From Cyanobium sp. M30B3 (GTDB lineage: Bacteria > Cyanobacteriota > Cyanobacteriia > PCC-6307 > Cyanobiaceae): DNA of 64,000 bases. The stretch is from NCBI GenBank assembly GCA_018399015.1, contig CP073761.1, forward strand, positions 930,001 to 994,000. The letters run 5' to 3'. This document shows, piece by piece, positions 1 to 64,000 of this stretch. A program made the position numbers and the translations under genes. Within the stretch, counting starts at the first letter, position 1; every line of letters begins with the position of its first letter. A model generated the notes under the pieces. That model saw only the letters and a program-made list of their open reading frames with translations. It searched no databases and was not told where the DNA came from.

Positions 1-411
1 CACCCCCGGCAGCTGCAGGCGCAGGGGGCGGTTGCGGTCGAGGTGGGCCAGCAGGGGGGCGAGGTTGAATTCCGCGGCGGCGGCGCGGCCGTCGCCGGCC
101 AGCCTGGGGTTGGCCAGGGTGATGTCCTCCAGCTGCCAGCTGTTCCGGCCGCTGCGCACCAGCAGGGCGGTGGGGTGGTCGAGCCGCACCTTGCCCGGGA
201 AGCCCACCACCCGCAGGCGGAGCGGGCCGCCGGGCGGGCCCTCCCGGTAGGCCACCAGCTGCCAGCTCTGGTAGTCCAGATCGCGCAGGCTCTCCAGGCT
301 GCGCAGCACCGGCGTGCCGTTCTCGTCCGGGTGGTTGTGCAGCAGGGCCTGGGCCGGCGGGGGCTGCACAAGCGCCACCAGCAGGGCGAGCAGCAGGCTG
401 AGCAACCTCAT
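1..411 (-). CDS. DUF3122 family secreted protein (C-terminus cut by window edge)
   Basis: The minus-strand reading frame starts at 411 (MRLLSLLLALLVALVQPPPA) with a signal peptide of about 22 residues. It continues as LLHNHPDENGTPVLRSLESL and then SWQLVAY, a pattern I associate with the cyanobacterial DUF3122 family of small exported proteins of unknown function. The frame is still open at base 1, so the C-terminus is missing. Its ATG overlaps the stop of the upstream GH116 gene by 4 bp (ATGA), so the two are probably co-translated. No catalytic motif is visible. Confidence 0.7.
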   Translation of the reverse strand, partial: MRLLSLLLALLVALVQPPPAQALLHNHPDENGTPVLRSLESLRDLDYQSWQLVAYREGPPGGPLRLRVVGFPGKVRLDHPTALLVRSGRNSWQLEDITLANPRLAGDGRAAAAEFNLAPLLAHLDRNRPLRLQLPGV

Positions 412-2957
412 AGCTTTTGCACGGCACACGGCTGTCGCTCAGCACAGGGCTGGCGCTCAGAGCCCGGGATCGGCTGCCAGCCGGTGTGGGTGGCCCACAG
501 GGCCCAGATCGCCATGGCGCGCAGGTAGTGGCAGGCCCGGAAGGTGTTCACGCCGGTGATCGCCTCGGGGGTGCGGAACTGCAGGCCGCCCGTGTACACC
601 TGCTCCACCACCGCGCCGGTGATCGCCAGGGCAGTGGCGGTGTCGCCCATCAGCCGGTAATAGGCGGCCAGACCGAAGTTGATGCCGGTCCACACCTCCA
701 GCGGGTGGGTGCCGTTGGGATCGAGGGGGGTGCCGTCGCGGCGCAGGCCGTTGGCCACCCCCAGCCTGCCGCCGGCGAAGCCCTCGAAGCAGGCCTCCTT
801 CACCGCCTTCAGGGCGCTCTGGGCCCGCGCATCGGCCACCACCGGCGGCAGGCCCAGCAGACGGGCGTAGAAGTCGCCGCAGAGCTGGTCGGCCATCACC
901 ACCGGCGTGCCGCTCTCGGCGTCGATGTTGTAGTACTCGCCGTTCCAGAGCAGGCGCTCAAAGTTGGCGCGGCTCTGCTCCAGCCAGCCGCTGAAGTCGC
1001 GTTGGGCGCCGGAGGTGTCGAGCCCCAGCTCCAGTTGCAGCCGCTGGCCCATGGCCAACGCCGCCTCCAGCGCCGCGATCCAGAGGGCGCCGCAGTAGGC
1101 GCTCACCCCCTGGAGCGGCCAGTCGTCGAAGGTCTGGTCGGGGGCGCCGCCGTTGTCCGGCAGGCCGTCGTTGTTGGCGTCGAAGGTCTTGAGATAGCGC
1201 AGGGCCTGCACCGCCGCCGGCCAGCAGTCGGCCAGGAAGCTCAGGTCTTCGCCACTGGGGGCGAGCTTGAAGGTGCGCCACACCTGCAGCACGAAGTCGC
1301 TGGCCAGGTCCTTCCAGAGGTTGCAGTCCTGGTAGGCGGTGTAGTTGCTGGCGTCCCAGGGGCGCTCGTTGGGGGCGCCCAGGTCGTGGGGGGTGGCGCC
1401 GGCCACCTTGCGCGGGGCCTCCACCCGGCCCTTGCCCTGGGTGAAATACCAGCCGATCGGCCGCGGCGTGGGGTCGGCGGCGGGAATGGCGCGGGCGAAG
1501 CTGCGCAGCACGCTCTTGTCGAGCTCCGGCCACAGCTGCAGCAGGGCGAACGAGCCGTAGAGCCGCACGTCCAGGCTCTCGTACCAGGCGTAGTCGAGGC
1601 ACTCGAGCACGCCGAAGCGGCCCACCGGATCCTCCGGGCTGGCGGCGCTCCAGAGGCTGCCGCCGCTGGCCAGGTCGTAGAGCTCGTTGAACAGGGCCAT
1701 GCGCAGGGGCTCCGGCAGGTCGGAGCGCTCCAGCACCGGCTGCTGCCAGGCCTCGATCGCCGCGTGCCAGTCGCGCCAGTCGCGCAACGCTTCGGCGGCG
1801 AGGGCGGCGGCGGCGTTGCCCTCGGCGCCGAAGAAGTCGGTGTAGCGGCGCAGGCAACGCCTGCCGCTGGCGAAGGCCGTGACCGGCAGGTCCCAGCTGA
1901 TCACCACGGGGATCTCGATGCTCTCGCCCGGCTCCAGCCGGCAGCGCACGGCCAGGGCGGCGCTGGCCGGGTCGTGCTCGCCGCTGGCGCGGTCGTTGTT
2001 GCTCTCAGGGATGGAGCCATCTGCGGCGAAGGGCTGCCACAGCTCGGCGCCGTCGCCGGTGGGGTTCCAGCGGCTGCAGCGCTGGATTGTGAGCCCCGGG
2101 TGGCGTGTCTCCAGGCCGGCGTCGGTGGCGATGCACCACTGGCCCTGGCCCTCGGCGAGCGGCGCGCTGCGCTCCCCCTCCAGCAGCACGCCCTTGAGGT
2201 TGGTGGCGTCCACCCAGCGGTTGCGCTGGCCGCGGCTGCGGCCGATCGCCGGCACGTAGTTGTGCTCCGGGCTGCCGTCGTCGCGGAACGTGACTGCTGC
2301 TGTGGGATCGGTGTTGGTGAACCAGCCGGTGGTGTTGCGCCAGCTCAGCAGCAGGGAAAGATCCAGGGGCTTGCGGGTGGGGTTGTGCAGGGTCCACACG
2401 AACACCGCCAGCGGGTAGCTGCTGCGCTGGTAGTCGCCGGGGAGGATCGGGCTGAAGGCCTGGCAGCCCACCTGGGCCTGGAACACGCCCGTGTAGTGGG
2501 TGCTGCTGAGGGGGTAGCGGGCGGCGTAGGTACCGGTGCGGTGCTCGGCGCTGCTGGCGGGGTACCAGTCCCAGGCGCTCAGGGGTTCGCCCGCCTCGGG
2601 CCTGGAGGCATCCAGCTCGGGCTTTACCCCCAGGGCGTGGGCGCGGCGCTGCTCGCCGTCGCTCTCGAACAGGGCGAACTGGCAGTCGGGCAGGGTGCCG
2701 AACCAGTGCTCGCCGCCGTCGAGGTGCCAGAGGTTGAAGGAGCCGTCGGGGGCGCGGCCGATGCAGCCCGCCCCGAAGCCCCCCAGGGGCATGCCGTGGT
2801 TGGGGCCGTCGTCGAGGTTGCTGGCGTAGCGCACCGTGTAGGGCTGCTCCCAGCCCAGGCCGAAGGCCCGGCTCCAGCTGGCCGGCGGGGCCTCGGCCCG
2901 TCCCGCGCCCCGCGACCGCAGCATCGACTGGAGGGCGGAGAGGCCGAAACGCGCCAT
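408..2957 (-). CDS. GH116 family beta-glycosidase (GBA2-like)
   Basis: An 849-aa protein resembling the GH116 family (bacterial beta-glucosidases/xylosidases and human non-lysosomal glucosylceramidase GBA2). The N-terminal beta domain carries MPLGGFGAGCIGR near residue 60. The C-terminal (alpha/alpha)6 barrel carries WYESLDVRLYGSF (Glu near 460, expected nucleophile) and DQTFDDW (Asp near 606-611, expected acid/base), spaced as in characterised members. There is no signal peptide, so it probably acts in the cytoplasm on a glucoside or glycolipid; the substrate cannot be read from the sequence. It is translationally coupled to the downstream DUF3122 gene. Confidence 0.88.
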   Translation of the reverse strand: MARFGLSALQSMLRSRGAGRAEAPPASWSRAFGLGWEQPYTVRYASNLDDGPNHGMPLGGFGAGCIGRAPDGSFNLWHLDGGEHWFGTLPDCQFALFESDGEQRRAHALGVKPELDASRPEAGEPLSAWDWYPASSAEHRTGTYAARYPLSSTHYTGVFQAQVGCQAFSPILPGDYQRSSYPLAVFVWTLHNPTRKPLDLSLLLSWRNTTGWFTNTDPTAAVTFRDDGSPEHNYVPAIGRSRGQRNRWVDATNLKGVLLEGERSAPLAEGQGQWCIATDAGLETRHPGLTIQRCSRWNPTGDGAELWQPFAADGSIPESNNDRASGEHDPASAALAVRCRLEPGESIEIPVVISWDLPVTAFASGRRCLRRYTDFFGAEGNAAAALAAEALRDWRDWHAAIEAWQQPVLERSDLPEPLRMALFNELYDLASGGSLWSAASPEDPVGRFGVLECLDYAWYESLDVRLYGSFALLQLWPELDKSVLRSFARAIPAADPTPRPIGWYFTQGKGRVEAPRKVAGATPHDLGAPNERPWDASNYTAYQDCNLWKDLASDFVLQVWRTFKLAPSGEDLSFLADCWPAAVQALRYLKTFDANNDGLPDNGGAPDQTFDDWPLQGVSAYCGALWIAALEAALAMGQRLQLELGLDTSGAQRDFSGWLEQSRANFERLLWNGEYYNIDAESGTPVVMADQLCGDFYARLLGLPPVVADARAQSALKAVKEACFEGFAGGRLGVANGLRRDGTPLDPNGTHPLEVWTGINFGLAAYYRLMGDTATALAITGAVVEQVYTGGLQFRTPEAITGVNTFRACHYLRAMAIWALWATHTGWQPIPGSERQPCAERQPCAVQKL

Positions 2958-3251
2958 GGGGCTGGAAACAGTGGGTCCAGCTTGTCAGAGGTGGGCCGCC
3001 ACGCCGGGGCGCCAAACCTGTCTCGCGCCCCCAGCACTGGCTCCCTTGTGTTCAATGGCTGATCTGGTCTGGTCTGGTCAACCGGCAGCCATTGCCTCTT
3101 CAAGCGGCAGCCATGGCCTCTTCAAGCGGCAGCCATGGCCTGGTCTGGTCTGGTTTTCAGTGGGCCTTTGACGATGCGTGGGATCCGGGCGGGATGCCAG
3201 CAGGCTTCCGGGGCCGTTTCCAATCTTGAGGAACCGCGTTGAGGAGGCCCT
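2958..3251. other. Intergenic stretch with repeats
   Basis: This 294-bp gap lies between the divergent GH116 gene and the MNT remnant. No credible coding region is seen. It holds a tandem 22-bp repeat framed by CTGGT runs, listed separately. GAGGAGG at about 3241-3247 is a good ribosome-binding site for the ATG at 3252. Confidence 0.5.
3061..3155. repeat. Tandem 22-bp repeat flanked by CTGGT pentamer runs
   Basis: Two exact copies of a 22-bp unit lie at 3095-3116 and 3117-3138, with a diverged partial copy at about 3077-3094. The array is framed on both sides by runs of CTGGT, at 3064-3079 and 3140-3154, in the same orientation. It sits directly upstream of a decayed toxin-antitoxin pair. 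This fits slippage or recombination debris, but no function is evident. Confidence 0.75.
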
Positions 3252-3526
3252 ATGGCGAGCGTGCAGGAGATCCGCCAGCGACTGCGCGGCCAACGGATCG
3301 AGGCCTTGTGCAGCGGCATCGAGCCCCTGCTTGCCGGACGGGATGGAGCCGAGGTGTGGCTGTTCGGGCAGACCAGCTGGCCGAGGACCTGCTGGGAGCA
3401 GGTCTGGCCGATGACGTGATCGGGATCAGCCTGGCCCGCTGGATGGAGCGTCGACAGGGCGCCGATCCCTGGTGGCGCGGCATCGGCCGCGATGCGATCC
3501 GCCTGCAACCATCCTCAACGCCATGA
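3252..3526 (+). pseudogene. Minimal nucleotidyltransferase (MNT antitoxin) remnant
   Basis: The frame from ATG 3252, behind a strong GAGGAGG site, gives MASVQEIRQRLRGQRIEALC and reaches VWLFG, the start of the Pol-beta-type nucleotidyltransferase core. The following GSxARG and DxD segment is absent. Sequence resumes in another frame at about 3383 with DQLAEDLLGAGLADDVIG and ARWMERRQGADPWW, the usual C-terminal part of MntA-like proteins. The catalytic core has therefore been deleted with a frame change. The second frame ends at 3524-3526, overlapping the HEPN start (ATGA), the normal coupling of an MNT-HEPN pair. Confidence 0.7.
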
Positions 3527-3878
3527 CAGGCCATCTGCACGCCTGGTTGCGTCAGGCCCACAGCGACCTCGCCATGGCTGCCTATGCCAGCGAGGGAGGA
3601 TTCCACGCCCAGGCCTGCGATGCCTGCTCCCAGGCTGCCGAAAAGGCCCTCAAGGCGGTGTTGCTGGCCCTCGATCAGGAGCCGGAGCGAACCCACTCGA
3701 TCGAGCGCTTGCTCGGCGCCCTTGAGTCGCTGGCATCGAGACAGCACAGTTGCGCCAGCTGCCGCTGAAGGCGCCGATCGATCTGTTCGACGAACGGGAT
3801 GGGGCCCTGGCACTGCAGGTGGCGCGTGCTGTGGTGGCTTTCGCGGACCGCCAGCTCGGCGGGGTGGTTCAGCCGTAA
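3523..3878 (+). pseudogene. HEPN-domain protein, frameshifted (partner of the MNT remnant)
   Basis: The reading frame from 3523 gives MTGHLHAWLRQAHSDLAMAA, then QACDACSQAAEKALKAVLLA and RTHSIERLL, typical of HEPN proteins paired with minimal nucleotidyltransferases. The frame stops early at 3768. A +1 shift near 3734 (CTGGCATC, where CTGGGCATC would restore Leu-Gly-Ile) recovers IETAQLRQLPLKAPIDLFDE through to TAA at 3876. One missing base therefore separates this from an intact gene of about 118 aa. Since the partner has lost its core, decay is more likely than sequencing error. Confidence 0.7.
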
Positions 3879-4144
3879 TCCTCCTGCACTCCCCCGATCC
3901 TGCGCGTGGATCCTTCCCCCACCTCCTGGTCGATCAGGGCGTCGAGGGTGACGGCCGAGCGCACCAGGGCCTGGTAGCGCTGCACCACCCGGCGGTTGCG
4001 CTCGATCCACTGGCCGGCGTCGCCGGGGGGTGGGGCGCCGGCATCGCCGTCGAGCAGCTCCAGATCCCCCTGCTGGGCCAGCAGGGCCAGCACCAGCTCG
4101 TGGATGCGCTGGCGGCGATGGCTCATGGCAGTGGGCTCGCTCAT
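3869..4144 (-). CDS. Hypothetical protein next to decayed VapBC-like gene
   Basis: A 91-aa predicted helical protein that I do not recognise. Its ATG overlaps the stop of the upstream gene (ATGA at 4144-4141), suggesting one transcript. A second in-frame ATG lies six codons on (MSHRRQRIHELVLALLAQQG). Both starts sit in a direct repeat: a 14-bp unit at 4121-4134 recurs at 4139-4152. The 3' end overlaps the convergent HEPN remnant by 10 bp. It may be a third component or a fragment of a toxin-antitoxin locus; no enzymatic motif is visible. Confidence 0.4.
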   Translation of the reverse strand: MSEPTAMSHRRQRIHELVLALLAQQGDLELLDGDAGAPPPGDAGQWIERNRRVVQRYQALVRSAVTLDALIDQEVGEGSTRRIGGVQEDYG

Positions 4145-4419
4145 GGCAGTGGCAGCCTCTGCAGGCCTGCGAACCGTTCGAAGTCCCGATCGAAGCGCAC
4201 CCGGCGCACCAGGCCCAGAGCGGTCACCGTGCTGAACAGCACCTGCTCAGAGGCCAGCTCAAACAGGCCGGCATTGCTGAGCTGGTGGTTCCCGATGGCC
4301 AGCGGACTGTCCAGGCGCGGCAGTGTTGCTGCGGACCGCTTCAGGGTGGCGCCCTCGCTGGCCGCCCGGGCTTTCAGCCGTGCGAATAACGGATCCGACA
4401 GCTCCAGGGTGGTGGGCAT
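4141..4419 (-). pseudogene. Collapsed VapB-VapC-like toxin-antitoxin gene
   Basis: This 92-aa frame begins like a VapB-type antitoxin (MPTTLELSDPLFARLKARAA) and ends like the last strand-helix of a PIN-domain toxin (RRVRFDRDFERFAGLQRLPL). The acidic PIN catalytic core between them is missing. The simplest reading is an internal deletion that fused an antitoxin N-terminus to a toxin C-terminus. Alternatively it is a small antitoxin with a chance C-terminal resemblance. A ribonuclease function is unlikely because the aspartates of the PIN active site are not there. Confidence 0.5.
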
Positions 4420-4560
4420 GCTCCGGCTCCCCGGCTGAGCGCATGTTAAGGCGCATCAACTGACTCGTTCCAGGCCGGGGGCTGGCTGGGCCGGCATCAT
4501 GGCCCCAGCAGCGAGGACACCCTGGGCAGCACGCAGAACGCCCCTGGTGAGGCCCCGCTG

Positions 4561-5844
4561 GTGGTGATCGGCACCGATGCCGGGGGGGTGGATGCCCTGC
4601 CCGCGCCCCGCCTGGCGCTGGTGCGGGCCGCCGACGTGCTGCTGGCGCCCCAGCGGTTGCTGGCGGAGCTGGAGCCGTGGTGGCGGGCCGAGCAGGCGGC
4701 CGGGCGGATTCCGGCGGCGCAGCCCTGTCCCCAGCTGCTGGCCAGCGACCGCCCCGAGCAGATCTTCGCCCCGCTGGAGCAGGCCCTGGCGGCCGGCCGC
4801 CAGGCGGTGCTGCTGGCCAGCGGCGACCCGCTCTGGTTCGGCATCGGCCGCCTGCTGCTGCAGCGCTTCGGGCCGGAGTCTCTGCGCTTCCACCCCGCCC
4901 CCAGCTCCCTGCAGCTGGCCTTTGCCCGCATCGGCCGCCCCTGGCAGGACGCCCGCTGGGTGAGCCTGCACGGCCGCGAGCCGGAGCCCCTGGCGGCCTT
5001 GCTGCAGCAGCGGCCATCGGCCCTGGCGGTGCTCACCGACCCCACGCGCGGGGGGGTGGACGAAGTGCGCCGCATCCTGGCCGCCTCAGGCCTGGAGGCG
5101 GCCTACGCCCTGTGGCTGTGCGAGCGGCTGGGCCATCCCGCCGAGCGGGTGCAGCGGTTGGCGTCCCAGGCCCCCCTGCCCGCCGACCTCGACCCCCTGC
5201 ACCTGGTGCTGCTGATCGCCGAGCCGCCGCCAGCGCCCGCCGAGCCGGCCGCCCTGCCCCTGTTCGGCCTGGCCGACGGCCTCTATCTCCAGCACGCCGA
5301 CCGCCCCGGCCTGATGACCAAGCGCGAGGTGCGCATCCAGCTGCTGGCCGACCTGGAGCTGCCCGAAGCCGGCGTGCTCTGGGACATCGGCGCCGGTGTG
5401 GGCTCGATCGGCCTGGAGGCCCTGCGGCTGCGGCCCGCTCTGGCGGCCTGGTTCGTGGAGCAGCGCGGCGGCGGCGCCGGCCTGATCGCCGCCAATGCCG
5501 GGCGGCTGGGCGTGACCCCGGCGGGGGTGGTGGAGGGCCGGGCCCCGGAAGCCCTCGCCGCCCTGCCCGATCCCGACCGGGTGCTGCTGGGCGGCGGCGG
5601 CCGCGAGCGGGCGGCCGTGCTGGCTGCCGTGCTGGAGCGCCTGCGGCCCGGCGGGGTGGTGGTGATTCCGCTCGCCACCGTGGAGGCCCTGGCCGAGCTG
5701 CGCCCCCTGCTGGAGCGGGCCGGCTGCGCCGTGGCCGTGGGCCAGCACCAGGCCTGGCGCGGTGCCCCCCTGGCGGACGGCACCCGCCTGGCGCCGCTCA
5801 ATCCGGTGCTGGTGCTGCAGGGGCGGCGGCCCGTCTCCGGCTAG
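4561..5844 (+). CDS. cobL: Precorrin-6Y C5,15-methyltransferase, CbiE-CbiT fusion
   Basis: This 427-aa cytosolic enzyme methylates precorrin-6Y at C5 and C15 and decarboxylates it in corrin (pseudocobalamin) synthesis. The N-terminal CbiE half (about 1-210) opens with VIGTDAGG and contains LLASGDPLWFGIGRLLL. The CbiT half (about 245-420) carries the SAM-binding motif WDIGAGVGSIGLEALR near 273. No in-frame ATG exists upstream, so GTG at 4561 (or the next GTG at 4564) is the probable start. cobQ lies elsewhere in the window (36.6-38.1 kb), so the pathway genes are scattered. Confidence 0.92.
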   Translation: MVIGTDAGGVDALPAPRLALVRAADVLLAPQRLLAELEPWWRAEQAAGRIPAAQPCPQLLASDRPEQIFAPLEQALAAGRQAVLLASGDPLWFGIGRLLLQRFGPESLRFHPAPSSLQLAFARIGRPWQDARWVSLHGREPEPLAALLQQRPSALAVLTDPTRGGVDEVRRILAASGLEAAYALWLCERLGHPAERVQRLASQAPLPADLDPLHLVLLIAEPPPAPAEPAALPLFGLADGLYLQHADRPGLMTKREVRIQLLADLELPEAGVLWDIGAGVGSIGLEALRLRPALAAWFVEQRGGGAGLIAANAGRLGVTPAGVVEGRAPEALAALPDPDRVLLGGGGRERAAVLAAVLERLRPGGVVVIPLATVEALAELRPLLERAGCAVAVGQHQAWRGAPLADGTRLAPLNPVLVLQGRRPVSG

Positions 5845-6308
5845 GGCAGCGCCTCGATCCGCACCGGGCTGCCCACCCGGATCCCCAGGGCCTCGGCCTG
5901 GCCGGCCGCCAGCTCCACCACCCCATCCACCGGCTGGTCCGGGCCGTAGCTGGGGCAGGGCAGCCGCATGCAGGGCTGGGCGTGGGCCTCGATCGCCACC
6001 ACCACCCCGTCGCGGATGAACAGCATGTCGAGGGGGGACGGCGTGCGGTGCATCCAGAAGCGCGCCGGGGTGGGCATGGCGTAAGGGAACCACATGCCCC
6101 GCAGCGGCGGCAGCGGCGGGCGCAGCTGCAGGCCCAGGGCCTGCTGGCGCATCGTGGCGGCCACCTCCAGGCCGATGCAGCGCCCGGGCTCCAGGCACCA
6201 CCGGGCCGTGACGGGCAGCTGCTGGGGCGCCTCCAGGGCCAGGGCCGCACCCGCTCCCAGGCCCACGCCCGCTGCCACGGTCAGGGCTCGCACCAGCCCC
6301 GTGCGCAT
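5841..6308 (-). CDS. DUF192 family exported protein
   Basis: A 155-aa DUF192 protein with a signal-peptide-like N-terminus (MRTGLVRALTVAAGVGLGAG, then ALALEA). The family core is visible: RQQALGLQLRPPLPPLRGMW, PTPARFWMHRTPSPLDMLFI, VDGVVELAAGQAEALGIRVG. The function is not established. The start at 6308 is chosen because longer reading frames run into the response-regulator gene whose stop is at 6317. Its end overlaps the convergent cobL stop by 4 bp. Confidence 0.82.
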   Translation of the reverse strand: MRTGLVRALTVAAGVGLGAGAALALEAPQQLPVTARWCLEPGRCIGLEVAATMRQQALGLQLRPPLPPLRGMWFPYAMPTPARFWMHRTPSPLDMLFIRDGVVVAIEAHAQPCMRLPCPSYGPDQPVDGVVELAAGQAEALGIRVGSPVRIEALP

Positions 6309-6316
6309 CGGCAGGA

Positions 6317-6988
6317 TCAAGCCTTGGCTCCCAGGGGCGGCTGGCGCTCGCTCAGGCAGTAGCCCTGGCCGCGGATGGTGTGGATCAGGCGCCGTTCGCC
6401 CCCCTCCTCCAGCTTCTGGCGTAGGTAGCGCACATACACCTCGATCACGTTGCTGGAGATGGCCCGGTCGTCGTTCCACACCCGGCGCAGGATCAGCTCC
6501 CGGCTCACCACCGTGCCATGGCGCTCCAGCAGCAGCAGCAGCAGCTGGTATTCCCGGGCGGTGAGGGCCACCAGCCGCGGGCCGCGCTTCACGCTGCGGC
6601 TGATCGGATCGAGGCTGAGGTCCCCCACCTGCAGCAGGGGCGCGGGCGGCGCGCCCTGCCGCTGCTGGCTGAGATGCAACCTCAGGCGCATCAGCAGGTC
6701 GCTGGGGCCGAGCTCCGAGAGCCAGAAGTCATCGGCGCCGGCACTCAGGCAGCGCACCCGGGCCTCCACCGTGTCCTCGGCCACAGCCAGCAGGATCGGC
6801 ACCGCCCCCAGCTGCTGGCGCAGGGCCTGGATCTGATCGGCCGCCTCGGCCGCCAGCACCGCCACGTCCACCGCCCCAGCTCCCTCGATGGGGTGGCCAC
6901 ACACCACCACATAGCCCGAGGCCTCCAGGCGGGCGGCCAGCAGCTCGGCCTTCTCCCCCAGCAGCAGCACCCGGCCGGCCGGCGTCAT
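6317..6988 (-). CDS. OmpR-type response regulator with atypical receiver
   Basis: A 223-aa protein. The C-terminal winged-helix DNA-binding domain (about 125-215) is canonical: [60 protein letters not shown]. The receiver half is degenerate. The acidic pair expected after the first strand is replaced by GEKAEL, the phospho-acceptor region reads [12 protein letters not shown] with no Asp at the usual strand end, and the conserved KP is replaced by WLSELGPS. It is probably controlled without classical phosphorylation. The start ATG overlaps the nadK stop (ATGA). Confidence 0.85.
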
Positions 6989-7899
6989 GGCTGGCCGTTG
7001 CCCGGTTTGGCCACGTGGGGCAGGCCCCAGCCCAGCTTGTTGCGCAGCACCTGGAAGAACTCGTGGTCGGCCAGGCGCACGAAGCGCACGGGGTGCTCGC
7101 TGCGGCGGATCAGCACCCGGTCTTCCGGCCAGATGTAACAGCCGGCGCTGCCATCCACCACCATCATCAGCCGCTCCGGCGTGGCGGGAAACACCGTGAC
7201 CGGCTCCCGGTCGCTGAACACCAGGGCCCGAGAGGCCAGGGAGTGGGCGGCGATCGGCGTGAGCTGCAGCACCGGGCAGTCGGGCGTGATCACCGGCCCG
7301 CCGGCCGAGAGGGAGTAGGCGGTGGAGCCGGTGGGGGTGGAGAGGATGACGCCGTCGGCGGCGATGTCCACGGGGGCGTGGCGGCCGATGGCGATCTCGA
7401 AATGGCACATCGAGGTGAGCGGCTCGCGGTGCAGGGCCATCTCGTTGAGGCAGAGCACCTCCCAGCGCCGCTGTTCGCCCCGCATCACGCTCACCACCAG
7501 CATGGTGCGCTCCTCCACCGTCCAGTCGCCGGCGACCACCTGCTCCAGGGCCCCATCCAGCTGCTGCAGGTAGGCCTCGGCCAGGAAGCCGAGGTGGCCG
7601 GTGTTGATCGTGAGGATCGGCACCCCCACCGGCGCCGTCTGCCGCGCCGCCGAGAGCACGGTGCCGTCGCCGCCCAGCACGATCGCCAGCTCCAGCTCCT
7701 GGCTGAAGCCGGGGGGCACGCAGGCGCTGTAGCCGCGGGTGCGCAGGTGCTGGTCGGGGTTGGCGAAGCCCACCATGCCGCCGGAGCTGCTCACCCGCAG
7801 CACCTCGTAGCCGTGGCCGGCCAGGCGTTCCTGGATCGTGTCGGCCGTGCTCACGGCCAGGTCTTTGCCGTCATTCACGATCAGTCCGACGCGGGGCAC
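6985..7899 (-). CDS. nadK: NAD(+) kinase
   Basis: This 304-aa cytosolic enzyme makes NADP+ from NAD+ and ATP. It shows the [11 protein letters not shown] active-site loop near residue 100, [20 protein letters not shown], and the [17 protein letters not shown] segment of the family. GTG at 7899 is chosen because [20 protein letters not shown] matches the usual cyanobacterial N-terminus; upstream frame lacks family resemblance. It is translationally coupled to the downstream response regulator. The next gene upstream on the same strand is pheS, 55 bp away. Confidence 0.93.
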
Positions 7900-7954
7900 C
7901 GATCGCGGGGCAGGGGAACTGCTGGAGTTTATTGAGTGGACCGCGGCGCTGCCC

Positions 7955-8962
7955 TCAGAACTGCTCCAGGAAGCGCAGGTCGCTGGTGTAGAGGCGGCGG
8001 ATGTCGTCGATGCCGTGGCGCACCATGCAGAAGCGCTCCACCCCCAGGCCGGCGGCAAAGCCGCTCCAGCGCTCCGGATCCAGGCCCATGCCCGTGAGCA
8101 CGGCCGGATCCACCATGCCGCAGCCCATCACCTCCAGCCAGCGGCCGCGCCACTGCACGTCCACCTCGGCGCTGGGCTCGGTGAAGGGGAAATAGCTGGC
8201 GCGGAAGCGCACCGGCAGGTCGCCGAAGAACCGCTGCAGGAAGGTGGTCACCGTGCCGCGCAGGTGGGTGAAGTCGAGCCCTTCATCGATCGCCAGCACC
8301 TCCACCTGGTGAAACACCGGCGAGTGGGTGGCATCCACGGCGTCGCGGCGGAACACCCGCCCCGGGGCGATCACCCGCACCGGAGGCGGGTTGTTCTCCA
8401 GGTAGCGGATCTGCACCGGCGAGGTGTGGGTGCGCAGCAGGCGGCCGTCCTCCAGATAGAAGGTGTCCTGCATGTCCCGGGCGGGGTGGTGCTCGGGGAT
8501 GTTCAGGGCGGTGAAGTTGTAGTAGTCGGTCTCGATCTCGGGCCCCTCCGACACCCGGTAGCCCAGGCCGCTGAAGATGTCCACGATCTCCTCGATCGTG
8601 CTGATCAGCGGGTGGCGGTGGCCCGGCGGCATGTAGCTGCAGGGGGCGGTCACATCGAGGGTTTCGCGGGCGATCCGCTCGGCCAGCGCCGCCGCTTTCA
8701 CCGCCTGCAGCCGTTCCGCCAGCAGCCCGCTCACCTGCTCCTTGAGCACGTTGGCCCGCTGGCCGATCAGCGGCCGCTCCGGGCCGGGCAGCTTGCCCAT
8801 GGCGCCGAGCACCGCCGAGAGCCGGCCCTTCTTGCCCAGCAGCCCCACCCGCAGCGCCTCCAGCTCGGTGGCGGTGGCGGCAGCGGCGATCTCGGCGGCC
8901 GCCTCGGCCTCCAGCTGCTCCAGCTGGGCGGTGAGATCCTCCAGCGACACGGTGACGCCCAC
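7955..8962 (-). CDS. pheS: Phenylalanine--tRNA ligase alpha subunit
   Basis: This 335-aa class II synthetase subunit carries the N-terminal coiled coil ([36 protein letters not shown]) and catalytic motifs: [53 protein letters not shown], and [18 protein letters not shown] (motif 3). It charges tRNA-Phe as an alpha2beta2 complex; pheT is not in this window. Only GTG starts are available: 8962 ([10 protein letters not shown]) is used, and 8950 (VSLEDL) is equally possible. It is divergent from surE, with 55 bp between the starts. Confidence 0.93.
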
Positions 8963-9017
8963 GACAACCCCAGACGGAATGGCAAGGGGGAGACTGTACG
9001 GAGCAACCTCCTCACCG

Positions 9018-9806
9018 ATGCGCCCGCTGAAGATCCTGGTGAGCAACGACGACGGGGTGTTCGCCGCCGGCATCCGCACCCTGGCCAACGCCGCCAATGC
9101 CCGCGGCCACGAGGTCACCGTGGTGTGCCCCGACCAGGAGCGCTCGGCCACCGGCCACGGCCTCACCCTGCAGACGCCCATCCGTGCCGAGCGGGCCGAT
9201 GAGCTGTTCGACGACGGCATCCGGGCCTGGGCCTGCAGCGGCACCCCCAGCGACTGCGTGAAGCTGGCCCTGTTCTCCCTGCTGGAGGAGTGGCCCGACC
9301 TGGTGCTCTCCGGCATCAACCACGGCCCCAACCTGGGCACCGACGTGCTCTATTCCGGCACGGTGAGCGCGGCGATGGAGGGCACGATCGAGGGGCTGCC
9401 CGCCCTGGCGGTGAGCAGCGCCGACTTCCAGTGGCGCCAGTTCGAGCCTGCCGCCCGCATCGCCCTCGACGTGGCCGAGCAGATGCTGGCCGCCGGCTGG
9501 CCGCCGGCGATGCTGCTCAACCTCAACGTGCCGCCCCGGCCGGCGGAGGCCATCGGCCCGCTGCGCTGGTGCCGCACGGCCGTGCGCCGCTACACCGACC
9601 AGTTCGACAAGCGCGTTGACCCCCGCGGCCGCACCTACTACTGGCTGGCGGGCGAGGTGGTGAACGACCTCGATGCCGAGGTGGCCGGTCCCGGCGACTG
9701 GCCCACCGACGTGGACCACGTGAATCAGGGGGGCGTGGCGCTCACGCCGCTGCAGCCCGAACTGTTCTGGATGGGCGACACCGCCGCCCTGCCGCCGCTG
9801 GGCTGA
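9018..9806 (+). CDS. surE: 5'/3'-nucleotidase SurE
   Basis: A 262-aa metal-dependent nucleoside monophosphatase. Family motifs are [19 protein letters not shown] (metal-binding Asp pair), [49 protein letters not shown], and [16 protein letters not shown] at the C-terminus. The ATG at 9018 begins exactly at the conserved N-terminus. It is transcribed away from pheS. Confidence 0.93.
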
Positions 9807-9827
9807 TCTCCCGGTGGACCCGGGGGT

Positions 9828-10412
9828 TCAGCGGGCGGGGCGGTGCACCCGCTGCAGCAGCCAGAGGGTGATGATCAGCCCCAGCAGGTGGGCGAACAGC
9901 ACCTGGGTATTGCCCAGCACCGAGAACATCTCGATCGAGGTGATCGGCAGGCCCACCACCCGGCTGCCGGCGCCGCCGGCCCCCTGGATCTGGGCGCCGA
10001 AGAAGCCCGGCACCTGCTGGGAGGCCTGCACGAACAGGCTGCCGGCCAGCGACTGATAGCCCACGGCGGCCAGGACCAGGCCGAGCAGGTCGGCCAGCAG
10101 GCCCCGCTTGATCAGGCGGCTGGTCTCCCCCTTGCTGGGCTTCACCGGGCTGGCCAGGGCCCGGCCACAGCGCACCAGCAGCCAGCTCTGCCAGATCCCC
10201 CAGAGCAGGATCAGGAAGGCCAGGGTGGTGAGGGAGATTCCCGGGCCCAGGCCCAGGGCCCGCTGGGAATTGGCCACCAGGCGGCCGCCGATGTTGTTGA
10301 ACACCAGCACCCCCACCACCACCACGCCCAGCACCAGCTGGATCCAGAAGCGCAGCCAGCCCATGCGGCGCAGGCTGGAGCCGATGTGTTGCAGTTCGAT
10401 CTGGTCGGCCAT
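9828..10412 (-). CDS. DUF3611 family membrane protein
   Basis: A 194-aa protein with four predicted membrane segments, for example FWIQLVLGVVVVGVLVF, LTTLAFLILLWGIW, LLADLLGLVLAAVGYQSLAG and VLFAHLLGLIITLWLL. Together with the RRMGWLRFW start this matches the DUF3611 family shared by cyanobacteria and plastids. The function is unknown. It is convergent with surE and divergent from ribF, leaving about 60 bp for two promoters. Confidence 0.78.
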   Translation of the reverse strand: MADQIELQHIGSSLRRMGWLRFWIQLVLGVVVVGVLVFNNIGGRLVANSQRALGLGPGISLTTLAFLILLWGIWQSWLLVRCGRALASPVKPSKGETSRLIKRGLLADLLGLVLAAVGYQSLAGSLFVQASQQVPGFFGAQIQGAGGAGSRVVGLPITSIEMFSVLGNTQVLFAHLLGLIITLWLLQRVHRPAR

Positions 10413-10473
10413 GGGGGCGCCTTGCTACTGGCGGAGTTGCGCACCCAAGGTGCCATGGGAAGATCAATCCGGC

Positions 10474-11547
10474 ATGCCAAGGCTTCGGGAACTGTCGCGT
10501 TCGATTCCCCTGCGGGCCCCCGCTGAGGCCCAGCGGCCCACCGCCATCGCCCTCGGCAGCTTCGATGGGCTCCACCCCGGCCACCGGCGCGTGATCGCCG
10601 CTGTGACCGCCGCAGAGACTGCGACCGACGCAGGCGTGCCCTCAGTGGTGAGCTTCTGGCCCCATCCCCGCGAGGTGCTCCACGGCGACACCCGCCTGCG
10701 GCTCGATCTGCCCAGCGAGAAGCTGGAGCTGCTCGCCCCCCTGGGCATCCGCCAGCTGGTGCTGGTGCCGTTCGATCGGGCCCTGGCGGCCCTGGCACCG
10801 GAGGCCTTCGTGGATCAGGTGCTGGTGGGGCAGCTGCAGGCGCGGCGGATCGCGGTGGGCAGCAACTTCCGCTTCGGCGCCCGGCGCCAGGGCGCCGCCG
10901 CCGACCTGGCCCGGATCGGCGCCGACCGCGGCATCGCGGTCACCGTGGTGCCGATGTTGCGCGATGGGGCGGAGCGGGTGAGCAGCAGCCGCATCCGTCG
11001 GGCCCTGGCCGAGGGCCAGATCGACGAGGCCCGTCGCCTGCTGCGGCGCCCCTACCGCTTCAGCGGCCAGGTGGTGAGCGGCCGGGGGCTGGGGCGCCAG
11101 CTGGGCTGGCCCACCGCCAACCTGGCGGTGGACGGCCGCAAGTTCCTGCCCCTGGAGGGGGTGTATGCAGCCCGGGTGCAGCTGCTGGCGGCGCCCGACG
11201 GCGATCCGGCCCTGGTGGCACCGGAGCTGGCGGCCGCAGGCCCGGCGGGCCCTGCCGGCTGCTGGCTGGCGGCGGTGATGAACCTCGGCCCCCAGCCCAC
11301 GGTGGACCCGGCCGCCCCCTCGGCGGTGGAGGTGCACCTGCTCGACCGCCGGATGGAGCTCGGCGGCCGCTGGCTGCGGGTGGAGCCGCTGCGGCTGCTG
11401 CGCCGCCAGCAACGCTTTGAGGGACTGGAGGCCCTGCAGGCCCAGATCGCCCGCGACGCCCACCAGGCCCGGGCCCTAGCCGGGGTAGGCGTGGGTGAGG
11501 CCCCAGCCGATGAAGGTGGCGATGCCGCCGAGCAGCAGGATGCCTGA
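10474..11547 (+). CDS. ribF: Bifunctional riboflavin kinase/FAD synthetase
   Basis: A 357-aa enzyme that makes FMN and then FAD. The N-terminal adenylyltransferase domain has ALGSFDGLHPGHRRVI, and SSSRIRRALAEG near residue 170. The C-terminal riboflavin kinase domain has GRGLGRQLGWPTANLAVDG, LPLEGVYAARV and AVMNLGPQPTV. The expected family end is near QIARDAHQARAL (about residue 334). The last 24 codons run antisense through a small membrane-protein gene, so the natural stop may have been lost. ATG 10474 gives the usual N-terminus. Confidence 0.92.
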   Translation: MPRLRELSRSIPLRAPAEAQRPTAIALGSFDGLHPGHRRVIAAVTAAETATDAGVPSVVSFWPHPREVLHGDTRLRLDLPSEKLELLAPLGIRQLVLVPFDRALAALAPEAFVDQVLVGQLQARRIAVGSNFRFGARRQGAAADLARIGADRGIAVTVVPMLRDGAERVSSSRIRRALAEGQIDEARRLLRRPYRFSGQVVSGRGLGRQLGWPTANLAVDGRKFLPLEGVYAARVQLLAAPDGDPALVAPELAAAGPAGPAGCWLAAVMNLGPQPTVDPAAPSAVEVHLLDRRMELGGRWLRVEPLRLLRRQQRFEGLEALQAQIARDAHQARALAGVGVGEAPADEGGDAAEQQDA

Positions 11548-11601
11548 CACGAGCACGAGCATCGGGTTGTCACCGCCGCCTGGATTCCCCTGGTTTGCCA
11601 T
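11476..11601 (-). CDS. Small single-pass membrane protein (41 aa), function unknown
   Basis: The minus-strand frame reads MANQGNPGGGDNPMLVLVSG followed by ILLLGGIATFIGWGLTHAYPG. It has a Gly/Asn-rich N-tail and one membrane helix, a layout typical of small thylakoid-complex subunits. I recall similar conserved cyanobacterial small proteins but cannot assign a complex. It overlaps the last 72 bp of ribF on the opposite strand. The clear hydrophobic helix and Gly/Pro-bounded ends argue that it is real rather than a shadow of ribF. Confidence 0.65.
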   Translation of the reverse strand: MANQGNPGGGDNPMLVLVSGILLLGGIATFIGWGLTHAYPG

Positions 11602-11663
11602 GGCGTCCGACCCGAACCGTGCTTCGTGACCCCGTCAACCTAAGCAGACAGCCCCAGCCCGCC

Positions 11664-12803
11664 ATGGTTTCTGCCGCTACCGAGCCCAGCTCCGCCCCCG
11701 AGCCCAGCTCCATCCCGGTGTCCGGCCCTGGCCCTGCTCCCGACACCCCCGCCAGCGTGCTGCGCCTGCTCGATGCCAACCTCGACCGCGCCCGCGAGGG
11801 CCTGAGGGTGCTGGAGGACTGGGCCCGCTTCGGTCTCGACCGGGCCGATCTGGTGGCCCGCACCAAGGACATGCGCCAGCGGCTCGGCCGCCGCCACCAC
11901 GGCCGCTACAAACAGGCGCGCCATGCCGCCAGCGACCCGGCCACCGGCATGGCCCATCCCGCCCAGGCCGAGCGCCAGCAGCCGGCCGCCGTGGTGGCCG
12001 CCAATGCCGCCCGGGTGCAGGAGGCCCTGCGGGTGCTGGAGGAATTCGGCCGCCAGGCCGACCCCGAGCTGGCGGCGGAGGCGGCGACGATCCGCTACGC
12101 CCTCTACGACCTCGAACTGGAGCTGCTCCAGGCCGATGGGCTGCGCGCCGAGCGGCGGGCGCGCCTCGGCCAGTGCCACCTGTATCTGGTGATCGGGCCG
12201 CTGCCGGATCTGGAGGCCCGGGTGGCGGCGGCCCTGGCCGGCGGCGTGCGGCTGGTCCAGTACCGGGCCAAGGAGGGCAGCCTCAATGGCCACGGCCAGC
12301 CCCTCAGCGATCTGGAGCGGCTGGAGCAGGCCCAGGCCCTGCGCCAGCTCTGTGCCCGCCATGGGGCCCTGTTCGTGGTCAACGACCGCATCGATCTGGC
12401 CCTGGCGGTGGACGCCGATGGGGTGCACCTGGGCCAGGGGGATCTGCCGCCGGCCGTGGCCCGGCGGCTGCTGGGGCCGGAGCGGCTGCTGGGCCGCAGC
12501 ACCCATGCCATCGGCCAGCTGCGCCAGGCGGTGCAGGACGGCTGCGACTACGTGGGCGTGGGACCGGTGAACGCCACCCCCACCAAGCCGGGGCGGCAGC
12601 CGGTGGGCCTCGACTATGTGCGCCAGGCCTGCGCCGAGAGCCCGATTCCCTGCTTCGCCATCGGCGGCATCACCGCCGAGGAGATTCCGGCCGTGCGCCA
12701 GGCCGGCGCCAGCCGGGTGGCGGTGGTGCGCGCCATCGGCGCCGCCCCCGACCCCGCCGCCGCCAGCCGCCAGTTGCTGGGTGCCCTCGGCAGCCAGCAC
12801 TGA
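11664..12803 (+). CDS. thiE: Thiamine phosphate synthase with N-terminal cyanobacterial domain
   Basis: This 379-aa protein joins HMP-PP and the thiazole phosphate into thiamine phosphate. The catalytic TIM barrel occupies about 180-379: LVQYRAKEG, FVVNDRIDLALAVDADGVHL, LLGRSTHAIGQL, YVGVGPVNATPTKPGR, FAIGGITAEEI. An extra N-terminal helical domain (about 30-165; RAREGLRVLEDWARF repeated as RVQEALRVLEEFGRQ) is usual in cyanobacterial ThiE and resembles a duplicated motif. ATG 11664 was preferred over 11595, which would overlap the small antisense gene. thiS follows closely. Confidence 0.92.
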   Translation: MVSAATEPSSAPEPSSIPVSGPGPAPDTPASVLRLLDANLDRAREGLRVLEDWARFGLDRADLVARTKDMRQRLGRRHHGRYKQARHAASDPATGMAHPAQAERQQPAAVVAANAARVQEALRVLEEFGRQADPELAAEAATIRYALYDLELELLQADGLRAERRARLGQCHLYLVIGPLPDLEARVAAALAGGVRLVQYRAKEGSLNGHGQPLSDLERLEQAQALRQLCARHGALFVVNDRIDLALAVDADGVHLGQGDLPPAVARRLLGPERLLGRSTHAIGQLRQAVQDGCDYVGVGPVNATPTKPGRQPVGLDYVRQACAESPIPCFAIGGITAEEIPAVRQAGASRVAVVRAIGAAPDPAAASRQLLGALGSQH

Positions 12804-12849
12804 GCCGCCGGTCTGATTCGGCAGCATGGGGAGCCACTGGCACCCTCCG

Positions 12850-13080
12850 ATGGACCCCAACGCAGAGTCCGCCGCGCTGGCGATTCAGGTGAATGGTGAA
12901 ACCCGCACCTGCCCGGCGGGCCTCAACCTCGAGCAGGCCCTGGCCGCGCTTGGCTTTCAGCCCCGGCTGGTGGTGGTGGAGCTGAACGGCACGATCCTGC
13001 CGCGGCAGCGCTGGCCGCAGCAGCCGGTGCAGGAATCCGACTGCCTGGAGGTGGTCACCATCGTGGGAGGGGGTTCCTAG
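12850..13080 (+). CDS. thiS: Sulfur carrier protein ThiS
   Basis: A 76-aa ubiquitin-fold sulfur carrier for thiazole synthesis: IQVNGETRTCPAGLNLEQAL, VVVELNGTILPR, LEVVTIVGGGS. The mature carrier needs a C-terminal Gly-Gly; here one Ser follows the GGG, so a processing step or a cyanobacterial variation is implied. An upstream ATG at 12826 (MGSHWHPP) is an alternative start. It lies 46 bp after thiE on the same strand and is probably cotranscribed. Confidence 0.88.
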   Translation: MDPNAESAALAIQVNGETRTCPAGLNLEQALAALGFQPRLVVVELNGTILPRQRWPQQPVQESDCLEVVTIVGGGS

Positions 13081-13169
13081 ATTTCCCCCTGACGCCTGAA
13101 ATCAGGCTGTCCCGCGGGCTCAACTCCGCCCACACTGGTCCCAGAACCCTGGTCTCCGCACCCATCCGA

Positions 13170-14143
13170 ATGCGCCGTTCTCCCTGCCTGCCTCCGCCGC
13201 TGCGCCGGACCCTGGTGGGGCTGGCGTTGCCGATGCTGGTGCTGAGCCTGCTGCTGTGGCAGCCCCAGCCCTCCTGGGCGGCCAGCGGCGGCCGGATCGG
13301 CGGCGGCAGCTTCCGCTCGGCCCCGGCACCCCGCAGCTACGGCGGCGGGGGTGGCGGCAGCTTCCGCGGCGGCTATGGGGGCTACGGCGGTGGCTACCGC
13401 GGCGGTTACGGCGGGGGCTACGGAGGGGCATCGGCTTCCCGTTCATCGTGCCCTTCTTCGGATTCGGCGGCGGTGGCCTGTTCGGCTTCCTGGTGCTGAT
13501 GGCGGTGGCGGGCCTGGTGGTCAATGCCCTGCGCGGTGCCGGCGCTGCTGGCGGCAGCAGTGACACCGGCCTGGTGCGCAGTGAACCGCCCGTGTCGGTG
13601 GTGCAGCTGCAGGTGGGGCTGCTGGCCTCCGCCCGCCAGCTGCAGAACGACCTGCGCGCCCTGGCCGCCCGCTCCGACACCTCCAGCAACAGCGGCCTGC
13701 AGCTGGTGCTGCAGGAAACCACCCTCGCCCTGCTGCGTCACCCCGACCTCTGGGTGTATGCCAACGCCGAGAACGGCCAGGTGCCCTTCGCCACGGCCGA
13801 GGCCACCTTCAATCGCCTGTCGATGGCCGAGCGCAGCAAGCTCTCCCGTGAGCTCACCACCAACGTGGCCGGCCAGCGCGGCCAGCAGCTGCCCGTGTCG
13901 GCCGGTGACAGCGACGCCGGCAGCGACTTCATCGTGGTGACCGTGCTGGTGGCCACCCGCCAGCGCCTCACCCTCAAGGGGGCCGGCAGCGCCGACCAGT
14001 TGCGCGGCTCGCTCCAGGCCCTGGGCGGACTCTCCTCCAGCGACCTGCTCGCCCTGGAGGTGATCTGGCAGCCCGATGGCGCCGGTGAGGCCCTCAGCAC
14101 CGAGGACCTGCTCACCTCCTACCCCGATCTGCAGCACCTCTGA
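13170..14143 (+). pseudogene. DUF1517 family membrane protein, interrupted by a single-base frameshift
   Basis: The first frame from ATG 13170 encodes a signal peptide/anchor (LVGLALPMLVLSLLLW) and a Gly/Tyr-rich stretch (YGGYGGGYRGGYGGGYGG). At the G-run 13425-13428 the frame must shift to continue as GIGFPFIVPFFGFGGGGLFG, a membrane helix, and the DUF1517 domain up to 14143 (QNDLRALAARSDTSSNSGLQ, FNRLSMAERSKLSRELTTN). Adding one G gives a continuous protein of about 324 aa. Both halves look well preserved, so a sequencing indel is at least as likely as a true mutation. Confidence 0.78.
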
Positions 14144-14153
14144 GCTGCCGGTC

Positions 14154-14852
14154 TCAGACCTGCCGCTTCCCCACCAGCCCCAGGATGCGCAGGGCGGCCA
14201 TCGCCGCCCCGTAGCCATTGTCGATGTTCACCACGCTCAGGCCCGGCGCGCAGCTGGCCAGCATCCCCTGCAGGGCCGCCATGCCGCCGGCGCTGACGCC
14301 GTAGCCCACGCTCACCGGCACGCCGATCACCGGCTGGGGCACCAGGCCCGCCAGCACCGTGGGCAGGGCACCTTCCATGCCGGCGCAGGCGATCAGCACA
14401 TCGGCCTGCTCCAGTTGCTCCAGCTGGCCCAGCAGGCGGTGCAGGCCTGCCACCCCCACATCCAGCACCAGCCTGCAGCCAATGCCGTGCCAATGCAGGG
14501 CCAGCTGGGCCTCGCTGGCCACCGGCAGGTCGCTGGTGCCGCCACTCAGCACCACCACCTCGCCCAGCTGGGGTTGGGGGGCGGCTGGCGGGCCCAGGCT
14601 CAGGCAGCGGGCCTCGGCGTGGAACTGCAGCTGCTCCACCAGGGCCGTCGCCGCCGGCTCCGCCCGCAGCAGCTGCCGCACCGCCTCGGCCTTGGCGCCA
14701 TCCACCCGGGTGGCCAGGGCCAGTTCGCCTGCGCCCTGCAGCTTCAGCAGGATCGCGGCGATCTGCTCGGCCGTCTTGTGTTCGCCCCAGATCGCCTCCA
14801 CCATGCCGATGCGGCCGCGGCGCTGCAGATCGAGGCGGGCCACGTCATTCAT
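14154..14852 (-). CDS. larB: Nickel-pincer cofactor biosynthesis protein LarB
   Basis: A 232-aa protein with a PurE-like C-terminal domain. It matches LarB, the pyridinium-3,5-biscarboxylate mononucleotide synthase that acts on nicotinic acid adenine dinucleotide. Visible motifs are RRGRIGMVEAIWGEHKTAEQ near the N-terminus, VVVLSGGTSDLPVASEA, IACAGMEGALPTVLAGLVPQ and VIGVPVSVGYGVSAGGMAAL. larC, larE and larA are not in this window. Its ATG overlaps the stop of the TIGR03792 gene (ATGA), within an ispF-led operon. Confidence 0.88.
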   Translation of the reverse strand: MNDVARLDLQRRGRIGMVEAIWGEHKTAEQIAAILLKLQGAGELALATRVDGAKAEAVRQLLRAEPAATALVEQLQFHAEARCLSLGPPAAPQPQLGEVVVLSGGTSDLPVASEAQLALHWHGIGCRLVLDVGVAGLHRLLGQLEQLEQADVLIACAGMEGALPTVLAGLVPQPVIGVPVSVGYGVSAGGMAALQGMLASCAPGLSVVNIDNGYGAAMAALRILGLVGKRQV

Positions 14853-15325
14853 GCGGCCGGTTGCAGTTCGCCCTCGAACACCAGCGGGAAGGGATTGCCC
14901 TGGGGGGTGTGTGTGGCCTGGCGGGCCAGTCGTTCGAAGCGCTCCTGCACGGCCTCCACCTCCGCCAGCGGAATGGCCTTCCACTGCTCGCGGCTGGCCC
15001 AGCGGATCAACAGCGTGCCCTCCTCGCGCACGGGATCCCAGAGCAGGTCGCGGCCGAGGAAGCCCGGCTGCTGCGCCAGCCAGGGTTCCCAGCTGCCGCG
15101 CTCGGCGTCCAGCCAGGCCTGGCGGGCTTCGGCCGGCACCTTCACCCGCAGGTGCTCCACCACCGCCACCTCGAACGGGCCGGCGCCCCGCTGCTGCTCC
15201 GGCAGCGGCTCGGCAGTCGCCACATCCGGATGGCCGGCCAGCAGCATCAGCACACTGAGCATCAGGGCGCAGACCCTAGCCAGGGCGCGGGCGAAAGCCT
15301 GGGCACCGGCGCAGCCTGGGTTCAT
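14849..15325 (-). CDS. TIGR03792 family exported protein (dimeric alpha/beta barrel-like)
   Basis: A 158-aa protein with an N-terminal hydrophobic segment ([20 protein letters not shown]). The domain [60 protein letters not shown] matches the cyanobacterial TIGR03792 family related to antibiotic-biosynthesis monooxygenases. The role is unknown. It sits between ispF and larB with ATGA overlaps on both sides, so expression is tightly coupled to both. Confidence 0.78.
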
Positions 15326-15807
15326 CCCCTGCCCAGCAGCGCCACCGCCTGGCAGGAGATGCCCTGCTCGCACCCCTCCGGGCCCAGCTGTTCATTGGTG
15401 GTGGCCTTCACCCCCACCTGCTCCGGCTCCACCCCCATGCGGGCGGCGATGGCGGCGCGCATCGCCGCGATGTGGGGCTTGAGCCTGGGCCGCTCGGCGA
15501 TCACCACGGAATCCACGTTGATCACCGTCCAGCCGCGCCCGGCCACCAGGGCCACCACCTGCTCCAGCAGCACCAGGCTGTCGGCCCCGCGCCACCGGGG
15601 GTCGTCGGGCGGAAAGTACTTGCCGATGTCGCCCAGGGAGAGGGCACCCAGCAGGGCATCCATGATCGCGTGCACCAGCACGTCGGCGTCGCTGTGGCCA
15701 TCGAGCCCCAGGCCGTCGGGATGCTCCAGCCGCTGGCCCCCGAGGATCAGCGGCCGGCCCGGCACCAGCCGGTGAATGTCGTAGCCGTTGCCGATGCGCA
15801 GCTGCAT
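15322..15807 (-). CDS. ispF: 2-C-methyl-D-erythritol 2,4-cyclodiphosphate synthase
   Basis: A 161-aa enzyme of the MEP isoprenoid pathway with the metal-site motif [19 protein letters not shown], then [20 protein letters not shown] and [15 protein letters not shown], and the C-terminal [19 protein letters not shown]. It is first in an operon with the TIGR03792 gene and larB. dxr of the same pathway is at 57.8-59.1 kb. It is divergent from the histidine kinase gene, with a 91-bp shared upstream region. Confidence 0.95.
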
Positions 15808-15898
15808 GGATCACGCCGAAGGTGCAGGCTGGCCAGCGAGGGGAAGCGGCCGCGTCCTGTAATGGTGCCACCCAAGGCCTGCTCCATGGTGCCGCGCC

Positions 15899-18646
15899 GT
15901 GCATCCCCAGTCGTGGTTCCCGCCCCAGCCGGGTCCGGCGCCGATGGGCCGTAGAGCGCTGGCGCTGGCTGCCCTGGCCGTGCTGGCGGTGCTGATCAAT
16001 CTGCACGCGCCCACGGTGTTCTTCGACATGCAGCTGATGCTGGGCAGCGGCGTGGCCGTGCTGGCCCTGCTGCTGTTCGGCTGGAGCGGCCTGCTGGTGG
16101 GGGCGGCGGCCCTGGCGGTGACGGTGGTGCGCTGGGGGCACCCCTTCGAGCTGCTGATCGGCATGGGCCTGCTGATCTGGCTGCGCTGGTTTCTCGATCG
16201 CTTCAACGGCGGCCGCGCCCAGCAGACCAATGGCCGGATCGTGCTGGCGGCGATCGGCTACTGGCTGGTGGTCGGCGTGCCGGCCGAGATGGTGTTGTTC
16301 ATCCTGCGCCTCGGTGTCGACCCGGTGAAGGCCCTGGGGCTGGGGCTGAAGGAGGCGGTGGTGTCGGTGCTGTGTGTGGCGCTGGGCATGACCAGCTTCC
16401 TGATCTGGCGCATCCGGCGCCAGCGGCGGGCCAGCGGCCGGCTCTCGGCCCGGAGCATCACCTTTGCCACCATGCTGCTGGCGGTGAGCCTGCCGGGGGT
16501 GTTGATCACCCTGATCCTTTCCGGCCAGCTCAAGACCACCGCCATGGAGGCCCAGTTCCAGGCGATGACCCGCCTGGCGGAGAAGGTTCAGGCGCTCGGC
16601 CAGTTTCCCGCCAGCGCTGAGGTGCCAGGTGGAGCGGCGCTCTGGCAGACCAGCGCGGGCACCGAGATCAGCTCGGATCCTGCCCTGTTCGCGCGCCTGG
16701 GCCGGTATTACGAGGCGGACGCCTCCAGCCGGATCGGCCGGCCGGGCCTGGAGCTGCTGGTGCCCAGCCGCCAGGCTCCGGTGCTGGTCAAGGACAGCCA
16801 GGCGTACTGGCGGGTGCGCTCCGGGCCGGTCACGGTGGTGGAGCCCGCGGACCCGCTGATCAGCCGGCTCGACTACGAGCTGCTGCTGCCCTCCTTCAGC
16901 CTGATGGCGTTGCTGCTGCTGCTGGCGGCGCTGCTGGCCGAGGCCCTGGCCACCGCGGTGGAGCGGCAGTTTCTCCAGGTGATCCGGCCGCTGCAGGGCC
17001 AGCCCAATCCCGAGCAGCTGCCGGATCTGGGGGCCTCGGTGATCCGTGAGCTGCAGGCGCTGGTCGACCTGGTGAACCGCCGCACCCGCCGCACCCGGGA
17101 GCTCAGCAGTTCGCTGCAGCAGGCCCGCGATGATCTGGCCCAGACCGCCCTGGCGATCACCGAGGCGATCCCGGTGGGCACCTACACGATGGTGTTGCGG
17201 CCGGAGGCCGACCTGGCCGAGTTCTCGTTCATGAGCGAGCGCTTCCTGCAGATCTGCGGCCTGGAACGGCAGGCGGCCCAGGCCAATCCCCTCAACGCCT
17301 TTGCCTGCGTCCACCCCGACGACTACGACGACTGGCTGGCCCTCAACGCCCTCACCTTTGCCCGGAAGCTGCCCTTCAAGGGGCAGTGCCGCCTGCTGGT
17401 GGAAGGCCAGGTGCGCTGGATCCTGGCCGAATCTTTGCCCCGGGATCTGGCCGACGGCTCCACCGTGTGGGAGGGGGTGATCTCGGACATCACCGAGCAG
17501 GTGCAGGAGGAACAGGAGCTGCGCCGCATGCTGAGCGTGCTGCCGATCCCGGTGGCCTGCACCCAGCTGGAGAAGCCCCAGCCGATCGTGTTTCTCAACC
17601 AGCGCTTCCTCGACACCTTCGGCTACGGCGCAGCCGAGCTGCCCTCGGTGGAGGTCTGGGCCGAGCTGGCCTATCCCGAACCCGCCTATCGCCAGGACGT
17701 GATGGCGCGCTGGGCGCTGGAAGTGGAGCGCGGCCGCGCCGCTGCGGTGGAAATGGGGCCGATGGAGCTGGAGGTGACCTGCAAGGACGGCAGCCTGCGC
17801 TCGGTGATCCTCACCGCCAGCATCCGCGACAACCTGATCGTGGCCACCTTCCTTGATGTAACCGAGCGCAGGCGGGCCGAGGCGGCGCTGGAGCGTGCCT
17901 TCCGCCGCGAGGCCGACCTCAAGGAACGGCAGCGACTGGAGCTGGAGGCCAAGCTGCGCACCAGCCTCACGGCGGCGGCGGTGGCCCACGAGATCAAGCA
18001 GCCCCTCAGCGCCATCCTCATCCATTCCCGCCTGCTGCGCAGCAGGCTGGAGCAGTTGCACGACGGTCAGGTGCGCAGCCTGCTCCAGCCCCTGCTCGAG
18101 CAGCAGCTGGGGGAAAGCGAGCGGGTGGTGACCACGATCGAGAAGATGCGCATGCTGCTGCGCAACGTGCAGACCGAACAGCAGCGCATCGATCTCTGCG
18201 ATGTGATCGCCAGCACCCGGCTCTATCTGCGCCCGCTGTTGGCCCGCCATGGGGTGAACGTGGCGGGCAGCGGCTGCGATCAGCCCCAATGGCTGCAGGG
18301 CGATGCCAGCCAGTTGCAGATGGCGTTGTCCAACCTGATCCGCAATGCGGTGGAGGCCCTCAGCCAGGGCGGGGTGGCCGAGCCACGCCTGCAGCTCAGC
18401 CTGGAGCACTGCACCGATCCCCATGGGTCGCCCTGGCTGGAGTTGCGGGTGGCGGACAATGGCCCCGGCTTCGCCGATCTGCAGCTGGAGCAGCTGCTGC
18501 TGGCCAGCACCAAGCCCCAGGGCAGCGGCCTGGGGCTGTTTGTGGTGAATGCCGCCGTGCAGATCCACGGCGGTTCGGTGCATCTGGGGCGCAGCGTCGA
18601 GCTGGGTGGCGCTGAGGTGCTGTTGCGCCTGCCGGCCCTGGCCTGA
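15899..18646 (+). CDS. Membrane-bound PAS-domain sensor histidine kinase
   Basis: A 915-aa protein. The N-terminus has about five to six membrane helices (residues about 16-200), resembling a MASE-type sensor, followed by an outside loop and another helix near 330 (FSLMALLLLLAALLAEAL). Two PAS/PAC-like domains occupy about 400-530 and 535-665 (ending VISDITEQVQEEQELR and VATFLDVTERRRAEAALE). The kinase core has the H-box VAHEIKQPLSAILIHSRLLR, N-box NLIRNAVEAL, G1 VADNGPGF and G2 GSGLGLF. The start is GTG 15899. No response regulator is adjacent, so it is an orphan kinase with an unknown signal. Confidence 0.9.
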   Translation: MHPQSWFPPQPGPAPMGRRALALAALAVLAVLINLHAPTVFFDMQLMLGSGVAVLALLLFGWSGLLVGAAALAVTVVRWGHPFELLIGMGLLIWLRWFLDRFNGGRAQQTNGRIVLAAIGYWLVVGVPAEMVLFILRLGVDPVKALGLGLKEAVVSVLCVALGMTSFLIWRIRRQRRASGRLSARSITFATMLLAVSLPGVLITLILSGQLKTTAMEAQFQAMTRLAEKVQALGQFPASAEVPGGAALWQTSAGTEISSDPALFARLGRYYEADASSRIGRPGLELLVPSRQAPVLVKDSQAYWRVRSGPVTVVEPADPLISRLDYELLLPSFSLMALLLLLAALLAEALATAVERQFLQVIRPLQGQPNPEQLPDLGASVIRELQALVDLVNRRTRRTRELSSSLQQARDDLAQTALAITEAIPVGTYTMVLRPEADLAEFSFMSERFLQICGLERQAAQANPLNAFACVHPDDYDDWLALNALTFARKLPFKGQCRLLVEGQVRWILAESLPRDLADGSTVWEGVISDITEQVQEEQELRRMLSVLPIPVACTQLEKPQPIVFLNQRFLDTFGYGAAELPSVEVWAELAYPEPAYRQDVMARWALEVERGRAAAVEMGPMELEVTCKDGSLRSVILTASIRDNLIVATFLDVTERRRAEAALERAFRREADLKERQRLELEAKLRTSLTAAAVAHEIKQPLSAILIHSRLLRSRLEQLHDGQVRSLLQPLLEQQLGESERVVTTIEKMRMLLRNVQTEQQRIDLCDVIASTRLYLRPLLARHGVNVAGSGCDQPQWLQGDASQLQMALSNLIRNAVEALSQGGVAEPRLQLSLEHCTDPHGSPWLELRVADNGPGFADLQLEQLLLASTKPQGSGLGLFVVNAAVQIHGGSVHLGRSVELGGAEVLLRLPALA

Positions 18647-18689
18647 GAGCGGCTGTCGGCAGGCGTCAATCGTTCAGCTGGCCATCCGA

Positions 18690-19193
18690 TCATTCAGGGG
18701 CACGTTCAGGGGGCTGCAGAACCTGCTCTTCAGGGGCCGGCAGAACCTGCAGCTGGATCCCCTCGCGGCCCAGCACGGTCACTGTGCTGCCGGGGTGCAG
18801 GGCCCGCCCCTCCTCCAGGTTGGTGGCGGCCCAGCTCTGCCCCTGCCAGCGCACCCGCCCTTCGCCACCCCCTTCGCGGCTGCCGTCAAAGCCGCTGATC
18901 ACGGTGGCCCGCTCGCCGCCGTGGGCCGGGGGCAGCCCCCGCTCCCGCCGCAGTCCCCAGCGGTGCAGGGCTCCCAGCAGCACGGCCGTGAACAGCACGA
19001 AGGCCGCCATCTGCAGCAGGGGTGGCAGGGGCAGGGCTGCCGCCAGCACCGACACCAGCAGGGCGGCCACGGCCCCGGCCAGGAGCCCATCGAACTCCAG
19101 CCCCAGCAGCTCCAGCAGCAACAGGCTGAGGCCCAGCAGCAGCCAGATCAGCGCGGCGGGCATGGCGGCCGGGGCGTGGTTCTCAGCCTCCAT
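18690..19193 (-). CDS. NfeD-like membrane protein
   Basis: A 167-aa protein with membrane helices (ALIWLLLGLSLLLLELLGLE, AAFVLFTAVLLGALHRW) and a C-terminal OB-fold-like domain (EGRVRWQGQSWAATNLEEGR, LHPGSTVTVLGREGIQLQV). This is the short NfeD form that partners SPFH/stomatin proteins. Its start at 19193 faces the SPFH gene start at 19266, giving a divergent pair with a 72-bp shared promoter region instead of the common operon arrangement. Confidence 0.78.
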   Translation of the reverse strand: MEAENHAPAAMPAALIWLLLGLSLLLLELLGLEFDGLLAGAVAALLVSVLAAALPLPPLLQMAAFVLFTAVLLGALHRWGLRRERGLPPAHGGERATVISGFDGSREGGGEGRVRWQGQSWAATNLEEGRALHPGSTVTVLGREGIQLQVLPAPEEQVLQPPERAPE

Positions 19194-19265
19194 GCTGCCT
19201 ACCCTGCAACCGGAGCGCTTGCCCGCGTCTCCCAGCCCCACCGCCCCCGCACTCTCCCCGTCTCC

Positions 19266-20189
19266 ATGGATCCCCTGCTGGGCCTGCCCGCCGTGTTCGT
19301 GATGGCCGCCCTCGGCCTCAACAGCGTCAAGATCACCAGCGGCGGCCAGTCCCGGCTGGTGGAGCGCCTGGGCAAGTACGACCGCCAGCTGCAGCCGGGG
19401 CTGTCGTTCGTGCTGCCGGTGGTGGAGAAGGTGGTGAGCCACGAGTCGCTGAAGGAGCGGGTGCTCGACATCCCGCCGCAGCAGTGCATCACCCGCGACA
19501 ACGTGGCGATTGAGGTGGATGCGGTGGTGTATTGGCAGCTGCTGGAGCACGCCCGCGCCCACTACGCGGTCGACAACCTGCAGGCGGCGATGGTGAACCT
19601 GGTGCTCACCCAGATCCGCGCCGAGATGGGCAAGCTCGATCTGGATCAAACCTTCACCACCCGCCAGGAGGTGAATGAGGCCCTGCTGCGCGAGCTGGAT
19701 CAGGCCACCGACCCCTGGGGGGTGAAGGTGACCCGGGTGGAGATGCGCGACATCAAGCCCTCGGCCGGCGTGCAGCAGGCGATGGAGCAGCAGATGACCG
19801 CCGAGCGCCAGAAGCGTGCCGCCATCCTGCGCTCCGAGGGGGAAAAGGAATCCCAGCTCAACGCCGCCCGGGGACGGGCGGAAGCGCTGGTGCTCGATGC
19901 CAAGGCGAAGCAGGAGGCGCTGGTGATGGAGGCCCAGGCCCAGGCCCAGCAGCAGGGGTTGCTGGCCCAGGCCCGGGCCGACGCCGCCACCCTGCTGGCG
20001 GAGGCGATGCAGGCCAATCCCGAGGCTTCTGAAGCGATCCGGCTGCTGCTGGCCCGCGACTGGATGGCCATGGGCGAATCGATGGCCCGGGCCCCGGGGG
20101 GCAGTGTGCTGATGGTGGACCCCCAGAGCCCAGCCTCCCTGCTCACCGCCCTGAAGGGGCTGCAGGGCAACAAGGGCGACAGCACCTGA
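19266..20189 (+). CDS. SPFH/band 7 (stomatin-like) membrane protein
   Basis: A 307-aa protein. A short N-terminal hydrophobic anchor (LLGLPAVFVMAALGLNSVKI) is followed by the band 7 domain: VERLGKYDRQLQPGLSFVLP, KERVLDIPPQQCITRDNVAI, QIRAEMGKLDLDQTFTTRQE, GVKVTRVEMRDIKPSAGVQQ. A long Ala/Glu/Gln-rich coiled coil spans about 180-250. It probably forms membrane-associated oligomers with the divergently encoded NfeD protein in membrane quality control. Confidence 0.88.
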   Translation: MDPLLGLPAVFVMAALGLNSVKITSGGQSRLVERLGKYDRQLQPGLSFVLPVVEKVVSHESLKERVLDIPPQQCITRDNVAIEVDAVVYWQLLEHARAHYAVDNLQAAMVNLVLTQIRAEMGKLDLDQTFTTRQEVNEALLRELDQATDPWGVKVTRVEMRDIKPSAGVQQAMEQQMTAERQKRAAILRSEGEKESQLNAARGRAEALVLDAKAKQEALVMEAQAQAQQQGLLAQARADAATLLAEAMQANPEASEAIRLLLARDWMAMGESMARAPGGSVLMVDPQSPASLLTALKGLQGNKGDST

Positions 20190-20232
20190 GGAGCCCTGTC
20201 GGCAGGCCCGTCAGCGCATCGGCCCATCCGGT

Positions 20233-20598
20233 TCAGCAGGCGGGCGGCAGGGGCGGCGGCAGGGGCACCGGCTGGGGGGGTGCCAGATTCACGGCCGTGC
20301 CCGTGGCGCAGGCCATCAGCATCCCCCCGGCCTGGCCCAGCACTTCCACGTCGATGCGCACCCCCACCACCGCATCGGCCCCCAGCAGCCGGGCGCGCCG
20401 GGCCATCTCCTCCACGGCCAGCTCCCGGGCCCGCTGCAGGGTGGACTCGTAGGCCCGGGCCCGTCCTCCCACCACATCGCGCACACTGGCGAGCAGGTCG
20501 CGGAACAGGTTGGCCCCGAGAATCGTTTCGCCATGCACCAGCCCCAGGTACAGGCGAATGGGCCGGCCTTCCAGCTGGGGTGTGGTGACGATCAGCAC
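20233..20598 (-). CDS. YbjQ/UPF0145 family protein
   Basis: A 121-aa protein beginning [20 protein letters not shown] with [40 protein letters not shown] and [16 protein letters not shown], the pattern of the YbjQ (heavy-metal-binding domain, DUF74) family. A proline-rich tail follows. GTG 20598 is preferred because it begins at the conserved N-terminus with GGGAAGGG upstream. ATG 20652 would overlap the end of trmD. The role of the family is uncertain. Confidence 0.72.
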
Positions 20599-20623
20599 GG
20601 CAGGGCCCTTCCCGGCAGTCCCC

Positions 20624-21316
20624 TCATTCCCGCTCAGCTTGCCAGCGCGCATGGAGATCCGGCCGCCGCTCGCGGGTGCGTTGCTGCTGCTGCTCGAGGC
20701 GCCAGCGGGCGATCGCGCCGTGGTCGCCGCTGCGCAGCACCGCCGGCACCGCCATGCCGCGGAAGTCGGCGGGGCGGGTGTAGTGGGGGTGCTCCAGCAG
20801 GCCGGCGCTGTGGCTCTCCTCCTCCAGGCAGGCCTGGGTGCCCACCGTGCCAGGCCGCAGGCGCACCACCCCGTTGATGATCACCGCCGCCGGCAGCTCG
20901 CCGCCGGTGAGCACGAAATCGCCGAGCGACACCTCCTCGTCGGCCAGGGCGCGGATGCGTTCATCGAAGCCCTCGTAGTGGCCGCAGATCAGCACCAGCT
21001 GGTCGTGCTCCGTGGCCCAGCGGCGCAGATCGGCCTGCTCCAGGGGTTTGCCCTGGGGACTCATCAGCAGCACCCGCCGCCGCGGCAGCACCGGGATCGC
21101 CTCCACCGCCGCGTACACCGGCTCGGGCTTGAGCACCATGCCGGCGCCGCCGCCGTAGGGCTCGTCGTCCACCTTGCGGTACCTGTCGGTGGCAAAGTCG
21201 CGCGGGTTGTAGGTGTGCAGCTCGGCGATGCCGGCGGCGAAGGCGCGGCCGATCACCCCCAGGCCCAGCAGGGGCGCGAAGGCCTCCGGCGCCAGGCTCA
21301 CCACATCGAGTCTCAT
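20624..21316 (-). CDS. trmD: tRNA (guanine37-N1)-methyltransferase
   Basis: A 230-aa SPOUT methyltransferase that modifies G37 to prevent frameshifting. Motifs are [92 protein letters not shown] (the knot) and [19 protein letters not shown]. The start is ATG 21316, with GTG one codon upstream. It lies between the phycobiliprotein lyase gene and the ybjQ-like gene on the same strand. Confidence 0.95.
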
Positions 21317-21337
21317 CACAGACAGGGGCCCATCGGC

Positions 21338-21910
21338 TCAGCTGGCGGGGGCGGCCGGCCGGCTCACGCGCCGGATCTCGGAGCTGAAGCTGGCACGGCC
21401 GGGGCTGCCGTCGGCGTGGTGCTCCACGGTGGAGCGCAGGCGCAGGTTGGGCTTGGTGAACCAGATGCGCTCGCGCACCTCGCTGGTTTCGCCGCGCATG
21501 ATCAGCTCCAGGCTGCCGTCGGGCCAGAGCTGCCAGCGTCCCTGCCGAGGCCCCTGGCCGCCGTGTAGCGAGAAGGCCCCGTCGGCGCTGAACAGCAGCC
21601 GGCACGGCTGCTCCCCCTTGGCCCCCACGCTCAGGCCGCCGGGGGACGCGGCGGAGCCTTCACCAGCGCCGGGCTCCAGATAGGCCACCACCAGCTCGCC
21701 CCGCTCGCTGCTGTGCCACGCGTCGCCTTCGGCCATGGCCGTGGCCTCCCCCAGGGCGAAACGGCTGCGCAGACCCATCCACTCGCCGGCGCAGAAGCGC
21801 AGGAAGGCGCCGATCTCCTGGGGCGGAAAATCAGCTTCAGCAGGGGCTGGATCGGGTGCTGCGGCTGCGGCTGGGCCGGGCTGCTGGCGGGCAGGCGTGG
21901 AGTCGGTCAT
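21338..21910 (-). CDS. Phycobiliprotein lyase, CpcS/CpeS-like
   Basis: A 190-aa protein with a low-complexity Ala/Pro N-terminus and a lipocalin-like domain from about residue 30: IGAFLRFCAGEWMGLRSRFA, GRWQLWPDGSLELIMRGETS, ERIWFTKPNLRLRSTVEHHA, FSSEIRRVSRP. The conserved WF.KPNLRLR stretch and SEIRR end suggest the S-type family that attaches phycocyanobilin to a phycobiliprotein cysteine. Substrate specificity cannot be read. It lies 22 bp upstream of trmD and is probably cotranscribed with it. Confidence 0.7.
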   Translation of the reverse strand: MTDSTPARQQPGPAAAAAPDPAPAEADFPPQEIGAFLRFCAGEWMGLRSRFALGEATAMAEGDAWHSSERGELVVAYLEPGAGEGSAASPGGLSVGAKGEQPCRLLFSADGAFSLHGGQGPRQGRWQLWPDGSLELIMRGETSEVRERIWFTKPNLRLRSTVEHHADGSPGRASFSSEIRRVSRPAAPAS

Positions 21911-21947
21911 GGGTGGATTCTCTCAGTCCTGCGGGCTTCCCCAGGTC

Positions 21948-23015
21948 TCACTCCCCCCGGTAGCCCAGCTCGGCCAGGCGGGCGGCACTGCGGCGCCAGC
22001 CCGGCACCACCTTCACGAACAGCTCCAGATACACCGGCCCGCTGAACACCTTCTCCATCTGCAGCCGGGCCCCCTGGCCGATCGTCCTGAGCATGCGGCC
22101 GCCCTTGCCGATCAGGATCCCCTTCTGGCTGGAGCGTTCCACCAGCACCGTGGCCAGCACGGCGGTGCGGGGGCCGTCGTCCACCACCCGATCGATGCTC
22201 ACCGCCACGGAGTGGGGCACCTCCTCGCGGGTGTGGCTGAGCACCTGCTCGCGGATCAGCTCCGCCATCAGCAGCTGCTCGGGCTGGTCGCTCACCGCAT
22301 CGGCCGGGTAGAGCTGGGGCCCCTCCGGCAGATCGGCGCTCAGGGCCGCCACCAGGGCTTCGGTGCCGGCGCCGGTGAGGGCGCTCACGGGGTGCAGGGG
22401 CCAGGCGAGCGGTGGCCGCGGGTCCTGGCCGGCAGGTGTGGGGCTGGCGAAATCCCCCCGACCCTCCAGCATCTCGCGGTAGCTGGCGGCCAGCGCTTCA
22501 GCCTGGGCCGGATCCACCAGGTCGTGTTTGTTCAGGGCCACGTGCACCGGCGCGCGGCAGTGGCGCAGCAGCTCCACGATGAAGCCATCGCCGCGGCCGG
22601 CCGGCTCGCTGCCGTCCACCAGCAGCAGCACCACATCCACATCGCCGATGGCGTTTTTCGCCGTCTTCACCAGGCGCTCCCCCAGCAGGTGGTGGGGCTT
22701 GTGGATGCCGGGGGTGTCCAGCAACACCAGCTGGGCCCCGGCGGTGGTGAGGATCGCCCGCAGCCGGTTGCGGGTGGTCTGGGCCACCGGTGAGGTGATC
22801 GCCACCTTCTCGCCCACCAGCTGGTTGAGCAGGGTGCTCTTGCCCACGTTGGGCCGGCCGACCAGGGCCACGAAGCCGGAACGGAACCCCTCGGCGGCCG
22901 ATGCCTGGGGGCCGGAGCCGAGCAGGCGGGCCGATTCGGCCGGGTCGGGGATCGGCAGCAGCTGGCCCTCGCCGCCGGGGGAGGAGGGGTCGTCCGCAGA
23001 TGGAATGTGGCGCAT
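21948..23015 (-). CDS. era: GTPase Era
   Basis: A 355-aa GTPase that helps 16S rRNA maturation and 30S assembly. G-domain motifs are LVGRPNVGKSTLLNQLVGEK (G1), TTRNRLRAI (G2), LLDTPGIHKPHHLLG (G3) and LNKHDLVD (G4). A C-terminal KH domain contains SSQKGILIGKGGRMLRTIG. A Pro-rich insertion (about 200-215) separates parts of the G domain. The start MRHIPSADD at 23015 has an unusual 45-residue N-terminal lead before the G domain, as in other cyanobacterial homologues. Confidence 0.93.
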   Translation of the reverse strand: MRHIPSADDPSSPGGEGQLLPIPDPAESARLLGSGPQASAAEGFRSGFVALVGRPNVGKSTLLNQLVGEKVAITSPVAQTTRNRLRAILTTAGAQLVLLDTPGIHKPHHLLGERLVKTAKNAIGDVDVVLLLVDGSEPAGRGDGFIVELLRHCRAPVHVALNKHDLVDPAQAEALAASYREMLEGRGDFASPTPAGQDPRPPLAWPLHPVSALTGAGTEALVAALSADLPEGPQLYPADAVSDQPEQLLMAELIREQVLSHTREEVPHSVAVSIDRVVDDGPRTAVLATVLVERSSQKGILIGKGGRMLRTIGQGARLQMEKVFSGPVYLELFVKVVPGWRRSAARLAELGYRGE

Positions 23016-23020
23016 CTCCC

Positions 23021-23056
23021 AACAGTGGCAGCCCGGCCAACAGTGGCAGCCCGGCG
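23021..23056. repeat. 18-bp tandem duplication upstream of era
   Basis: Two adjacent copies of AACAGTGGCAGCCCGGCC (the second ends in G) lie at 23021-23038 and 23039-23056. They sit in the 84-bp gap between the divergent era and the plus-strand gene starting at 23100, where promoters are expected. It could be a duplicated regulator site or simple slippage. Confidence 0.8.
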
Positions 23057-23099
23057 GCGGCATTCCATAGGCTCAGGGACGCACCGCGCCGCCCCGAGC

Positions 23100-23624
23100 A
23101 TGAGCGAACCCCTGCGTGAGCCCTCCTTCCAGCAGGCGATGGAGATCACGGCCCAGTGGCTGACGCTCTGGGAGAACGGCGAGCTCAGCGACGAGGTGCT
23201 CGCCGACCGGGTGGGGGAGCTGGTGGCCAGCCGCGACGGCGCCCGCGGCTTCTTCGTGGTGAGCCTGGCCGGCGACTGCCCCCTCATGGACCGCCTGCCG
23301 GAGCCCCTGGTGCTGCAGCTGCGGGCCGCCGGCGAGGGGGTGGTGGATCTGAGCGCCCGCAACCTGGCGATGAGCACGGCCATGGCCCTGCAGCACGGGC
23401 GCCATGGCGATGGCGGCCAGCAGGCCGGTTCGGAGCGGGTGCAGGCCCGCTGCACGGAGCTGCTGCGCCTGCTGGAGCCTGTTGCCGTGAAGCAGCGCCT
23501 GGAAACCCTGCTAGAGGCCGCCGCCCTTGGTGCCGGTGACGACCTGGCCTTCCTCGATCGCTGGGGCTACGACGCCGAGCAGCGCCGGGCCATCGCCGGC
23601 GCCGTGGAGGCGGTGGCGGTCTGA
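23100..23624 (+). CDS. Conserved hypothetical protein
   Basis: A 174-aa, mostly helical soluble protein with no motif I can assign (MSEPLREPSFQQAMEITAQW, GARGFFVVSLAGDCPLMDRL, LDRWGYDAEQRRAIAG). I believe similar proteins occur across marine and freshwater Synechococcus. The ATG at 23100 follows the divergent spacer with era. It is convergent with the Bax-inhibitor-like gene, whose terminator hairpin lies between them. Confidence 0.6.
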   Translation: MSEPLREPSFQQAMEITAQWLTLWENGELSDEVLADRVGELVASRDGARGFFVVSLAGDCPLMDRLPEPLVLQLRAAGEGVVDLSARNLAMSTAMALQHGRHGDGGQQAGSERVQARCTELLRLLEPVAVKQRLETLLEAAALGAGDDLAFLDRWGYDAEQRRAIAGAVEAVAV

Positions 23625-23648
23625 GCCGTCCAGCGCCGCCTGGGCCAC

Positions 23649-23673
23649 AAAAAAGCCCACCTCAGCGGTGGGC
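23649..23673 (-). terminator. Rho-independent terminator after the Bax-inhibitor-like gene
   Basis: On the minus strand the sequence GCCCACC-GCTGA-GGTGGGC forms a 7-bp perfect stem followed directly by six T (plus-strand A-run 23649-23654). It lies 54 bp past the stop of the minus-strand gene at 23727. Confidence 0.85.
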
Positions 23674-23726
23674 ATCGGGGGTGGGCGATCGGGCCAATGC
23701 TCTGGCTGCAGCGTTGGCCAGGCGGG

Positions 23727-24464
23727 TCAGTCGCGGCGACCACCACCCTGCAGGGCGATGATCAGCCGCAGGATGAAGATGAACAGGTTGATATAGGTGA
23801 GATACATCCCCAGGGCGCCGGCCAGGTACTGGTCGTCGCTGTAGGTGCGGGGCATCGTGTAGAAGTCCACGAAGGCGGCACCCACGAACAGCACGGTGCC
23901 GAAACCGGCGATCAGCAGCTCCAGGCCGGTGCCGCCGAACACCCCGGGTGCAAAGAAGCTGCCCACGACCTGCACCAGCATGGCGATGATCAGGCCGAGC
24001 ACACCCAGACCCACCACGCCGCTCAGGGCCTGCCCCACGTTGTCGCTCATCCGCCGGCCCATCACCGAGGCGGCCACGAAGGTGATGCCGGTGGCCAGGG
24101 TGGCGGTGCCGATGGCACCCACGCCGGCCACGCTCAGGGCATAGGCCACGATGCCGCTGAGCGTGAAGCCGGTGATCAGGCTGTAGGCGGCCAGCAGCGG
24201 CAGAGCCGTGCTGTTGTTGCCCTTCATGGCCACGTTCTGGGCCACGAAGAACAGGATGAAGTTGCCGATCAGGGCCACCCAGAACAGGGGCATGAAGCCG
24301 GCAGGGTTGCTGGCCATCAGGGCCAGGCCGCCCATCACGCCAGCGGCGGTGAGCACCATGCCGCCACCCACGAAGGGCAGGGCCCTGTTCACCACATTGG
24401 GCCCTACGAGGGCGCTGGATTGCGCCTCGCGGATGGCCTCCTGAAAATTGCTGCTGGCCGGCAT
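23727..24464 (-). CDS. Bax inhibitor-1/YccA family membrane protein
   Basis: A 245-aa protein with seven predicted membrane helices, for example FMPLFWVALIGNFILFFVAQ, LLAAYSLITGFTLSGIVAYA, LELLIAGFGTVLFVGAAFVD and YLTYINLFIFILRLIIAL. The family pattern includes DFYTMPRTYSDDQYLAGALG near the end. Related proteins are calcium-leak channels or modulators of membrane proteases; the cyanobacterial role is not established. It is followed by a clear terminator. Confidence 0.88.
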   Translation of the reverse strand: MPASSNFQEAIREAQSSALVGPNVVNRALPFVGGGMVLTAAGVMGGLALMASNPAGFMPLFWVALIGNFILFFVAQNVAMKGNNSTALPLLAAYSLITGFTLSGIVAYALSVAGVGAIGTATLATGITFVAASVMGRRMSDNVGQALSGVVGLGVLGLIIAMLVQVVGSFFAPGVFGGTGLELLIAGFGTVLFVGAAFVDFYTMPRTYSDDQYLAGALGMYLTYINLFIFILRLIIALQGGGRRD

Positions 24465-24607
24465 GGCACAGAGTAACGACTGCCCACATCCTGCCAGTGC
24501 TTGTTCAGCAGCGGGAGGACATGAGCGCTGCCGTTGGTGCGGATCCCCCTATCGGGGCTGCGATCAGGAGCTGGTCGCGCCGGATTTGGCGGTTTTCGGA
24601 GCTGGGA

Positions 24608-25594
24608 TCATCGTGCTCCGCGGCGATCGTCGTCGCGGTTGGCGTAGGCGTTCACCAGGCGCTGCACCAGCGGATGGCGCACCACATCAGAGGCGGTGAG
24701 CCGGCAGATGGCAACCCCCTCCACCCCTTCCAGCACCTGCGCCGCCTCAATCAGGCCGCTGAGCTGGTTGGCGGGCAGATCGATCTGGGTGGGGTCGCCG
24801 GTGACCACCATGCGGGAGCCTTCTCCAAGGCGGGTGAGCACCATGCGCATCTGGGCGGGGGTCGTGTTCTGGGCCTCGTCGAGGATCACAAAGGCATCGG
24901 CGAGGGTGCGGCCGCGCATGTAGGCCAGCGGTGCCACCTCGATCACGTTTTTCTCGATCAGCGCGGCGGTGCGCTCCTGCCCCAGCAGGGTGTGCAGAGC
25001 GTCGTAGAGGGGCCGCAGGTAGGGATCCACCTTCTGCTGCAGGTCGCCGGGCAGGAAGCCGAGACGCTCGCCGGCCTCCACGGCCGGGCGCGTGAGGATC
25101 AGCCGCTCCACCCGGCGCTCCTGCAGGGCGCGCACGGCCTGCACCGCCGCCAGAAAGGTTTTGCCGGTGCCTGCGGGGCCGAGGGCGAGGGTGAGGTCGT
25201 GGCGCTCGATCGCCTCGACGTAGGCCTTTTGCTTGAGGGTGCGGGGGCGCAGCAGCTTGCCGCTCTGGCTGCGGGCCAGCACCTGTTTGCCCAGCTGCTG
25301 GTGCTCCTCGCCCCGGCCCGTGTCGAGGGCGAGGAGGGCGGTCTGCACATCAACCTGGGTGATGGCCTGACCCTCCTGCCAGAGAGGGCGCAGCAGTTCC
25401 ACCAGGCCTGCGGCCCGCTCCAGCTGGTTGGGGCGGCCCCGCAGCTGCAACGACAAACCCCGCAGCACCAGCGATGCACCCGTGAGGGCTTCGAGGCGAT
25501 GCAGGGTGGTCTCGGCTTCGCCCGCCAGGGCCATGGCGGCAACCTGGTCGGGCAAATCGATGAGGAGGGACGTGAGCGTATCAGCCCCTGACAT
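24608..25594 (-). CDS. phoH: PhoH family ATPase
   Basis: A 328-aa protein. The N-terminal KH-like region is followed by the PhoH ATPase: [20 protein letters not shown], Walker [12 protein letters not shown] near 143, [20 protein letters not shown], Walker [13 protein letters not shown] near 245, [12 protein letters not shown]. It is a cytosolic ATPase/ribonuclease-like protein, possibly linked to RNA or ribosome metabolism. It lies 11 bp downstream of rpsP. The 143-bp gap between it and the next gene (24465-24607) shows nothing I can identify. Confidence 0.92.
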
Positions 25595-25605
25595 GGGGCG
25601 CAGCC

Positions 25606-26016
25606 TCAGGCTTCAGCGGGCTCCTCGGCGGCGGGCTCAGCAGCGGCAGCGGCCTCCTCAGCAGCCTTGGCTTCAGCGGCGGCTTTGGCTTCAGCAGCTT
25701 CCTTGGCGGCCTGTCTGGCGGCGGCCTCACGGGCGGCAGCCTGTTTCTTCTGGCCGATCACCACGGAGGGGCGCACGCTCTTCTCCAGCAGACCGCCACG
25801 CTCCAGCAGGGTGAGCACGGTGTCGGTGGGCTGGGCACCCTGCTCCAGGCGGGCGCGGATGGCCTCGGTGTCGAGGCGGGTTTCCTTGGTGCGCGGGTTG
25901 TAGAAGCCCAGCTCTTCGAGCGGACGACCGTCGCGGCGGGAGGTGCTGTTGACGGCCACGAGGCGGAAACTCGCTTCCCGCTTCTTGCCAAACCGCTTCA
26001 GGCGGAGCTTGATCAT
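25606..26016 (-). CDS. rpsP: 30S ribosomal protein S16 with Ala/Glu-rich tail
   Basis: A 136-aa protein. The S16 core is canonical ([58 protein letters not shown]). Usual bacterial S16 is about 80-90 residues. Here about 50 extra residues form an Ala/Glu/Lys-rich predicted helix ([20 protein letters not shown], ending AAEEPAEA). It follows ffh and precedes phoH on the same strand, a likely translation-related operon. Confidence 0.95.
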
Positions 26017-26074
26017 CGTGGCCTAGCCGCTAGGTGTGCAAACAACCAGTGTAGCTCTTGGGGTGCGCCCTCCC

Positions 26075-27559
26075 TCAGAGCTCGCCGAACCCCTTGCGCT
26101 TCTTGGCAGGCCTGGGCGCCTTGGGCCGGCCGCCACCACGACTGCCGTGCCCGCCGCCGGCCATGCCTCCCATCCCTGGCATGCCACCACCCATGCCCGG
26201 GAAGCCGCCCATGCCCGGGAAACCGCCTCCCATGCCGGGCATCCCGGGCATGCCGCCGCCGCGGGTCATCTGCTGCATGAAGCCGCGCATCTGCTGGAAG
26301 TTCTGCAGCACCTTGTCCACATCGGCCGGCGTGTGCCCACTGCCGGAGGCGATGCGGCGGCGGCGGGAGGGATTGGCGGCCAGCAGATCCGGATCGCGGC
26401 GCTCCGACTCGGTCATCGAGCCGATCATCGCCTCGATCTTCCTGAGCTGCTCCTCACCCTGCTTGAGCATGCCTGAATCGATCTTGTTCATGCCCGGGAT
26501 CAGCTTCATCAGGCCGCCCAGGGAGCCCATGCGCTTGATCAGGCGCATCTGCTGCACGAAGTCCGAGAAGTCGAAGGTGGCTTCCTGGAGCTTCTGCTGC
26601 ATCTTGGCCACATCGGCCAGCTCCACCTCCTTCTGGGCCTTCTCCACCAGGGTGAGCACGTCGCCCATGCCCAGGATCCGGCTGGCCATCCGCTCGGGAT
26701 GGAAGGGCTGCAGCGCCTCCACCTTCTCGCCGGTGCCGATGAACTTGATCGGCGCGCCGCTCACCTTGCGGATCGAGAGGGCGGCGCCACCGCGGGAGTC
26801 GCCGTCGAGCTTGGTGAGCACGGCACCGGTGATGCCCACCTGCTCGTGGAAGGCGCGGGTGAGCTCGGCCGCCTCCTGGCCGATCATTGAATCCACCACC
26901 AGCAGCACCTCATCGGGGCTGCAGGCCTCGCGGATCCGCACCATCTCCTCCATCATCGACTGATCGATCTGGAGGCGGCCGGCGGTGTCCACCAGCACCG
27001 TGTCGAAGCCCTCGGCCCTGGCCTTCTCGATGCCGGCTGCGGCGATCGCTTCCGGCTTGGCCTCGGTGCCGAGGCTGAACACCTCCACGCCGATCTGGCC
27101 GCCCAGTGTCTTGAGCTGCTCGATGGCAGCGGGGCGGTACACGTCGGCGCCCACCAGCAGCGCCTTGCGGCCCTGCTCCTTGAGGTGCAGGCCGAGCTTG
27201 GCGGTGGCGGTGGTCTTGCCGGCGCCCTGCAGGCCGGCCATCAGCACCACGGCCGGTTCGCCCGCCTTGCCGCCGGCGGCCAGGGGTGCGTTCTCGCCGC
27301 CCATGGTGTCCACGAGCTGCGCGTGCACCACCTGGATGAACTTCTGATCCGGGCTGATGCCGCGCACCACCTCGGCGCCGAGGGCCTTCCTGCGGACTTC
27401 GTCCACGAAGTCCTTCACCACCGGCAGGCTCACGTCGGCCTCCAGCAGCGCCCGGCGCACCTCCTTCAGGGCGCCGTCGATGTTGCTCTCGCTGATGGCC
27501 CCCTGGCCGCGCAGGTTCTTGACGGCGTCTTCAAACCGCTGGGAGAGCTCGTCGAACAT
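26075..27559 (-). CDS. ffh: Signal recognition particle protein Ffh
   Basis: A 494-aa SRP54 GTPase that targets membrane proteins cotranslationally with 4.5S RNA. The N domain starts MFDELSQRFEDAVKNLRGQG. The G domain has LMAGLQGAGKTTATAKLGLH near 108, LVDTAGRLQIDQSMMEEMVR, LTKLDGDSRGGAALSI. The M domain (about 320-430) contains KLIPGMNKIDSGMLKQGEEQ and the SRRRRIASGSGHTPADVDKV signal. The tail is an unusually long Met/Gly/Pro repeat (PGMPGMGGGFPGMGGFPGM) ending in a basic KKRKGFGEL. Confidence 0.96.
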   Translation of the reverse strand: MFDELSQRFEDAVKNLRGQGAISESNIDGALKEVRRALLEADVSLPVVKDFVDEVRRKALGAEVVRGISPDQKFIQVVHAQLVDTMGGENAPLAAGGKAGEPAVVLMAGLQGAGKTTATAKLGLHLKEQGRKALLVGADVYRPAAIEQLKTLGGQIGVEVFSLGTEAKPEAIAAAGIEKARAEGFDTVLVDTAGRLQIDQSMMEEMVRIREACSPDEVLLVVDSMIGQEAAELTRAFHEQVGITGAVLTKLDGDSRGGAALSIRKVSGAPIKFIGTGEKVEALQPFHPERMASRILGMGDVLTLVEKAQKEVELADVAKMQQKLQEATFDFSDFVQQMRLIKRMGSLGGLMKLIPGMNKIDSGMLKQGEEQLRKIEAMIGSMTESERRDPDLLAANPSRRRRIASGSGHTPADVDKVLQNFQQMRGFMQQMTRGGGMPGMPGMGGGFPGMGGFPGMGGGMPGMGGMAGGGHGSRGGGRPKAPRPAKKRKGFGEL

Positions 27560-27689
27560 CGGGGTATCTCTGAAGTGGGCGCGGCAGGGGCGCCGTGGGG
27601 GGAGAAGCGGGCGCGGGCCGGGGTGGCCGGGTCCGGGATGACGCGATCGTAAAAAGTGGCGGAGAGCCCAGCGATGCCGGCCCTCCGCC

Positions 27690-29663
27690 TCACTCGGCCC
27701 GCTGGAAGCTCACCAATCGCCAGGTGCCCTCGTCGCGCCCGAACACATAGCGGTTGCGCAGGGCCGGCAGTCGGGTGGGCTGGCCCAGCGGCTGGCCGGC
27801 GGCATTGAGGCGCTGGTCGGTGTAGTCGATGGTGGCCAGGGCTGCAATCCGGTTGGGGCCGCTCTCCTCCACGGTGAACTCCACCACCTTGGCGTTGATG
27901 CGCTGGGTCTGGTTGAGGGCTCTGTCCTCCCGCTGTTCGGCGGCCAGCCGCTGCAGCTGGGTCTCGCGGGCGAGCCGATCGAGGGGAACGGTGGGCTGCT
28001 GGCCGGCCAGAACGGCCGCCTTGGCACCCAGCCAGCCCTCCAGCAGTCTCCGCACCTGCTCTGGTGAAGGTCTGTCGCTGCGCAGGGGCAGCTGGGGTTG
28101 GGGTTGGACCGGCACAGGGGGGCTACCGGCGGGTTTCTCTGGCGACGGAGCTGCTGAGCTGGCGTCCCGTTTCGGCTCCACGGGGATGGACGTGGGCCGG
28201 GGCCGCAGCAGGGCGACTCCTCCCGCCACCACCAGGATCAGGGCCGCGACGCCGGCGGCGATCCGGGCCAACCGGGGCCCGTTGCTCCCCTGGATCCAGT
28301 CCGGCAGGGTCAGGCCCGCCGGTTCCCGATCCCCGTCGTCCTGATCGGACGGGGGGACCAGGGGGTCCAGGGGGTCCTCACTGTCCCCGCTGGGGCCGGC
28401 GAAACCGCCGAGCCCAAGCAGGGCCTGGGCCGCTGGCAGGGCTGAGCCGGCGAATCCGAAGCCGGCGGTCGGGGGAGGCGGGGGAGTCTCGTCCAGTTCA
28501 TCGAGGTAGGCCTGCACGTCCCGGTCGGCGAAGTAGGCCTCGAGGTCGGCGTCGGCATCGAGGTCGCGGTAGCCGGGCAGCACGTCCCGGGCCAGCCAGT
28601 CGCGGCAGTAGGCGCACACCTGGGCCAGGGGGTCGTCGCCAGCCCGCTGGGCCCAGCTGCGGATTTCCGGACTGGAGCCCTGGGCAAAGGCGGTCTCCGC
28701 CTCGTCCACCTGCCCCAGCAGCAGATGCAGGCAGGCCAGGAGAGGCTGGATGTCGGCCTGGCCGCTGGCCAGGAGCCGGCTGCGGGCCGTGGCGATCCGC
28801 TCCGGCTTGCGCTGGGCGAAGCCCGAGGCGGTGAGAGCCGTGGTGGCCAGAAAATCGGCGCTGCCGCCCTGCTGGCCCGGCGCCCCGGACCAGCGGCTGA
28901 ACAGGTCGATCTGTTCCTGCACCGTGAGATAGGCCCGGATCTGGCGGAAAAAGGCCTGGAACTCCTCGGCACCCATGCGGAGATCCCGCTGCCCCTCCAG
29001 GCCGCCCCGTTCCTGCACCAGCTCCTCGAGCAGTCGCAGGCCCTCGCCGCGGGCCTCCACCGCCCCCAGGTCCCGGCTGAGCAGATCCAGCACCCGGTAG
29101 GGCCTCAGAGCCAGGAGGGCATCGCTGATCGCCTGGCGCTGCTGGGGCTGTTGACCCATCCGCTGCAGCAGCTGCTGGCCCTGGCCCAGGAGCAGGGCAG
29201 CACTCTCGAAGCGGCGGTTCCGGCGCAGATCCTCGGCGCCGGCCAGGCAGGACAGGGCCGCCAGCAGGCAGAGGTCGGCTTCCCGGCCGCTGCCCAGGGC
29301 CGGGGCCTGGGGGGGCTGCAGGGCCCGGTGCACCAGTTCGAACACCTCCAGGTGCTGGCCCGCCTCATGCAGCAGCAGCAGGCCCCCCAGTTCCTGGTTG
29401 CTGCCCAGATCCAGGGCCGCCTGCAGCGGCTGGCCGCTCTGGCTGAGGGCGGTGAGCTGGGATTCGTAGGTGCTGCGCCGCTCCGGGTCGCTGAGCAGGT
29501 CGGCGCTCTGGCGCAGCAGGGTGTTGCGCACCTCCAGGGTGTCGAGGGTGAAGCCCTGGTCAGGAATGCGGTCGAGCCGTTGCTGCAGGGTGCGGAGCAC
29601 GGTCTGCACGTCCGTGGTCGGACTGACGCCGAGCAACCGGAAATGATCGATCGGCAGTTCCAA
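27690..29663 (-). CDS. Cell division protein Ftn2/ZipN (ARC6-like)
   Basis: A 657-aa cyanobacterial homologue of plant ARC6, which anchors FtsZ to the membrane. The N-terminal J-like domain begins MELPIDHFRLLGVSPTTDVQ and includes LLSDPERRSTYESQL. A long helical region is followed by a Pro/Asp-rich linker, a single membrane helix near 475-490 (IAAGVAALILVVAGGVALL), a Pro-rich stretch, and the C-terminal IMS-like domain (RRLLEGWLGAKAAVLAGQQP, LRNRYVFGRDEGTWRLVSFQ). Domain order matches the family. It is divergent from pdhA. Confidence 0.85.
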   Translation of the reverse strand: MELPIDHFRLLGVSPTTDVQTVLRTLQQRLDRIPDQGFTLDTLEVRNTLLRQSADLLSDPERRSTYESQLTALSQSGQPLQAALDLGSNQELGGLLLLHEAGQHLEVFELVHRALQPPQAPALGSGREADLCLLAALSCLAGAEDLRRNRRFESAALLLGQGQQLLQRMGQQPQQRQAISDALLALRPYRVLDLLSRDLGAVEARGEGLRLLEELVQERGGLEGQRDLRMGAEEFQAFFRQIRAYLTVQEQIDLFSRWSGAPGQQGGSADFLATTALTASGFAQRKPERIATARSRLLASGQADIQPLLACLHLLLGQVDEAETAFAQGSSPEIRSWAQRAGDDPLAQVCAYCRDWLARDVLPGYRDLDADADLEAYFADRDVQAYLDELDETPPPPPTAGFGFAGSALPAAQALLGLGGFAGPSGDSEDPLDPLVPPSDQDDGDREPAGLTLPDWIQGSNGPRLARIAAGVAALILVVAGGVALLRPRPTSIPVEPKRDASSAAPSPEKPAGSPPVPVQPQPQLPLRSDRPSPEQVRRLLEGWLGAKAAVLAGQQPTVPLDRLARETQLQRLAAEQREDRALNQTQRINAKVVEFTVEESGPNRIAALATIDYTDQRLNAAGQPLGQPTRLPALRNRYVFGRDEGTWRLVSFQRAE

Positions 29664-29792
29664 CCCGGGCGTTGCGCTGGTGGCTGACTCTAGTCAGGGT
29701 GGCTGATTTCGCCATGGGCAGAAGCAATGGGCCAGACCCCGTACAGTCGGCGATCAGGATCAGCACCTGCTGCATAGCGCCGCTTCTTCGCC

Positions 29793-30908
29793 ATGACCCA
29801 GGCCGATATGAGTCGTGAACTGGCCTCCGCCTCGGGGGCTCCGGCCTGTTCCGCCGATTCCACCCACGTGGCCGGCCCCCATGCCGAGCGTCTCGAGAAC
29901 CTCTACCCGGCCACGCCGGCCACGGTGACCCGCGAGGAGGGGCTGATGCTCTATCGCGACATGGTGCTCGGCCGGCGATTCGAGGACAAGTGCGCGGAGA
30001 TGTACTACCGCGGCAAGATGTTCGGCTTCGTGCACCTCTACAACGGCCAGGAGGCCGTGAGCACGGGGGTGATCAAGGCGATGAAGATGCAGCACGACTG
30101 GTTCTGCAGCACCTACCGCGACCACGTGCATGCCCTCAGCTGCGGCGTGCCGGCCCGCGAGGTGATGAGCGAGCTGTTCGGCAAGGAAACGGGCTGCAGC
30201 AAGGGCCGTGGTGGTTCCATGCACCTGTTCTCCAGGGAACATCACCTGCTGGGCGGCTACGCCTTCATCGGCGAGGGCATCCCCGTGGCCCTCGGGGCCG
30301 CCTTCACCAGCCGCTACAAGCGTGACGCCCTCGGCGATGCCAGCAGCGATGCCGTTACCGCCGCCTTCTTCGGTGACGGCACCTGCAACATCGGCCAGTT
30401 CTACGAATGCCTGAACATGGCGGCGCTCTGGAAGCTGCCGATCCTGTTCGTGGTGGAGAACAACAAGTGGGCGATCGGCATGGACCACAACCGGGCCACC
30501 AGCGACCCCGAGATCTGGCGCAAGGCGGCCGCCTTCGGCATGGCTGGGGAAGAAGTGGACGGCATGGATGTGCTGGCGGTGCGTGCCGCCGCCCAGCGGG
30601 CGGTCGAGCGGGCCCGGGCCGGCGAGGGCCCCACGGTGCTCGAGTGCCTCACCTACCGCTACCGCGGCCATTCCCTGGCCGATCCCGATGAACTGCGCGC
30701 CCAGGCGGAGAAGGAGTTCTGGGCCCAGCGCGACCCGATCAAGCGCCTGGCTGCCCATCTCACCGCCGAGAACCTGGCCAGCCCCGACGAACTCAAGGCG
30801 ATCGAGAAGGAGATCGACGCCGAAGTGGCCGACTGCGTGGAGTTCGCCCTGGCGGCTCCCGAGCCCAAGCCCGAGGAGCTCACCCGCTACATCTGGGCCG
30901 AGGACTGA
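29793..30908 (+). CDS. pdhA: Pyruvate dehydrogenase E1 component subunit alpha
   Basis: A 371-aa thiamine-diphosphate-dependent subunit that decarboxylates pyruvate to acetyl-CoA precursors. Motifs are [53 protein letters not shown], the TPP motif [20 protein letters not shown] with ENN, and [15 protein letters not shown]. The N-terminal 40 residues are Ala/Ser-rich and variable; an internal Met at codon 6 is an alternative start. The beta subunit gene is not in this window, as is common in cyanobacteria. Confidence 0.95.
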
Positions 30909-30912
30909 GCCC

Positions 30913-31839
30913 TCAGAGCTCGTTCGGCAGGCGGCGGGTGAGGTTGCGCAGCTTGCGCAGGGCCTTGAGCTCCACCTGCCGCACCCGCTCCCGGGACACA
31001 TCCAGCCGGCGGCCGATCTCCGCCAGGGTCTGGCGCTCTTCGCCGTCCAGTCCGAAGCGCAGCTGCAGCACCTGGCGCTCCTGCTCACTGAGGTGGCTGA
31101 GCCAGCGTTCGAGCTGCTCCTGGTGGATGTCCCGCTCCACCTTGTCGAGTGGCTCCTCGTCATCGTCGTCGGCGATCAGGTCGCCGAGGAAGCTGCGGCC
31201 TTCATCGCCGTTCACCGGGGCATCCAGGCTGGAGGTGGTGAGCGCCTGACGCAACAGACCATCGAGCTCATCGAGGGGCATGCCCAGGGCCTCGGAGATC
31301 TCCTGACGGCTGGGCATGGCGCCGAGCTTGTGGGCCAGATCGAGGCTCACCTTGCGGATGGCGGTGAGGCGCTCGGAGAGGTGCACCGGCAGGCGGATGG
31401 TGCGCGACTGGCAGGCGATGGCCCGGGTCATGCTCTGGCGGATCCACCAGAAGGCGTAGGTGGAGAACTTGTAGCCACGGGTGGGGTCGAACTTTTCAAC
31501 GGCCCGCTCCAGGCCGAGGGAGCCCTCCTGAATCAGGTCGAGCAGTTCCATCCCCTTGCCCTGATATTTCTTGGCAACACTCACCACAAGGCGCAGATTC
31601 GCCTTCATCATGCGCTGCTTGGCCCGCTGGCCCACCCGCATGATTTTCTGTTCCTGGATGCTGTAGTCGTCGCGCCCTTCCTCTAAGAGACGCATCAGGG
31701 CCTGCACCTGGTTGCCGAGCTCAATCTCTTCGGCTGCTGTGAGCAATGGCTCCCGGCCGATCGTGGCCAGATACCAGCTCACGGGGTCTGAGGTGCGGCG
31801 ACGATGCCCCTCGCTGGTCCTGAGACTGGTGGCGGACAT
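30913..31839 (-). CDS. RNA polymerase sigma factor, group 2 (RpoD/SigA-like)
   Basis: A 308-aa sigma-70 factor without region 1.1. Region 1.2 has DPVSWYLATIGREPLLTAAE. Region 2 has MMKANLRLVVSVAKKYQGKG, LDLIQEGSLGLERAVEKFDP and KFSTYAFWWIRQSMTRAI. Region 4 has LRFGLDGEERQTLAEIGRRL and VSRERVRQVELKALRKLRNL. The size and missing N-terminus suggest a non-essential group 2 factor used in stress or light responses. ATG 31839 is preferred over TTG 31863. A perfect inverted repeat lies about 74 bp upstream. Confidence 0.9.
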   Translation of the reverse strand: MSATSLRTSEGHRRRTSDPVSWYLATIGREPLLTAAEEIELGNQVQALMRLLEEGRDDYSIQEQKIMRVGQRAKQRMMKANLRLVVSVAKKYQGKGMELLDLIQEGSLGLERAVEKFDPTRGYKFSTYAFWWIRQSMTRAIACQSRTIRLPVHLSERLTAIRKVSLDLAHKLGAMPSRQEISEALGMPLDELDGLLRQALTTSSLDAPVNGDEGRSFLGDLIADDDDEEPLDKVERDIHQEQLERWLSHLSEQERQVLQLRFGLDGEERQTLAEIGRRLDVSRERVRQVELKALRKLRNLTRRLPNEL

Positions 31840-31912
31840 CGCAACTGGTGAACAGGATGACAACTATCCGGCGAAATCAACGGCGACCGGTGTGTTTTCA
31901 GTAACCCTTTAG

Positions 31913-31928
31913 GTTTTGCTTGCAAAAC
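31913..31928. promoter_or_regulatory. Perfect inverted repeat GTTTTGC-TT-GCAAAAC upstream of the sigma gene
   Basis: A 7-bp perfect dyad with a 2-base spacer lies in the AT-rich 99-bp gap between the sigma gene start (31839) and the nnr stop (31939). There is no following T-run on either strand, so it looks more like a protein-binding dyad than an intrinsic terminator for nnr. The binding protein is unknown. Confidence 0.4.
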
Positions 31929-31938
31929 AACACGTTAT

Positions 31939-33585
31939 TCATGACGTATGGGTTGTGATCCCGGCCAGGGCCGTGGCCACGGCCCTGGGGCCGGCACAGC
32001 CCGGCCCCAGGCGGGCCAGCTGTTCGCCGGCGCTGGCATGGGCCAGGGCGGCGGTGGCCAGCACGCTGGCCGGTGCCGCCTGGCCCGCCGCCATGGCCAG
32101 GGCAGCCAGGCCGCCCGCGTAACCGGCCAGCACATCCCCCTGGCCGGCGCGGGCGGCGGCGGCGGCGGCGCCGGCCAGCTGCCAGGGGATGTGCCGGGGC
32201 CGCTCACCACGGTGCGGGCGCCCTTGAGCAGCACGGCCGCGCCCGTGGCCTCGGCTGCGCTGGCGGCGGCCTGCAGCGGCGGCAGGGCCTCCCAGCGGGG
32301 AAACAGGCGGGCGAATTCCCCGGGTGGGGGTGAGCCAGGTGGGGCCGCGGCGCTGGCGCAGCCAGGGCAGCGCCCCTTCCCCGCGCCTGGCCAGCCGGTT
32401 GAGGCCGTCCGCGTCCAGCAGCAGCAGGCCCGGGAACTGCTGCAGCCAGTCCCAGGCCTCGGCGTCGCCGCTGGCCCCGTGGTCTGGGTTGCCATCGGCG
32501 CCTGAGCCATCGCCGAGGCCCGGACCCAGCACCAGGGCGTCGAGACGGTTGCCGTCTTCGCCCGCCAGGGCCGCCAGCTGCAGATGGCCCGCCGCGTCAC
32601 TGGGCAGGGCGAGCCGGAGCACCACCTGGGGCGCCTGGTTCCAGAGAGCGGCGGCCAGGGGCTCGGGCAGGGCAGCCTGAAGGTAACCGCAGCCGCTGGC
32701 GTCGGCGCCCGCCAGGGCCAGGGCGGCCGCTCCGGGGTAGCGGTGGCTGCCGGCCACCACCAGCAAGCGGCCCCGGCCGTATTTGGCCGCCGCCGGATCG
32801 GGCCGGGGCCAGGGGGCATGGTCGAGGTCGCTGGTCCGAAGGGCCAGGGGTTGGCACGGCGGCAGGGTCGCCAGCAGGGCCGCCGGCAGCCCCAGGTCGA
32901 TCCGCTCCAGCCGGCCCACCCAGGCCAGGGCCGGATCCTGGATCAGGCCGGTCTTGAGCAGGCCCAGGCAGTAGGTGGTGCGGGCGCGGGCGGCGGTGTC
33001 GCCGAGGCAGTGGCCCCGGTTGGCGCACAGGCCGGTGGGCACGTCGATCGCCACGAGCCACCCCGGCCGCTGGCGCTCCCGGGCGGCCAGCAACTCCTGC
33101 AGCGGGGCCGAGGGGGGCCGGTTCTGGCCGATGCCGAACAGGGCATCGATCCACAGGGCCCGACCGTTGGGATCCGGTGGCTGGCTGAGCTGGGGAATGC
33201 CCAGCCAGGCGGCATGGCGCAGGTGGCTGGCCGTGAGTGGCCTGTGGCGCTCAAAGGGGCTCCAGATCGCCACGGCCAGGCCGCGCAGGGCCAGCTCCCG
33301 GGCCACCACCAGGCCATCGCCGCCGTTGTGGCCCGGGCCCACCAGCACCACCGCCCCGTGTCGCTCCAGGTCTGGCCCGTGCTGCTCCAGCAGCCGCTCG
33401 GCCACCGCCAGGGCCGCCTTCTCCATCAGGGCTTCCACCGGCAGGCCGCTGCTGAACAGCTGCTGCTCCAGGGCGGCCATCTGCTCGCCGCTCACCAGCA
33501 GATGGCGGGCATCACGGGCGGGCCAGGCGGTAGGGGGAACGGCTTGCACGGGCAGGCTCCACAGCGGACGGAGGCGCAGTTTCAT
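31939..33585 (-). pseudogene. nnr: NAD(P)H-hydrate epimerase/dehydratase with an internal out-of-frame segment
   Basis: This bifunctional metabolite-repair enzyme (about 548 codons) epimerises and dehydrates damaged NAD(P)H. The epimerase domain has [34 protein letters not shown] and [14 protein letters not shown]. The dehydratase domain has YGRGRLLVVAGSHRYPGAAA, LVLGPGLGDGSG, LLLLDADGLNRLA and RAGQGDVLAGYAGGLAALAM. Between about 32188 and 32322 the conserved sequence (PGEFARLFPRWEALPPLQAA, AAVLLKGARTVVSGP) lies in another frame. Restoring one C in each of three C-runs rebuilds LTPHPGEF and a continuous domain. Sequence error or real frameshifts are both possible. Confidence 0.82.
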
Positions 33586-33586
33586 G

Positions 33587-34879
33587 ATGGGACGGCTGGC
33601 ACCTCGCTTCCCCAACCCCCCCGTTCTGTCCGGTTGTTCCGCCTTGTCCGCCATCCCCCCGTCCCCTGCCGCGTCCGCCCCTGCTCCAGCAGGCGGCCAT
33701 CCAGCCTGGGCAACGGCCACGGCGGCCGGCGCCCAGGCCCTGGAGCGGCTGCGGGACTGGCCGGGGGAGCGGCGGGTGGCGGTGGGGCTCTCCGGCGGGG
33801 TGGACAGCTCGCTCACCGCGGCGCTGCTGGTGGAGGCCGGCTGGCAGGTGGAGGGCCTCACCCTCTGGCTGATGAGCGGCAAGGGCGCCTGCTGCGCCGA
33901 GGGGTTGGTGGATGCGGCGGGGATCTGCCAGCAGCTGGGGGTGCCCCACCACGTGGTGGATTTCCGCGAGCACTTCAAGGAGCAGATCGTCGATTTCCTG
34001 GTGCAGGGCTATGGCGCCGGTGTCACGCCCCTGCCCTGCTCCCGCTGCAACCGGGAGGTGAAGTTCGGCCCGATGCTCGCCTGGGCTGAAACCGAGCGGG
34101 GGATCGGCCGGATTGCCACCGGCCATTACGCCCGGGTGCGCCACGCCGCCGCCGATCCCCTGCCGGTGCCCGGCGAGGGGGCCGGCCGTCACCAGCTGCT
34201 CCGCGGTCTCGACAGCCACAAGGACCAGAGCTATTTCCTCTACGACCTGCCCCAGCAGAGCCTGGGCCGGCTCGTGTTTCCCCTGGGCGAGCTCACCAAG
34301 GCCGACACGCGCCTGGAGGCGGCCCGCCACGGGCTGCGCACGGCCCAGAAGCCGGAGAGCCAGGACCTCTGCCTGGCCGATCACCACGGCTCGATGAAGG
34401 CTTTCCTCGACACCTACCTGCCCCCCCGCCCGGGGGAGATCGTGCTGCGCGACGGCACCGTGGTGGGCAGCCATGACGGCATCGAGCACTTCACCATCGG
34501 CCAGCGCAAGGGGCTGGGGGTGGCCTGGGCGGAGCCCCTCTTTGTGGTGCGCCTGGATGGGGCCATGAACCGGGTGGTGGTGGCGCCGCGGGCCGAGGCG
34601 GCCTGCGGCCAGGCCCTGGTGGGAGCGGTGAACTGGGTGTCGATCGCGCCGCCCAGCGCGCCGCTGGAGGTGGAGGTGCAGGTGCGCTACCGCAGCGCGC
34701 CGGTGCCCGCCCTGCTCACCCCCCTGCCCGCCAGCGACGCCGACAGGGCCGCGGATCGCCCCTATCGCTGCCGGCTGGAGTTCGCCGAGCCGCAGTTTTC
34801 GATCACGCCGGGCCAGGCGGCGGTGTTCTACGCCGGCGAGGTGCTGCTGGGGGGAGGGCTGATTCAGATTCAGGGTTGA
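33587..34879 (+). CDS. mnmA: tRNA-specific 2-thiouridylase MnmA
   Basis: Up to 430 aa. It thiolates U34 of tRNA-Lys, -Glu and -Gln. The PP-loop is [20 protein letters not shown]; catalytic cysteines are in [13 protein letters not shown] and [34 protein letters not shown] and [19 protein letters not shown] also match. ATG 33587 is the longest ATG start, but it leaves one base between it and the start of the divergent nnr. A later non-ATG start just before [19 protein letters not shown] would also fit the family. Confidence 0.92.
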
Positions 34880-35061
34880 TGGGGAATCGCCAACGGTTGA
34901 CTCCGATCCTTTCCCCAGAAGCAGGCCATTGCCGCCCTGCGCCAGCAGCTGGCAGGTGAACGCAACCGCACTGCCAAGGACCTGCTTGCATCGAATGCGC
35001 CAGGAGCACCCAACGACCCCCTGGTCATGGGATAATCCAGGACGTGCAGTGGAGAATTCCA
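34880..35061. other. Intergenic stretch with a possible coding remnant
   Basis: A short stop-bounded frame at about 34918-35034 reads QKQAIAALRQQLAGERNRTA then KDLLASNAPGAPNDPLVMG. It looks protein-like but has no start codon and matches nothing I recognise. It probably is the tail of a gene lost when the neighbouring toxin-antitoxin module arrived. The rest should hold the promoter of the Xre-RES operon. Confidence 0.3.
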
Positions 35062-35655
35062 ATGGCCACGCGTCAACGAGCGCGACCGGCGGCATCGCCC
35101 TCACGGTCTTTCCCTTACGGCGCAGCAGGGTTGGATCCCGCGCTGATCGACGCCTTGGTGCTTGAGGTGTTCGACAACAAGGCTCTGCAGGCCCGGGTGC
35201 GTGGACTCAAGAAGGTGGAGCTCGCCAGCGTCTGGCAGCTCACAGAGGCAGCGCTGGCTCAGCAGAGCAGCCTTGGCAGCCAGCCTCTGGAGCCCATGAC
35301 CGTGCATCGCCGCCTGGCGGCTGGCCTGGCGGGTGAGTCGCTCCTTGTGTCGTCCTCGATGTTCCTGAACACCCTCAGCGATGCAGAGGGGTTCTTTGGG
35401 CTGAGCTTCAAGACCATCAAGGCCAGGCTGGGCCATCCGCTCGACACTGCCGCCAGTGAGAGAGCACTGCGTGCCGCGCGCGTCACGCTCACAGCGGCCG
35501 GCGTGCTGGGCAGCTTCGCTGCAGCAAGGGCGTATATGCACACGCCCAACTTTGCACTGGGTGGAGCCACCCCAGCCGAGCTCGTGAAGACAGGCGATGG
35601 TGAGCGGCTTGTGCTCAATGAATTGCACACCCAGGCAGAAGGCGGCCCCCTCTGA
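35062..35655 (+). CDS. Xre/MbcA/ParS-type antitoxin
   Basis: A 197-aa protein with the C-terminal toxin-binding domain of the MbcA/ParS/Xre family (DUF2384): YMHTPNFALGGATPAELVKT then GDGERLVLNEL. The middle part (LSDAEGFFGLSFKTIKARLG) is helix-turn-helix-like. It should neutralise the RES toxin encoded 8 bp downstream and autoregulate the operon. GC content is visibly lower than in flanking genes, suggesting horizontal acquisition. Confidence 0.82.
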   Translation: MATRQRARPAASPSRSFPYGAAGLDPALIDALVLEVFDNKALQARVRGLKKVELASVWQLTEAALAQQSSLGSQPLEPMTVHRRLAAGLAGESLLVSSSMFLNTLSDAEGFFGLSFKTIKARLGHPLDTAASERALRAARVTLTAAGVLGSFAAARAYMHTPNFALGGATPAELVKTGDGERLVLNELHTQAEGGPL

Positions 35656-35663
35656 GATTCGGG

Positions 35664-36161
35664 ATGTTGGTGTATCGCGCGAGTCGGCGCCCCAGAGAAT
35701 CCTTTGATCCCCTGGATTCACAGGCATCGGTGGCCCGCGACGGATGGCGCTTCAACGACAAGCGCTGCCCGATTCTCTATGCAGCGGAGGTTCAGTCACT
35801 GGCCATTCTGGAAGTCGTAAGTCGACCCGGCTGGCAGACCGTCCATGAACTCACGATCGCAGCCCTTGCGATTCCCGACGGAACGCTTGTGGACCTGGAT
35901 GATCTGGGTCTACTCCTTCCAACAAACTGGAACGTGCGCCCAGTTGGGCCGAATGCCCAGAGCATCGGACGAGAATTCCTCGCTGCCGTTGATCGTGCAT
36001 CTGCTGATGGCCAGCAAGTGTGTGGGCTGCGAGTGCCATCGGTGATCAGCACGACAGATCACAACGTGTTGTTGGATCCCCGCCAGGTCAGCCATTATTC
36101 GATTGATGACTGGGTGCGACTGCCCTTCCATTGGTTGGTGGACACAGCGACCAGCCTCTGA
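35664..36161 (+). CDS. RES-domain toxin (NAD+-degrading family)
   Basis: A 165-aa toxin of the RES family, whose studied members deplete NAD+. The three conserved residue positions appear: Arg in DGWRFNDKRCPILYAAEVQS, Glu in SLAILEVVSR, and Ser in VPSVISTTDHNVLLDP. It starts 8 bp after the antitoxin stop with GGGATG context. The gene appears intact. Lower GC than the neighbours supports transfer as a module. Confidence 0.85.
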   Translation: MLVYRASRRPRESFDPLDSQASVARDGWRFNDKRCPILYAAEVQSLAILEVVSRPGWQTVHELTIAALAIPDGTLVDLDDLGLLLPTNWNVRPVGPNAQSIGREFLAAVDRASADGQQVCGLRVPSVISTTDHNVLLDPRQVSHYSIDDWVRLPFHWLVDTATSL

Positions 36162-36185
36162 GAGCCACGGCCTTCGGGAGCTGGC

Positions 36186-36338
36186 CTACGACATCCAGGG
36201 ATTGCTGGCGCTGGGAGGGGCAACTAGGAAGCTGTTGCCCGAATAGCCGTGCAACACCACCTGGCCGTAGAACTGCTTGCTGGTGCGGGGGAAGACGGCG
36301 ATCGAGCACCAGCCCGTGGTGCCGGGGCTCTTGTAGAG
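36186..36338 (-). pseudogene. C-terminal remnant of an unidentified protein
   Basis: On the minus strand an open stretch reads LYKSPGTTGWCSIAVFPRTS, KQFYGQVVLHGYSGNSFLVA, PPSASNPWMS and then stops at 36186. It has normal amino-acid composition but no start; upstream in frame there is a TGA at about 36345. It is probably the 3' end of a gene truncated at the edge of the toxin-antitoxin insertion. The rest of the 36162-36354 gap shows nothing else. Confidence 0.4.
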
Positions 36339-36354
36339 GGCCCAGCATCAAGGC

Positions 36355-36594
36355 TCACCAATAGGGATCACTCGCCAGCTCCACCGACAGCGCACTTTTT
36401 GGGGGCACCGTGGCGATGCAGGTGCGCACAACCTTGCCGTTCACCTCAATCTCGCAGGCGCCGCAGCTGCCGCCCAGGCAGCCTGTGGGGATCGCAAAAC
36501 CGGCTGCCTGGGCCGCCGCCAGCCAGGAGCTTCCTGGCGCTGCCGTGGTGCGGTTGCCGTTCGGCCAGTGGATGGCTACGGGTTCACGGCCCAT
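36355..36594 (-). CDS. [2Fe-2S] ferredoxin-type protein
   Basis: A 79-aa protein with a plant-type cluster-binding pattern: the cysteines of CLGGSCGACEIEVNGK (CX4CX2C) and the later Cys in VVRTCIA. It is shorter than photosynthetic ferredoxin (about 97 aa) and lacks its acidic N-terminal part, so a specialised electron-transfer role is more likely. It lies 4 bp downstream of cobQ on the same strand, with a start at 36594. Confidence 0.8.
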   Translation of the reverse strand: MGREPVAIHWPNGNRTTAAPGSSWLAAAQAAGFAIPTGCLGGSCGACEIEVNGKVVRTCIATVPPKSALSVELASDPYW

Positions 36595-36598
36595 GGGT

Positions 36599-38086
36599 TC
36601 AGGGGTTGAGGAGGGGGTTGAGGTTCACGTGCCGCTCGAAGGCGTCGGCCAGGCGGTCGAGCAGGGCGTCGCGTTGGCGGCTGTGGTGGGGCTGGGCCTC
36701 GCTCAGGGGCGGCAGCTGGCGGCGGCGGCGCAGCTGGTTGAGCCAGCGCCGCCGCCAGGGTCCATTCTCGAACACCCCGTGCAGATAGGTGCCGGCCACC
36801 AGTCCGCCCCGCTCGCCGCTGGCCCGCACCCAGCCCAGTCCGGCATCGGTGCAGAGCGGTTGGCAGGGCTCCAGGGCCACGCTCTGGCCCCGGTGCAGCT
36901 CGAAGGCCTCCAGCTCCAGCTGCTCCTGCCCGGCGGGCCAGAGGGCGGCGCTGCGGCGTTGGCGCAGGGCCTTGGCCTGGCCGAACACGGTGCGCAGCGG
37001 CAGCAGGTTCAGCCCGGCCCGGCTGCCCGCGGCCCCCTCCAGCCCCTCGGGGTCGCTGAGCTCCCGGCCCAGCAGCTGCAGCCCGCCGCAGACGCCGAAC
37101 ACCTGGCCGCCGCCTGCCACATAGGTGCGCAGGGCTTCCCCCAGGCCGCTGGCCTCCAGGGCCGCCAGATCGCCCAGGGTCTGCTTGCTGCCGGGTACCA
37201 CCACCGCATCGGGGGCCCCCAGCTCCTCGCCGGGCTGCAGCCAGCGCAGCTGCACCGAGGGTTCGGCCTCCAGCGGGTCGAGGTCGGAGAAATTGCTCAG
37301 CGAGGGCAGCCGCAGCACGGCGATCTCCAGCTCGGCGCCGCGCTTGCGGCCGCGGCGCTCCAGCAGGTCGAGGGAGTCCTCCGGCGGAAACAGCTCGTCC
37401 AGCCAGGGCATCACCCCCAGCACCGGCACGCCGGTGTGGGTCTCCAGCCAGCTCCGCCCCCCATCGAACAGCTCGCGGCGGCCGCGGAAGCGGTTGATCA
37501 GCAGGCCGCCGATCAACGGTCGCTCCACCGGCCGCAGCAGGGCCAGGGTGCCCACCAGCTGGGCGAACACGCCGCCGCGCTCGATGTCGGCCACCAGGAT
37601 GCAGCGGGCGCGCAGATACTGGGCCAGGCGCAGGTTGGTGAGGTCGCGGGGCTGCAGGTTCACCTCCACCGGGCTGCCCGCCCCCTCCAGCACCAGCCTG
37701 CCTTCGGGGTGGGCTGCCTGCAGCTCAGCCAGCCCGGCGCGGATCGCCGCCCAGCCGGGGCGGAACCAGTCGCGGTAGTAGTGCTCGGCCCGGGCCCGGC
37801 CGGCGCTGCGGCCCAGGTGGATCACCTCACTGGTGCTGTCCCCCTGGGGCTTGAGCAGCACCGGATTCATGGCGCACTGGGGCTCCAGACCCGCCGCCCA
37901 GGCCTGCAGGGCCTGGGAGTAGGCCATCTCGCCGCCGGCCTGATCCACCCAGGCGTTGTTGCTCATGTTCTGCCCCTTGAAGGGCAGCGGCGTTTCACCG
38001 CGGCGGCGCAGCACCCGGCAGAGCGCAGCGGTCATCAGCGACTTGCCGGCACCGCTGCTGGTGCCCAGCACCATCAGGGGTCTCAC
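36599..38086 (-). CDS. cobQ: Cobyric acid synthase
   Basis: A 495-aa enzyme that amidates cobyrinic acid a,c-diamide in corrin synthesis. The N-terminal synthetase domain begins [20 protein letters not shown] with [20 protein letters not shown]. The C-terminal glutaminase domain contains [16 protein letters not shown] with the nucleophilic Cys, and [11 protein letters not shown] with His. The GTG at 38086 overlaps the upstream stop as GTGA, which supports it as the start; ATG 38074 is the alternative. Confidence 0.95.
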
Positions 38087-38475
38087 AGGCGCGGGCGGCT
38101 GCGGCGCAGCTGGTGGCTGATGCGTTCGGCCAGGGGCGCCCGCGGAATCTCGCCGGGCCACTGCAGCAGCAGCTCCCGGCCCATCGGCGTCAGCCGCACC
38201 CGCTCGGTGAGGCCCTGGCCATCCACCTCGCGGCGCAGCACGCCCAGACGGATCAGCCAGATGAAGTGGGCCTCCACCCGCTCGGGACCCATCCGTCCCC
38301 AGCAGAGGCCGGGGGCCTCCGGCAGGCGGCAGAACTCCCGGCTGCCGATCGGCTGCTCCCTCACCCGGGCGTAGAAGCCGCGGCGGAAGGGCAGGCAGCG
38401 CATGGCCTGGCCGGCCCGGCTCCAGGAGCGGGGCTCGTAGGTGGGCTGGGCGATCACGCCCCGCTGGTCTTGCAT
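38083..38475 (-). CDS. Conserved cyanobacterial protein (Npun_F0494-like)
   Basis: A 130-aa protein with a winged-helix-like C-terminal half ([40 protein letters not shown]). I tentatively place it in the Npun_F0494 family of unknown function. It could be a DNA-binding protein. Its stop overlaps the cobQ GTG start, so it is coupled to corrin synthesis. It is divergent from maf. Confidence 0.6.
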
Positions 38476-38504
38476 GGGCCCATTCTCGCCTCGCCGCCGC
38501 TGCC

Positions 38505-39077
38505 ATGTTGGTGCTCGCCTCCGCCTCCCCCGCCCGCCGCCGGCTGCTGGAACAGGCGGGAATCGCCCACCGGGTGCGGGTGAGCGGCGTGGATGAAGCG
38601 GCCATCCACGACCCGGATCCGCTCCAGCTGGTGCAGCGCCTGGCGGCGGCGAAGGCCGAAGCAGTGGCAGCTGCCGGGGCCGAGGCCATGCCCGTCCTGG
38701 GCTGCGACTCCCTGCTGGAGGTGGATGGGGAGGTTTACGGCAAGCCCCGCGACCGCGAGCAGGCCATTGAGCGCTGGCTGCGCATGGCCGGTGGCCGGGG
38801 TGTGCTGCACACCGGCCACTGTCTGCTGCCAGGTGCGTTGCCGGGCCGGACGCAACCCCGCCTGGCCGTGGTGAGCACAGGGCTGGTGTTCGCTGCGGTA
38901 GACCGGCCGGCCATCGAGGCCTATGTGGACAGCGGTGAACCGCTGCAATGTGCCGGCGGATTTGCCCTCGAGGGCCGCGGGGGCCTGCTGGTGGAGCGGA
39001 TCGAGGGCTGTTTCAGCAATGTGATCGGCCTGAGCCTGCCGCTGCTGCGGCGCTGGCTCAGTTGCGACCGCCCGTGA
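38505..39077 (+). CDS. maf: Maf family nucleotide pyrophosphatase
   Basis: A 190-aa house-cleaning enzyme that hydrolyses non-canonical or modified NTPs. Motifs are [40 protein letters not shown], and [20 protein letters not shown] with [11 protein letters not shown]. The last 20 bp overlap the end of the convergent YcgJ-like gene. Confidence 0.93.
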
Positions 39078-39822
39078 ACAGATCGTTGATCACGTCGTTG
39101 CTGTTGCGGGGTTGCGGCCGCTGGGGATTGAGCAGATTGTGCTGGCGGGTGGCCACCAGCTTGATGTCACTCCAGCGGAACACACCCGTGTAGCCGTGGT
39201 TGATGAACTGAACCGGCCAGGTGCCGGTGGCATCCTCCAGAACGAACGTGGATCCGGACCGCTTGAACAGGTACTTGCGGCCATCGTTGGTGGTGACCGA
39301 GTAGCGCCGCACATCTCCACCGTCGCGACTCACCAGCCGCAGCTCGCAGGTGCCGTCATAGATGCTGCGGCCGCGCTGGGTGAGGCTGCACAGTCCAACG
39401 GATTTGGTCACGTTGGATTGGCCCTGCAGAGCAGGACTGTTCGGGTAAAACTCACGGGTGAGTCGCTCATCGAGCCGATCACGCCTGTTGCTGGTCCAGC
39501 AAGCGGACTGGGCCACGCTGCAGAAGACACCGTTGCTGAGGATGAATTCGCTGGCAACGGGCCTGCCGCTGAGGTTGGCTGTCAGTCGCATGGCGGCGGC
39601 ATTGCCCAGGTACTGCCTGGTCAGGCCGATCGACGGACCTTGCCGGTCAAAGCAGATCGCCGCTGAACGATCACAGATCACGCCTGGAGCCACCCGTCCG
39701 ATGCCCCCCTGCCACTGGGCCTGGACGGGACTGGTGTGGCCTGCAAGCACGGCACCCGCCAGCAATGCGATGCCCACCAGGCTGCCGGTTGGTCGCATAA
39801 CGGCTTGCAGAGAGCGAAACAT
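39058..39822 (-). CDS. Secreted YcgJ-like protein
   Basis: A 254-aa exported protein. The signal peptide is [20 protein letters not shown] then [15 protein letters not shown]. The mature N-terminus, [40 protein letters not shown] with paired cysteines, resembles the YcgJ family. The C-terminal half ([35 protein letters not shown]) is less familiar. GC is lower than in neighbours, suggesting acquisition. The function is unknown. Confidence 0.55.
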
Positions 39823-39941
39823 CTGGGCTCCATCACATGGGCCAAACCTAGAAGCCCCATCGATCGCTGTCATCACCAGCACTACGGGCTTTGACGTTGC
39901 CACCTCCGGCCAACCGCCACACCCAACCCAACGCAAACCAC

Positions 39942-39967
39942 AAAAAAGCCCTCGCCGAAGCGAGGGC
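39942..39967 (-). terminator. Rho-independent terminator of the psbD-psbC operon
   Basis: On the minus strand GCCCTCGC-TTCG-GCGAGGGC forms an 8-bp perfect stem with a stable TTCG loop, followed by six T (plus-strand A-run 39942-39947). It lies 35 bp past the psbC stop at 40003. Confidence 0.92.
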
Positions 39968-40002
39968 TCCATCACGGGTCCACAGGGTGGACTGGTGACC
40001 GA

Positions 40003-41391
40003 TCAGTCGAGATCGGGCATGGCCAGGGTGGGCTCGGCCTGACGGTCGATGCCCTTCTCAAATCCGGCGGCGGCAGCGCGGGCCCGGCCGGCGTGCCAGA
40101 GGTGGCCCACCAGGAAGAAGAAGGCCAGCACGAACTGGGTCGCGGCCAGCCACTGGCGGATGTTCACGAAGTTCACCGAGTTGGGCTCGGTGATGATGCC
40201 GCCCACCGAATTCAGGGAGGCGTTGGGGGCGTGGGTCATGTATTCAGCCGCGCGGCGCACTTGCCAGGGCTGAATGTCGTTCTGGAGCTTGTCGAGGCTC
40301 AGGCCATTGGGGCCGCGCAGCGGCTCCAGCCAGGGGCCACGGAAGTCCCAGAAGCGCATGGTTTCACCGCCGAAGATGATCTCACCGGTGGGGGAGCGCA
40401 TAAGGTACTTGCCCAGGCCGGTGGGGCCCATGGCCGAACCGATGTTGGCGCCGAGACGCTGGTCGCGCACCAGGAAGGTGAAGCTCTGGGCCTGGGAGGA
40501 TTCGGCGTTGGTGGGGCCGTAGAACTCCGAGGGATAGGCGGTGTTGTTGAACCAGATGTAGGCCGAGGCGATGAAGCTCATCAGGCTGAGCGCACCCAGG
40601 CTGTAGCTGAGATAGGCCTCACCGTTCCAGATGAAGGCGCGGCGCACCCAGCCGAAGGGCTTGGTGATCACGTGCCAGATGCCACCGAAGATGCAGATCA
40701 GGCCCACCCAGATGTGACCACCGATGATGTCCTCCATGGAGTTCACACCGATGATCCAGCCCTCGCCGCCGAACGGGGCCCGGCCCAGATAGCCGAAGAT
40801 CACGCCCGGATTCAGGGTTGGATTGGTGATCAGGCGCACATCGCCGCCACCGGGAGCCCAGGTGTCGTAAACGCCGCCAAAGAACATGGCCTTGAACACC
40901 AGCAGCAGGGCGCCAACGCCGAGGAGAATCAGGTGATACCCAATGATGTTGGTCATCTGATTCTTGTCGCGCCAGTCCTGGGAGAAGAACGAGGAGTAGT
41001 TCTCCAGGATCTCGGGGCCGCGCAGGGCGTGATACAGACCGCCCAGGCCGAGCACGGCCGAGCTGATCAGGTGCAGCACACCCACCACAAAGAACGGATA
41101 GAGGTTCACCACCTCACCGCCGGGACCCACGCCGTAGCCCAGGGTGGCCACGTGGGGCATGCAGATCAGGCCCTGCTCGTACATGGGCTTGTCGAAGGTG
41201 AAGTGGCTCACCTCGAACAGCATCATGGCGCCGGCCCAGAACACCATCAGACCGGCGTGGGCGACGTGGGCGCCGAGCAGGCGACCGGAGAGGTTGATCA
41301 GGCGGGCGTTACCGGCCCACCAGGCGTAACCGGTGGAGTCGAGGTCCTTGCCCCCGACACTCACCAGCCCGGAATTAAAGGGCGTTTCCAC
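40003..41391 (-). CDS. psbC: Photosystem II CP43 chlorophyll-binding protein
   Basis: A 462-aa inner antenna protein of photosystem II with six membrane helices. Recognisable stretches are [60 protein letters not shown] and the large lumenal loop with [23 protein letters not shown] at 41391 ([20 protein letters not shown]) is used, overlapping psbD by 17 bp, the conserved cyanobacterial arrangement. The in-frame extension upstream lies in psbD and is not translated. Confidence 0.97.
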
Positions 41392-42430
41392 GGGGCAGTA
41401 CCTCTTCAGGGAAGACGAAGTTTTCGTGCGGCTGGTCAGCCGGTGCCATCCAGGCACGCAGACCTTCATTCAGAAGGATGTTCTTGGTGTAGAAGGTCTC
41501 GAACTCGGGGTCCTCAGCGGCGCGGATCTCCTGCGACACGAAGTCGTAGGCGCGCAGGTTGAGGGCCAGACCGATGATGCCGATGCTGCTGGTCCACAGA
41601 CCCATCACCGGCACGAACAGCATGAAGAAGTGCAGCCAGCGCTTGTTGGAGAAGGCGATCCCGAAGATCTGGCTCCAGAAGCGGTTGGCGGTGACCATCG
41701 AATAGGTCTCTTCTTCCTGGGTGGGCTCGAACGCCTTGAAGGTGTTCGACTGCTCGCCGTCCTCAAACAGGGTGTTCTCCACCGTGGCGCCGTGGATGGC
41801 GCAGAGCAGGGCACCGCCCAGGATCCCGGCCACGCCCATCATGTGGAAGGGGTTGAGGGTCCAGTTGTGGAAGCCCTGCAGGAACAGCAGGAAGCGGAAG
41901 ATGGCGGCCACGCCGAAGCTGGGGGCAAAGAACCAGCTGCTCTGGCCCAGCGGGTACATCAGGAAGACACTGACGAACACCGCGATCGGGCCGGAGAAGG
42001 CGATGGCGTTGTAAGGGCGGATGCCCACCAGGCGAGCGATCTCGAACTGACGCAGCATGAAGCCGATCAGGGCGAAGGCGCCGTGCAGGGCCACGAAGGG
42101 CCAGAGGCCGCCCAGCTGGACCCAGCGCACGAAGTCGCCCTGGGCCTCGGGGCCCCAGAGCAGCAGCAGGCTGTGGCCCATGGCGTCAGCGGGGGTGCTG
42201 ACGGCGGCGGTGAGGAAATTGCAGCCCTCCAGGTAGGAGCTGGCAATGCCGTGGGTGTACCAGGAGGTGGCGAAGGTGGTGCCGGTGAGCCAGCCGCCCA
42301 GCGCCAGATAGGCGGTGGGGAACAGCAGCAGACCGGACCAGCCGACAAAAACGAAGCGGTCGCGCTTGAGCCAGTCGTCGAGGACGTCGAACCATCCCCG
42401 CTGGGGCAAGCGCCCTGCAGCGATCGTCAT
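41375..42430 (-). CDS. psbD: Photosystem II D2 reaction-centre protein
   Basis: A 351-aa protein, the usual D2 length. It binds P680, pheophytin, plastoquinone QA and non-haem iron. Stretches are [80 protein letters not shown] and [16 protein letters not shown] at the end. The pair psbD-psbC is transcribed from the region at 42431-42615. Many cyanobacteria have a second psbD copy; only this one is in the window. Confidence 0.97.
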
Positions 42431-42615
42431 GGAAGGAGCGGGATACCGGGCGATGGTAACAACGTTTCCAGGCAGCGCGAGGCGCTTCGCAACGGGCTGA
42501 AATCCCTTGTCTGATCTTGTTTTTTGCACCCCCGCGGCCCCTTTGGGCCCGCCGCTGCCGCCCGATCTGCGGTCGCCGGGCGCCAAGATGGCGCTTCCCC
42601 GTTTTCAGGAGCTGG
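42431..42615. promoter_or_regulatory. Shared upstream region of psbD (minus) and ycf4 (plus)
   Basis: This 185-bp gap between divergent photosynthesis genes must hold both promoters. A short AT-richer patch (TTGTCTGATCTTGTTTTTTG at about 42508-42527) stands out from the GC-rich background. I cannot identify -10/-35 boxes with confidence. No strong Shine-Dalgarno precedes the psbD ATG. Confidence 0.35.
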
Positions 42616-43158
42616 ATGCCCCCGTCCGACGACCTGCTGGAGCAGCCGGTGCTCGGCTCGCGCCGCCCCTCCAACCTGCTTGTGGCCTTGATGGTGAGCG
42701 TGGGTGGCGTGGGTTTTCTGCTCACCAGCCTGTCCAGCTATCTGCACCGCGACCTGCTGCCGGTGGGCCACCCCGCCGAGCTCGACTGGGTGCCCCAGGG
42801 CCTGGTGATGGGCCTGTACGGCATCGCCGCCCTGTTGCTGTCCGCCTATCTGTGGGCGGTGATCGGCATCGATGTGGGCAGCGGCAGCAACCGCTTCGAC
42901 CGCGCTGCCGGCCAGGCCACCATCTCCCGGCGCGGCTTCCGCCAGCGCATCGACGTGGCCATCCCCCTGCGGGACATCCAGGCCGTGAAGGTGGAGGTGC
43001 GCGACGGCCTCAACCCCCGCCGCCGGCTGGCCCTCAAGCTGCAGGGCCGGCGTGACCTGCCGCTCACCCGGGTGGGCGAGCCCATGCCCCTGGCCGATCT
43101 GGAGCTCTCCGGTGCCCAGCTGGCCCGCTTCCTGGGCGTGCCCCTGGAGGGCGTATGA
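42616..43158 (+). CDS. ycf4: Photosystem I assembly protein Ycf4
   Basis: A 180-aa thylakoid protein, normal Ycf4 length, with two membrane helices near the N-terminus ([20 protein letters not shown] and [20 protein letters not shown]), then [20 protein letters not shown] and [15 protein letters not shown]. The start [20 protein letters not shown] matches the family. Its stop overlaps the cyclophilin start by 4 bp. Confidence 0.93.
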
Positions 43159-43877
43159 GCCGGGCTCTCTGGCTGCGCTCCCTCCTGCTGGGCGGCCTCT
43201 GCCTGGTGGCCAGCGGTGTGATCAGCGGCTGCGCCGCCGAGGGCAACGCCGCCCGGCCGGTGGGCTGCGCCACCGCCAGCACCCCGTGTCTCAGCGGCAG
43301 CGCCACCGTGGCGATGCAGACCAGCAAGGGGGAGGTGCGCTTTCAGCTCGACGGCGCCGCCGCCCCCCTCACCGCCGGAAACTTCGTGGATCTGGTGCAG
43401 AAGGGGGCCTACAACGGCACGGCGTTTCACCGGGTGGTGCGCCAGCCCTCGCCCTTCGTGGTGCAGGGGGGAGACCCACTCAGCGCCAACCCCATGACCC
43501 CCACCAGCCAGTACGGCCAGGGCAGTTTCATCGAGAACGGCGAGGCGCGGCTGATCCCCCTGGAGCTCCGGCTCAAGCAGGAGCAGGCCCCCAGCTACGG
43601 CCGCGAACTCACAGCCCCGACCATCAGCCGCCAGCTGGCCCTGGTGCACCAGCGCGGCGCCCTGGCCATGGCCCGCTCGGCCGATCCCAATTCGGCCAGC
43701 GCCCAGTTCTACGTGGCCCTGCAGGCCCTGCCCGAGCTGGATGGCCGCTACGCCGTGTTCGGACGGGTGAGTGAGGGGATGGAGGTGGTCGACCGCATCG
43801 AGCAGGGTGACCGGATCATCCGCGCCACCGTGGTGGAGGGCGGCAAGCTGGTGAAGGGCGGAGCCGGGGCGAGCTAG
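43155..43877 (+). CDS. Cyclophilin-type peptidyl-prolyl isomerase, putative lipoprotein
   Basis: A 240-aa protein. The N-terminus ([20 protein letters not shown]) has a lipobox with Cys at position 26, suggesting a lipid-anchored protein. The cyclophilin domain follows: [80 protein letters not shown]. An insertion ([20 protein letters not shown]) is usual in cyanobacterial homologues. It is coupled to ycf4 by ATGA and may help fold thylakoid or periplasmic proteins. Confidence 0.9.
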
Positions 43878-44404
43878 GCGGGCACCCGCTTGTCGGAGGA
43901 GGTGACTTTCAGCCAGGCGGTGTTGACGCCGGAGGCCCGCTCCAGGGCCACCCGGCCGGTGCGGGCGATCTCCAGGATTCCGTAGGGCTCCATCACCTGT
44001 TCCAGGGCCACGAGTTTGCCGGGATCGCCCACCACCTCCAGGGTGAGGGCCTCGTCGGCCACGTCCACCACCTTGGCGCGGAACACCTGCACCAGTTCGA
44101 GGATCTCGCTGCGCTGGCGGGGCGGGGCGGCCACCTTGAGCAGCATCAGTTCGCGCTCCACGGCGGGAATGGTGGAGAGGTCGATCACACCGAGCACGTT
44201 CACCAGCTTGTCGAGCTGCTTGGTCATCTGCTCGAGGGTGCGGTCGTCGCCCTCCACCACCATCGTGAGCCGCGAGACACCGTTCTTTTCCGCCGGCCCC
44301 ACGGCCAGGCTCTCGATGTTGAAGCCCCGCCGGGCGAACAGGCCGGCGATGCGGCTGAGCGCCCCGGATTCGTCTTCCAACAGCACCGAGAGGGTGTGCT
44401 TCAT
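43874..44404 (-). CDS. ilvN: Acetolactate synthase small subunit
   Basis: A 176-aa regulatory subunit of branched-chain amino acid synthesis. The N-terminal ACT domain is [37 protein letters not shown]; then [20 protein letters not shown] and the C-terminal domain [37 protein letters not shown]. It mediates valine feedback. It is convergent with the cyclophilin gene (4-bp overlap). Confidence 0.95.
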
Positions 44405-44440
44405 GGCTGGGGACGGTCCGGGAGGGGCGATCCAGCCAAA

Positions 44441-45394
44441 TTACCGGGCCAGCGATGGGGTCTGGCCTGGGGGCAGCTGAGCCAGCCACTGCAGCAGGGT
44501 GCTGTTGAAGGCATCGGCGTCCTCGTCGTGGGGGCAGTGGCCGCAGCGCTCCAGCACCTGCAGGGGCAACCCGGGCCGGTGGCTGAGGGCCTGCTGGGCC
44601 ACCCGCAGGGGAACCAGTTGGTCGCGACCTCCCCAGATCAGCAGCAGCGGCCGTTGCAGCCGCCGCAGCAGGGCCGGTGCCGTGGCGCCGTGGGGACGCA
44701 GCGCCATGGCGATGCTCATCGCCCGCAGGGCCCGGACTGCGCCCGGACGCCGGGCGGGCCGGGCGATCAGCCGGTGCAGTTCCTGATCGCCGATCACAGG
44801 GGTGGCATAGGCGCTCTGGATGCCCAGGTCGAGCAGGGGGGAGTGGGCCAGCAGCGGCACCAGCAGCTCCAGGGGCAACAGCCGGCAGAGCAGCCATACC
44901 AGCCAGCGCTTCAGGCGCCGCCGCAGGGGGCCGCGGCGTGGAGCCTGCCCCTTCCGATCCATCAGCAGGGTGGGATCGGGCAGGGGGGCCGCCACCACGG
45001 CCCGCACCCAGCGGGGAAAGAACACGGCGCAGCTCAGGGCCACCAGACCCCCCAGGGAGTGGCCCACCAGCACCGCCGGGCGGCCCACCACCTGGGCCAG
45101 AAAGTCCTGCAGCTGCCGCGCCCACAGACGGTTGTCCAGCCGCAGGGCCGGCTGACTGGAGGCACCGAAACCGATCAGGTCGACGCCGTACACACACCAT
45201 CCGGCCGCCGCCAGCACGGCCGCATTGCGGCGCCAGTGGCCGCTGGCCGCCCCGAAGCCATGCACCAGCAACAGGGGAGGGTGGCGGGGGTCGCCGAGCC
45301 GGCGCCAGTGGCAGCTCTGGCCGCGCCAGATCCACTGGCTGTGGCGGCCCCAGCCGGCACTCGCCTTGCCAGGCTGGCGGTGGCTGCTGTGCAA
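44441..45394 (-). CDS. Alpha/beta hydrolase
   Basis: A 317-aa hydrolase: LLLVHGFGAASGHWRRNAAV (oxyanion loop), YGVDLIGFGASSQPA, nucleophile elbow LVGHSLGGLVALSCAVFF, LLIWGGRDQLVPLRVAQQAL (acid) and LERCGHCPHDEDADAFNS (His). The cyanobacterial subgroup is often annotated as chloroplast-type alpha/beta hydrolase; the substrate is unknown. TTG 45394 is chosen because GGAGA lies about 6 bases upstream and no ATG or GTG fits. Its start overlaps the divergent trm1 start. Confidence 0.82.
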   Translation of the reverse strand: MHSSHRQPGKASAGWGRHSQWIWRGQSCHWRRLGDPRHPPLLLVHGFGAASGHWRRNAAVLAAAGWCVYGVDLIGFGASSQPALRLDNRLWARQLQDFLAQVVGRPAVLVGHSLGGLVALSCAVFFPRWVRAVVAAPLPDPTLLMDRKGQAPRRGPLRRRLKRWLVWLLCRLLPLELLVPLLAHSPLLDLGIQSAYATPVIGDQELHRLIARPARRPGAVRALRAMSIAMALRPHGATAPALLRRLQRPLLLIWGGRDQLVPLRVAQQALSHRPGLPLQVLERCGHCPHDEDADAFNSTLLQWLAQLPPGQTPSLAR

Positions 45395-46547
45395 CTGATT
45401 TCTCCTGAGTCCAGTTCTGCCGCTCACTATTGCGAAGGGGCGGTCCGGGTGCAGCCCGGCGGCGGCTTCTTCCGGCCGGAATCGCGGCCGTCCCGCGACC
45501 TGGGCGTCCTGCTGGCCCGGGAGCTGGCGGCGGCGGGGCCGCTGCGGGTGCTCGATGGCATGGCGGGCTGCGGCATCCGCGCCCTGCGCTACGGCCTGGA
45601 GGCGGGGGCCGAGGCGGTGTGGGCCAACGACGCCGATCCAGATCGGCTGCCGCTGCTGCGCGCCAACCTGGCCCCCCTGCGGCAGGGGGCCTGCACCGTG
45701 CGGCTGAGCTGTTGCACCGCCCAGAAGCTGCTGGCGGGCTGTCTGCTGCGCGAACGGCGCTTTGCGCTGGTGGATCTCGACGCCTTCGGTGCGCCGGTGG
45801 CCCTGCTGCCCTTGGCCCTGGAGGCGGTGGCCTTCGACGGCGTGCTCTACCTGGCCAGCAGCGATGGCCGCTCGCCCACGGGCCACGACCGGGTGGCGGC
45901 AATCCGCCGGCTGGGGGCTGCGGCCCGGGCCCATCCGGCCAGCTGGGAGCTGGCCCTGCGGCTGCAGCTGGCCGCCGTGGCCCGGGCCGCCTGGACCCTC
46001 GGCCGTGGGGTGGAGCCCCTGTTCAGCTTCAGCGAGGGCCGCACCTTCCGTACGGCCGTCCGTCTGCGCCGCCGGCCCGCCGCCGGCGAGGAGCGCCAGC
46101 TGGGCCTGCTGGCCCACTGCCATGGTTGCGGCGACCAGCAGGTGCAATCGCTGCTGCGGCTGCGGGGTTGGTCAGCCTGCCTCTGCGGCGCGGAGCAGGC
46201 GCCGCCGCTGGCGGTGAGCGGCCCCCTCTGGATCGGGCCGCTGCAGCATCCGCCCACGCTCGAGGCCATGGGGCGCCAGGCGCTGATGTCGCCCGCCAGC
46301 CTGGCGGCGCCGGCTGCCCGGTTGCTGGACGCCCTCCAGGCCGATCCCGGCGAGCCTGCCCGCTGCTGGCCCCTGGCCGAGATCGGCCGCCGCCTCGGCG
46401 GCGGCCCCCCGGCTGGAGCGGTTGCAGGCGGCCCTGCGCCTGGGGGGACACCAGGCCATGGCCAGTGGTGTGATGCCCGCCCAGATCCGCAGCGATGCCC
46501 CCTGGCGGGAGCTGCTGGCCAAGGCCCGGGCAGCTGCTGCTAAATAG
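45389..46547 (+). pseudogene. tRNA (guanine26-N2)-dimethyltransferase Trm1, frameshifted near the C-terminus
   Basis: This SAM-dependent enzyme makes m2G/m2,2G at tRNA position 26. Motifs are GGGFFRPESRPSRDLGVLLA, VLDGMAGCGIRALRYGLEAG, WANDADPDRLPLLRANL, LVDLDAFGAPVALLPLALEA and YLASSDGRSPTGHDR. The Cys-rich segment HCHGCGDQQ/CLCG is also present. At the C-run 46405-46410 the frame must shift by one base to continue as PRLERLQAALRLGGHQAMAS then [20 protein letters not shown], ending at TAG 46545-46547. Without the shift the last 45 residues are unrelated. The start is uncertain (GTG 45389). Confidence 0.75.
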
Positions 46548-46572
46548 GAGGGCCCTCCATCCGCGCCAGCCC

Positions 46573-46674
46573 ATGGCCTCCGAAATCTTCGGCACCGCTG
46601 CCCTGTTCTGGGTGCTGATCCCCGTCGGCCTGCTGGGCGGAGCCCTGCTGCTCAAGTTCGCCGACCAGGACTGA
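46573..46674 (+). CDS. petM: Cytochrome b6f complex subunit PetM
   Basis: A 33-aa protein, [20 protein letters not shown] then [13 protein letters not shown]. It is nearly identical to the known PetM consensus: one membrane helix and a short polar tail. It stabilises the cytochrome b6f complex in thylakoids. It is too short for usual ORF thresholds. It lies 25 bp after trm1 and 86 bp before ycf39, with AGGAGGG at about 46546-46552 upstream. Confidence 0.93.
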
Positions 46675-46759
46675 GCCGGGCCAGCCCTTCCCGCTCCCCC
46701 GCCCCGCTCTCGCCCGCGGCGAGCGCACCCCTAGGCTCAGGCGCGCTTGAGGGTTGAAC

Positions 46760-47722
46760 ATGCAGGTTCTGGTCATCGGCGCCACGGGCACCCTCGGTCG
46801 TCAGATCGCCCGCCAGGCTCTCGATGCCGGGCACCAGGTGCGCTGCATGGTGCGCTCGCCGCGCAAAGCCGCCTTCCTGCAGGAGTGGGGCTGTGAGCTC
46901 ACCCGAGGCGACCTGCTCGAACCCGACAGCCTCGACTACGCCCTCGAGGGCCAGGAGGCGGTGATCGACGCCGCCACCGCCCGGGCCACGGATCCGGGCA
47001 GCGCCTACGAGATCGACTGGACCGGCAAGCAGAACCTGTTCGCCGCCTGCCAGCGGGCCGGGGTGAAGCGGGTGGTGTTCGTATCGCTGCTCGAGGCCGC
47101 CAGGCACCGCGATGTGCCGCTGATGGACATCAAGGCCTGCACCGAGCAGTGGCTGGAGGCCTCCGACCTCGACTACACGATCCTGCGGGGGGTTGCCTTC
47201 ATGCAGGGGCTGATCAGCCAGTTCGCCATCCCCGTGCTGGAAAGCCAGACGGTGTGGGTGAGCGGCACGCCCACGGCGATCGCCTACATGAACACCCAGG
47301 ACATGGCCCGCTTCGCAGTGGCGGCTCTGGATCGGCCCGAGACCCTGCGCCGGGCCTTCCCGGTGGTGGGCCCCCGGGCCTGGACCACGGGCGAGATCAC
47401 CCAGCTCTGTGAGCGCAACACGGGCAAGGATGCCCGCCTGTTCCGGGTGCCGCCTGCGCTGCTGCAGCTGATGCGGGGGGTGACCAGCTTCTTTGAGGCC
47501 AGCCTGAACGTGGCTGAGCGCCTGGCCTTCGACCGGGTGATCAGCGGCGGCGGGCGTCTGGATGCGCCGATGGAGGAGAGTTACGCCGCCTTCGGCCTCG
47601 ATCCGGCGGAGACCACCACCCTGGAGGACTACCTACGCGAGTACTACGACACGATCCTCAAGCGCCTGAGGGAGATGGAGGCCGACCTCGACAAGGACGC
47701 CAAGAAGAAGCTGCCCTTCTGA
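46760..47722 (+). CDS. ycf39: Ycf39-type NAD(P)-binding atypical SDR protein
   Basis: A 320-aa protein with the Rossmann motif VLVIGATGTLGRQIARQALD, then RCMVRSPRKAAFLQEWGCEL, GDLLEPDSLDYALEGQEAVI, YTILRGVAFMQGLISQFAIP and RAFPVVGPRAWTTGEITQLC. Ycf39 (with Hlip proteins) helps deliver chlorophyll to newly made D1 during photosystem II assembly. Two codons upstream a TTG is possible, but ATG 46760 begins at the conserved strand. Confidence 0.9.
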   Translation: MQVLVIGATGTLGRQIARQALDAGHQVRCMVRSPRKAAFLQEWGCELTRGDLLEPDSLDYALEGQEAVIDAATARATDPGSAYEIDWTGKQNLFAACQRAGVKRVVFVSLLEAARHRDVPLMDIKACTEQWLEASDLDYTILRGVAFMQGLISQFAIPVLESQTVWVSGTPTAIAYMNTQDMARFAVAALDRPETLRRAFPVVGPRAWTTGEITQLCERNTGKDARLFRVPPALLQLMRGVTSFFEASLNVAERLAFDRVISGGGRLDAPMEESYAAFGLDPAETTTLEDYLREYYDTILKRLREMEADLDKDAKKKLPF

Positions 47723-47777
47723 TCCAGGGCCCAACCAAGCAGCTGTGCGGCCGGCCAGCCTTGCCCGCTACTCAGCC

Positions 47778-47842
47778 TTGCTGGCCAGTCAGAATGGCCA
47801 GCCAGTGAGAATTGCTGGCCAGGCAGACATGCTGGCTGGTGC
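47778..47842. repeat. Four degenerate 17-bp direct repeats (TGCTGGCCAG-type)
   Basis: Units begin at 47778, 47795, 47812 and 47830 with a period of 17-18 bp. Each contains a version of TGGCCAG or TGGCTGG followed by CAGA/GAGA. They lie between ycf39 and the next plus-strand gene in a 163-bp gap, just upstream of the likely promoter of the gene at 47886. They may be protein-binding sites or slippage products. Confidence 0.55.
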
Positions 47843-47885
47843 ATCTGTACTATGAATGGCGGAGTGTGTTCCCGGAGTGCGGTTG

Positions 47886-48101
47886 ATGTCGGTTGCCCAG
47901 ATCAAGAACCTGCAGCGTCGCCTGGCCAATCTGGAGAGTGAGGCCTGCGATGAGCTCAATCGGGCCTGTGGCCACGAGCTCTGGCAGACCCTGGGCTTTG
48001 ATGCCCTCGACAGCCTGGAGGACCCGGACCGCAGGGCCCGGGCCAACTACTACTACGGGCAGCTGCAGACGGTGCGTGAGTTGCGCGATGGCCTGGGCTG
48101 A
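47886..48101 (+). CDS. Small conserved hypothetical protein
   Basis: A 71-aa soluble helical protein: MSVAQIKNLQRRLANLESEA then ANYYYGQLQTVRELRDGLG. GGAGTG lies 9 bases before ATG 47886, favouring it over ATG 47856. I recognise no domain. The heptad-like N-terminus suggests a short coiled coil. It is convergent with the pseudouridine synthase gene. Confidence 0.6.
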   Translation: MSVAQIKNLQRRLANLESEACDELNRACGHELWQTLGFDALDSLEDPDRRARANYYYGQLQTVRELRDGLG

Positions 48102-48116
48102 GGGGGCCAGGCCTCC

Positions 48117-48791
48117 TTACCCGCCGCCGCTGCCCTGGCCCGATTTTCCACCACCGGCCCGGCCGCCCCGGCCGGGTGAGCTCCGGCCTGGGAAGCGGCT
48201 ACGCAGCAGTTGGCCCAGCCGCTCCTCCTCCCCGGCGTCTGCAGGGCGCCAATGGCCGGGTTTCAGCCCGCTGAGGTCGAGGGGCGGCAGGCCGTCCATC
48301 AGATCGATCGCCATGCGGATCAGCCGCAGGGTGGGGTAGCCCACGGCAGCGGTCATGCGTCGCACCTGGCGGTTGCGCCCCTCCCGCAGGTCCAGTTCCA
48401 GCCAGCTGGTGGGCACCTGCAGCCGGTGGCGGATGGGCGGCTGGCGCTCCGGCAGGCAGGCGGCTACCCGCTCTGGGTCCGGCAGAGCCCTGGCCCGCGC
48501 CGGGAGGCTGGGCTTCCCCTGCACCATCACCCCCGATCGCAACTGCTGGAGGGCTCTGCTGGCGTTTGGGCTGTCAGCGCCCAGATCGCCCTCCACCTGC
48601 ACCCAGTAGCGTCGCCAGTGCCCGAAGGCCGGATCGGTGAGGCGCTGCTGCAGGCGGCCCTGGTCGGTGAGCAGCAGCAGGCCCTCGCTGTCGGCGTCGA
48701 GTCGGCCCGCGGCGTACACCCCAGGGCGGTCGATGAACGCGGCCAGGCAGCCCCAGCGGCTGCCCGCTTCCGGGGTGAACTGGCTCAGCAC
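48117..48791 (-). CDS. Pseudouridine synthase (RluE/RsuA family)
   Basis: At least 224 aa. The catalytic motif AAGRLDADSEGLLLLTDQG contains the Asp; YWVQVEGDLGADSPNAS, LREGRNRQVRRMTAAVGYPT and LRLIRMAIDLMDGLPPLDLS follow, with a Gly/Arg-rich tail. It modifies a uridine in rRNA. The conserved LLFHKPYG motif lies in frame just upstream of the GTG used here (48791), so translation probably begins earlier, near 48824, at a non-standard codon (CTG); no ATG, GTG or TTG is available before an in-frame stop. Confidence 0.85.
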   Translation of the reverse strand: MLSQFTPEAGSRWGCLAAFIDRPGVYAAGRLDADSEGLLLLTDQGRLQQRLTDPAFGHWRRYWVQVEGDLGADSPNASRALQQLRSGVMVQGKPSLPARARALPDPERVAACLPERQPPIRHRLQVPTSWLELDLREGRNRQVRRMTAAVGYPTLRLIRMAIDLMDGLPPLDLSGLKPGHWRPADAGEEERLGQLLRSRFPGRSSPGRGGRAGGGKSGQGSGGG

Positions 48792-48837
48792 CCCGTAGGG
48801 CTTGTGGAACAGAAGGGTGGTCAGAGGCGGATGCCGG

Positions 48838-48924
48838 TCAGGACTGGCGTGCCTTCCAGAGGTTCACCACGCCGATCGAGATCAGCAGCAGGCCGAGGTC
48901 GATCGACAGGGGAGGCAGCACCAT
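48838..48924 (-). CDS. Putative 28-aa single-helix membrane peptide
   Basis: The minus-strand frame reads MVLPPLSIDLGLLLISIGVV then NLWKARQS: one membrane helix with a short basic C-terminus. It lies just upstream of, and on the same strand as, the pseudouridine synthase gene. Size and layout resemble small photosynthetic or respiratory complex subunits, but I recognise no family and see no Shine-Dalgarno. It is supported only by its composition and by the lack of any other gene here. Confidence 0.4.
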   Translation of the reverse strand: MVLPPLSIDLGLLLISIGVVNLWKARQS

Positions 48925-49041
48925 CAGTTGCCGGTCAAGGAGATCAGACCCTATCGCCACTGCGGCAGCAGCGTTGCCCGGGCGGGGGCAGGGCGACGCT
49001 TAAACTGGATTCAATCTCTGAACCGGTTTGCGCACCCCTGC

Positions 49042-49311
49042 ATGATTGAGACCTCTGGTGTGATCGAAAAGGAACAGGGCAACGGGTTCTACCTGGTGAC
49101 CCTTGAGCAGCCTGCCGGTCACCAGTGCCTCTGCCGTGCGGCCGGCAAGCTCACCAAGTTCCGCATCAAGCTGCTGGCTGGCGACAAGGTGCTGGTGGAG
49201 ATCAGCCCTTACGACCTCACCCGCGGCCGCATCACCTACCGGGAGCGCAACGTCGGAGCGTCCGGTCCCCGCCCCGGCGGCAACCGCCCGGGCGGCCCAA
49301 GACGGCGCTGA
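49042..49311 (+). CDS. infA: Translation initiation factor IF-1
   Basis: An 89-aa OB-fold protein: MIETSGVIEKEQGNGFYLVT, CRAAGKLTKFRIKLLAGDKV, LVEISPYDLTRGRITYRERN. The C-terminal Gly/Pro/Arg-rich extension (SGPRPGGNRPGGPRRR) is longer than in E. coli IF-1 (72 aa). Cyanobacteria often have a second, more canonical infA with the ribosomal protein operon, so this divergent form may be a paralogue with a special role. Confidence 0.82.
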   Translation: MIETSGVIEKEQGNGFYLVTLEQPAGHQCLCRAAGKLTKFRIKLLAGDKVLVEISPYDLTRGRITYRERNVGASGPRPGGNRPGGPRRR

Positions 49312-49368
49312 GACCCCTGTCCAGGTCCACAGGCTCACGCACGTCCAGTGCCGAGGCCGTCACCTCCA

Positions 49369-49388
49369 GCCCGGGACTCATCCCGGGC
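49369..49388. terminator. Perfect hairpin between convergent infA and ntrC
   Basis: GCCCGGG-ACTCAT-CCCGGGC forms a 7-bp all-GC stem in the 92-bp gap between the convergent infA and NTRC genes. No T-run follows on either strand, so it may stall polymerase or protect both 3' ends rather than act as a classical intrinsic terminator. Confidence 0.5.
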
Positions 49389-49403
49389 ATCGCGAAAGGG
49401 CAC

Positions 49404-50798
49404 TCAGGCGTGCACGCCCAGCAGGCCCTCGATGGCGGCCTTGAATTCGCTGCGCTGCTTCACGCCCTTGAACTGCTGCTTCAGTTCCTTCTGGAAGAAC
49501 AGCTGCACGGTGGGGGTGCCGCTGACGCCGGCCTGCTGGGCGATCGCCTGATCGGCTTCGATGTCGATCTCCACGCCCTGGGCGGCGCCCCCGAGCTCAT
49601 CGAGCACCCGCTTGAGCTGGGGCTTGAGCACGTGGCAGGGGCCGCACGTGGGTGAGGTGTACACCACCAGCAGGGGCCTGGGGCTGTCGTGATAGAGCTT
49701 GCGCAGGGCATAGCTGCCCTTCTGCCAGAGGGCAGCGGCGTCGAAGTTGGCCGCGTCGCTCTCGGCGGTGCGCTTGGGCTCGCCCACCTCCTGGGGGTCC
49801 ACCTGCTCGCGCTTCACCTCCACCGCCAGGTTGTGGTGACTCAGCCAGCGCTCGGCCGCCAGGGCCGCCTGGCAGCCGCTGCCAGCGGCGGTGATGCCCT
49901 GGCGCCACTCGGCGTCGGCCACATCGCCGGCGGCGAACACGCCCTCGATGCTCGTTTCAGGCCGCCCCGGCTTGGTCACCAGGTAGCCGTGGCTGTCCAC
50001 CTCCAGCTGGCCGCGCAGCAGGCGGGTGTTGGGGGTGTGGCCGATGGCATAGAAGAGGCCCTTCACCGCCAGCTCCTCGGTGGCGGTGCTTTCGGTGTCG
50101 CGCAGGGTGATGGCCTCCAGCCAGTCGCTGCCGCTGCAATCGGCCACCTGGCGGTGCCAGTGCACGGTGATGTTGGGATTGGCCAGCACCCGGTCGGCCA
50201 TGGCCTTGCTGGCGCGCAGCTGGCCGGAGCGCACGATCAGGTGCACGTGGTCGCCGTACTTGGTGAGGTACACCGCCTCCTCGCAGGCGGAGTCGCCGCC
50301 CCCCACCACGGCCACCGCCTGGTTGCGGAACTGGGGGGTGGCGCCATCGCAGATGGCGCAGGCACTGATGCCGCTGCTCCAGAAGCGCTCCTCCTGGGGC
50401 AGGCCCAGCCGGTTGGCACTGGCGCCGGTGGCCAGGATCACGCTCTGGGCCTGGTAGGTGGTGCCGTCAGCGGTGATCCGGAAGGGCCGCTGCGACAGAT
50501 CGATCTCGGTGGCGTCGGCCAGCACCAGGGTGGTGCCCCAGCGCTCGGCCTGGGCCTTCATCCTGTCCATCAGGTCGGGCCCCAGGATGCCGTCGGGAAA
50601 GCCCGGGAAGTTCTCCACGTGGGTGGTGGTCATCAGCTGCCCGCCCGGGATGCCGCCGTCCTGGAAGCCCGTGATCAGCAGTGGATTGAGGTTGGCGCGG
50701 GCGGCGTAGATGGCGGCGGTATAGCCGGCGGGGCCCGAGCCCACGATCACGAGATTTTCAATGGCTGGACGCTCAGAAACCGGACGCTCTGCAACCAC
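49404..50798 (-). CDS. ntrC: NADPH-dependent thioredoxin reductase C (NTRC)
   Basis: A 464-aa fusion. The N-terminal FAD/NADPH thioredoxin reductase has [20 protein letters not shown], the redox pair [19 protein letters not shown], and [20 protein letters not shown]. The C-terminal thioredoxin domain (about 350-464) has [18 protein letters not shown] with the CGPC site. It reduces 2-Cys peroxiredoxin and links NADPH to redox control. Note that this ntrC is unrelated to the nitrogen regulator. The start is GTG 50798. Two CTTAAG boxes lie just upstream. Confidence 0.95.
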
Positions 50799-50800
50799 AG

Positions 50801-50826
50801 CTTAAGCGGATCAACTATGACTTAAG
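50801..50826. promoter_or_regulatory. Two CTTAAG boxes 20 bp apart before NTRC
   Basis: The palindrome CTTAAG occurs at 50801-50806 and 50821-50826, exactly 20 bp centre to centre (about two helical turns), within 30 bp of the NTRC start. The extended sequence GCTTAAG/CTTAAGGC makes an imperfect inverted repeat. AT-rich six-mers are uncommon in this GC-rich window, so a dimeric or tetrameric regulator could bind here. No regulator can be named. Confidence 0.35.
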
Positions 50827-50854
50827 GCTAGGTGATCGTTGGGCCGGGCGTCGC

Positions 50855-51118
50855 TCAGATCTCCAGCAGCCCGTCGGTTTCTGGATTGGACCCGTGGAGG
50901 CGGCCCGAACCTGGCTGCTGGTCGGCAAGATTGCGGGGCACCATCAGCACACTGGGCTCCAGCAGGTGGGGGTGATCCTCCAGGCAGACCAGCCATTCGC
51001 GGAATTCCTCTGTGAGGGCGTAGCTCTCCTCGTAGTGCTCAAGCGCGTCGAGGGTGGCCCTGCGGGCCAGGGCCCAGCTCACGGCAACGGTCAGTCTGCG
51101 ATTCACTGCAGCATCCAT
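50855..51118 (-). CDS. Small conserved hypothetical protein
   Basis: An 87-aa soluble protein: MDAAVNRRLTVAVSWALARR, LDALEHYEESYALTEEFREW and EPSVLMVPRNLADQQPGSGR. No domain recognised; I believe similar small proteins occur in marine Synechococcus. The ATG at 51118 is preferred over the longer frame starting at 51187, which reaches into the AT-rich spacer. Confidence 0.55.
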   Translation of the reverse strand: MDAAVNRRLTVAVSWALARRATLDALEHYEESYALTEEFREWLVCLEDHPHLLEPSVLMVPRNLADQQPGSGRLHGSNPETDGLLEI

Positions 51119-51367
51119 GACCCGCGCCCCCGTTGGTGGCACCACGCTGGCTGGGCGCGCCGGAATCTGGGGTATTGGTTGACACAACGTCGCAAACTAT
51201 CGGCACTCGTTTGCGTATTTCAGTCATTCTGCGCAGGGCCGCTGTTCGCAAATGCCCGAATTGCCGCATGATTGCTGGTCTCACGCTGCAGACCAGTTTT
51301 TGTAGCGTATCCGACAACTATATCCTAGCGTTTATTGTAGCAAAGTGATGTTCAGGGTTCTCTGGAG
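51119..51367. other. AT-rich intergenic spacer, possible small RNA locus
   Basis: A 249-bp gap between two minus-strand genes. The part from about 51175 to 51365 is clearly richer in A and T than anything nearby. It contains a strong plus-strand intrinsic terminator (51275-51301), yet no plus-strand gene lies upstream. TTGACA occurs at 51179-51184 on the plus strand without a convincing -10. A small plus-strand RNA ending at about 51301 is the best guess. Confidence 0.4.
51275..51301 (+). terminator. Orphan plus-strand Rho-independent terminator
   Basis: CTGGTCT-CACGCTGC-AGACCAG (7-bp perfect stem) is followed immediately by five T (51297-51301). It is functional only for plus-strand transcription, but both neighbouring genes are on the minus strand. 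It is therefore evidence for an unannotated plus-strand transcript. Confidence 0.75.
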
Positions 51368-52939
51368 TCAGGCCGGTTCTGGCCGCCGCTGGCCTGATCG
51401 GCCGCCTGATCGGCCAAGGAAGTCGGGCAATTCCGGCCCCCGCACCCGCAGCAGCGAGCCGGCCCGCTCGTCGATCGCCTGCAGGGCATGCTGCCCCGGC
51501 GCCCCAGGGCCGATCCCCACGGCAGTGGCGCCGGCCTGCCGGCTGCTCAGCAGGTAGGGCTCACTCAGGGACCAGCCGCGGGCATAGCTGATCAGCAGGG
51601 GGTCGGCCGGGGCATACACGTAGGACGCCAGCCTCGGGACGGGTTCCTCGCTGGCCCGTTCCCCGTCCATCCGCACCGCCCGGGTGATCGCCTGCACAAA
51701 GCGGCTGCGCGTCACCACGGTGGTGAGGTAGGCCACCACCCGCACCCGCGGTGCGTCGAAGCCTTCGGCGCACATGTCGATGCTCACCAACCAGTCGGCC
51801 TGCCCGGCGCGGAAGGCGGCCAGCCGCTCCGCTGCCCCAGGATCCTGGGAGTGCACCAGATGCACGTCGTCCCCCTGCTCCCGCAGCAGGGCGCTGATCT
51901 GTTCGGCGTGGGCGATGTCGCGGGCGATCACCAGGCCGCCGGCCCCGGGATGCTGCTGCTCCCGCAGCCGCTCCAGCCGACGCCGGGCCTCCAGCAGCAG
52001 GCGCAGGGCGATGCTGCTGCCGTCGCCGAGCCGGATGGCCCGCCTCAGGTTGCGGGCCCGCCAGCTCTCGCGGCTCTCCGCCGAGAGGGGGGAGGTCTCG
52101 CTGTCGCCGCAGCCGTCGCCGTCGGCGCCGGGGCGGCCGTGGTCCACCCAGCCGTCCTGGAAGCGGAATTCCAGGGGGCGAACATCGCCGACGCTGATCA
52201 GTTGCCGCGGCTCCACGCACAGGTCCGGCACGATCCGCTCCAGGATCTCATCCCCCTGGCGCAACCGCTCCCGCCGCGCCGCGCAGAATGCCAGGTTGTC
52301 AGCCCGGAACGGCGTGCCCGTGAGGCCGAGGCGCAGGGCGGCCGAGGCAGTGAGGCAGCTGAAGGCATGGCCCCAGACGGCGGCCTCGGGTTCATCCGGA
52401 TCCAGGCCCAGATGGTGCACCTCATCGGCGATCGCCAGCCAGCTGCCCGGGCTGCCGCCGGGCCCATGCCGCTCCAGCAGCCGTCGGTGGCGGGCGGCGG
52501 CCTGGTAGCTCAGCACCAGCCCATCCCAGCCTGGATCGCCCGCCTCCGGCGCCCCTGGGGTGGTCGGCCACGTGCTGCCGGTGCGGGTGCCATCCCAGTC
52601 GCGCAGCCGCAGTCCCAGCCGGGCTGCCGCCTGGTGCCACTGCAGGCCGATCGAGGTGCGGTGGCAGAACACCACGAAGCGTTGCAGCCTGCCTTCCCGT
52701 TGCAGCTGGCGAAAGCCGAGCAGGGCGCCCAGTGTCTTGCCCGCCCCTGGGCCAGCGTGGATGAGCACGTCCTGGCCGCCCCGTCGCTCCTGCACCAGGC
52801 GCGCCCGCAGCAGCTGGATCAGCTGGCGTTGCCACTGGCGGGGCCGCACGTCCTGCGGCGGTTCCCCAGGGCCGGCAGCCCGGGGCAGCCCCCTGAGCGC
52901 AAAGGAGAGAGAGGCGGACGGGCGATCCATGGCGGCCAT
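51368..52939 (-). CDS. DEAD/DEAH-box superfamily 2 helicase
   Basis: A 523-aa helicase: Walker A VLIHAGPGAGKTLGALLGFR near residue 50, motif Ia VVFCHRTSIGLQWHQAAARL, motif II WLAIADEVHHLGLDP (DEVH), motif III LGLTGTPFRADNLAF, motif V SIDMCAEGFDAPRVRVVAYL and motif VI RFVQAITRAVRM. It resembles the restriction-helicase-like branch of SF2 (ResIII), without a nuclease or methylase domain. A longer frame up to 53371 is rejected because it has no family resemblance. No partner gene for a defence system is evident. Confidence 0.85.
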   Translation of the reverse strand: MAAMDRPSASLSFALRGLPRAAGPGEPPQDVRPRQWQRQLIQLLRARLVQERRGGQDVLIHAGPGAGKTLGALLGFRQLQREGRLQRFVVFCHRTSIGLQWHQAAARLGLRLRDWDGTRTGSTWPTTPGAPEAGDPGWDGLVLSYQAAARHRRLLERHGPGGSPGSWLAIADEVHHLGLDPDEPEAAVWGHAFSCLTASAALRLGLTGTPFRADNLAFCAARRERLRQGDEILERIVPDLCVEPRQLISVGDVRPLEFRFQDGWVDHGRPGADGDGCGDSETSPLSAESRESWRARNLRRAIRLGDGSSIALRLLLEARRRLERLREQQHPGAGGLVIARDIAHAEQISALLREQGDDVHLVHSQDPGAAERLAAFRAGQADWLVSIDMCAEGFDAPRVRVVAYLTTVVTRSRFVQAITRAVRMDGERASEEPVPRLASYVYAPADPLLISYARGWSLSEPYLLSSRQAGATAVGIGPGAPGQHALQAIDERAGSLLRVRGPELPDFLGRSGGRSGQRRPEPA

Positions 52940-53044
52940 TGTGGGCTGAGGTCCCCGCCAGGGACCCTGCAGATGAGTGATCTGGCCTATGGGCGGCGGA
53001 TCAGGCCTGCCTAGCTTCAGGCCAGATCCCATGCCCCTGCTCGC

Positions 53045-53248
53045 ATGGCCCATCGCGACGATGTGCGCTTGCGCCCAGGTGACGGCCACGGGCTGGATCC
53101 TGTCGCGGGGGCGCGCCGGCATCTCAGCCGCTGCTGGCGGCGGGAGTGTGACATCGACCCGCTGATCCTGCGGGCGCGACAGCTGCGCCGGCGAGGGGCC
53201 AGGGGGCTGGCGCGCTGCCTGGAGCAGGAGTTGCTGCCGCTGTTCTGA
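53045..53248 (+). CDS. Small Arg-rich hypothetical protein
   Basis: A 67-aa basic protein whose second half, DIDPLILRARQLRRRGARGL then ARCLEQELLPLF, looks like a conserved cyanobacterial motif. The N-terminal half is weakly convincing. It is divergent from the helicase gene and precedes pntA on the same strand. Confidence 0.45.
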   Translation: MAHRDDVRLRPGDGHGLDPVAGARRHLSRCWRRECDIDPLILRARQLRRRGARGLARCLEQELLPLF

Positions 53249-53345
53249 CCAGGCCGGGCCATCCATTTGTGGCTCCATGCCCACAAATGGACCGAAAAGG
53301 TTGCCGGCGCAGGCAGCTCGGCCTCCAAATGGTCTGAGTACGACT

Positions 53346-54527
53346 GTGCGGCCGTTGACCCAGTTGCTCATCCCCAGGGAGTGTCGTCCGGGTGAAACCC
53401 GGGTTGCGGCCAGTCCTGAAACCGTGCAGCGCTTCTGCGCCCGCGGTCTGCTGGTGCGGGTCGAGGCCGGGGCCGGGGCCTCGGCGGGCTTCTCCGATCA
53501 GGCCTACGCCGAGGCGGGCGCCGAGCTGCTCCCAGCCGGCCACACCGCCTGGCCTGAAACGGATGTGGTGCTGTGCGTGCACCCACCGCAAGACGAGCAG
53601 CTGGGGCAACTTCAGAACGGGGCCCTGTTGCTCGGTCTGCTGGCGCCCTACGGCGCCCATTCCCTGGCAGAGCGGCTCAACAGCCGGCGGGTGTCTGCCC
53701 TGGCCCTGGAACTGCTGCCCCGGATCAGCCGGGCCCAGTCCATGGATGTGCTGTCGTCCCAGGCCAACATCGCCGGCTACAAGGCGGTGCTGCTGGCCGC
53801 CGCGGCCCTCAATCGCTATGTGCCGATGCTGATGACCGCCGCCGGCACGATTCAGCCGGCCCGGGCCCTGATCCTGGGGGCCGGGGTGGCCGGACTGCAG
53901 GCGGTGGCCACGGCCCGGCGGCTGGGGGCGGTGGTGATGGTGAGTGATGTGCGCCCGGCGGCCCGCGAGCAGGTGGAATCCCTGGGTGGCCGCTTCCTCG
54001 CGCCTCCGGAGCAGGTGCCGGCCCCGGCCGAACAGGGGGGCTATGCCCAGGCCGCCAGCGAGGCCTTCCTGGAGGCCCAGCGCCAGCAGCTCTGTGAACA
54101 GCTGGCCCTGGCCGACATGGTGATCTGCACCGCCCAGGTGCCTGGCCGGCAGGCCCCGCGGCTGATCAGTGAGGCGATGCTCGACCACCTGCGCCCCGGC
54201 TCGGTGGTGGTGGATCTGGCGGTGGCCCAGGGGGGCAACTGTGCGGGAACCCTGCCCGGCCAGACGGTGGAGCGCCAGGGCGTGATCCTGATCGGCGCCG
54301 ATGCCCTGCCCTGCAGCGTGGCCCAGCACGCCAGCGCCCTCTACGCCCGCAATCTGGCGGCCCTGCTGGAGCACCTGCTGGCTACCCCTGCGGCCACGGA
54401 GGGTGGGATCGGACTGGACCGGGAGGATCCGATCGTGCAGGGCTGCCTGTTCACCCACGCCGGCGACTGCCTGCGCCCCGACGTGCTGGGTGAGGGCAGC
54501 GCGCGCCAGCTGGAGGTGGTGGCATGA
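53346..54527 (+). CDS. pntA: Proton-translocating NAD(P) transhydrogenase subunit alpha (PntAA)
   Basis: The NAD(H)-binding soluble domain (dI), about 390 aa: LLIPRECRPGETRVAASPET, ISRAQSMDVLSSQANIAGYK, LMTAAGTIQPARALILGAGV and AGLQAVATARRLGAVVMVSD, MLDHLRPGSVVVDLAVAQGG. It works with the two downstream proteins to couple NADH-to-NADP+ hydride transfer to proton flow in a membrane. The start is uncertain: GTG 53346, TTG 53355 or ATG 53277. The stop overlaps the next gene (ATGA). Confidence 0.93.
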   Translation: MRPLTQLLIPRECRPGETRVAASPETVQRFCARGLLVRVEAGAGASAGFSDQAYAEAGAELLPAGHTAWPETDVVLCVHPPQDEQLGQLQNGALLLGLLAPYGAHSLAERLNSRRVSALALELLPRISRAQSMDVLSSQANIAGYKAVLLAAAALNRYVPMLMTAAGTIQPARALILGAGVAGLQAVATARRLGAVVMVSDVRPAAREQVESLGGRFLAPPEQVPAPAEQGGYAQAASEAFLEAQRQQLCEQLALADMVICTAQVPGRQAPRLISEAMLDHLRPGSVVVDLAVAQGGNCAGTLPGQTVERQGVILIGADALPCSVAQHASALYARNLAALLEHLLATPAATEGGIGLDREDPIVQGCLFTHAGDCLRPDVLGEGSARQLEVVA

Positions 54528-54814
54528 GCTCCTTGAATCAGGCCCTCTGGGTGCTGTTGCTGGGCAGCCTGCTGGGGCTGGAACTGATCGGCAAGGTGCC
54601 CCCCACCCTGCACACGCCGCTGATGAGCGGTGCCAATGCCATCAGTGGCATCACCATGCTCGCCTCGCTCACCCTGATCTCCCGGGCCGACGGCAATCCG
54701 GCCCTGCTGTTGCTGGGGGCGGCCTCCCTGGCCTTCGCCCTGTTCAACGTGGTGGGTGGCTTCGTGGTCACCGACCGGATGCTGGCCATGTTCTCGCGCA
54801 AGAGGAAGGGCTGA
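54524..54814 (+). CDS. NAD(P) transhydrogenase alpha subunit, membrane part (PntAB)
   Basis: A 96-aa protein with three membrane helices (LWVLLLGSLLGLELIGKVPP, LMSGANAISGITMLASLTLI, ALLLLGAASLAFALFNVVGG). It supplies part of the proton channel domain (dII), as in split cyanobacterial transhydrogenases. It overlaps pntA by 4 bp and pntB by 1 bp (TGATG). Confidence 0.95.
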   Translation: MSSLNQALWVLLLGSLLGLELIGKVPPTLHTPLMSGANAISGITMLASLTLISRADGNPALLLLGAASLAFALFNVVGGFVVTDRMLAMFSRKRKG

Positions 54815-56223
54815 TGCCGGTTCTCGCAACGGCCCTCGGCTGGGCCATTGATCTGCTGGCGGTGTTGCTGCTGGCCCTGGGCCTCAAGGGGCTCTCCAAG
54901 GTGCGTTCGGCCCGCTCCGCCAACGGTCTGGCGGCCCTGGCCCTGGGCCTGGCCGTGATCGGCCTGTTGATCCAGTCGCCGCTCACCCCCATGGGCTGGC
55001 TGTGGATCGCCGTGGGCACCGCCATCGGTGGTCTGGCTGGCCTGCTCACCGCCCGCCGGGTGCCGATGACGGCGATGCCGGAGACGGTGGCCCTGTTCAA
55101 CGGCTGCGGCGGCATGGCCTCGCTGCTGGTGGCCCTGGGTGTGGCCCTGTTCCAGAGCTCCGGCGCCGGCCTGGTGGCGCTGATCTCGATCGTGATCTCC
55201 GTGGTGGTGGGGGCCATCACCTTCAGCGGCTCGCTGGTGGCGATGGGCAAGCTGCAGGGCTGGATCGGTACCCCGGGCTGGACCCAGAGCCAGGTGCGCC
55301 ATGGCCTGAACATCGCCCTGGCGGTGGCCACCCTGGTGGGGGCCTTTGCCCTGCCGGCCGACCCGACTGGTGCTCCGCTGGGGCTGCTGGTGGTGGCCGC
55401 CGCCCTGCTCGGGGTGGGGGTGACCCTGCCGATCGGCGGCGCCGACATGCCGGTGGTGATCTCGCTGCTGAACAGCTACTCGGGTGTGGCGGCGGCGGCG
55501 GCCGGTTTCGTGGTGGGCAGCCCGCTGCTGATCGTGGCGGGCGCCATGGTGGGTGCGGCCGGCCTGATCCTCACCCAGGTGATGTGCAAGGCCATGAACC
55601 GCTCGCTGCTCAACGTGCTCTTCGGCGGTGCCCTGGGCGCATCGGCAGGCGGCCATGTGGGCGGCGGCGGCGATGAGGCCGGCTACACCCGCATCACCAG
55701 CTGCAGTGCCGAGGAGTGCGCCCTGGCCCTGGAGGGGGCCGAGCGGGTGGTGTTCGTGCCGGGCTATGGCCTGGCGGTGGCCCAGGCCCAGCACGCCCTG
55801 CGCGAGCTGGCCAAGCTGCTGGAGGCCAAGGGGGCGGAGGTGAGCTATGCCATCCACCCGGTGGCCGGCCGCATGCCGGGCCACATGAACGTGCTGCTGG
55901 CCGAGGCCGACGTGCCCTACGAGCAGCTGGCCGAGATGGATGCCATCAATCCCGAATTCCCGCGCACCGACGTGGTGATCGTGCTCGGGGCCAACGACGT
56001 GGTGAATCCGGACGCCAAGAACGATCCCGCCAGCCCCCTCTACGGCATGCCCGTGCTGGAGGTGGACCGCTCCCGCCAGGTGTTCGTGGTGAAGCGCAGC
56101 CTGGGGGCCGGCTATGCCGGCATCCGCAACGCCCTGTTCGAGCTGCCCCAGACGGCCATGGTGTTCGGCGATGCCAAGGCGGTGCTGCAGTCGCTGGTGA
56201 GCGAGTTGCGCAGCGCTGCATGA
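54814..56223 (+). CDS. pntB: NAD(P) transhydrogenase subunit beta
   Basis: A 469-aa protein. The N-terminal half has about nine membrane helices (VALFNGCGGMASLLVALGVA, ISIVISVVVGAITFSGSLVA, VVISLLNSYSGVAAAAAGFV). The C-terminal NADP(H)-binding domain has VVFVPGYGLAVAQAQHALRE, YAIHPVAGRMPGHMNVLLAE, VVIVLGANDVVNPDAKNDPA and VFVVKRSLGAGYAGIRNALF. It is the last gene of the pnt operon. With nadK and NTRC it controls the NADPH pool. Confidence 0.96.
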   Translation: MPVLATALGWAIDLLAVLLLALGLKGLSKVRSARSANGLAALALGLAVIGLLIQSPLTPMGWLWIAVGTAIGGLAGLLTARRVPMTAMPETVALFNGCGGMASLLVALGVALFQSSGAGLVALISIVISVVVGAITFSGSLVAMGKLQGWIGTPGWTQSQVRHGLNIALAVATLVGAFALPADPTGAPLGLLVVAAALLGVGVTLPIGGADMPVVISLLNSYSGVAAAAAGFVVGSPLLIVAGAMVGAAGLILTQVMCKAMNRSLLNVLFGGALGASAGGHVGGGGDEAGYTRITSCSAEECALALEGAERVVFVPGYGLAVAQAQHALRELAKLLEAKGAEVSYAIHPVAGRMPGHMNVLLAEADVPYEQLAEMDAINPEFPRTDVVIVLGANDVVNPDAKNDPASPLYGMPVLEVDRSRQVFVVKRSLGAGYAGIRNALFELPQTAMVFGDAKAVLQSLVSELRSAA

Positions 56224-56253
56224 TGGCGCCAGGAGGCCAGGGGTGCTTCACCA

Positions 56254-57270
56254 GTGCAGCCCCTTCACCCCAGCTGGCCGCCGCCTCCCTTCCAGCAGCG
56301 CTGGCCCTGGATCGGCCCCGATCTGCAGACCATCCGCGACACGGTTCATCCGGACCGCTTGCCGGCTGATCAGGGCCAACCCTGGACGGTGGCCGTCCCC
56401 GGGGGCGGCAGCCTGCTGTTGGTGGAAGATCCGCCAGCCCATGGCCAGCCCCGGGGCTGGGTGCTGCTGGTGCATGGGCTGGGGGGGAGCAGCAGCCGGC
56501 CGGGGGTGCGGCGGCTGGCCCTGGCGCTGCAGGGGCAGGGCTTCGGGGTGTGGCGCCTCAACCTGCGCGGTGCCGGCGCGGGCCGTGGCCTGGCCACGGG
56601 CACCTATGCGGCGGCCTGCAACACCGACCTGCTGCCCGTGCTGGCGGCGGCGCGCCTGCGGGCTGCCGGATTGCCCCTGCTGGGGGCAGGTCTGTCCCTG
56701 GGCGGAACCGTGCTGCTCAACGCCCTGCGGGAGCGACCGGACGGGCTCGACGCCCTGGCCTGCGTCAGCAGTCCCCTCGATCTGGCCGCCTGCGCTGCCC
56801 AGATTGACGCCCCGCGCAACCGCCTCTACCAGCGGGTGCTGCTGCGGGGGCTGATCCGCCAGACGCTGGCCGATGCTCTGGCCCAGCCCTTCGCGGCGCC
56901 GTTGCGCTCTGTGCGCTCGATCCGCCAGTTCGACACGGCTGTGACCGCCCCGCGCTGGGGCTACCCAACGGTGGCGCAGTACTACAGCCAGGCCTCACCG
57001 TTGCCGGCGTTGCTCAGCGGCGCCACCCTGCCGCCCACCTTGCTGCTGCATGCCCTGGATGATCCCTGGGTGCCGGCCGCTGCCCTGCTGCGCCTGCAGG
57101 CGCAGTCACCGCCATGGCTGGACGTCTGTCTGCCCCGCCATGGCGGCCACAACGGTTTTCATGCCGCCGCACGAGGGTCTCAGGTCACCAGGGCCAGCTG
57201 GGCCGACTGCTGTGTCGTGGGTTGGCTGCGGGGTGCGTCTGCCGATGGTCATGCAGGCTCGGGCATCTGA
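56254..57270 (+). CDS. YheT-like alpha/beta hydrolase
   Basis: A 338-aa hydrolase of the YheT/ABHD1-3 type: WIGPDLQTIRDTVHPDR (the usual N-terminal motif with the target NPHLQT replaced), VLLVHGLGGSSSRPGVRRLA, RLNLRGAGAGRGLATGTY, nucleophile LLGAGLSLGGTVLLNAL, LLLHALDDPWVPAAALLRLQ and RHGGHNGFH. It acts on an unknown ester or lipid. The start is GTG 56254; it lies 30 bp downstream of pntB on the same strand. Confidence 0.83.
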   Translation: MQPLHPSWPPPPFQQRWPWIGPDLQTIRDTVHPDRLPADQGQPWTVAVPGGGSLLLVEDPPAHGQPRGWVLLVHGLGGSSSRPGVRRLALALQGQGFGVWRLNLRGAGAGRGLATGTYAAACNTDLLPVLAAARLRAAGLPLLGAGLSLGGTVLLNALRERPDGLDALACVSSPLDLAACAAQIDAPRNRLYQRVLLRGLIRQTLADALAQPFAAPLRSVRSIRQFDTAVTAPRWGYPTVAQYYSQASPLPALLSGATLPPTLLLHALDDPWVPAAALLRLQAQSPPWLDVCLPRHGGHNGFHAAARGSQVTRASWADCCVVGWLRGASADGHAGSGI

Positions 57271-57362
57271 GGGGTCACCTGGCCAGGGGAGGCCGCCCAT
57301 TCACGGATGGCCTGGATGAGTTGATCGGGATCTCTGCCAGCGAATGCAACATCACCGTCCAT
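57249..57362 (-). CDS. Candidate 37-aa small protein downstream of the [2Fe-2S] gene
   Basis: The minus-strand frame MDGDVAFAGRDPDQLIQAIR then EWAASPGQVTPQMPEPA starts inside the last codons of the ferredoxin-like gene (11-bp overlap). It ends opposite the 3' end of the hydrolase gene. The amphipathic DPDQLIQAIREWA looks protein-like. I know of no family. It could be a real coupled small gene or chance. Confidence 0.3.
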   Translation of the reverse strand: MDGDVAFAGRDPDQLIQAIREWAASPGQVTPQMPEPA

Positions 57363-57825
57363 TCAAAGCGTGGGGCCCTGCAGGGATGCTGTCATGGGGC
57401 CCATGGTGTGGCAAGCGCGGTTCGGCGCTGCCACGGAGGGTGTAATCCCGCGCGATCCAGTCGGGAATGGGGCAGCCGCCCAGCACGTGCTCCCGCAGGA
57501 TCCGCTCGATGCGCTGCGGCGTCACGCCGCCATACACCACGCCATCCGGCCAGATCAGCAGCACGGGGCCGTCGGCGCAGATGCGCAGGCAGTCGGCCTT
57601 GCTGCGCAGCACGATGCCGCCGGGACGGGCCGGATCCTCCAGTCCGAGCTCACGAACCAGACGCTTGAGTGCGTCCCAGCTGGTGGCGCCGATGGCTGGA
57701 TCAGGGCAGCAGAGGGCCTTGCTGGGGGTGGCGCAGAGCAGCAGGTGATGGCTCACCGGGATGGGGCAGGCGGCGCTGGTCCGAGGCGAGGGCTCTGAGG
57801 GCGGGGGGGAGGTTGGCGCGTCCAT
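57352..57825 (-). CDS. Thioredoxin-like [2Fe-2S] ferredoxin-domain protein
   Basis: A 157-aa protein. The cysteines of HLLLCATPSKALCC and KADCLRICADGP, with VLLIWPDGVVYGGVTPQRIE, fit the thioredoxin-like [2Fe-2S] ferredoxin fold found in cyanobacteria. A Pro/Ser-rich N-terminus precedes it. The C-terminal 35 residues (LRGSAEPRLPHHGPHDSIPA) look unstructured. It lies 11 bp downstream of dxr on the same strand. Confidence 0.8.
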   Translation of the reverse strand: MDAPTSPPPSEPSPRTSAACPIPVSHHLLLCATPSKALCCPDPAIGATSWDALKRLVRELGLEDPARPGGIVLRSKADCLRICADGPVLLIWPDGVVYGGVTPQRIERILREHVLGGCPIPDWIARDYTLRGSAEPRLPHHGPHDSIPAGPHALNGR

Positions 57826-57836
57826 CGGCAGCTGGC

Positions 57837-59087
57837 TCAGGCCGGCAGCGCCGCAGGGGCCTTGGCCTGCAGCCGGGCTGCAGCCTCCCGCACCGCTTCA
57901 CGGGCCCAGGCGTCCACGGCCAGCACGTCGGAGAGGGAGGGGGACGCGGTGAGGTCGGCCTTGTGGCGCTCGCACACCCCGTCGATCAGCCTGGGAATGT
58001 CCAGGAAATGCACCTGCTCATCGAGGAAGAGGGCCACGGCCTGCTCGTTGGCGGCGTTCATCACCGCCGGCATCGTGCCGCCGGCGCGGCCGGCGGCGTA
58101 GGCCAGCTCCATGCAGGGGTAGCGGGCCGGGTCGGGGGCGCGGAAGGTGAGCGAGCCGACTTCGGTGAGGTCGAGCCGGCGCCAGGGGGTGGCGAGGCGC
58201 TCGGGCCAGCTGAGGCAGTAGAGGATCGGCAGCTTCATGTCGGGCCAGCCCAGCTGGGCCAGCACGGAGGAATCGGCCAGCTCCACCATCGAGTGGATGA
58301 TCGACTGGGGGTGGATCACGATCTCGATGGCGTCGTAATCGAGGCCGAACAGGTAATGGGCCTCGATCACTTCCAGGCCCTTGTTCATCAGCGAGGCCGA
58401 ATCCACCGTGATCTTGCGGCCCATGCTCCAGTTGGGGTGGCTGGTGGCATCGGCCACGGTGGCCTTGTGCAGATCGGCGGGGTCCCAGTCGCGGAAGGCG
58501 CCGCCGGAGGCCGTGAGCTGGATGCGGCGCAGGCCTGGTGTGGGCGTGCCGGTGGAGAGCCGGGCCGTTTCGGCGTAGGGGGTGCCCTGCAGGCACTGGA
58601 AGATGGCGGAGTGCTCGGAATCGGCCGGCAGCAGGCGCGAGCCGCTCCTCTCCAGCTCCGGCAGCACCACCGGCCCGGCGGCGATCAGGGTTTCCTTGTT
58701 GGCCAGGGCCAGGTCCTTGCCGGCTCTGATCGCCGCCAGGGTGGGCAGCAGGCCGGCGCAGCCCACGATGCCCGTCACCACCAGGTGGGCGCTGGGCCAG
58801 GCGGCGGCGGCCTCGAGGCCGTCGGGACCGCCGAGCAGCTCGGGCATCCGCGCTGGGCGGGCGGCGGGCTCCAGGGCCTGCAGGCGCTCGCGCAGCGTCG
58901 CCACCTTGTCGGCATCGGCCAGGGCCACCACCTCGGGGGCGTGCCGCTGGATCTGGCTGATCAGCAGATCCAGGTTGTTGCCGGCGGTGAGGGCCACCAC
59001 CCGGAAGCGATCGGGAAACTCCTCGGCCAGTTCCAGCGTCTGCGTGCCGATCGAACCGGTGGAGCCGAGCACGGAGAGGGCTTTCAC
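57837..59087 (-). CDS. dxr: 1-deoxy-D-xylulose 5-phosphate reductoisomerase
   Basis: A 416-aa MEP-pathway enzyme: [20 protein letters not shown] (NADPH site), [62 protein letters not shown] with [12 protein letters not shown], and [20 protein letters not shown]. It converts DXP to MEP. ispF of the same pathway is at 15.3-15.8 kb. It is divergent from the DUF368 gene. Confidence 0.97.
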
Positions 59088-59173
59088 GGCGGGGCTCCAG
59101 CGTTCAGGGGCACCAGTGTCCCACCGGGCGCCGTCGCCCCGGCAGGATGCCCCCCATTCCCCTCCCTGCTGCC

Positions 59174-60115
59174 ATGGCTGACGCCCCTCCCCCCTCCCCC
59201 GCGCCGGGCTGGCCCTACGTGCTCGGCTGCGGCCTGGCGATGGGTGCCGCCGACGTGGTGCCGGGGGTGAGCGGTGGTTCGATGGCCTTCATCATGGGCA
59301 TCTACGGCCGGTTGCTGGAGGCGGTGGCGGGCTTCGATCCCCAGTGGCTGCGCCTGCTCGCCCAGCGGCGCTGGGGTGAGGCCGCGGCCCGGGTGCACCT
59401 GGGGTTTCTGCTGCCGCTGCTGGCCGGGATTCTCGGTTCAGTGCTGCTGCTGGTGCGGCCGATCACCTGGCTGTATGCCCAGCACCCGGTGTGGCTGTTC
59501 GCCTTTTTCTTCGGGCTGATCGTGGGTTCGATCGCGCTGATCGCCCGCCAGGCCCACTGGGGGGCGAGCGGTCTGGTGGCAATGGCGGTAGGCGCCGCGA
59601 CCGCCCTGGTGTTCGTCACCCGGGTGCCGGTGACGATGCCCCACGACCCCTTCACCATCTTCTGGAGCGGGGCCGTGGCGATCATGGCGATGATCCTGCC
59701 CGGGATCTCCGGCTCCTTTCTGCTGCTGGTGCTGGGCCAGTACCAGCACGTGATGGAAGCGGTGAAGGCGCTGGATCTCGGCACCCTGGTGCCGTTCGCC
59801 CTCGGCTGCGCCGTCGGCCTGGCGGCCTTCGTGCGGTTGCTGCGCTGGCTGCTGGAGCGCTGGCACGGCCAGACCGTGGCCCTGCTGGTGGGGGTGATGG
59901 CCGGCTCGCTCTGGAAGATCTGGCCGTTCCGCACCGTGTTGGAGAGCACCACCAACGCCAGGGGCAAGCTGGTGGTGCTGCGCGATGCCCTGGTGGCGCC
60001 GCCCGATGGCGCCGCCCTGCTGGCGGCGCTGCTGCTGGCGGCGATCGGCGTGGCCCTGGTCATGGGTCTGGAGCAGCTGCAGCAGCGGCGCGGCATGGCC
60101 GAGATGGGTGGCTGA
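59174..60115 (+). CDS. DUF368 membrane protein (PopT-like polyprenyl phosphate translocase)
   Basis: A 313-aa protein with about eight membrane helices and the family motifs [20 protein letters not shown] (DxxPGxSGG) near the N-terminus and [20 protein letters not shown] (PGISGS) in the middle. DUF368 proteins have been linked to recycling of undecaprenyl phosphate across the membrane. ATG 59174 is used; ATG 59147 adds nine residues. Confidence 0.87.
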
Positions 60116-60134
60116 GCACCGGGGCGCCGGTGCG

Positions 60135-60485
60135 GTGGCAGTGGATCAGACGGGGGAGCCCCGCCTGCTTTACCTCGATCCGTGGCTGCTGGCCCTGGCC
60201 AAGCCCTCCGGCCTGCTCAGCCAGCCGGGCCTGGGCCCGGAGCTGGCCGATTGCCTGATCAGCCGGGCCCAGCGCCGCTGGCCGGAGGCCCGGCTGGTGC
60301 ACCGTCTCGACCGCGACACCTCCGGCCTGCTCCTGCTGGCCCGCGACGCCGACAGCCACCGCCGGCTGAGTGCGGCCTTCGCCGAGCGGCGCGTGCGCAA
60401 GACCTACCTGGCCCGGGTGCACGGGGTGCCGGTGACCGGCCAGCCGCTGCGCTTGCGGTGTGTCGGAAACTGGGGCGATCTCTGA
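60135..60485 (+). pseudogene. Truncated RluA-type pseudouridine synthase
   Basis: About 116 codons. The N-terminal catalytic part is intact: LLYLDPWLLALAKPSGLLSQ, ARLVHRLDRDTSGLLLLARD with the catalytic Asp, and ERRVRKTYLARVHGVPVTGQ. The second half of the family (the GKxAxT stretch, TGRTHQLR and the final LHA region) is missing. The frame ends RCVGNWGDL and the next gene begins 10 bp later. A deletion has joined it to the symporter gene, so activity is doubtful. The start is GTG 60135 or 60141. Confidence 0.75.
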
Positions 60486-60495
60486 CGCCGCAGCC

Positions 60496-61857
60496 ATGCC
60501 CCGGATCAGCAGCCGTGCCGAGCGTGGGGATCCGCCGGAGCGCTGGGGCTCGGGCCTGGGCTTCGTGCTGGCGGCGGCGGGCAGCGCTGTGGGGCTCGGC
60601 AATCTCTGGGGTTTTGCCTACCGCGCCTCCCAGGGCGGAGGCGGCGCCTTTGTGCTGCTGTACCTGTTGATCGTGGTGCTGGTGTGTCTGCCGGTGCTGG
60701 TGGCTGAGATGGTGCTGGGCCGCAGCACCGGCCACGCCCCCCTGCTGGCGCCGGTCACCGCCGGAGGACGGCGCTGGCAGCCCCTGGGCTGGCTGTTCCT
60801 GGCTGCGGCGGTGGGGATCCTCGCGTACTACGCCGTGCTGATGGGCTGGACCGGCCGCAGCCTGCTGCATGCCCTGCTCAGCCCCCTGCCCGCCGACATC
60901 GGCGCCGCCCAGGCCTACTTCGCCTCGATCAGCAGCGGCGGCGACGCGGTGCTGGGCCACCTGTTCAGCCTGGGCCTCACCGGCCTGGTGGTGGCGGCGG
61001 GTATCCGCGGCGGCATTGAGCGACTCACCCGCTGGGGCATGCCGCTGCTATTTCTGCTGTTGCTGGCCCTGGCCCTCTGGGCTGCAGCCCTGCCGGAGGC
61101 GCGGCAGGGCTACGCCACCTTCCTGCTGCGCTGGGATGCCAGCAAGCTCGTGGATCCGGCCACGATCCGCAACGCCTTCACCCAGGCCTTCTTTTCGATC
61201 GGCACCGGCATCGGCGCGATCCTGGCCTACGCCGCCTATCTCGACCGCCGCAGCGGCATCCCCGGCGAGGCGGCGGCGGTGGTGGGCATGGACACGGCCG
61301 TGGGCCTGATGGCCGGCTGCGTCACCTTCCCCGTGGTGGCCAGCTTCGGGCTGGGGGATGTGGTGAGCGGCAGCACGGTGGGCGCCCTGTTCATCGCCCT
61401 GCCCACCGGCCTGGCCTCCCTGGGGGGCGCGGGCCGGGTGGTGGCGGTGCTCTTTTTTGCCCTGGCCTACATCGCCGCCATCACCTCGTCGGTGTCGCTG
61501 CTGGAGGTGCCGGCCAGTTCGCTGATGGACCGGGTGGGCTGGAGCCGCCGCCGGGCGGTTTGGCTGTGTGTGGTGCTGATCGCCGTGCTCGGTCTGCCCT
61601 CGGCCCTGGATGTGGGGGTGCTGGAGCGGATGGACGCCCTGTTTGGCGGCGTGCTGCTGGTGGCCGGTGGCCTGGCGATGGCCCTGCTGCTGGGCTGGCA
61701 GGCCCCTGGCCGCTACCGGGCCGATCTGCTCGAGGCGGGCAGCGATCCGCGCCAGGTGCGGGCCCTGCTCTGGGCCCTGCGCTGGATCTCGCCGCCGGTG
61801 ATCGCTGTGGGGCTGGTGGTGTCGCTCGCCGACCTGCTGCGCAGCTGGGCGGGCTGA
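60496..61857 (+). CDS. Sodium:neurotransmitter symporter (SNF) family transporter
   Basis: A 453-aa, about eleven- to twelve-helix transporter with LGFVLAAAGSAVGLGNLWGF and SQGGGGAFVLLYLLIVVLVC (the sodium and substrate site of the SNF/LeuT fold), FFSIGTGIGAILAYAAYLDR, and VVGMDTAVGLMAGCVTFPVV. It probably takes up an amino acid with sodium; the substrate is unknown. ATG 60496 is used, although GTG 60460 is in frame. It follows the truncated rluA-like gene. Confidence 0.88.
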   Translation: MPRISSRAERGDPPERWGSGLGFVLAAAGSAVGLGNLWGFAYRASQGGGGAFVLLYLLIVVLVCLPVLVAEMVLGRSTGHAPLLAPVTAGGRRWQPLGWLFLAAAVGILAYYAVLMGWTGRSLLHALLSPLPADIGAAQAYFASISSGGDAVLGHLFSLGLTGLVVAAGIRGGIERLTRWGMPLLFLLLLALALWAAALPEARQGYATFLLRWDASKLVDPATIRNAFTQAFFSIGTGIGAILAYAAYLDRRSGIPGEAAAVVGMDTAVGLMAGCVTFPVVASFGLGDVVSGSTVGALFIALPTGLASLGGAGRVVAVLFFALAYIAAITSSVSLLEVPASSLMDRVGWSRRRAVWLCVVLIAVLGLPSALDVGVLERMDALFGGVLLVAGGLAMALLLGWQAPGRYRADLLEAGSDPRQVRALLWALRWISPPVIAVGLVVSLADLLRSWAG

Positions 61858-61891
61858 GGGCGGCCGCGCCCGGCTGCGCGAGGATGCCGCC

Positions 61892-62122
61892 ATGAGCTTG
61901 TTTCAGCGCTGGAACTTCATCGAGCGGGCCCGGCTGGAGCGCCAGCTGTGGGAGGCCTTTGAGCGGGGCGACGACCTGGAATCCCTGGTGCAGGAGTGCC
62001 GGGATGCCGTGGCGTCCGGGGATCGCGAGCGCAGCTTCCAGCTGGAGGTGTGGACCTTCACCCTGGCCCGGATCCGCCGGATCGAGCGGATGATGAAGGA
62101 TCAGAAGCGGCCAGGGGACTGA
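61892..62122 (+). CDS. Small conserved hypothetical protein
   Basis: A 76-aa helical protein rich in Arg/Glu: MSLFQRWNFIERARLERQLW, FERGDDLESLVQECRDAVAS, FQLEVWTFTLARIRRIERMM. It resembles short cyanobacterial proteins of unknown function. It lies 34 bp downstream of the symporter and is convergent with cysS. Confidence 0.6.
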   Translation: MSLFQRWNFIERARLERQLWEAFERGDDLESLVQECRDAVASGDRERSFQLEVWTFTLARIRRIERMMKDQKRPGD

Positions 62123-62184
62123 GCCGGTTGGGCCTGGGGCCTGCTGTGGGGGACTGGCACCCTGGGCTGCTGCCGTGCCCCGGC

Positions 62185-63696
62185 TCAGCCCCGCAGCCAT
62201 TCGGTGACGCCGCCGGGCCGGTCGATCAGCTCGATGCCCTGCTCCTTGAGCTGGGTGCGGATCCGGTCGGCCGTGGCGAAGTCGCGGCTGGCCTTGGCGG
62301 CCTGGCGCCGGGCGATCAGGGCCTCGATCTCGGCCTGGCTGGGCCCGCCGGCCTCCCCCCGGGTCGCGGCTGCCAGCGGCTCGGGTCTGAGGCCCAGCAC
62401 TGCGGCCAGCTCCTGCAGCAGAGCTGCCTGGGCGAGCAGGGCGGGTGCCTGGGCCTCCTCGGCTGCCGCCTGATCGCCGCGTTCGAGCCGGTTGGCCAGG
62501 CCCCGCAGGGGGCGGGCCAGATCGAACAGCACCGCCAGGGCCGCCGCGGTGTTGAGGTCGTCGTCCATGGCCGCCACAAAGCGCGCCCGGGCGGCGGCCA
62601 GGTCGGCAGGGAGCCCGGCTGGATCGCTGGCCAGCTGGGCTGGGGTTGGCGTGTCGGCAGGGAGTGGTTGGCGATCGAGCACGGCCGCTCGGGTGACACG
62701 CTTGGCCAGCTCCAGGGCGGCGTTGAGGCCCTTCCAGCCTGTGGAGGCCGCTTCCAGGGCCTCGGCGGTGAAGTCGAGCGGTTTGCGGTAGTGAGCCTGC
62801 AACACGAACAGCCGCAGGGTCATCGGTGAGACGCCCGATTCGAGCAGGGCGCGGATGGTGGTGAAGTTGCCGAGCGACTTGCTCATCTTTTCGCCGCCCA
62901 CATTCACCATGCCGTTGTGCAGCCAGTAGTGGGCCAGCTCCCGGCCGCTGGCCGCCTCCGACTGGGCGATCTCGTTCTCGTGGTGCGGAAACACCAGGTC
63001 GGCGCCGCCCAGGTGGATGTCGATCGTGTCGCCCAGCTCCTCGCGCACCATCGCCGAGCACTCGATGTGCCAGCCGGGCCGGCCCGGACCCCAGGGGGAT
63101 TCAAAACTGGGCTCCCCGGGCTTGGCCCCCTTCCACAGGGCGAAGTCGAAGGGGTGCTGCTTGCGCGCCTCCTCCTCGGTCGCCACCCGTCCGGAGGCGT
63201 TCTCCTGCTGCTCGGCCAGATCGCGGCCGCTCAGCTTGCCGTAGCCGGCGTGTTTCATCACGGCGAAATACACGTCGCCGTCGGCGGAGTAGGCGGCGCC
63301 TTTGGCTTCCAGCTCCTGAATCAACAGCCGGATTGCATCGAGGGAGCGGGTGGCGCGGGGCATGCGGTCGGCCGGCAGGATGTTGAGCCGGGCCATGTCG
63401 GCCACGAAGGCCCCGATGTTGCGCTCGCTCACCGCCTCCATCGAGCTGCCCTCTTCCGCGGCGCGTCTGAGGATCTTGTCGTCGATGTCGGTGTAGTTCT
63501 GTACAAATATGACGGTGTAGCCGCTCCAGATCAGGTAGCGGCGCAGCACGTCCCAGTTGATGTAGCTGCGGGCGTGGCCCAGGTGGCAGAGGTCGTACAC
63601 CGTGACCCCGCAGCAGTAGATGCTCACCCGGCCGGGCTCGATCGGCCGGAACGCCTCCACGCGCCGGGTGAGGGTGTTGCTGAGCTGCAGGGTCAC
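62185..63696 (-). CDS. cysS: Cysteine--tRNA ligase
   Basis: A 503-aa class I synthetase. The HIGH-type motif is [40 protein letters not shown] and [20 protein letters not shown] hold zinc ligands; [12 protein letters not shown] is KMSKS. GTG 63696 ([20 protein letters not shown]) is preferred because it matches the family N-terminus; GTG 63780 would add 28 unmatched residues. It is divergent from the YdcF-like gene. Confidence 0.95.
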
Positions 63697-63831
63697 GGGG
63701 TCCAGCGGGCTGGGTCTGGATCGTGCCACAGCGGCCCGGACGGGTCCCACGGCAGCAGCGGCTGAGCCCAGGATTGGCACGGCTCATCCGCCAGCTTCAC
63801 GCGCCAGCCCCAACCCCTGCTTCTCCCCACC

Positions 63832-64000
63832 ATGTTCCTGCTGAGCAAGCTTCTGCCGCTGCTGGTGCTGCCCCTGGGCCTGGCGCTGCTGCTGCTGCTG
63901 TATGGCGTCCTCCGCTCCAGGCGCTGGACCGCCCGGGCTGCCCTGGTGATCCTCTGGCTGTTCGCCACCCCCCTCACGGGCGAGTTGCTCTGGCGCAGCC
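63832..64000 (+). CDS. YdcF/DUF218 family membrane protein (N-terminus only)
   Basis: The frame from ATG 63832 reads MFLLSKLLPLLVLPLGLALL, LLLYGVLRSRRWTARAALVI, LWLFATPLTGELLWRS and runs off the window. Two N-terminal helices with STP/ATP between them are typical of YdcF-like (DUF218) proteins. The catalytic domain is outside the window, so the assignment is provisional. Confidence 0.55.
   Translation, partial: MFLLSKLLPLLVLPLGLALLLLLYGVLRSRRWTARAALVILWLFATPLTGELLWRS

Follow-up and report, generated by a model that had tools for sequence, protein, structure and literature searches.

The window analysed here, 64,000 nt of the Cyanobium sp. M30B3 genome, contains a perfect hairpin with a five-T tail lying between two minus-strand genes, which encode an 87-aa protein and an SF2 helicase. 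A sequence-only reading recorded this arrangement, usable by plus-strand transcripts only, together with the AT-richness of its surroundings, and these observations hold. As to function, the same reading proposed that the hairpin belongs to an undescribed element beside the helicase gene, either a regulatory RNA or a small RNA of mobile or defence type. The locus comprises the following features.

49404 to 50798, minus strand: thioredoxin reductase gene (trxB) with a C-terminal thioredoxin domain, a conserved syntenic neighbour (domains, synteny)
50855 to 51118, minus strand: gene for an uncharacterised, conserved 87-aa protein, downstream of the leader (alignment)
51119 to 51198, minus strand: leader of the 87-aa gene, conserved and in single copy, TTTGCGACGTTGTGTCAACC ... 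CAGCGTGGTGCCAC ... ATG (sequence comparison)
51197 to 51367, no strand: AT-rich spacer, genome-specific sequence (49.7% GC, comparison with relatives)
51275 to 51296, plus strand: terminator-candidate stem, inverted repeat CTGGTCT-CACGCTGC-AGACCAG (sequence, shuffles; absent from 43 orthologous gaps)
51297 to 51301, plus strand: TTTTT tract after the stem (sequence, shuffles)
51313 to 51339, minus strand: possible promoter TTGCTA-15-TATAGT, weak and with non-optimal spacing (by eye; not returned by the consensus scan)
51368 to 53371, minus strand: SF2 helicase gene with ResIII and Helicase_C domains, a conserved syntenic neighbour (domains, synteny)

Anatomy and setting of the hairpin

Seven Watson–Crick pairs, four of them G-C, join CTGGTCT (51275–51281) to AGACCAG (51290–51296) around an 8-nt loop, CACGCTGC (51282–51289), and one extra G-T pair extends the stem at its base. 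The TTTTT tract follows directly on the plus strand, the next base being G. In the minus-strand direction, AATCATG follows the stem and there is no T-tract; hence, as a terminator, the structure could act on plus-strand RNA only. Intrinsic, Rho-independent terminators combine a GC-containing stem of at least 5–7 pairs and a short loop with a U-tract immediately 3′ on the same strand, and both elements are found here. The differences are that this hairpin is not downstream of any plus-strand gene and that its 8-nt loop is longer than that of most other strictly defined terminator-like sites in the genome, whose stem lengths are comparable.

The GC content of the 171-nt island around the hairpin is 49.7%, where the median is 68%, and 3.3% of windows of this length fall that low. 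The helicase stop codon and the ATG of the small ORF are 249–250 nt apart, compared with 79–263 nt (commonly about 94 nt) in relatives, in many of which the conserved leader lies only about 35 nt from the helicase stop. The island was also searched for repeats or target-site duplications indicating insertion, none of which was convincing.

Strict sites were defined as having at least seven Watson–Crick pairs with at least four T in five, or with five in five. In dinucleotide-shuffled copies of the island, a site of the first kind arises with P = 0.002 and one of the second with P = 0.00025. Across 464 kb of the genome, 21 strict sites were counted against a shuffled mean of 3.4, and this roughly six-fold enrichment means that most such sites are probably genuine terminators. 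Under loose criteria, the hairpin is the sole terminator-like site between 48000 and 55000, where 1.9 are expected by chance. Larger folds are no more stable than shuffles (z = −0.05 for 51180–51305 and −1.0 for 51240–51305). The low P values and the genome-wide enrichment make the hairpin with its TTTTT a credible intrinsic terminator, termination itself being predicted.

Distribution among relatives

The hairpin is present in none of 43 orthologous gaps, 12 congeners included. These gaps comprise 42 fetched loci carrying the 87-aa gene, drawn from named Cyanobium, Vulcanococcus, Synechococcus, and Prochlorococcus genomes (some of the same species as the congeners), plus the congener G002. 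When the 263-nt region was used as a DNA query, matches were returned in 11 of the 12 congeners and were confined to 51118–51196; the exception, G002, possesses the same leader at its locus. The spacer that holds the hairpin cannot be aligned among congeners, a DNA search with the island against 300 family genomes yielded only chance-level pieces of 15–35 nt, and the inverted repeat with its loop is single copy in this genome. Absence of stem conservation had been named beforehand, jointly with absence of plus-strand reads, as refuting a small RNA, and the stem is indeed not conserved. Among the compared sequences, the hairpin occurs in this one cyanobacterial species only, and it would have arisen in its lineage.

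Homology of the hairpin to the spacers of loci L067, L068, and L070 was considered and set aside as too weak, the best z being 4.3 among 42. A gap-by-gap scan for T-tract hairpins on the antisense strand found three unrelated weak ones (L072, L085, and L095) with no pattern. That of L085, a sister-genus locus, is a different T-tract hairpin, TGCGATTTCGCACAACGTCGCA-CTTTTTGC, positioned at the start of the leader.

The neighbouring genes

The order and strand of the helicase gene, the 87-aa gene, and trxB are kept in the congener matches and in nearly all of the 42 loci; the three form a vertically kept cluster. The helicase is core and syntenic in the genus and in sister genera, whose gaps are without the hairpin, and against defence families it gave weak partial PADLOC and NCBIfam matches, none of them strong. 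The proposal that the hairpin marks a mobile element or a defence RNA moving along with the helicase fails because the cluster is vertically kept: its synteny persists where the hairpin is missing, and the hairpin locus is single copy.

The 87-aa protein alignment has a mean column identity of 72%, and no match to the protein was found in Pfam, NCBIfam, or PADLOC. Its core is near-invariant (RRLTVAVSWALARxATLD...EESYALTEEFREWL), and in nearly all of the loci seen its gene is a neighbour of trxB.

A conserved minus-strand leader

The sequence-only reading had treated 51130–51365 as a candidate RNA. The plus-strand hairpin in that interval is real, whilst the conserved part is the minus-strand leader at 51119–51198, which had been missed. 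This leader, on the other strand, is a more interesting object than the hairpin. It contains two near-invariant blocks at fixed spacing, ACGTTGTGTCAACC and CAnCGTGGTGCC, the first of which has a single exact occurrence in each of 13 genomes of the genus, at this locus wherever coordinates were compared. Of 121 family genomes searched with a covariance model of the leader, 37 have a match, one apiece, and these represent 17 of 59 genera; this genome has in addition a second match that is marginal and partial. The 20 matches that were fetched all lie immediately ahead of the 87-aa gene.

Between the blocks lies a variable part, which in 21 sequences from sister genera folds on itself into a two-part hairpin. 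Covariation in these sister genera reaches 0.286; shuffles give 0.151 ± 0.023, and slid versions no more than 0.133. It is the sister genera that drive the mean MFE z of −1.4, calculated over 40 leaders. RNAalifold gave no consensus structure for the sister-genus alignments, in which the helix register slides, and for the own-clade alignment just a helix of 6 pairs, in which no two-sided changes occur. In a register-free test, each 5′ half was folded with its own 3′ half versus that of another sequence, a comparison that does not fix the strand and to which shared within-genome base composition could contribute. It gave 0/5000 for the sister genera, 4/5000 for 15 held-out genomes (a set found with the covariance model and hence not wholly unbiased), and 2140/5000 for eight own-clade rows. 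Counting in a fixed register detected no signal in the 15 held-out genomes and a weak or absent one in the own clade. These register-free and fixed-register results make a leader hairpin probable outside this genus; within the genus, where no covariation support was found, it is only putative.

One motif in one copy per genome, ahead of a conserved uncharacterised gene that adjoins the thioredoxin reductase gene, makes the leader a clear target for a possible new cis-regulatory RNA in picocyanobacteria.

Small-RNA features at the hairpin

A scan of 48000–55000 restricted to sigma-70-like promoters found no plus-strand site. No Rfam family was detected at the hairpin region at gathering score, and with relaxed thresholds the best sub-threshold match, STnc450 (21.7 versus 37 bits), was uninformative. 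There is no conserved plus-strand ORF either: the ORF at 50894–51271, which ends 3 nt before the hairpin, was rejected after stops were counted in its frame over the 87-aa gene, where they break it in 22 of 42 relatives.

The Yfr1/Yfr10 motif is ACUCCUCACAC, unpaired. Its form ACTCCTCACAC is missing from the hairpin region and occurs exactly at two places only in this genome, 2288275 (plus strand) and 3002281 (minus strand), which are possible Yfr1 and Yfr10 copies. Yfr1 and Yfr10 are short intergenic RNAs of picocyanobacteria, as the candidate here would be, and the position and structure of Yfr10-type sRNAs are variable and poorly conserved (PMC6778093); the candidate differs from them in lacking the motif. 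The proposal of an undescribed small RNA gene thus finds no plus-strand promoter match, conservation, Rfam family, or Yfr1 motif to sustain it.

What the hairpin may do

The reading that we favour, with a probability of roughly 0.45, is that the hairpin is a species-specific plus-strand terminator that ends antisense transcripts of the leader region before the helicase gene. The RNA would begin on the strand opposite the 87-aa gene or its leader, at a predicted position of about 51120–51270; the hairpin and T-tract at 51275–51301 would act on it as an intrinsic terminator; and termination at about 51301 would stop RNA polymerase from running antisense into the helicase gene. The terminator would have arisen in the lineage of this species and be no part of a conserved RNA gene. 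In cyanobacteria, antisense and non-coding transcription is abundant and varies between close strains; in Synechocystis 6803, antisense RNAs or sRNAs account for about 64% of the transcription start sites (PMC5386190). The predicted RNA would, like cis-antisense RNAs and sRNAs of Synechocystis 6803 and 6714, be antisense to the 5′ region of a gene, for which the sigB 5′ UTR case offers a parallel (PMC5386190); the Synechocystis RNAs have been mapped, whereas the candidate here lacks a promoter match and is predicted from sequence. Points against the terminator are the missing sigma-70-like plus-strand promoter, the absence of the hairpin from every orthologous gap, which gives no sign of selection for it, the count of only 4/7 G-C pairs, and the 8-nt loop. 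If real, it would be an ordinary lineage-specific signal that stops antisense transcription.

A functionless inverted repeat that came to lie by a T-run, by chance or neutrally, in a fast-drifting AT-rich spacer is somewhat unlikely and yet a serious rival, because 64 kb were scanned for the observation, which leaves the local P of 0.002 less striking. The unalignable spacer, the 43 gaps without a hairpin, the 1 site against 1.9 expected under loose criteria, and the unremarkable stability of the larger fold all suit it; the six-fold enrichment of strict sites and the P of 0.00025 with TTTTT do not. The conserved leader allows another account, in which part of the interval belongs to an undescribed cis-regulatory RNA, the minus-strand leader of about 17 Synechococcus-like genera, and the new plus-strand terminator of this species delimits an RNA antisense to it. 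The element, present in one copy per genome and ahead of the 87-aa gene wherever examined, would fold in many of these genera into a hairpin with covarying halves and a sliding paired register. We consider this account improbable.

A dedicated lineage-specific plus-strand sRNA of about 50–180 nt, with its 3′ end at 51301 and acting in trans or antisense to the 87-aa leader, is also rather improbable. A hairpin with a T-tract is what the 3′ end of an sRNA looks like, cyanobacteria commonly have sRNAs and antisense RNAs that are specific to a strain (PMC5386190), and Yfr10-type sRNAs differ in position and structure (PMC6778093), but the absence of promoter, Rfam family, conservation, and Yfr motif reported above speaks against it. 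Least probable is that the inverted repeat acts in minus-strand RNA, as a stem-loop in an 87-aa 5′ UTR starting at about 51310, or as a protein-binding palindrome: the spacer does lie upstream of a minus-strand gene, with a TATAGT-like −10 element about 20 nt upstream of the stem, yet relatives manage without the repeat, many in just about 35 nt between helicase stop and leader, and the T-tract on the plus side is left unexplained. Since the hairpin is known from one species only, a local stop for stray antisense transcription is more likely than any new RNA with a regulatory, mobile, or defence role.

Elsewhere in the window

An Rfam match to IsrR (158 bits) lies at 40788–40974 on the plus strand, antisense to a minus-strand ORF at 40003–41469. 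By sequence, this ORF is psbC, overlapping psbD, and not isiA; the score may reflect coding similarity between isiA and psbC instead of a true IsrR.
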